IMG/VR virus record: IMGVR_UViG_3300032311_000050 | Location: 1 to 22,264 of that record | Reading direction: 5' to 3' (one strand) | Length of the DNA: 22,264 bases | Source of the DNA: a virus | The notes under the pieces: generated by a model | Database searches by the model: none | The model's input: the letters and a program-made list of their open reading frames with translations, nothing else | What the model was told of the DNA's origin: nothing | Program-made: the position numbers and the translations under genes | Shown: positions 1-22,264 of the stretch, piece after piece | How the letters are laid out: every line of letters starts with the position of its first letter | Numbering within the stretch: the stretch's first letter is position 1

Positions 1-269
1 AGTCCTAACTGCCCTTCACCGTTAGCACCCCATGAATATAGTGTGCCAGAAGTTGTAATTGCAAAAGAAGTACCTTGCCCACCAGAAACATTAGCCCAAT
101 TTAAAGAGCCCACTTGTTTTGGTGATGAATAACTTGTTCTATTGCCAAGCCCTAATTGACCCTCTGAATTTAACCCCCAAGTAAATAGGTTGTATAAATA
201 CGAAGACGTCTGAGCCGCTAGAGGATTGAACCCCGGCTTGTTGATCCCAGATACATATCTGAAGCTCAC
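1..269 (-). CDS. RCC1-repeat tail/receptor-binding-like protein, 3' end outside window
   Basis: I read this from the reverse complement. A GTG codon at 269-267 overlaps the TGA of the upstream fusion-enzyme gene (GTGA overlap), and the frame stays open to the window edge, so only about 89 codons are visible. After an N-terminal segment containing KPGFNPLAAQTS, two RCC1 units are visible, with the signatures LFTWGLNSEGQLGLGN and LYSWGANGEGQLG and the linker YSSPKQVGSL. The N-terminus is clearly related to that of the RCC1 gene at 3230-4375 (KPGFNALGPQTS), so this is a third paralogue. RCC1 repeats form beta-propellers. In phages such proteins lie among virion genes, and a role in tail-tip or receptor binding is inference. 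The GTG start is chosen from the overlap and the homology of the N-terminus. Confidence 0.8.
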   Translation of the reverse strand, partial: MSFRYVSGINKPGFNPLAAQTSSYLYNLFTWGLNSEGQLGLGNRTSYSSPKQVGSLNWANVSGGQGTSFAITTSGTLYSWGANGEGQLG

Positions 270-2038
270 GACACCATCCTTAGTTCTACCTTGTTCATGT
301 TCAATCTCTCTTTGATCTTGTTGAACGGAGCATCCCACTCACCAAACACCTCTTGACGGAACAACTTCATGGTGTCGTAGTACGGGCACTTGTCGCCATC
401 AAGGGAATAAAGGTAGTACCCCATCACAGGGATAACCACCCAAGTCTCCACACCCATAGCCGCCGCCAAATGGCTCACGGACGTACATGAACTGATGACC
501 AAATCGCAGGATGCAACAGCGTTTTTAGTCTCTTCCCACGTGCCCAATGGTACTTGTTTTACCCATGTTGGGCAAGCATCCGCACCTTCATCACGCTGTA
601 AAGAAATGAACTCATAGTCTGCGCCCCGCACTGCATCAAACAGCATTTGGTAGGGGAACTTCTTGTTGTGGTCATCCTCAAACTTGCTGTTACCCTGCCA
701 ACGCAGACCAATGCGCTTCTTGTGTCCCTTGATGACAGCAGGCTTGTCGATGTAAGCGTCACCACGTAGGTCGCTCATCTCGTAGCCAAGGTAGTACGGA
801 GCCACCATAGCAAAGCACCAAAAGTCGTGGTAGACGCCAAACTCAGCGCCGTGTTGAACAACAGCAGATACGCCTTCAATCTTGTTGAACAAACCCACCA
901 AAGCGCCTGAACAGCACACTACTACCTTGTTACCCCTCGCAACTAAGTCACGGGCGTAACGCACTTGGTGGATTTGATCGCCAAGGCCGTGATCGCAGTA
1001 CAACAGGATCGTGCCTTTTGTCTTGCCGTCCCACTCTGGGGCTGGGGTGTCTGGGAACTTCTCACCGATGATTCCACAGAAACGCCCTCTGTTCATTTCT
1101 TTATAACCCTCACCGACCTTGCCCTGCTTGAGCAAGTACCAACTACGGTTGTATGCGGCTCGATGGTCGTTGGGACGCTCACTGTTGAGCTTCTCTGAGA
1201 GTCTCCAACCTTCGGCAAAGTCACCCATCTTGCCAGCCGCCACTTGGAGGTCTAGGTCATCCAACTCAGGCATCGTACGTGCGTTGTCATTCCAAAACTC
1301 TGGCTGACAGAATTGGTTGTAGTGGTGCTTTAACAGGTCTTTGGACTTGTCATTGTGCTGTTTAGCCAAGACAGGCTTGACATCGTGCATGCCAGCGTAG
1401 CCGTGTAGGTTCTCGTCGTCTTCCTTGACCGATGAGCCGTCAATGTTGGAGAAATCATAGGCGTATGGCTCCAGACCCAAGAACTCATGGATGCGGTCTA
1501 GTTGACCCTTTGGATCAGCAAGAAGCTTGTCGTATTCAACAAACAGGAAGTTGTCTGGCATGGCTCTGTAGCCTGCATCCAAAGACAGGTAAGCCGCCTT
1601 TAGGTGGTCAGCCAACTGTCCAGAGTACATGAATTTATCTAGGTCATCAGGCTTTGCCACACGCACGAAAGAAGCCATGCAGTCAGGCACAGGGCGCACA
1701 GTAGCGATCACCTTGCAGGGACGGTCAAGCACCTGAGCCATAGCACCCATGATCTGGGGGATAGGCCATCCACGGGACTTGTCAATGATGACAGGCTTGT
1801 CCGTGTCTTCGTAGAAAGCGTCGATGCAACCACGCATTGTCTGCGCGAGCTTCTTGCGTTCGGGGTCGTTCTCGTTCAACAGGCCAGCCGAGTGCCATGT
1901 GTTGGCAAGCCCATCAAGGGCGTGCACAAGGCCAGATGTCGTAGAGACGTGGGTTGCAGGGTTCTGGTTCAGGATAGCCGCCAAGACGGTAGAGCCTGAA
2001 CGTGGAATACCAGAGAGGAAGTGTAGTGTTTTGTTCAT
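266..2038 (-). CDS. Sulfotransferase-TPR-glycosyltransferase fusion protein
   Basis: A 590-residue protein with three parts. Residues 1-250 look like a PAPS-dependent sulfotransferase: the 5'-phosphosulfate loop GIPRSGSTVL is at 10-19, a conserved-looking DKSRGW at 86-91, and the 3'-phosphate signature R115-x7-S123. Residues about 260-320 look like one or two TPR helices (AYNRSWYLLKQGKVGEGY). Residues about 335-580 match the glycosyltransferase domain that follows TPRs in many bacterial proteins (GT9/GT41-like): HGLGDQIHQVRYARDL at 350-365, IGLRWQGNS at 443-451 and DLVISSCTSVSHLAAAMG at 512-529. The predicted activities are sulfate and sugar transfer, on unknown acceptors. The gene sits between two RCC1 genes at the host-contact end of the virion block, so it may modify tail proteins or host surface glycans (inference). 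It is visibly less AT-rich than the flanking RCC1 genes. Confidence 0.8.
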   Translation of the reverse strand: MNKTLHFLSGIPRSGSTVLAAILNQNPATHVSTTSGLVHALDGLANTWHSAGLLNENDPERKKLAQTMRGCIDAFYEDTDKPVIIDKSRGWPIPQIMGAMAQVLDRPCKVIATVRPVPDCMASFVRVAKPDDLDKFMYSGQLADHLKAAYLSLDAGYRAMPDNFLFVEYDKLLADPKGQLDRIHEFLGLEPYAYDFSNIDGSSVKEDDENLHGYAGMHDVKPVLAKQHNDKSKDLLKHHYNQFCQPEFWNDNARTMPELDDLDLQVAAGKMGDFAEGWRLSEKLNSERPNDHRAAYNRSWYLLKQGKVGEGYKEMNRGRFCGIIGEKFPDTPAPEWDGKTKGTILLYCDHGLGDQIHQVRYARDLVARGNKVVVCCSGALVGLFNKIEGVSAVVQHGAEFGVYHDFWCFAMVAPYYLGYEMSDLRGDAYIDKPAVIKGHKKRIGLRWQGNSKFEDDHNKKFPYQMLFDAVRGADYEFISLQRDEGADACPTWVKQVPLGTWEETKNAVASCDLVISSCTSVSHLAAAMGVETWVVIPVMGYYLYSLDGDKCPYYDTMKLFRQEVFGEWDAPFNKIKERLNMNKVELRMVS

Positions 2039-2056
2039 GAGGGTTAGTTTATACGA

Positions 2057-3223
2057 TTACGTTGTGGCAATGCCTAAAGTAGCGGCATATCCAGCCGCTA
2101 TAGATAGCCAGCTTGTTAATGAACCAACTTGTTTTGGTGAAGAGTAATATGTTGTATTTCCTAAGCCTAATTGACCTTGAGCGTTATTGCCCCACGACCA
2201 TAGCGTACCGTCTGTTTTTATGACAGCCGCAAAGTTAGTAAACATTTCTAAACTAGAAGACGAGTTTGACCAAGTAGTGAGTGAGCCAATTTGTTTTGGT
2301 GATGAATAGTTGGTTATGTTATTCAGACCAAGCTGTCCGCTAGTATTTCTTCCCCATGACCATAAAGTTCCATTGGTTTGTGTTGCTACACATGAATAAC
2401 CGCCGCCTTTACTAGATGCCCATGTTGTTAAAGACCCAACTTGTTTTGGGCTAGAGTAATATGTTGTATTTCCAAGCCCCATATTTCCAAAATTATTGCC
2501 ACCCCAAGACCACAAAGTACCATCAGTTTTAACGGCAATTGTGCTTAGCGTTAAACAACTAACAACAGACCAATTGGTGAGTGAGCCAACTTGTTTAGGT
2601 GAAGAATAATTAGTAGTATTTCCAAGGCCTAATTGACCAGAATTATTTCTAGCCCATGACCAAAGAGTTCCGTCTGTTTTAACTGCAACTGTATGATTAG
2701 ATCCACCACTTACGTTACTCCAAGTAGTTAAAACTCCGACCTGAACGGGAGATGATCTTGTTGTTGTGTCTCCCAAGCCAAGTTGTCCAAAACTATTGTT
2801 GCCCCAAGCATATAAAGCACCAGAGTTTGTAATTCCTAAAGCAAAATTACTGCCAGTAGAAACTTTAGACCAGCTTGTTAATGCGCCAACTTGCTTGGGT
2901 GAAGAATAATTAGTAGTATTACCAAGACCAAGTTGCCCAAAAGAATTTGATCCCCATGACCAAAGCGTTCCATCTGTTTTAATTGCGTAAGAATTAAAAT
3001 AATTAGAGGCAATTTTTAACCAAGTAGCTAACGACCCAACTTGTTTTGGGCTAGAGTAATATGTTGTATTTCCTAAGCCTAATTGACCTTGAGCGTTATA
3101 ACCCCAAGAATAAAGTTTTGGCCCAACGACAGGCCAAGTCCCTGCCGCAATGGCAGAGTTCACCTGTTGCATTGTCCAGATGCCTGAGTATTGAACGCCT
3201 GAGATGACTGTTGTTGATGGCAT
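2057..3223 (-). CDS. Seven-repeat RCC1 beta-propeller protein with GIWT-type N-terminal anchor
   Basis: 388 residues. The first 35 contain YSGIWTMQQVNSAIAAGTWP (13-32), a short motif I know from the ends of many phage virion proteins, probably a docking segment. Seven RCC1 units follow, about 50 residues each, each with a W(G/A)xNxxGQLGLGN core, the linker YSSPKQVGSLTTW and a KTDGTLWSW end. Seven matches the blade number of the RCC1 propeller, so a closed ring is likely. Blade four has WARN instead of WGxN, and blade five GNMGLGN instead of GQLGLGN. The repeats are also close at DNA level (47-bp and 41-bp exact copies). The protein is probably a secreted-surface-type virion part such as a tail tip or spike; the binding target is unknown. 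The gene is 18 bp upstream of the fusion-enzyme gene. Confidence 0.85.
   Translation of the reverse strand: MPSTTVISGVQYSGIWTMQQVNSAIAAGTWPVVGPKLYSWGYNAQGQLGLGNTTYYSSPKQVGSLATWLKIASNYFNSYAIKTDGTLWSWGSNSFGQLGLGNTTNYSSPKQVGALTSWSKVSTGSNFALGITNSGALYAWGNNSFGQLGLGDTTTRSSPVQVGVLTTWSNVSGGSNHTVAVKTDGTLWSWARNNSGQLGLGNTTNYSSPKQVGSLTNWSVVSCLTLSTIAVKTDGTLWSWGGNNFGNMGLGNTTYYSSPKQVGSLTTWASSKGGGYSCVATQTNGTLWSWGRNTSGQLGLNNITNYSSPKQIGSLTTWSNSSSSLEMFTNFAAVIKTDGTLWSWGNNAQGQLGLGNTTYYSSPKQVGSLTSWLSIAAGYAATLGIATT
2141..2187. repeat. 47-bp exact direct repeat, copy A (partner 3053-3099)
   Basis: Forty-seven identical bases occur here and at 3053-3099, in the last and first RCC1 units of the same gene. The copies are 912 bp apart, which is 304 codons, so recombination between them would remove six blades without breaking the frame. 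A second exact pair of 41 bp lies at 2433-2473 and 3033-3073, 600 bp apart, also a multiple of three. Confidence 0.9.
3053..3099. repeat. 47-bp exact direct repeat, copy B (partner 2141-2187)
   Basis: Partner of the copy at 2141-2187, in the first RCC1 blade. It overlaps the 41-bp repeat 3033-3073, whose partner is 2433-2473. It encodes the GQLGLGNTTYYSSP core of the blade. Confidence 0.9.
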
Positions 3224-3229
3224 GATGTT

Positions 3230-4375
3230 TTAGTAGAGTAGGGCTATGGTTTGATAACCACCAGCGGCTGTTTTCAGCCACGTTGTCAACGCGCCAACTT
3301 GCACAGGAGATGATCTGTATGTAGTGTTTCCACTTCCAAGCTGACCAGAATTGTTTTGCCCCCAAGTCCATAAAGTGCCATCAGTTTTTGTAACCACACA
3401 AAATCTAACTGCAACAGAACTCTGGCTCCATGTGGCTAATGCCCCAATTTGTTTTGGGCTGGAATAACTTGTTGTATTTCCTAGACCTAGTTGACCTTGA
3501 GCATTTCCGCCCCAAGACCACATCGTGCCATCAGTTTTAATTGCAATACAAAAATTTCCGCCAGCCGATGGTTTAGACCATGTAGTCAATGCACCTATTT
3601 GTTTTGGCGAGGAATATTGAGTTGTATTACCTAAACCCGATTGACCAGTTGCATTAGCCCCCCACGCCCAAAATGTACCGTCTGTCTTAACAGCAAAAGT
3701 TGATGAGCCGTCATATCCTGACGCAGAAACTAATAGCCAATTAGTCAGCGCCCCTATCTGTTTGGGTGATGAGTAGGCTGTAAGATTATTTTGGCCTAAT
3801 TCACCGTTATTGTTTTTACCCCACGACCAAAGAGTTCCGTCTGTTTTAATAGCCGTACTAAATTGATTTCCAGCGGATACATATGACCAATTAGTCAATG
3901 CCCCAATTTGTACAGGGCTAGATTGATTGGCAGTGGCTCCATTTCCAAGTTGCCCTTGACTGGCTCTACCCCAAGACCACAACGTACCATCTGTTTTGAT
4001 GGCTAGTGCATGATTGTCACCTGCTGAAATACTATACCAAGTAGTTAAAGAACCAACTTGTTTTGGCGAGGAATAGCTTGGGGAGTTATTTACACCTAGT
4101 TGCCCATAAAAATTAAACCCCCAAGACCATAACGTACCATCGTTTTTGGTTGCAAGAGTAAAAGATTGGCCTGTTGAAATATTAGACCAATCTGTAAGCA
4201 CCCCAACTTGCTTTGGGGATGAGTAGCTAGTTGTGTTGCCTAGGCCTAGACGTCCGTCGCCGCCGCTACCCCACGCATACAAATACGGGAAATACGTAGT
4301 CACACTCGTCTGCGGCCCGAGCGCATTAAAGCCGGGCTTGACGATACTTCCTAAATTGTATTGGCGTATGCTCAT
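3230..4375 (-). CDS. Seven-repeat RCC1 beta-propeller protein with KPGFN-type N-terminal anchor
   Basis: 381 residues. A short N-terminus with VKPGFNALGPQTS (12-24) is followed by seven RCC1 units whose cores read LYAWGSGGDGRLGLGN, LWSWGFNFYGQLGVNN, LWSWGRASQGQLGNGA, LWSWGKNNNGELGQNN, FWAWGANATGQSGLGN, MWSWGGNAQGQLGLGN and LWTWGQNNSGQLGSGN. This again fits a seven-bladed propeller. It is a paralogue of the next gene downstream, but its anchor resembles that of the partial gene at the window edge instead. Blade surfaces differ most in the loops after the conserved core (for example FNFY, RASQ, KNNN), as expected of a binding face. The gene is only 6 bp from its downstream paralogue. Role as tail tip or receptor-binding protein is inferred from fold and position. 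Confidence 0.85.
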   Translation of the reverse strand: MSIRQYNLGSIVKPGFNALGPQTSVTTYFPYLYAWGSGGDGRLGLGNTTSYSSPKQVGVLTDWSNISTGQSFTLATKNDGTLWSWGFNFYGQLGVNNSPSYSSPKQVGSLTTWYSISAGDNHALAIKTDGTLWSWGRASQGQLGNGATANQSSPVQIGALTNWSYVSAGNQFSTAIKTDGTLWSWGKNNNGELGQNNLTAYSSPKQIGALTNWLLVSASGYDGSSTFAVKTDGTFWAWGANATGQSGLGNTTQYSSPKQIGALTTWSKPSAGGNFCIAIKTDGTMWSWGGNAQGQLGLGNTTSYSSPKQIGALATWSQSSVAVRFCVVTKTDGTLWTWGQNNSGQLGSGNTTYRSSPVQVGALTTWLKTAAGGYQTIALLY

Positions 4376-4382
4376 GCTAACC

Positions 4383-4781
4383 TTAGCTGGCGATGGATTC
4401 GTAACTGATGGTGTATGTGATGCCGCTGGCAGTACCTGATGTCACTGAGATTGAAGTGCCCTCCATCAAGTAAATAGCCGTTGTCTTGTCTACAGCAATC
4501 ACAGACGCACTGGCTGGCACTGCAATCGTAGAGATGACAGGGTAAGCCGTACCGCCCGAAGGTGCGCCGCCTTGAGCCACAGCGCCGTTGCTGTAGATCG
4601 CCACTGTTGCATTCACAGCAGAAGAGCCATTCACGTTTGCGCAAACAATTTGATTGATCTTATAGACCAGACCAGATGCGGCGGTGTTAGCCAACAACAC
4701 AACAGCGGATGTACCACTGGGGGTGTAATACGTTGTCGTGCCAAGAATGGACGTTACGTTGACAATATTTGGATTTGCCAT
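4383..4781 (-). CDS. Small beta-rich virion structural protein
   Basis: 132 residues, low in charge and rich in Ala, Ser, Thr, Val and Gly, with alternating hydrophobic/polar stretches (TYYTPSGTSAVVLLANTAAS, ATVAIYSNGAVA, SITVTSG-like ends) that suggest a single beta-sandwich. This composition resembles phage decoration or fibre-associated proteins and its place between fibre-like and RCC1 genes agrees. An AAGGAA ribosome binding site lies 6 bases before the ATG. I recognise no catalytic motif. Similar small proteins at 6422-7542 and 11311-12145 suggest a repeated use of this type of fold in the particle. Confidence 0.75.
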   Translation of the reverse strand: MANPNIVNVTSILGTTTYYTPSGTSAVVLLANTAASGLVYKINQIVCANVNGSSAVNATVAIYSNGAVAQGGAPSGGTAYPVISTIAVPASASVIAVDKTTAIYLMEGTSISVTSGTASGITYTISYESIAS

Positions 4782-4790
4782 GATGGTTCC

Positions 4791-5378
4791 TTATAGACCG
4801 AATACGATTGAAAATGCAATGGACTTACCAGCAGAAACGCTGGCACTGGGAGAAGAAACCCAAGCCGTCCCGTTAGATGCCAGCACGTTACCAGCAGTGC
4901 CCGGTGTGCTCAGACCTGTGCCACCATTGGCTGCGGGAAGAATGCCGGAAACGTCAGTCGTCAACACCACTGGGTTACTGACAATCTTTACAAAGTCAGA
5001 GCCGTTCCAAGCCACCAAGGCGCGAACGCCAGAGGCAATTGTCACACCTGTCGTTGGGCCAGAGCCGCGAACTACGATTGAACCTGTGCCAGCATTGATG
5101 ACCAAGTAGGCTTTGCTCTGAGCGGGAGCCGTGACGTAGCGGGTTGTAGCACCGTTACTGGCTGTCCACAAAATGACGGCATTACGCGCTTGGTTAGCCG
5201 AGCCGTTGGTTGTCGTGAGCGTTACATCCGCATCGGCAGAAAGTGTCGTTGTCCCCGCAACTGCCGAATCAATCAGGCCTGTAATGGAGTCATTGACTGT
5301 TGTGCCCCAAGTACCTTGCAGGTCACCTGTGGTCGGAAGAGCCAGACCAAGGAGGGGGGAGAAGTTAGTTACTGCCAT
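4791..5378 (-). CDS. Tail fibre-like structural protein
   Basis: 195 residues. The start MAVTNFSPLLGLALPTTGDL followed by GTWGTTVNDSITGLID is typical of a family of phage tail-fibre/baseplate-associated proteins that I know from many siphovirus- and podovirus-like genomes. The C-terminal half holds the common fibre linker ILPAANGGTGLSTPGTAGNV (about 145-164) and LASNGTAWVSS, which occur near the distal ends of phage fibres. Enriched in Thr, Ala, Gly and Val; no enzyme motif. A good AAGGAG site precedes the ATG. It shares the PGTAGxVLxSNG linker with the next gene (5388-5831), which suggests that both belong to one fibre or adhesin assembly. Confidence 0.8.
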   Translation of the reverse strand: MAVTNFSPLLGLALPTTGDLQGTWGTTVNDSITGLIDSAVAGTTTLSADADVTLTTTNGSANQARNAVILWTASNGATTRYVTAPAQSKAYLVINAGTGSIVVRGSGPTTGVTIASGVRALVAWNGSDFVKIVSNPVVLTTDVSGILPAANGGTGLSTPGTAGNVLASNGTAWVSSPSASVSAGKSIAFSIVFGL

Positions 5379-5387
5379 GATGTCTCC

Positions 5388-5831
5388 TTAATCGGCAAGA
5401 ATCCGCATGGCTTGTGCGTAGGCTTTACTGGCTGCGGTAGAGGTTTGCCATGTAGGATCAACCCCCACACCATTTGATACAAGTACCTGTCCAGCCGTTC
5501 CGGGGTCATTTGTCGCACTGACCGAGTATTCTGATGGGTAGGTAACAAACACGTCTTTAGTGCCAGCAGAGAAGTTTAATGCTGATGGCTGTGTCCCTGA
5601 ACTATTGGACAAAACAGTTGTACGCGCCAACGTTGTACCAGAAGAGGTGTACGTACCCACACCAACTTCCCATTCGTTACCAGTCTGCCCAACAATGCTG
5701 TAATAGGTTGTATTGCCATTACCAATCACGGCAAAAGATTGAAACCCTGTGGATGCACCAAGCAGAGTCACTGTCCCCGTACCAGCCGTGGTAGTGGTTT
5801 CCTTTACTCGATTTGCTATTACAAGGGCCAT
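5388..5831 (-). CDS. Tail fibre-like structural protein with PGTAGQVLVSNG linker
   Basis: 147 residues. The N-terminus has RVKETTTTAGTGTVTLLGA (8-26) and GFQSFAVIGNGNTTYYSI, a pattern common in phage tail proteins and probably a beta-domain. The C-terminal part, DPGTAGQVLVSNGVGVDPTW, matches the linker in the neighbouring fibre-like gene at 4791-5378. The ending KAYAQAMRILAD is helical. The gene sits in a run of small structural genes with almost no spacing; AAGGAT serves as ribosome binding site. Predicted as part of a tail fibre or its attachment; the exact partner is unknown. Confidence 0.75.
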   Translation of the reverse strand: MALVIANRVKETTTTAGTGTVTLLGASTGFQSFAVIGNGNTTYYSIVGQTGNEWEVGVGTYTSSGTTLARTTVLSNSSGTQPSALNFSAGTKDVFVTYPSEYSVSATNDPGTAGQVLVSNGVGVDPTWQTSTAASKAYAQAMRILAD

Positions 5832-5840
5832 ATCTAATCC

Positions 5841-6389
5841 TTACACCGTCATTGCAACATTTTGCCAGTTTGGCGTCTCGCTGTCATCTATTGTCGTCCA
5901 ATAAAACTCATCAAACGTCCCAAGTTGACCTCTTGCCGATACACCAGATATCGACACCGTTATTCTAGCCAGCATGATGCCCACTGAACCCGTAGCCACC
6001 ACACCATCTTCAGTTGGGTTGTTAGTCTCAACAACATCCCCCACCGCACCTACAGCTGCAACACCGGTCAGGGCAACAAACCGTTCCCCCATCCCAACAG
6101 TTCCAACCGCCCCAACAGCTACTACACCGTCTTCAGTTGGGTTATTGGTTTCAGTAGCATTACCCACCGCACCAGATGACTGGACTCCACTAAGCCCAAC
6201 TGCGTTTGTTTCTGTAACACTACCTACCGCGCCAGAACCCTGAACTCCCGTAATCGCTGCCGTTACAAGTGGGCTATAGACCACCGTCCCCACAGCGCCA
6301 GAAGCCCCAACCCCCGTAATAGCGACAACAACCGTTTGCCCCGCAAGAGAGGCAAATGGCGCTTCGGCAAATGCGGAGATTCCAAACAT
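5841..6389 (-). CDS. Seven-unit TGVxxxGAVG repeat protein, probable virion protein
   Basis: 182 residues. It begins MFGISAFAEAPFASLAG, an N-terminus I know from other phage structural proteins, and then carries seven units of 19-22 residues with the pattern (I/L)(T/S)GVxxxGAVGxV, starting near residues 24, 46, 66, 87, 107, 128 and 147. Two units share ETNNPTEDGVVA exactly. The C-terminal 25 residues (FYWTTIDDSETPNWQNVAM) are non-repetitive and look like a cap. Such short Val/Gly repeats suggest a beta-solenoid or extended fibre (inference). It sits between fibre-like and beta-sandwich genes, so a tail appendage is likely. Confidence 0.75.
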   Translation of the reverse strand: MFGISAFAEAPFASLAGQTVVVAITGVGASGAVGTVVYSPLVTAAITGVQGSGAVGSVTETNAVGLSGVQSSGAVGNATETNNPTEDGVVAVGAVGTVGMGERFVALTGVAAVGAVGDVVETNNPTEDGVVATGSVGIMLARITVSISGVSARGQLGTFDEFYWTTIDDSETPNWQNVAMTV

Positions 6390-6421
6390 AGCTACTCTAG
6401 CGAGTTACCCCGCTAGTCCTA

Positions 6422-6913
6422 TTAGGTTGTAGCCAGACGAATCAACGCTAAAGTTGTGCTGTTTGTAGGCATAGTCAACGTGAACGTACCCGCAGTTATA
6501 GTCTGTGAACCAAAGGTGTGAACGCTAACAGCCGTATTGCCTTGGGTGGAGTTGTAGAGCAGCACTGTATCAAACGCGGTAGCCAAAGTCACCGCCGTGT
6601 ATGTAATGCTGGCTGAAGGAGTCCAATATGCAACACCTGCCGTAGAAGATGAGTTAGTTGCAGTAACCGCGTTAGCATTAGTTACCGTTACACCACCCGC
6701 AGAATAGCCTGTGCCCGACACTTCGCCGGTTACGGTATACACAGTAGTGGCTGCATTTATCGTAGCCGAAGCTAGATACAAAGCCGCTTTAAACGTGTCA
6801 GTAGTGGGGGCTGTTAAACTGCCGCGCGAAGTCAGCGTAATTGAGCCAAATTGATGTCCGCCATTGAGCAGTTGCCCCATGAACGATGTGCACATTGCTT
6901 GGGTATTTGCCAT
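6422..6913 (-). CDS. Small beta-rich virion protein, paralogue of 7117-7542
   Basis: 163 residues. It aligns by eye with the protein at 7117-7542: both start with a Met-containing segment ending in LLNGGHQF/LMNGTFNF, then FKAALYLASATINAATTVYT versus FYIALYTNAATLDASTTAYT, then GEVSGTGYSAGGVTVT versus GEVVASGYTAGGLALT, and both end in ALIRLATT/AIIRIA. A beta-sandwich virion protein is the best guess. The ribosome binding site AAGGAA lies 6 bases before the ATG. It is one of a duplicated pair separated by a 64-residue gene. Confidence 0.75.
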   Translation of the reverse strand: MANTQAMCTSFMGQLLNGGHQFGSITLTSRGSLTAPTTDTFKAALYLASATINAATTVYTVTGEVSGTGYSAGGVTVTNANAVTATNSSSTAGVAYWTPSASITYTAVTLATAFDTVLLYNSTQGNTAVSVHTFGSQTITAGTFTLTMPTNSTTLALIRLATT

Positions 6914-6922
6914 GATATTTCC

Positions 6923-7117
6923 TTATGTAAGAGATGCTGCTTCAGCAAACAGCGCGGGGGAAGTTTTTAAGCGCACATGCGCCGAACGGTGGACAAGTTC
7001 GCCATCTAGCCAATATTCGACCCAAGTTGTGTATTCAACGTCATTATCAACGAAACCCTCTTTTTTCTCAAGAAGAGATTCGTCCATTTCGCCTTTGGTT
7101 GTGGTTACAAGTGCCAT
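6923..7117 (-). CDS. Small acidic conserved phage protein, unknown function
   Basis: 64 residues, MALVTTTKGEMDESLLEKKE start, then VEYTTWVEYWLDGELVHRSA and a short helical C-terminus. I recall this pattern (short protein with WVEYWLDGELVHRS) from other phage structural clusters next to the same beta-rich neighbours, but no function is known to me. It lies between the two paralogues 6422-6913 and 7117-7542, with its start codon's A shared with the TAA of the upstream gene (TAATG overlap), which implies translational coupling. Confidence 0.7.
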   Translation of the reverse strand: MALVTTTKGEMDESLLEKKEGFVDNDVEYTTWVEYWLDGELVHRSAHVRLKTSPALFAEAASLT

Positions 7118-7542
7118 TACGCTATCCTTATAATTGCTGAAGTGTTTGATACAGCGGGGAACTGTACCGTGAATGTTGCAGTTGAAGTCTTATCTGCGCC
7201 AAAGTCCAACACACAAACTGCGGGGTTTCCACCGCCACTTTGGTAAATTAAAGCTCCACGAGCAGTTAATGCCGAAGTCCAAGCTGCGTTATCAAATGAG
7301 ATATAGGCGGTGCTGCCTGAATTGCCTACCGTGGGAGTTTGCGCAATCGTGAGTGCCAACCCACCAGCGGTGTACCCAGAAGCCACAACCTCGCCCGTAG
7401 CTGTATAAGCCGTGGTAGACGCATCAAGCGTGGCTGCATTGGTGTAGAGTGCAATATAGAACGTCCCCGAAGTAAAGTTGAACGTGCCATTCATCAGCCC
7501 AGTCTTAAAGACATTGCAGGAAAAGTTACCCGTAAAAGCCAT
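7117..7542 (-). CDS. Small beta-rich virion protein, paralogue of 6422-6913
   Basis: 141 residues, low charge, Thr/Ala/Gly-rich, with the segments FYIALYTNAATLDASTTAYT, GEVVASGYTAGGLALT and TAYISFDNAAWTSALTARGA. The last resembles domains in phage tail and capsid decoration proteins where a Trp strand precedes an ALIY strand. It is related to the protein at 6422-6913, so the pair arose by duplication. The ATG overlaps the TGA of the adaptor-like gene upstream (TGATG). No enzymatic motif. Confidence 0.75.
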   Translation of the reverse strand: MAFTGNFSCNVFKTGLMNGTFNFTSGTFYIALYTNAATLDASTTAYTATGEVVASGYTAGGLALTIAQTPTVGNSGSTAYISFDNAAWTSALTARGALIYQSGGGNPAVCVLDFGADKTSTATFTVQFPAVSNTSAIIRIA

Positions 7543-8240
7543 CAGGTCACCGCCTGTCTATACTGACCAGAACGATAAGCATCCTGTCTCTCCATGCCGT
7601 CGCCAAGGCGTTTAGCCATAGCAAGGGCTTCTTTGTACTTGCCATCATACAGAGCAAGCATGTCTGTCTCACCCTTCATAAATGTGTACGCCTCAACCAA
7701 AGAACCGTACAGCAAAACAGTATCAAAGTTGTCCCCCAACCATGAAGTAGCAGCAGTCGTAATAGACTCGGGATAGTAGTAGAAATGAAGTTCTACCGTG
7801 TACACGGCATCGGGTGTCGGGCCAAGCAGGAACGTCAATTCAGTTGTAATTGCATTGTTAGAAATAGCTGGGCCAAACAATGCGTAGTATCTGGGAATGC
7901 CAACATCCGTAGTGGGATTTGGATATGCTTGACGGATAAAGTTTACGTCTTTGTTCAACAAGTACTCGTAGTTACCAGACGCATCAATCACAGCCAAAGA
8001 ATATGTAGCAAGATAGTCGTTTGGAGCTTGAAGATACTTATTGCCGGACTGAACATTGCCCGTCATATTTTTACGCAAAAACGGAAACTGCACCGTGTTG
8101 TAGACACGTTGTTCTGCTTGCTGAATAAAGCGATTAATCTGTTCGGTAGTCGTCTCTATCCCACCACTGGCAAGAGTAAAGTCCGGAAAATTATTTTCCG
8201 TATACGACTGAATGGTATCGAACAGTTGTGTGTAATTCAT
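7542..8240 (-). CDS. Head-tail adaptor-like protein
   Basis: 232 residues. The N-terminal 60 residues are helical with QINRFIQQAEQRVYNTVQFP (34-53), followed by a beta-rich middle (YLATYSLAVID, VELHFYYYPESI) and a C-terminal helical part (LLYGSLVEAYTFMKGETDML). This helix-beta-helix plan and the phrases around QAEQRVY and LLYGSLVEAYTFMKGE match a family of phage connector/adaptor proteins found after the capsid genes. It would join portal to tail. The protein at 9071-10006 has the same general plan, so the two may stack or have different positions in the connector. The family assignment is from recall. Confidence 0.65.
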   Translation of the reverse strand: MNYTQLFDTIQSYTENNFPDFTLASGGIETTTEQINRFIQQAEQRVYNTVQFPFLRKNMTGNVQSGNKYLQAPNDYLATYSLAVIDASGNYEYLLNKDVNFIRQAYPNPTTDVGIPRYYALFGPAISNNAITTELTFLLGPTPDAVYTVELHFYYYPESITTAATSWLGDNFDTVLLYGSLVEAYTFMKGETDMLALYDGKYKEALAMAKRLGDGMERQDAYRSGQYRQAVT

Positions 8241-8241
8241 A

Positions 8242-8508
8242 TCAAGCCATCGGGCCTCTACTCATCAAGCCTTTGGTAGCCGCGCCAGTACCACGCATTT
8301 TGATACCGCTGGTTTTGGCTTGTTCATCACCCGCAGCTTTGCTGATATTGCCAACGCTCATGTTGACCGTGTCAGCTTTGCTGCGGTTAGGTTCTTTGCC
8401 GGGGTTGGATTGGATACCAACAGCTTTACCAGACATATTGTGTGGTTGCGCGTATACGCTGGCTGGGCCAACTTCTTTACCGTCTTGTTTCATGCTAAAT
8501 TTAGCCAT
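8242..8508 (-). CDS. Small basic conserved phage protein
   Basis: 88 residues, rich in Lys, Gly, Ser and Met and probably disordered. It starts MAKFSMKQDGKEVGPASVYA and ends SGIKMRGTGAATKGLMSRGP. I recall closely similar proteins with the ending KxRGxGAATKGxxARGPMA in other uncultured phages, always next to connector genes; function unknown. Its ATG shares a base with the TAA of the 54-residue gene upstream (TAATG). The basic character suggests nucleic-acid or virion-interior contact (inference). Confidence 0.7.
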   Translation of the reverse strand: MAKFSMKQDGKEVGPASVYAQPHNMSGKAVGIQSNPGKEPNRSKADTVNMSVGNISKAAGDEQAKTSGIKMRGTGAATKGLMSRGPMA

Positions 8509-8672
8509 TATTTGCCCCTTGCGTTGCCGCGTTGGTTCACAACTTTTGCCATGCCACGACCATACTGCTTCATCATGTCATTGGTTTTACCGCCCTTTGC
8601 CATTTTGTGCATACGCTTTTCATGGGCTTTAACCTCAGTATCTGCAATTTGTTTTACCTGTTTTGTGTCCAT
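8508..8672 (-). CDS. Very small basic protein, 54 residues
   Basis: Found by reading the gap between its neighbours. The product starts MDTKQVKQIADTEVKAHEKR and ends VVNQRGNARGK, with 54 residues in all; it is basic and helical, with MHKMAKGGK in the middle. The ribosome binding site AGGAG overlaps the TAG stop of the upstream zinc-ribbon gene, and its own TAA overlaps the ATG of the next gene. The AKGGK motif is shared with other small basic proteins of this region. I recall similar KMAKGGK proteins in phages; function unknown. Confidence 0.7.
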   Translation of the reverse strand: MDTKQVKQIADTEVKAHEKRMHKMAKGGKTNDMMKQYGRGMAKVVNQRGNARGK

Positions 8673-8681
8673 TTTGAACTC

Positions 8682-9071
8682 CTAAGTTACGCTTACCGTT
8701 ACTGTACCAATTTCTACTGCCATCGCCAAGTTATTTGGGGTCAGAACCGCATCAAAACTGGACGAACCGCCAACTGGATTCCAACCCCACTGAAATACTC
8801 GACTACCACCACCGCTGTACCCGTCTGCCAACAAACCAGAAACTTGGTAACTTAGGTCAGGACGCGGGTCGCGCACCCCTTGTGGGTCATCAACTGGGTA
8901 CATACCCAACAGCAACTGCGGCTGATCTGGCTCCCAGCACTCAGGGCACACTTTCAAATCATATGTCTTGGTCTTAACAACAAGCTTTTTAAGAGCCGTG
9001 AGTTTGTACCCGAAGCCACACCGGTCGCACTCGGCAATCGAGTTCTTGCCACTAGCAAACCGGTTCCCCAT
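8682..9071 (-). CDS. Zinc-ribbon-like small phage protein
   Basis: 129 residues. Two CxxC pairs, C15-x2-C18 (ECDRCGFGY) and C42-x2-C45 (VCPECWEP), 24 residues apart, form a probable zinc ribbon. The C-terminal half is Gly/Ser-rich with VFQWGWNPVGG. Proteins with this N-terminus (GNRFxSGKxxIAxCDRCG) recur beside adaptor genes in phages in my recollection. A structural or assembly role is likely, with DNA contact possible. It is the only gene in the minus-strand block whose stop is TAG, and that TAG forms part of the next gene's ribosome binding site. Its start overlaps the TAA of the upstream gene (TAATG). Confidence 0.75.
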   Translation of the reverse strand: MGNRFASGKNSIAECDRCGFGYKLTALKKLVVKTKTYDLKVCPECWEPDQPQLLLGMYPVDDPQGVRDPRPDLSYQVSGLLADGYSGGGSRVFQWGWNPVGGSSSFDAVLTPNNLAMAVEIGTVTVSVT

Positions 9072-10006
9072 TATCCGCCCCCAATGAACATTTGCCTAGG
9101 CACAAGACGCAACGCGGCGCGTTCCTGATCCTCGTCAGCCGCTGTCATCCATGCTTCGTCATACTGCTGTTTCAATACCACCAGACGCTCCATGCCACCG
9201 GGAACCTTCAAAGCGATGTAATAGGACAACCCCGCCACCATGCAGGGCACAAAACGGAACGGTACATCCATCACATTGACACCGCTACCGGCATCTTGCA
9301 CGCGACGCATACGCCAGTAGACAAACTGATATGTCTGGGAGCCGTCCGGCGTAGGCCACATGGTCACGCGGGGTACGTTGTTGATGTAAATCTTGGCACT
9401 GGCGCTTGCAGTATGGGCCGCAGCCGTAGTTCCGTTCTGTCCACGGAAGCAGTTGCTCAAAGTGTTGCCATCAATGTAGTTGTAGAAGATAGTTTCGCTG
9501 TCAAGGTTGATGTATCCAATGGCAGGAAGTCCAACTACATTGGACAAAACAACTGTGTTTGCGGTAGCGCTAATGCTGGTTGCCAAAACTGCCGTTGTTG
9601 GCATGATCTGGCCGTCCAAACGCTGATACCAGACCTGAATTGGCCGCGCTTGGGTCAATTTGTTTGGCAAAGTGGCGTATGTAGAGACGCTGACACGGGT
9701 AATTGTCAAATCAGCCTGTGTTGCCGCCACATTTGCCTGTGTTCGGATGACGTGGTCAAGCAAATCTACGGTATCTGTGGGGATTGCATAGGTGTTCAAG
9801 CCTTGAGTTAGGGTTATCGTGCCCTGCTCGAACGTCCACATATTGACACCGCGATTTGCCCAGTCAGCAAACAACAGATTCAGCGACCGGCGAGCCGTTT
9901 TCAGGTCATAACCGGTACGCAACTCTGAACCAGCACGCTCAAACGCTTCCTCCACCAGTTCGGTGAGGTCTAGATTAAAGCTTGCTGCCCCAGAAGTTGT
10001 TGCCAT
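9071..10006 (-). CDS. Head-tail connector/adaptor-like protein with beta insert
   Basis: 311 residues. N-terminal helices ELVEEAFERAGSELRTGYDL (16-35) and ARRSLNLLFADWANRGVNMW (38-57) are typical of a phage adaptor family that docks to the portal. Residues about 141-207 form an insert with IGYINLDSETIFYNY and FRGQNGTTAAAHTASA, a small beta module I know from several phage tail/connector proteins. The C-terminus (LSYYIALKVPGGMERLVVLK) is helical again. It probably sits below the portal and joins head and tail. Its ATG overlaps the TAA of the upstream small basic gene. Confidence 0.7.
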   Translation of the reverse strand: MATTSGAASFNLDLTELVEEAFERAGSELRTGYDLKTARRSLNLLFADWANRGVNMWTFEQGTITLTQGLNTYAIPTDTVDLLDHVIRTQANVAATQADLTITRVSVSTYATLPNKLTQARPIQVWYQRLDGQIMPTTAVLATSISATANTVVLSNVVGLPAIGYINLDSETIFYNYIDGNTLSNCFRGQNGTTAAAHTASASAKIYINNVPRVTMWPTPDGSQTYQFVYWRMRRVQDAGSGVNVMDVPFRFVPCMVAGLSYYIALKVPGGMERLVVLKQQYDEAWMTAADEDQERAALRLVPRQMFIGGG

Positions 10007-10239
10007 TATCTAAATCCTGCCGTTTTCTTTGCAATTGTTTTAGGTTGGGCTACGAACTGCTTCCCTTTAGCTTTGCCAGTACGTTTTGCCCGTGTTGTCG
10101 CAGCGTACTCAGAAGGGCTGAGAGCTTTAATTGCAGCTTCAGGGAGGTATCTTTCACCTGTGTCAGAAGATTTTTTACCACTTTTGGTTCTCCATTTTTG
10201 GTCACCCCAGTTTTTAAGGGAAGTCTGCGGCGCTTTCAA
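10006..10239 (-). CDS. DUF5872-like small basic protein
   Basis: A 77-residue basic protein if started at TTG 10239-10237, which overlaps the TGA of the gene upstream (TTGA) and has GGGGGA about 8 bases before it. A GTG at 10305 would give 99 residues but would run 70 bp into the neighbour, so I prefer TTG. The core LKNWGDQKWRTKSGKKSSD, then TGERYLPEAAIKALSPSEYA, is the family I know as DUF5872, found in phages and in large algal viruses. Function unknown; the basic tail (AKGKQFVAQPKTIAKKTAGF) suggests nucleic-acid binding (inference). Confidence 0.7.
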   Translation of the reverse strand: MKAPQTSLKNWGDQKWRTKSGKKSSDTGERYLPEAAIKALSPSEYAATTRAKRTGKAKGKQFVAQPKTIAKKTAGFR

Positions 10240-10511
10240 TCTTTGTATCCCCCGCCAGCAGCCTTGTACTTTTTGGCTACCAACTGCGCTTTTCTTGCGC
10301 TCCACTGCCCTGCGCCCGTGCCATGAGTTGCCGCTGCTTTGACCTGAGACACAATCTTCTTACGAAGGCTTGGTTTCGTGTAGTTACCAGCGGCGTTAAC
10401 ACTTCCACCCTCTTTAAACTGGGTGAAGTCAGTGTCATCCCGACGTGCTTTTTTCACGCCTTTGGGCATTTTTGAGGGATTGATATCCCCCATACCACGC
10501 GAGGGTCTCAT
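10236..10511 (-). CDS. Small basic conserved phage protein (GQWSARKAQ motif)
   Basis: 91 residues, very basic. The central and C-terminal part, SLRKKIVSQVKAAATHGTGA then GQWSARKAQLVAKKYKAAGG, is a pattern I recall from many uncultured phages, often beside the DUF5872-type gene, as here. The N-terminus has DINPSKMPKGVKKARRDD. Its TGA overlaps the TTG start of the DUF5872-like gene, so the two may be translationally coupled. No function is known to me. Confidence 0.7.
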   Translation of the reverse strand: MRPSRGMGDINPSKMPKGVKKARRDDTDFTQFKEGGSVNAAGNYTKPSLRKKIVSQVKAAATHGTGAGQWSARKAQLVAKKYKAAGGGYKD

Positions 10512-10515
10512 GGAT

Positions 10516-10872
10516 TTAACAGGCTTTGCCGCCAGACTTCATGGAAACCATTGTGCCTTTGGTTTTGCCTTTAGTGGCAACGCCATCAGCGCGAGAAGAA
10601 GCTGAGCCGCCTTTAGCGTAAGCCATGCCGCCTTTTGCCATTTTCTTCATTGGCATTTCTTTTTTGCCTTTTGCCATTTCTTTTTTCTTTGCAATCATTT
10701 CCATGAAAGGGTTTGCTTTAGCCATATCACCACCTCTTTTAAAAGTTTTGCCTTTATCGGCGTTTGAAAAATCTTTACCCACCGACTGTGGGACTCCTAC
10801 CTTCTTGGCAAACGCTGGGTTGTTAGCCACCGCCGCCATGAAATTGTGTTGTTTCTTACTTGTGCTCGGCAT
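10516..10872 (-). CDS. Small basic Met/Lys/Gly-rich phage protein
   Basis: 118 residues. The first 45 residues (MPSTSKKQHNFMAAVANNPA, then KKVGVPQSVGKDFSNADKGK) form a conserved module known to me from phage genomes, which at its start resembles the DUF3008 family. The rest is low-complexity with MAKGKKEMPMKKMAKGGMAY and KGG/KSGG motifs, probably disordered. Basic charge and position right after the capsid accessory genes suggest packing with DNA inside the particle or an assembly role; both are inference. Confidence 0.7.
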   Translation of the reverse strand: MPSTSKKQHNFMAAVANNPAFAKKVGVPQSVGKDFSNADKGKTFKRGGDMAKANPFMEMIAKKKEMAKGKKEMPMKKMAKGGMAYAKGGSASSRADGVATKGKTKGTMVSMKSGGKAC

Positions 10873-10873
10873 A

Positions 10874-11062
10874 TCAAACCTTAACGATCCAGCCTTTGCC
10901 GATCACAAAACCGACAACTAACATGCCAATCCAAATCAATGCCTTCTCTACAACGGTTTTACCAACCTTTTTGTAAAACTCACCAGACATTTCTTCAATT
11001 GCCAGCTTTGCCGCTCTTCTAGCAATAGCTTCTTCGCGTTCGGTCAATTCAATATTGCTCAT
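10874..11062 (-). CDS. Small single-pass membrane protein
   Basis: 62 residues. Residues 1-40 are a charged amphipathic helix (REEAIARRAAKLAIEEMSGE), followed by one hydrophobic segment ALIWIGMLVVGFVIG (41-55) and a short tail KGWIVKV. This helix-then-TM plan is compatible with a small inner-membrane phage protein. A holin-like or injection-related role is possible, but size and a single TM do not decide it, and no endolysin is visible nearby. GGAAG precedes the ATG by about 9 bases. It follows the interrupted gene at 11064-11318 by one base. Confidence 0.65.
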   Translation of the reverse strand: MSNIELTEREEAIARRAAKLAIEEMSGEFYKKVGKTVVEKALIWIGMLVVGFVIGKGWIVKV

Positions 11063-11063
11063 A

Positions 11064-11318
11064 TCAACACTTCCAAGCCCGTAGGCTCTTGTTAATCCTC
11101 GAATTTGGATCCTTGGCGGTTTTTTCGCTTGTCAATTTCTTTTTCATGCCGGTCATTCTGGCGCAGAAAGAGTCTTTGCGGCTCCCGCCTTCCGGCTGGG
11201 GAGCTTTCAAACCCGGCTACCCGGGATTCGCTGCGTTGTAGGAAGCCCGACCTTTGGCGTTCAAGCCGCCTTTCTCGGATTTCCCTTCCTTGCGCGTCCA
11301 TGCTGGGGACTTAGCCAT
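11064..11318 (-). pseudogene. DUF6321-like small basic protein interrupted by in-frame TAG
   Basis: Read on the minus strand from ATG at 11318 to TGA at 11066-11064, this is an 84-codon frame with one TAG at codon 34 (11219-11217). Before it the product reads MAKSPAWTRKEGKSEKGGLN and ends YNAANPG. After it the same frame continues PGLKAPQPEGGSRKDSFCAR, then KKKLTSEKTAKDPNSRIN and ends LRAWKC. Both halves match one phage family that I know (DUF6321-like, SPAWTRKxGKxxKGGLNAKGR). At the interruption I expect a Lys, so AAG to TAG is the simplest change. It could be a nonsense mutation, a base-call error or suppressed readthrough. The frame on both sides is intact, so decay, if any, is recent. Confidence 0.75.
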
Positions 11319-11604
11319 AGAACACTTCAATGCCCACAACAGTACCAACGCTGGTTGTCAGGTGCAGTCCTGTAGTTGCCAAAATACCTTCACCGGGTAT
11401 CGTGATGTTGAAGTTCACAGGAGTGCTAACACTGGCAATATCCATCGTAAACAAAACAGCGCCAGTAGCGCTGCCATCACGAATCTCAAATGTTGCGGCT
11501 GTGCTTGCTTTAGGACTGACCACAATACCTTTGAGGCGAGTGCGTCCTAATATAAAAGAGCCAGCGGAAGTTAAATGCGCCGCCTTTACGTCTGTCTGTT
11601 GCAT
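11311..11604 (-). CDS. Small beta-rich structural protein
   Basis: 97 residues, start MQQTDVKAAHLTSAGSFILG, then RTRLKGIVV, TFEIRDGSATGAVLFTMDIA and ITIPGEGILATTGLHLTTSV. The pattern G(I/V)xx..ATFEIRDGSATG..LF.. is common in small phage proteins that lie just after capsid genes; a decoration or head-completion role is likely. AGGAGA is 6 bases before the ATG. The TAA overlaps the ATG of the interrupted gene by 8 bp. A hairpin (11623-11640) separates it from the upstream gene. Confidence 0.75.
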   Translation of the reverse strand: MQQTDVKAAHLTSAGSFILGRTRLKGIVVSPKASTAATFEIRDGSATGAVLFTMDIASVSTPVNFNITIPGEGILATTGLHLTTSVGTVVGIEVFYG

Positions 11605-11622
11605 AATTAATCTCCTGTTATG

Positions 11623-11640
11623 AGGGGGCTTCGGCCCCCT
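11623..11640 (-). terminator. GC-rich hairpin between two structural genes
   Basis: Seven-pair stem, AGGGGGC with GCCCCCT, around a TTCG loop (CGAA in the minus-strand RNA), 7 bases after the stop of 11648-12145. No T tract follows on the minus strand (TCATAACAGG), so it may be a weak terminator or an mRNA 3'-end-stabilising hairpin. Confidence 0.55.
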
Positions 11641-11647
11641 AGATCAA

Positions 11648-12145
11648 TTAAGCCTGTGAAGGATTGGCAGAACCGTCGGAGTCGCGAACGATGTACTCAA
11701 CAGTAACAGTGATCGTACCGGCAGTAGCGTCAGCAGTAGCTGCGGTAAATGTGCCAAAGATGATCGCATCAGTTGTGCCAATGTTGTCATAAAGACCTGA
11801 AGTAGCCGCTGCGATGGTAGCTGGAGAAGTTTGAACCGCCGAAGTGCCGGTGTTGACCGTAGCCATATACAGGTTAGCTGTACCAGAACTACCAATAGTA
11901 ACGCCGCAGTTAGACGCGCCAGTCAAGGCAACATTAACTTCAAGACCAAAGCGAACAATCTTAGCGCCAGCGGGTAACACAAACATTTGTTGTGCTGTGG
12001 GACTTGCCAAAATTACAGAAGTGGGAGCCGTATAAGTTTGGGCAACAATAGTTGCGCCCATGTTACGGATAGTACCAGCAGTAGTGCCGGTGGTGTTTTT
12101 AACAGTGCCCAACAACCAAGGGCCAAGGTGAGTTGCGAATCCCAT
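11648..12145 (-). CDS. Decoration-like head structural protein
   Basis: 165 residues, rich in Ala, Thr and Gly, with few charges. It begins MGFATHLGPWLLGTVKNTTG and has TRNMGATIVAQ-like strands, FVLPAGAKIVRFGLEVNVAL and ends TVTVEYIVRDSDGSANPSQA. The phrase LPAGAxIxxxxxxVxxAxTG with a final VEYIVRxxDGS is typical of a small phage head protein family next to the major capsid gene. It probably decorates the capsid or stabilises it. It lies after the capsid gene's terminator, so its level may be set by readthrough or by its own promoter. Confidence 0.75.
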   Translation of the reverse strand: MGFATHLGPWLLGTVKNTTGTTAGTIRNMGATIVAQTYTAPTSVILASPTAQQMFVLPAGAKIVRFGLEVNVALTGASNCGVTIGSSGTANLYMATVNTGTSAVQTSPATIAAATSGLYDNIGTTDAIIFGTFTAATADATAGTITVTVEYIVRDSDGSANPSQA

Positions 12146-12167
12146 GTTTAATTCTCCATGCGTTATA

Positions 12168-12210
12168 GCGTATCAATCTGCATGAGGTCAGCCGAGCCTG
12201 TTTGATACGC
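12168..12210 (-). promoter_or_regulatory. Inverted repeat in leader of decoration-like gene
   Basis: GCGTATCAA at 12168-12176 is exactly complementary to TTGATACGC at 12202-12210, with a 25-base loop. On the minus-strand mRNA it would be a 9-bp stem ending about 23 bases before the start codon. It could be an operator or a leader RNA hairpin. The remaining intergenic bases 12146-12276 hold only the terminator described separately. Confidence 0.5.
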
Positions 12211-12240
12211 CGATGAATCTCGGAATGTCTGCAATATACA

Positions 12241-12271
12241 CCAAAAGAAAAGGGGGCACAAGGCCCCCTTT
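12241..12271 (-). terminator. Rho-independent terminator after major capsid gene
   Basis: On the minus strand AAAGGGGGC pairs with GCCCCCTTT (nine pairs, 5-base loop), followed by TCTTTTGG. It begins 6 bases after the capsid protein's stop codon, as expected for a terminator that keeps capsid mRNA abundant relative to the genes beyond it. Confidence 0.8.
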
Positions 12272-12276
12272 GTCTA

Positions 12277-13188
12277 TCAGGTCGTACCGGGGGAACCGAA
12301 AGCTCCCAATGGATCGGACCAGCCGAATGAATAACGCTCACGAGCCTTGTAACGTACGTTACCAGTATCGAAGTCGCCGTCCATTTTGTTCTCCAAAGGC
12401 ATACGCTCAAAATGCTTCAAGCCGTTGGGGACATCGGTCATCAAGAACCAGCCGTTGCTGTCTGTCAAGAAGTGATTGACACAGTAACCTTCTGGGATTG
12501 AGCCGTTGTTCTTCAACGCGTTGATATCGTTGTCGGTAGTGCCAACACGGAGGTTGGTTTCCAACAGGCGGGTAGCCACGAACATCAGAGCAGGAGGAAT
12601 CACCAACTTGCGGGGCTTTGCTGCAATCAACAGGCCACGCTCGTCTGTCCAAGCCGCGATTTGAATAACTGCATTTTCCAATGAAGTTTCGTTCAAGTCA
12701 GCGTTGGTAGTTGGGCGATTGCTGTTGGTGCCACCAGAAACCAAGGGGTGAGCAGTGCTGAACAGAGCAACACCGTCGCCGCCAACGTAGTTAGCGGAGA
12801 AGCCGTTGTTCAAAACAGAAGCTGCCTTGACTTGTTTGGTGTATGCCATAGCACGGGCCAAAGCTTTGGTGTAGCGAGCAGACAAGCTGTCGTACAAGTT
12901 ATCTTCAATCGCTTCTTCAGTGATTGAGAAACCCAAGGCAATGGTTTCGTGGTTGTAGCGTGCTGTGAACGCTTCTTGAGCATTGTCATAAGCAATGGCG
13001 GAACCTTCGTTCTTGACGGGAGCAGCAGAGAAACCAGCAAGCTTGGTCTCTTCTTCAAAGCTACGCTCTGATTTCTCAGTTTCGTAGATTTCTTTGTGCT
13101 CTTCGCCGTAGCGATCATATTCCATACCAAACAATGCGTTCAGACCGGGGAGCAACTCTTTAAGTAGTTGTGCGCGTGAAATAGCCAT
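12277..13188 (-). CDS. Major capsid protein (HK97-fold type)
   Basis: 303 residues. After an N-terminal helix MAISRAQLLKELLPGLNALF the protein has features of phage major capsid proteins: GSAIAYDNAQEAFTARYNHE (62-81), then GFSITEEAIEDNLYDSLSAR (86-105), ATRLLETNLRVGTTDNDINA and a C-terminal YKARERYSFGWSDPLGAFG. Segments like TARYNHETIALGFxITEEA and RxxxGWxDPxxxFG are typical of the HK97-like family. Position after the scaffold-like gene, a strong AAGGAG site and its own terminator support an abundant protein. A possible maturation cleavage is not evident, since about 300 residues is the normal mature size. Confidence 0.9.
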   Translation of the reverse strand: MAISRAQLLKELLPGLNALFGMEYDRYGEEHKEIYETEKSERSFEEETKLAGFSAAPVKNEGSAIAYDNAQEAFTARYNHETIALGFSITEEAIEDNLYDSLSARYTKALARAMAYTKQVKAASVLNNGFSANYVGGDGVALFSTAHPLVSGGTNSNRPTTNADLNETSLENAVIQIAAWTDERGLLIAAKPRKLVIPPALMFVATRLLETNLRVGTTDNDINALKNNGSIPEGYCVNHFLTDSNGWFLMTDVPNGLKHFERMPLENKMDGDFDTGNVRYKARERYSFGWSDPLGAFGSPGTT

Positions 13189-13201
13189 TTTATGTTACTC
13201 C

Positions 13202-14032
13202 TTAAGCGATGCTGGTGCCAGCGTAATACTGATGCTGACCAAAGTTAATCTTGACCAGAATCTCTGGATACTGCATGAATACAAGTGTAGAACTTGCACC
13301 AAAAGCGGCAGCAGGAGCTTGGTTGAGAATAAACGATGTAGCACCGGCGGCTGCGGCGGTGTCAACAAACGACCCGGCGGAAATATAATTTCCAGATGAG
13401 TCGAGCGATCCAACATCAGTACCAACAGGTAACGCGAAGGGCAGAGCCGAACAGGTCACAGTAGCAGTAGAAATGCTGGTGTACGTTGCCGTACCAAGAG
13501 CGACCGCCGTATCAGTCACTAAGCCAAGCACGCGAACGGGCAAGGAAGAAGTGGTGGCAGGAGTATCACTAGGAGCCAAGATTGCGTTCTTGGAGTTGCC
13601 GGTTGAGGTGCTACCTGTGTTGTTGATCATTGCCAAATTTTGGCCGATCATGGCGCGAGCGCCAGAAGCAACAGCGGTAGTAGCAGAGCAAACAACACCC
13701 TTGAACACTTGGTCAGGGTCGTCAGCAACAATAGCCACTGCATCACCAGCCGCAGTTGATGCGGGCCAGTATTGCGAGAAGGTCAACTGTTTAGTGACGG
13801 GGTTGGTGTAACTGCATCCCAAAAAGATGCCAGTTTGGTTACCTGCTGTGCCAGTAGACACAGACAGACGGACGATTTCACCACGAGACAATCCTACGTA
13901 ATCACCGTAGAAAATGTTTGTGCTGTAACCGTTAGTAATCGGATAATTACGAGTAGAACCCGCAAATACCTGACCTCCGATCAAGTTGATCGGCTTTAGC
14001 CCGTAGGGGGCATCAATCACCGGATAAGCCAT
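13202..14032 (-). CDS. Capsid-associated structural protein
   Basis: 276 residues, start MAYPVIDAPYGLKPINLIGG, then AGSTRNYPITNGYSTNIFYG and a long beta-rich body with few charges. Ends FGASSTLVFMQYPEILVKIN. I recall this family (AYPVIDAPYGLxPxNLIGGQVFAGSTR) immediately upstream of capsid genes in uncultured phages; a head decoration or second head protein is the usual inference. A good AAGGAG precedes the ATG. It is 13 bp from the capsid gene and clearly co-transcribed. Confidence 0.75.
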   Translation of the reverse strand: MAYPVIDAPYGLKPINLIGGQVFAGSTRNYPITNGYSTNIFYGDYVGLSRGEIVRLSVSTGTAGNQTGIFLGCSYTNPVTKQLTFSQYWPASTAAGDAVAIVADDPDQVFKGVVCSATTAVASGARAMIGQNLAMINNTGSTSTGNSKNAILAPSDTPATTSSLPVRVLGLVTDTAVALGTATYTSISTATVTCSALPFALPVGTDVGSLDSSGNYISAGSFVDTAAAAGATSFILNQAPAAAFGASSTLVFMQYPEILVKINFGQHQYYAGTSIA

Positions 14033-14044
14033 TTAAGGACTCCT

Positions 14045-14494
14045 TTATTTAGAACCTGTACCAAATCCGCTTCCACGACTGGTTGTTGACTTTCGGTCAG
14101 CAAACAGAGGCATACGCGGGTCGTTATTTCTCATGAAGTGGTTGTCCACTGAATCCATCTGGTTCTGCGCTTGCGTGTCGTAATACTCTTTCATGGCCAT
14201 GAGTTTTTCGGTTTGGATTTTGCAAAGCATCAATCCACCAATTTCCACATTACCGTTAGCACCACCTTCAAGCATCAGTTCTGGATGGTCTGCTGCCTTC
14301 ACTGGAACCCAGCCATCCCGCATCTTGCTAGACACATTGGTTGGCATTGTCTGTCCCAAGACATGAGTCGCTATGTAGCGATACTCCCATCCGGGTTCAG
14401 GGGTAGGATCGGGCAACGCACTCGAAGGTTTATAAACGTATCGAGTTGATTTTTCGCGTGACACATTGTCACGGGGGTTACGGTTTTCAGCCAT
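14045..14494 (-). CDS. Conserved phage protein between scaffold and capsid genes
   Basis: 149 residues, hydrophilic. The N-terminus (NPRDNVSREKSTRYVYKPSS) looks disordered; the middle GWEYRYIATHVLGQTMPTNV then MRDGWVPVKAADHPEL is a compact conserved segment; then LMLCKIQTEKLMAMKEYYDT forms a helix. The segment GW.(Y/W)R(Y/W)I.........NV......GW.PV.A.DHPEL is one I know from the same place in related phages. Its start overlaps the scaffold-like gene by 8 bp. It may act in head assembly; this is by position only. Confidence 0.7.
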   Translation of the reverse strand: MAENRNPRDNVSREKSTRYVYKPSSALPDPTPEPGWEYRYIATHVLGQTMPTNVSSKMRDGWVPVKAADHPELMLEGGANGNVEIGGLMLCKIQTEKLMAMKEYYDTQAQNQMDSVDNHFMRNNDPRMPLFADRKSTTSRGSGFGTGSK

Positions 14495-15443
14495 TTTGAT
14501 TCTCCAGTTTTAAAACTTCTGCAACATATTTCTTAGGGTCAAGGTTGTACTTTTTAATTAACGCAGCTTGTGACGGCGTTAACTGCACTTTCCTTGTTCC
14601 TGTGGAACGTGATGCAGGGGCCACCACGGATGATGGACGCCTTGGAGTCTCACTCGACTTAGGCCTTTCGTCGTTTCCACCGAAAACTTCAGGGAACTTC
14701 GACTTCACGCGAGCATCTATTTGCTCGAAATATTCGTTTTCGCGGGGGTCGACCCCGGAGTTGACTAGTTTTTGATGCAGCCCTAGTGCAAAGCTGGTAA
14801 CTTCTTCAAATCCGTCTGCACCAAACCACTGGTTTTTTGCCTGCCAGCGCAGGGTTTTTTCGTCTGGTTGAACAGATTGGGTCTGTTGTTGTCGCGGTTG
14901 TACCGCACTTTCTTCAACTTGTAAAGGGGGTGGACGAAAATTTTGTGCCTGTTGTAATCTTGCCTTAGCATCAAACAGCGCCTCCTGAGCCGCAAGGATG
15001 GCCTCGGTGTCAAACGACTCCTGCGCCGCCTTGAAAACCCGACGGGCTTTATCCATTTCCGCCTCGGCAGCAGTCTTGGCCATAACTCCGTACTGCTCAG
15101 TGCCGTTGTTGACGTACTGTTTAAGCTTGTTGTTTTCGTCGACGTAGTGCTGTGCAAGACGCTCAAGTTCTTGCTTTTCCCTCAAAAGGGCTTCTTTGGC
15201 ACGGCGCTCGTCGTGACGCGCATGGGTTAACTCCTTGATGCGGTCTTGTGCCCCTCTTGTATAGGACTCAATCTCTTCATCAGTGGGGTCTTCCACCTCT
15301 CTGTCCAATGGCCTACGGCCACGGTCTTGGATAGGGGTATCGTCAACAATCTCAATTTCAACGTCATCTTCGGGCTGAACTATCTCAACCTTTTGACTTT
15401 TGTTGTCATCAAGTTCGTCGGGGAACTTATATTGCTCTGCCAT
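14487..15443 (-). CDS. Scaffold-like coiled-coil head assembly protein
   Basis: 318 residues. The first 60 are highly acidic (EIVQPEDDVEIEIVDDTPIQ). Residues about 65-170 are predicted coiled coil, with ERRAKEALLREKQELERLAQ and AEMDKARRVFKAAQESFDTE. A Gln/Pro-rich linker follows, then a folded part with KNQWFGADGFEEVTSFALGL, and a basic C-terminal helix LTPSQAALIKKYNLDPKKYV. Acidic start, central coil and short basic C-terminus, directly before the capsid genes, are the hallmarks of phage scaffolding proteins. The QWFG.D.EMT/EEVT-like motif is also shared with other phage scaffold proteins in my recollection. No protease domain is visible. Confidence 0.75.
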   Translation of the reverse strand: MAEQYKFPDELDDNKSQKVEIVQPEDDVEIEIVDDTPIQDRGRRPLDREVEDPTDEEIESYTRGAQDRIKELTHARHDERRAKEALLREKQELERLAQHYVDENNKLKQYVNNGTEQYGVMAKTAAEAEMDKARRVFKAAQESFDTEAILAAQEALFDAKARLQQAQNFRPPPLQVEESAVQPRQQQTQSVQPDEKTLRWQAKNQWFGADGFEEVTSFALGLHQKLVNSGVDPRENEYFEQIDARVKSKFPEVFGGNDERPKSSETPRRPSSVVAPASRSTGTRKVQLTPSQAALIKKYNLDPKKYVAEVLKLENQNG

Positions 15444-15453
15444 TTCTGCTCCT

Positions 15454-15891
15454 TTAAGCGCGGGTTAGCCCACGAGGGTCTTGCACAACAGCGTCCACTT
15501 GGTCATCATTGATGAGCCGGAACTCCTTACCAAAGATCTTGAAACGCGTACCAGAATAGGTACGTACAAGTACAAAATCTCCTTCCTTGCACCAAGCGCC
15601 TGTGGGGAATTTGGTCTGATCTTTATATGCATCAGGGCCAACTTTCATCACAAACAACACGGTGGTTGCGCTTTCTTCTTGACGCATACTGGTTGTATCG
15701 CGCACAAGATCAAGCTCAGTGCCATCAATCTTTTCAGAGACTGGGGGCACGGCACACAAGATTCGCCAACCCGAAGGTTCTGGCAACATGGTGGCTTTTT
15801 CTTCATCTGTTGCGTCTTGCGCTGGCGCATCGACGGGTTGGATTACATCAGGCAGGGCGTATTGCCCCGGTTCTAGAACAAGTTCAGTCAT
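15454..15891 (-). CDS. GroES-like co-chaperonin
   Basis: 145 residues from the ATG at 15891, which overlaps the stop region of the upstream gene by 8 bp. A start at 15939 would add 16 residues but intrude further. Residues about 38-137 look like the GroES beta-barrel: GWRILCAVPP (41-50), a loop with SEKIDGTELDLVRD (52-65), TTVLFVMKVGPDAYKD (76-91), GAWCKEGDFVLVRTYSG (98-114) and the C-terminal INDDQVDAVVQDP (127-139). The loop around 52-77 is where the mobile loop that touches GroEL would be. Like T4 gp31 it probably replaces or adapts host GroES for folding of the capsid protein; the gene is in the head operon. An extra 35-residue N-terminal tail is unlike bacterial GroES. Confidence 0.75.
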   Translation of the reverse strand: MTELVLEPGQYALPDVIQPVDAPAQDATDEEKATMLPEPSGWRILCAVPPVSEKIDGTELDLVRDTTSMRQEESATTVLFVMKVGPDAYKDQTKFPTGAWCKEGDFVLVRTYSGTRFKIFGKEFRLINDDQVDAVVQDPRGLTRA

Positions 15892-16078
15892 CGGATTTTT
15901 CAACTTTCTCTGCAAGGTCAAGTAGATAACGCTCTGCAAGGGCTAGACCCTGAATAATCCCGCAGAGTTTTTGGTACTCTTCAAAAGTGCGACATGCCCC
16001 ACCCGCGCAGTCATCTGCGTAGTTGTTCATATCGTGGCGTAATTTTTCGCGCAATACGCGTGCGAAGTCTTGAATCAT
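15884..16078 (-). CDS. Small conserved phage protein next to portal
   Basis: 64 residues, helical, start MIQDFARVLREKLRHDMNNY, then CAGGACRTFEEYQKLCGIIQ and GLALAERYLLDLAEKVE. The pattern of a first helix, GGxCxxFxEYQxxxGxIxGLxxA, then a second helix, is one I know from small genes next to portal genes in many podovirus-like phages. Its ATG overlaps the portal's TGA (ATGA) and its TGA overlaps the co-chaperonin start, so it is translationally linked to both. Function unknown; a helical hairpin is the likely fold. Confidence 0.7.
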   Translation of the reverse strand: MIQDFARVLREKLRHDMNNYADDCAGGACRTFEEYQKLCGIIQGLALAERYLLDLAEKVEKSDD

Positions 16079-18573
16079 TTAGTTGGTTTCTCCTTTTGTT
16101 GGTTCTGTGAGGCTTGTCTAACCAAGTCCATACCCATTTGCTGACGTTGCCGTTGCAACGCCCCAGCTTGAGACAGTGCGTTGTTCTGCTCTGATTTTTT
16201 CTGAGCTTTAAGCTGACCGGCTTTAGCCAACGCATCCATCTGTATTTTTTTGTTGTTTTGCTTGGCTTGCTCCATCTTGGCCATTGCATCCATCTGCAAG
16301 CGTTGTTGCTCAAGCTGCAATTTGCCTTGAACTTCTTGGCCTTTTATCTGCACCTCTTGCTGGCGCAACTGCAACTCTTGTTGCTGCATCTGGAGCACGG
16401 GGTCTTGAGCTTGCTGTTGAGCTTGCTGCTGGGCAGCCTGTGCTTGGTTCTGTTGAAGCACTTGGGCAGCGGCTTGGGCCATCATTGACGACAGCGCCAT
16501 CTCCACTTCAGGAGACATCTTCTCGCCCTCGGGAGGCAGAGGCATACCCATCTGTTGCTCTATCTTCTGACGGTAAGCGTAGCCAACGTGCTCTGCAACG
16601 TGCGCCATCATTGCGCCTTGGATCTGAGGAGCCTTGGGGTTCTGGCCTATCAACTGCATGACGATGGGGTCTTGCATTGCCATCATGTGCACCTTGATAT
16701 GGGACTCATGGTCTTGGTAGAAGAACGCCTTCATAGGCTCCATACGCAGAGCCGCCATGTTCTCAGACACGGGGTCTTTGGGCTTCTGGTCATCCGGCAG
16801 GGGCACAAGCTTGTCGGCATCCTTGATACCCAGAACCTCCAACATGTTGCGGTGCAACTGCGGCAAGTCATAAATATCAGGCGCCATCTGCGCCATCTGA
16901 ATGACAGCTTGGTACTGCACAACCCGCTGGCTCATTGTGGCCGCGTTGGGGTCGCTTACAGGGATGATGTCAATGTGGTCGTAATCTGACTGCTTAGCCT
17001 TGCGTGGGGCATCAATGGGGTCGTAGTCGTAGTCTGGCTCGGTGTAGTCACGGATGATTGCCGCCAACAGACGCAACTCTTGCTTGAAGGTGTAGTGCAG
17101 ACGGGCTTGAACCGCAGACATAACTTTAAGCTGGCGCTCTAAGAGGGCCAAGGTTGTACCCACGGGAGCCTGTGCGGACATGTCCGACACGTTCATATCT
17201 GCGGTTGCAGCGAATCTACGTCCCTCCTCCACGATCTTGTCCAGCAAGCCAGACAGAACTATGGAGGGTTCCTTGTAGGGTAAGGGCAGGATGCTGTCAC
17301 GCAATGCCCCAGAGGCAATGTCTACGTCTCGCCATTCTCCGGGAGCGATGGGGGTGTCGTCTCCCTTAATGCGCATTCCGCGAGTCTTAAGACCTCCGGG
17401 TAAGTTAGAAAGCGTCCCAGCATCGACGAGCTGACGCATGAGACTGGTGGCTGACTTGGCATATCCACCGATGAGGTGGAAGAGTCCAAAGCCGTAGGCT
17501 CCAAAGCCGGGGATGTATTGGTAGTGGACAAAGTGCTGGCGCTTGAGTCTGAGGGGATCATCTTGTTCCCAGTTCCTCCGAATAGACAGTACATCATTGC
17601 TTCCTTTTATTAGGGTAACTACGTATGGTTGCATTACGCCGGTAGGTTCACCGTCGTCGTCTTTGTCTTCATCTCCCTCTAATACCAAGTCAACATGGCA
17701 CTCATACAGGGTGTAGCGCTCGTCATTCAGATCACTGAAGCCGGTCTCTTTATCCTTGGCCTGCTTGATGTTGTCTTGATCTTTGCTGGGGTCAGGCAAC
17801 TCAATGTCACGGTAAAAGCCTGCTTGCTGGAGCTTGATAATCTCGTTCTTGGTCTTGCGCATGACGTGTGTCAAGCGGTAGCAAGTGTCTAAGTCTGTTG
17901 TTCCGTAGGGCAGAATGATGTCTTCCGCGGGTATGAACATGGACACCTGACGTCCCAAATTGGGATCAAAATAAACTTTCTTAAACGCAGAGCCGGTAGC
18001 GGGGAGGCTCCACAACATGCGCTCATGCTCAGGGCGGAACTCGCGCATGACCTCTGTCAACTCGTAGTTCATGTCGGCCTCGACACGCACCGCCGCCTCT
18101 TGTTTCTCAGGAGTCTCTTTACCAACTATCTTTGTGCGCACTGGGCCTGCGGCTGGGAACTGCTCTGTAATTGTTTCTGACTGGAACCTTACAACAGCTT
18201 CTGTAATCATGGGGTGGAACACGCCACAAGCGCCATTCCAAGGTTCTGTGCGCTCCTCATACTGGAGTCCCAACAGTTTGAGTCCTTCGGTATAGGCTTT
18301 CTCCCAGTCTTTGCGTGAGCCTTTATCTTGCTCAACGTCTCCAGCCAAGTCCCCCGCCAGTGAAGACATCGCACCCTCGTCCATGTCCTCGGCCAAGTTC
18401 ACGTTGAAGTCGTCGTCTCCCTCACCGGGCATCATGCTAATCTCTAAGTCACCAATGCTGATGTTGACCGCTTCAGGATCAATGATCTCGATCTCAATTG
18501 GCTCTTCATCTTGTGCCAGTTCTTCCATACCTTGGGGTTGCTGGTACAGGGCTTTGTCTATATTGGTTGCCAT
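16075..18573 (-). CDS. Portal protein, P22-like
   Basis: 832 residues, the largest product in the window. The N-terminal 90 residues are acidic (EIEIIDPEAVNISIGDLEIS). The core has GLLGLQYEERTEPWNGACGV-like sequence at about 95-115, SLPATGSAFKKVYFDPNLGR, then HYQYIPGFGAYGFGLFHLIG and LVDAGTLSNLPGGLKTRGMR, all typical of P22-like portals. From about residue 690 it becomes Gln/Ala-rich and helical (QQQELQLRQQEVQIKGQEVQ), which fits a long C-terminal barrel helix and is unusually long. The portal is the dodecameric ring at the head vertex through which DNA is packaged. Preceded by GAGGT; directly downstream of the large terminase gene. Confidence 0.9.
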   Translation of the reverse strand: MATNIDKALYQQPQGMEELAQDEEPIEIEIIDPEAVNISIGDLEISMMPGEGDDDFNVNLAEDMDEGAMSSLAGDLAGDVEQDKGSRKDWEKAYTEGLKLLGLQYEERTEPWNGACGVFHPMITEAVVRFQSETITEQFPAAGPVRTKIVGKETPEKQEAAVRVEADMNYELTEVMREFRPEHERMLWSLPATGSAFKKVYFDPNLGRQVSMFIPAEDIILPYGTTDLDTCYRLTHVMRKTKNEIIKLQQAGFYRDIELPDPSKDQDNIKQAKDKETGFSDLNDERYTLYECHVDLVLEGDEDKDDDGEPTGVMQPYVVTLIKGSNDVLSIRRNWEQDDPLRLKRQHFVHYQYIPGFGAYGFGLFHLIGGYAKSATSLMRQLVDAGTLSNLPGGLKTRGMRIKGDDTPIAPGEWRDVDIASGALRDSILPLPYKEPSIVLSGLLDKIVEEGRRFAATADMNVSDMSAQAPVGTTLALLERQLKVMSAVQARLHYTFKQELRLLAAIIRDYTEPDYDYDPIDAPRKAKQSDYDHIDIIPVSDPNAATMSQRVVQYQAVIQMAQMAPDIYDLPQLHRNMLEVLGIKDADKLVPLPDDQKPKDPVSENMAALRMEPMKAFFYQDHESHIKVHMMAMQDPIVMQLIGQNPKAPQIQGAMMAHVAEHVGYAYRQKIEQQMGMPLPPEGEKMSPEVEMALSSMMAQAAAQVLQQNQAQAAQQQAQQQAQDPVLQMQQQELQLRQQEVQIKGQEVQGKLQLEQQRLQMDAMAKMEQAKQNNKKIQMDALAKAGQLKAQKKSEQNNALSQAGALQRQRQQMGMDLVRQASQNQQKEKPTK

Positions 18574-18581
18574 TTTTTACC

Positions 18582-20120
18582 TCAGTAGTACGCCGCAGAA
18601 CGACGTTTAAAAAATCTTGGTTCATCTGCCTCATCCGTGTCTAGCGTGATGAAGCCGCCTTGTCTGAATCGAAGCAGTGCTTGGCTGGTCGTGTCCACAT
18701 AGTCATCGTGTTCGCCAACTGGGAAAGATGCAACTTCTTCAATCACTTCGCGTGCCCAGCGAGTGTCGGGTGCCCACACCATACCAGAAGAAAACAAGTC
18801 CGCTATGGCCTGCACACGCACCATCTTATCGTTTCCACGGCTCGGTGTAAATTCTTGTACAGGGATACCCATCGCCCTGAGTTCCTGTATCAGTGGCCCA
18901 CCTGCCGCCTTTTTCTCCACAATGAAGGCATCGGGTTGCCATTCTTTCCAGTGTTTAAAGGCAGTTTGTTTGAGTTCTGGGAATGGGATTCGGTCTTTGA
19001 AAGCGTCAAGGAGGATAAGCTGGGGCTTGTCGTTCTCCTCCTCGTTGTACCAGACCCCCCAAGTAGTACAGGCAGAATAGTCGGAGGTTGTTTTGGTTTC
19101 ATGCGCCGTGTCCCATGACTGGATGATGTACTCACAAGTGGGCGGTTCTTTGGGCTCCCATATGCGCCAGTGCTTCCTTGAGATAATTGCCGCCGTGTCT
19201 GAGGTCGGCTGCTGCATGTACTGCGCGTTCCAGTACCGTGGATCCATTGAGGACTTGGCAGATTTCAGCGCCTCAAGCGGCCACTGCTCCGGCCAGAGAG
19301 ACTTCTCCTTCTCCGTGTTCTCGTGCAGGATGGCTGGCAACTCCACGATCTCCCAAACGGGGGAGTCAGGGTTACTCACCTGATACTGGATAAGCCTGCC
19401 AGTTAAGTCCAGCGGCCCCCAGCGCGTCATGATGACTATGATCGCGCCTCCCGGCATCAGGCGTTGCAAAGGGCCAGTCTGGAACCAACTCCACGCCGTG
19501 TCAAACGCTAGACGACTGTTTGCTTTTACGTCTTGTTCCGAATGTGGATCGTCAATAACAAACAAGTCAGCACCACGACCGGCAAGAGCGCCCCCAACAC
19601 CAGCCGCATAGTATTGACCGCCAGCAGCAGTAGACCATTTTCCAGCGGCCTTCTGGTCATCTGCCACAAGTGTTTGGGGGAATAGCTCATGGTATTGCTC
19701 ATCATCCAGTAAGTTACGAACCCGCCGTCCAAAGTCTTCAGACAGCGACGCAGTGTGCGTTCCCATGATAATCTTCTTGTTAGGGTAATTACCTAGGAAG
19801 AACGCAGGGAACAGATAAGAGGAGAACTCGGACTTACCCATACGTGGGGCAATGTTGATAATTACTCTCTTCTTTTTACCGTCAATCACATCTTGGAATA
19901 TCTTGGCCAGCTTCCTGTGGTGTGGCCCAACTTTGAATCCGGGGTAGACGTACTTGGCAAACTCAATCATGTTTGTACGACCGGCGTTGACGTTGTATCG
20001 CTTTTCTCTTTCTTCTAACATATCCATAAGCTCCACCTTCTCTGCCAGACTTAGCGTCGGGAGAGCTTTCTGGATGGCCTGAATCTCAGTTGGACTCAGC
20101 GTCAGGTCGTTCAGTTTCAT
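18582..20120 (-). CDS. terL: Terminase large subunit
   Basis: 512 residues. ATPase part: Walker A-like APRMGKSE at 91-98, Walker B with acidic end LFVIDDPHS (186-194), and the coupling motif IVIMTRW (228-234). Nuclease part: SWDTA with D337, FIVEKKAAGG with E402, and HDDYVDT with D472/D473, the expected acidic set of the RNase H-like nuclease. ATPase plus nuclease is the full-length form. It drives DNA into the head through the portal and cuts the concatemer. The ATG lies 35 bp inside the small-subunit gene with only a weak ribosome binding site, so coupling to the upstream gene is likely. Confidence 0.95.
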   Translation of the reverse strand: MKLNDLTLSPTEIQAIQKALPTLSLAEKVELMDMLEEREKRYNVNAGRTNMIEFAKYVYPGFKVGPHHRKLAKIFQDVIDGKKKRVIINIAPRMGKSEFSSYLFPAFFLGNYPNKKIIMGTHTASLSEDFGRRVRNLLDDEQYHELFPQTLVADDQKAAGKWSTAAGGQYYAAGVGGALAGRGADLFVIDDPHSEQDVKANSRLAFDTAWSWFQTGPLQRLMPGGAIIVIMTRWGPLDLTGRLIQYQVSNPDSPVWEIVELPAILHENTEKEKSLWPEQWPLEALKSAKSSMDPRYWNAQYMQQPTSDTAAIISRKHWRIWEPKEPPTCEYIIQSWDTAHETKTTSDYSACTTWGVWYNEEENDKPQLILLDAFKDRIPFPELKQTAFKHWKEWQPDAFIVEKKAAGGPLIQELRAMGIPVQEFTPSRGNDKMVRVQAIADLFSSGMVWAPDTRWAREVIEEVASFPVGEHDDYVDTTSQALLRFRQGGFITLDTDEADEPRFFKRRSAAYY

Positions 20121-20709
20121 CTGTTTCTTGTGTGTAAGTACTAACTTCTTCTATATCCTCGATAACATCAGCGTCTTGCACGCCCATGAACTTGGCCAGC
20201 TTGTCTTTGAGCTTGCGGTCGATTTCCTCATCCGTGAGGTCAGTCTTCTTGATTTCTATCTTGTCGGTGAAGAGGCCCACTTCGGTGACCTTACCAAGGG
20301 CTGTGAGCGCCTTAAGTCGTATGTTGGCGCTGGGGTTTTCGCATTCTTCCAACAGTTTGGCAACTGCGTAGCCACGAAGCTCCTTGGCCTGATGTACAAA
20401 CTCCCAGTCATAGGCAGTCAGCATCCCAACTAAATGTTGCACCGCAGCAGGCGTTTTGATCTGAGCTAGATGTTCGTGCGTGATTTCTGCTGGCGCTGAA
20501 GACACGAGGTTTGTAAAAGATGCGCGTGCTGCTTGAACTTCTGCGTTGCTGACCACAGTATTTGTATCTGCGGCCCCCATACTCTTAAGCCAGTCTGCTG
20601 TTTTTACTTTGGCGTCGATGGCATCCGCCGGATGTTCTTTTTCAAGCGGCGTAGGTTTACCAGAGTGGGCGACCACTTCCGGTTCAAAATCAATAAGGTG
20701 ATCTAACAT
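20086..20709 (-). CDS. Probable terminase small subunit
   Basis: 207 residues, first gene of the minus-strand block and overlapping the large subunit. The middle is helical (WEFVHQAKELRGYAVAKLLE, 102-121) and then NIRLKALTALGKVTEVGLFT (129-148) and DLTDEEIDRKLKDKLAKF (157-174), the arrangement usual for the C-terminal part of terminase small subunits: a helical oligomerisation region, then a segment GKxxxVxLF before a short amphipathic helix. The last 30 residues are acidic, rich in Glu and Thr. No clear helix-turn-helix is evident by eye. It would recognise the packaging site and stimulate TerL. An AAGGGA lies about 11 bases before the ATG. Confidence 0.7.
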   Translation of the reverse strand: MLDHLIDFEPEVVAHSGKPTPLEKEHPADAIDAKVKTADWLKSMGAADTNTVVSNAEVQAARASFTNLVSSAPAEITHEHLAQIKTPAAVQHLVGMLTAYDWEFVHQAKELRGYAVAKLLEECENPSANIRLKALTALGKVTEVGLFTDKIEIKKTDLTDEEIDRKLKDKLAKFMGVQDADVIEDIEEVSTYTQETDETERPDAESN

Positions 20710-20724
20710 TGGCGCATAAGTCCC

Positions 20725-20753
20725 TTGTACCTGCGATGCGCGGAGTGTATACT
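20725..20753 (+). promoter_or_regulatory. Candidate sigma70-type promoter for small RNA
   Basis: TTGTAC at 20725-20730 and TATACT at 20748-20753 with a 17-base spacer. The -10 matches consensus in five of six positions, the -35 only in three. It points away from the terminase genes toward the strong terminator at 20809. It lies in the leader of the minus-strand terminase gene. Confidence 0.45.
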
Positions 20754-20759
20754 ATTTCT

Positions 20760-20849
20760 AAGTGATGGGAAACTGTTGCTTCTCCTCGGTCGGGTTCCTC
20801 CGCCGTTCAACCCCCCAGTCTCAAGCTGGGGGGTTTTTTTTTTTTTTTT
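20760..20849 (+). ncRNA. Candidate small RNA with anti-Shine-Dalgarno motifs
   Basis: If the promoter at 20725-20753 is used, a transcript would start near 20760 and stop in the T tract after the hairpin at 20809-20835, about 85-90 nt. It has no protein reading frame with a ribosome binding site. It contains TCTCCTC (20781-20787) and TCCTCC (20796-20801), both complementary to Shine-Dalgarno sequences, in a region without obvious self-pairing. It resembles a bacterial trans-acting small RNA in layout, but no family is recognised. It could also be just a promoter-proximal attenuated leader. Confidence 0.35.
20809..20849 (+). terminator. Strong rho-independent terminator
   Basis: AACCCCCCAG (20809-20818) pairs perfectly with CTGGGGGGTT (20826-20835) around a 7-base loop and runs into 16 consecutive T (20834-20849). 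Direction is plus strand only, since no T tract follows on the minus strand. No protein gene ends before it on this strand, so it implies a plus-strand transcript starting between 20709 and 20809 or antisense transcription across the terminase genes. Confidence 0.9.
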
Positions 20850-21126
20850 ATTGACTTTGTCCAACGATTGACACAAATTTTTATAAAATTTTTTGGGGTA
20901 GGGTATTAGTTGTAAAGTACTAAATTGAGTTGCAGAGAATGGTTGGGGAATAGTGTTCATATGACGACGGGGGTATGCCCTGTATACGGGTTGGTGGGGG
21001 GTAGGTGGGGTCTAAGGTTCTCAGTTTTTACGGCTCTGTAGTACCCTTTAATACCCCTTCCATACAATAGAGGTATCGGTTCGGGGCACTTCGACCCTGA
21101 CGATACGTTCTTGAAAGGAACACACC
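20850..21126. other. Divergent intergenic control region
   Basis: No gene seen in about 277 bases. The region is A/T-rich at first and then G-rich on the plus strand (GGGTAGGTGGGG-like runs near 20995-21010). It contains two related motifs in opposite orientation: 20901-20922 read on the minus strand, and 21039-21057 on the plus strand, both TAGTAC, then TTTA, then AATACCC. TTGACA occurs at 20868-20873 without a matching -10. Probably holds the promoters for the minus-strand late block and the plus-strand early genes; not proven. Confidence 0.5.
21073..21106 (+). promoter_or_regulatory. 5' leader hairpin before first plus-strand gene
   Basis: GTATCG (21073-21078) pairs with CGATAC (21101-21106), and the inner GGTTCG can pair in part with CGACC. 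A TACAAT at 21063-21068 could be a -10 box with a poor -35, which would put the hairpin at the very 5' end of the mRNA. Such a structure could stabilise an early mRNA. The ribosome binding site lies free after it. Confidence 0.4.
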
Positions 21127-21579
21127 ATGAAACTCGCTATCAAAACAACCGAACTGTTCTTCGCCTTGGGTCAAGCTGAACGCCTGACTCGTGAGTCAAC
21201 ACTCGGGGCGCATAAGGAATACACCAAGTCCACACCTGAGCAACAGTCACAGTTGATGAAAGACTGCATCACGCAGTTCATCATGGGCTACACAGCCTGC
21301 ACCTTGAAAGCTGCGGAGACAATTCTCTCCCAGACTCGGGACGAGAGAAGCAAGGATGCACAGGATGCCTACTACAAGGGCTACTCCAAGTTCCGCTACC
21401 ACATCATTCGCCCCGAGACTGTCGAGACTGCACCCGAGTCAAGTGGTCGCTCTGTGAAAGTGGTAGCACCCCGCAAGGTGTTCAAAGCGGTGTTCAACGA
21501 GATCATCAACTCAGGCATGAGCAAGGCAGAGTTCGATGCCCTCATCGCTGAATTGCGTGACTCGATCGCCTTTGAATGA
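21127..21579 (+). CDS. Unrecognised early-type protein, 150 residues
   Basis: First plus-strand gene, with AAAGGAA 7 bases before the ATG. The product is hydrophilic and mostly helical: MKLAIKTTELFFALGQAERL, then QLMKDCITQFIMGYTACTLK, a linker ETVETAPESSGRSVKVVAPR and a C-terminal helical segment AVFNEIINSGMSKAEFDALI. No motif that I recognise. Opposite strand to the late block, short, and ahead of further small genes, it fits an early host-takeover or accessory protein. Both ends are certain: strong ribosome binding site and TGA followed by hairpins and a terminator. Confidence 0.75.
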   Translation: MKLAIKTTELFFALGQAERLTRESTLGAHKEYTKSTPEQQSQLMKDCITQFIMGYTACTLKAAETILSQTRDERSKDAQDAYYKGYSKFRYHIIRPETVETAPESSGRSVKVVAPRKVFKAVFNEIINSGMSKAEFDALIAELRDSIAFE

Positions 21580-21606
21580 TCGGAGAGATTTCTCTCCCGA
21601 TCTCTG

Positions 21607-21634
21607 ACAGCGTCTTTATGGCGCTGTTTCTTTT
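21607..21634 (+). terminator. Rho-independent terminator after 21127-21579
   Basis: ACAGCG (21607-21612) pairs with CGCTGT (21622-21627), followed by TTCTTTT. Just before it, 21581-21603 holds another imperfect hairpin (GATCGG-AGAGA with TCTCTCCCGATC). Together they form a 3' module like the one after the next gene. Confidence 0.6.
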
Positions 21635-21691
21635 CCTGTCCAACCAAAATCCAAATACGAATCACTCTCATAACCAACTAGGAGAATCACC

Positions 21692-21919
21692 ATGCGTTCA
21701 ACACACTTCCCCCTGCTCAAAGACTGTGGCATCCTCACCATCAAAGGCATAGAGTGGCGCTTGCAAGAGTACTACCCCAACCCATCCATGCGGAACTACA
21801 AGTTCCTGACTGTCTACAACATCAGGCTCAGCCTCAAAGAAACCTTTGCCTCAGACGAGGCATTCGAGGCGTGGCTTGAGCGAGAGCAAGCACCAGTTCA
21901 GCAGTCATTATTCCGCTAA
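21692..21919 (+). CDS. Unrecognised small early-type protein, 75 residues
   Basis: Preceded by TAGGAGAATCACC, a strong ribosome binding site. Product starts MRSTHFPLLKDCGILTIKGI, continues EWRLQEYYPNPSMRNYKFLT and VYNIRLSLKETFASDEAFEA, and ends QSLFR. Mixed beta/alpha with many aromatic residues; a compact domain is likely. The final QxSLFR resembles the PCNA/sliding-clamp binding ends (QxxLF) of replication proteins, but that match is too short to trust. I do not recognise the family. It is followed by two hairpins, so it is an independent transcription unit or the end of one. Confidence 0.7.
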   Translation: MRSTHFPLLKDCGILTIKGIEWRLQEYYPNPSMRNYKFLTVYNIRLSLKETFASDEAFEAWLEREQAPVQQSLFR

Positions 21920-21942
21920 TGGGAGATAAATCTCTCCGAGGG

Positions 21943-21971
21943 GTGAAAATCTTGGCTTCCGAGATTTTCAC
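21943..21971 (+). repeat. 13-bp inverted repeat after 21692-21919
   Basis: GTGAAAATCTTGG (21943-21955) pairs with CCGAGATTTTCAC (21959-21971), including one T-G wobble, with a 3-base loop. No T tract follows. It may protect the 3' end of the mRNA or be a protein-binding site. Confidence 0.7.
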
Positions 21972-21986
21972 AAGTATCCAAGCAGT

Positions 21987-22023
21987 CGGACAGCGTTTAG
22001 CCCAATGTCTGCGGGGATTTTTT
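21987..22023 (+). terminator. Weak rho-independent terminator
   Basis: CGGACA (21987-21992) pairs with TGTCTG (22006-22011) around a 13-base loop, then CGGGGA and six T (22018-22023). Shares the sequence GACAGCGT with the terminator after the previous gene. Confidence 0.45.
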
Positions 22024-22080
22024 AAAATTCGGTACTACTAATCTATAGTTTTATATATATTTATATATAGGAGAGTTAGT

Positions 22081-22128
22081 ATGTGTGCGTGCTCTGCCGT
22101 ACAAGCGCAAGAAAACTTTTACTTTTAA
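22081..22128 (+). CDS. Possible 15-residue leader peptide
   Basis: ATG at 22081 has AGGAGAG about 6-8 bases upstream and an A/T-only tract (TATATATATTTATATATA) before that, compatible with a promoter -10 region. The frame is 15 codons (MCACSAVQAQENFYF) and then TAA. Two of the first four residues are Cys. Whether it is translated cannot be decided; a leader peptide or a chance frame are both possible. Confidence 0.3.
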   Translation: MCACSAVQAQENFYF

Positions 22129-22264
22129 GCTCAGGCTTGCGACCCTCCAAAAACATAGATACTCGGTACACTTTTTTAACAAACCCTTACGCCGTATGGC
22201 TCAAACCCCGTCCGATTGCGTGAACATCCGATAAAGACATGGATTTGCTTCCTAGTTATTATCA
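22129..22264. other. Right end of window, no convincing gene
   Basis: After the 15-codon frame there are 136 bases with only short plus-strand frames (12 codons from 22196, and a frame open to the edge from the ATG at 22239, MDLLPSYY). Neither has a good ribosome binding site. The last could be the first codons of the next early gene, which would need the sequence beyond the window. Confidence 0.4.

Follow-up and report, generated by a model that had tools for sequence, protein, structure and literature searches.

An uncultivated-phage record from IMG/VR quite probably contains a gene for a phage small RNA (sRNA) which acts in trans on several of the phage's own early genes by masking their Shine-Dalgarno (SD) sequences. 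The window we have analyzed is the entire record (22,264 bases), a partial genome whose minus strand carries the structural genes and terminase. The phage appears to be uncultivated, as are the IMG/VR phages in which we have found the same sRNA, and the genomes of its relatives measure about 60 kb. As read from the sequence, the sRNA would be about 75–90 nt long, and its unit includes a promoter, three hairpins and a terminator (Table 1). The unit, its structure, its conservation, its complementarity to early and not to late genes, and the co-variation of both partners can all be observed directly in the sequences; the co-evolution of seed and targets is the main evidence for the role we suggest.

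Table 1. Position of the sRNA unit, its neighbour gene and a candidate target in the window
Feature	Position	Strand	Basis
terS candidate, conserved neighbour gene	20086–20709	-	directly upstream of terL
sRNA promoter: TTGTAC (20725–20730), 17-nt spacer, TATACT (20748–20753)	20725–20753	+	conserved spacing
Hairpin 1, AAGTGATGG GAAA CTGTTGCTT	20760–20781	+	MFE and centroid folds, arm swap
Seed UUGCUUCUCCUCGG, with unpaired core CUCCU (20782–20786)	20776–20789	+	conservation, accessibility, covariation with early-gene start sites
Hairpin 2, variable sequence and conserved pairing; holds TCCTCC (20796–20801)	20787–20805	+	arm swap
Hairpin 3 and T16, intrinsic terminator: 11-bp stem with 7 G-C pairs (20809–20835), T16 (20834–20849)	20809–20849	+	arm-swap energies
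Candidate target: AGGAGAA (21680–21686) before ORF at 21692	21680–21919	+	interaction energy

The unit can be placed in the sRNA class by its own promoter, its compact structure and its intrinsic terminator. The initial annotation had described a promoter-like pair with 17-bp spacing, a near-perfect terminator with 16 T and a compact transcription unit opposite the terminase genes. The coordinates of the pair are exact, the terminator is seen as described, and the unit appears again opposite terS in related phages. Of 88 distinct versions, 85 have TAYACT, and 78 have TTG with a spacing of exactly 17 nt to it. The -35 box is weak, with three of six consensus positions, so this promoter is absent from the list produced by a generic promoter scan; the promoter call is based on conservation across versions, not on box strength. 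In many relatives the -10 box lies within a 10-bp palindrome (AGTGTACACT or AGTATATACT), while the window has AGTGTATACT at 20744–20753. This palindrome is conserved beyond what a sigma-70 -10 box requires, and a repressor site timing the sRNA is possible.

The unit is bordered by the terS candidate, whose start region and the sRNA promoter overlap on opposite strands, and by the first early ORF of the plus strand (21127). No tRNA was found. A protein-coding reading was rejected: the plus-strand frame from ATG 20764 reads through the terminator, and sequence turnover follows the stems. A minus-strand terS leader was also discarded, promoter spacing and U-tract fit the plus strand only. The start of terS resembles the 16S tail, which we consider a coincidence because its codons vary. 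After the terminator there is a 16-bp imperfect inverted repeat, TGTCCAACGATTGACA (20858–20873), which in several relatives is a perfect palindrome, TGTCTAACGTTAGACA. In many relatives the terminator is followed by this inverted repeat, an AT-rich block and a G-rich run, which together are a probable operator or early control region. Elsewhere in the window, two adjoining proteins with RCC1-like repeats (2057–4375, minus strand) are probably tail or fibre related.

The order of the fold is the same in the members of this family: hairpin 1, which probably begins at the 5' end of the transcript, a short single strand, hairpin 2 and the terminator. The single-sequence fold of the window sRNA is more stable than those of its shuffled versions (z -3.15). 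Between hairpins 1 and 2 the motif UUCUCCU is almost invariant. Among 60 non-redundant versions UUCUC is invariant or nearly so, with CTC in all 60 and CTCC in 57, and the mean probability of CUCC being unpaired is 0.91 over 94 versions. Two anti-SD motifs had been pointed out. The first, TCTCCTC (20781–20787), is the conserved seed, judging from these comparisons; the second, TCCTCC, does not stand, being enclosed in hairpin 2 and recurring in only 6 of 94 versions.

Hairpins 2 and 3 change in sequence from phage to phage but stay paired. This can be seen when partner halves are exchanged between phages and pairing or energy is compared. The outer eight pairs of hairpin 1 are formed in 396 of 480 cases with their own partners, versus 359 ± 5.6 with swapped ones. 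The summed MFE of hairpin 2 is -356 with its own 3' halves and -176 ± 13 with swapped 3' halves, and that of the terminator goes from -927 to -689 ± 16. An alignment built without structural information has a covariation score of 0.299, versus 0.181 ± 0.013 for shuffled alignments, none of 500 shuffles reaching the observed value. Because of length differences in hairpins 1 and 2, RNAalifold finds only three pairs on the full MAFFT alignment, and we used the arm-swap tests, a covariance model and a selected alignment in its place. In many versions (L083, L085, L087, L096, L105 and others) an extra hairpin such as TTGGCCTTTGGCCAA is inserted within hairpin 1, and two sRNAs that are nearly identical elsewhere may differ in having it or not.

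About 160 loci were collected by means of their terminase proteins. At least 94 distinct sRNA versions are found in IMG/VR phages, with one clear copy per genome, and the unit opposite terS is kept in relatives with TerS identities as low as about 60%. Where the flank of a relative is long enough for checking, the unit is nearly always found upstream of terS. Conservation thus extends outside the terminator in relatives; its absence had been named beforehand as grounds for abandoning the proposal. With a covariance model derived from 23 of the 94 versions, matches were obtained in 49 of 50 whole records (some had supplied sequences for the model itself), and nearly every record has a single copy. 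The exceptions are a record with a second weak match and a binned bacterial assembly with extra weak matches. An independent DNA-pattern scan of all viral contigs gave at least 77 new loci. Among the matches listed, 73 of 77 have the sRNA within 200 bp of a terS homologue; the remaining four have no terminator and were rejected as chance hits.

No clear copy of the sRNA was found in five isolates with a related terL (DSL-LC04, 023Pt_psg01, HTVC023P, HTVC027P and CRP-901). A match in MinM2 (22.6 bits, E 0.003) is away from terS and terL and was treated as due to chance. An 83.8-kb contig from a Chitinophagales MAG bin (L165, JAGYJT010000012.1) has a divergent copy upstream of a related terL; it is probably a phage contig, its link to the host being uncertain. 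Rfam 15 gives no match at the gathering threshold, the best one below it being anti-hemB (23 bits versus 49.5), and our literature searches, which covered open-licence papers, found no description of this RNA.

The predicted targets are early-gene start regions. In near-complete relatives the seed matches starts of plus-strand early genes 3–15 kb downstream, for example CCAAGGAGAAAGCAAATG, and in those with complete genomes the matching sites are on the same strand as the sRNA. Perfect matches of at least 10 nt to the phage's own seed are found in 133 of 1023 early starts, versus 61.8 with seeds from other phages. None of the 391 starts called on the opposite strand has such a match. Some ORFs in this set, which comes from a home-made gene caller, are spurious; a stricter comparison is limited to five complete genomes and to ORFs of 100 aa or longer, where GGAGAA precedes 32 of 96 early genes versus 11 of 161 structural genes. 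The initial annotation had suggested that the RNA could repress late or host mRNAs early in infection, and had pointed to ribosome binding sites such as those of the capsid genes. In relatives the complementary starts are early ones on the strand of the sRNA, and the figures just given do not support capsid genes as targets. Early and late genes use different classes of ribosome binding sites: AAGGAGAA is common at early starts and mostly missing from opposite-strand starts, and GGAGAA is rare at late ones (L087, L088, L129, L134, L142).

Cofolding of the full sRNA and mRNA in one genome reaches -10 kcal/mol or lower at 18 of 47 early and 1 of 37 late starts, differences being smaller in three other genomes. 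Conserved families of predicted targets include a SNF2/DEAD-type helicase, an amidoligase-domain protein and a protein weakly similar to Gam/Gp157. A 102-aa protein with an HExxH motif, recognized from sequence only, is a further predicted target, its start region having a 14-nt match in the phage of the L134 contig, and the start of DNA polymerase is matched in some phages only. The window record contains almost none of its own early region. The only candidate visible there is AGGAGAA, a 7-nt perfect match with a computed energy of -9.1 kcal/mol, which is weak when taken alone; the regulon is therefore documented in relatives and would extend to the window phage by analogy.

Complementarity to SD sequences is weak evidence by itself, since early genes may favour strong SDs anyway. 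In relatives, an accessible seed is complementary to distant start regions and is kept so by covariation. At early starts the residual energy of a phage's own seed, compared with seeds from other phages, is -1.36 kcal/mol (permutation sd 0.20) and is negative in 34 of 37 contigs. When orthologous genes from phages with different seeds are compared, the mean contrast is -0.71 kcal/mol (permutation sd 0.12), with 261 negative and 85 positive values by seed-type pair; as contigs share ancestry, permutation and sign-test p-values are too small in all these cases and should not be taken literally. Common ancestry alone, on the other hand, does not predict complementarity. When the rule is made symmetric, there are 122 gene pairs in which each phage's own seed has the better fit by 3 nt or more, and none in which the swapped seeds do.

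Individual cases illustrate this behaviour. Across phages, the seed/target pair CUCCUCGG/CCGAGGAG is replaced by CUCCUCAG/CTGAGGAG or CUCCUGAUG/CATCAGGAG, and within one gene family CTCCTCGG/CCGAGGAG is found versus CTCCTCAG/CTGAGGAG. Other examples are CTCCTGATG/CATCAGGAG and CTCTCTCCTCA/TGAGGAGAGA. Compensating changes fall both inside and outside the SD. In one phage, with TTTCTCTCTCTTGG/CCAAAAGAGAGAAA, the core itself is gone, the seed lacking CUCC and the target GGAG. The fit is poor in some phages: no match reaches 9 nt in G033 or G036, and G008 and G040 have GCUUCUCC seeds and mostly GGAGAAAGC sites, so that a bulge is needed.

These changes help to evaluate other readings. The core UCUCCUU resembles an anti-SD and early genes have strong SDs, so the seed might be a mimic of the 16S rRNA tail which binds any strong SD, of host or phage, with no dedicated regulon. 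This is unlikely: matches extend past the SD on both sides and follow phage-specific changes in the seed, the pair without CUCC and GGAG included. Host mRNAs might also be the main targets, matches to the phage being minor: characterized phage sRNAs, lambda PreS among them, have their targets in the host (PMC12197685). We find this quite improbable, since phage early starts track the seed through many changes, the opposite of the pattern expected if a phage avoided its own sRNA.

Complementarity has no direction, and the same pairing might stabilize or activate early mRNAs, or these might serve as sponges for the sRNA. We give little credence to such an outcome, since the SD, and in many cases the start codon too, lies within the duplex. 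A duplex in this position is the standard geometry for blocking 30S binding. Palindromes in and beside the region, and its location at the terminase boundary, would be compatible with a DNA element (an operator, origin or packaging signal beside terS) in which the terminator merely ends transcription. We regard this as extremely improbable: stems keep pairing amid sequence turnover, the seed core is unpaired and promoter spacing is fixed.

By comparison with known RNAs, an SD-masking sRNA of this kind would work like Yfr1 or alpha-r14, although it lacks their defining motifs and matches no Rfam family. Yfr1 is a chromosomal RNA of cyanobacteria, 54–69 nt long, with two hairpins (PMC2190773, PMC6778093); between them, an unpaired region of 16–20 nt has an invariant ACUCCUCACAC which contains CUCCU (PMC2190773). 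It inhibits translation initiation of a target (PMC2190773, PMC6778093). Both RNAs share a 5' hairpin, an unpaired conserved CUCCU motif and a 3' terminator hairpin. Unlike Yfr1, the phage RNA has three hairpins, the motif UUCUCCU with only about 6 nt unpaired instead of ACUCCUCACAC, and seed flanks which change along with the targets. In alpha-r14/NfeR1 of rhizobia, CCUCCUCCC is repeated in the unpaired regions of all three hairpins (PMC10746234). Three hairpins, an anti-SD motif and variable stems with a conserved motif are common to both, but the phage sRNA has a single seed, between hairpins 1 and 2, and CCUCCUCCC is not found in each of its hairpins.

Phages also encode antisense RNAs which act on phage mRNAs, such as P22 sar, P1/P7 c4 and lambda OOP; sar and c4 block translation initiation (PMC12197685). 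The present RNA is likewise phage-encoded and matched to phage mRNAs, here by complementarity only. Each of those RNAs is described as acting on a single mRNA related to lysogeny or immunity, whereas here many early genes are matched, and no tyrosine integrase was recognized in 13 large contigs. Small RNAs of virulent phages are a further parallel. The virulent Pseudomonas phage PAK_P3 has sRNA1 and sRNA2, of about 100 nt, which accumulate late; the only earlier examples named in that 2016 study are the band C and D RNAs of T4, whose functions it states as unknown (PMC4933390). These RNAs, compared here by description and not by sequence, have no demonstrated target regulon.

In the mechanism we propose, transcription would start from the sRNA's own promoter at the foot of hairpin 1 and would end at the strong terminator. 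Hairpins 1 and 2 would leave the core of seed UUGCUUCUCCUNGG unpaired between them, and this seed would pair with the SD region, often up to the start codon, across the early-gene regulon. The resulting duplex would keep ribosomes off early mRNAs. Pairing 3' of CUCCU would require the opening of hairpin 2, which counts against this scheme. Structural genes would be spared, as they are on the opposite strand and have a different class of ribosome binding site, so the sRNA would lower early protein synthesis and leave late synthesis untouched. Since the SD and start codon would be masked, we infer repression rather than activation; transcription, pairing in the cell and timing are likewise inferred.

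We suggest more tentatively, as a possibility somewhat short of probable, a phage-wide translational switch from early to late genes: an RNA of about 80 nt would silence a dedicated class of early ribosome binding sites, late genes on the opposite strand would keep running, and seed and regulon would co-evolve phage by phage. Virulent phages have yielded few small RNAs, and most of these have no known role. This family supplies a mechanism, a list of targets and natural compensatory changes in many phages, which make RNA control of phage development directly testable. If our proposal is true, these phages would be a case of a single RNA evolving jointly with a set of ribosome binding sites.
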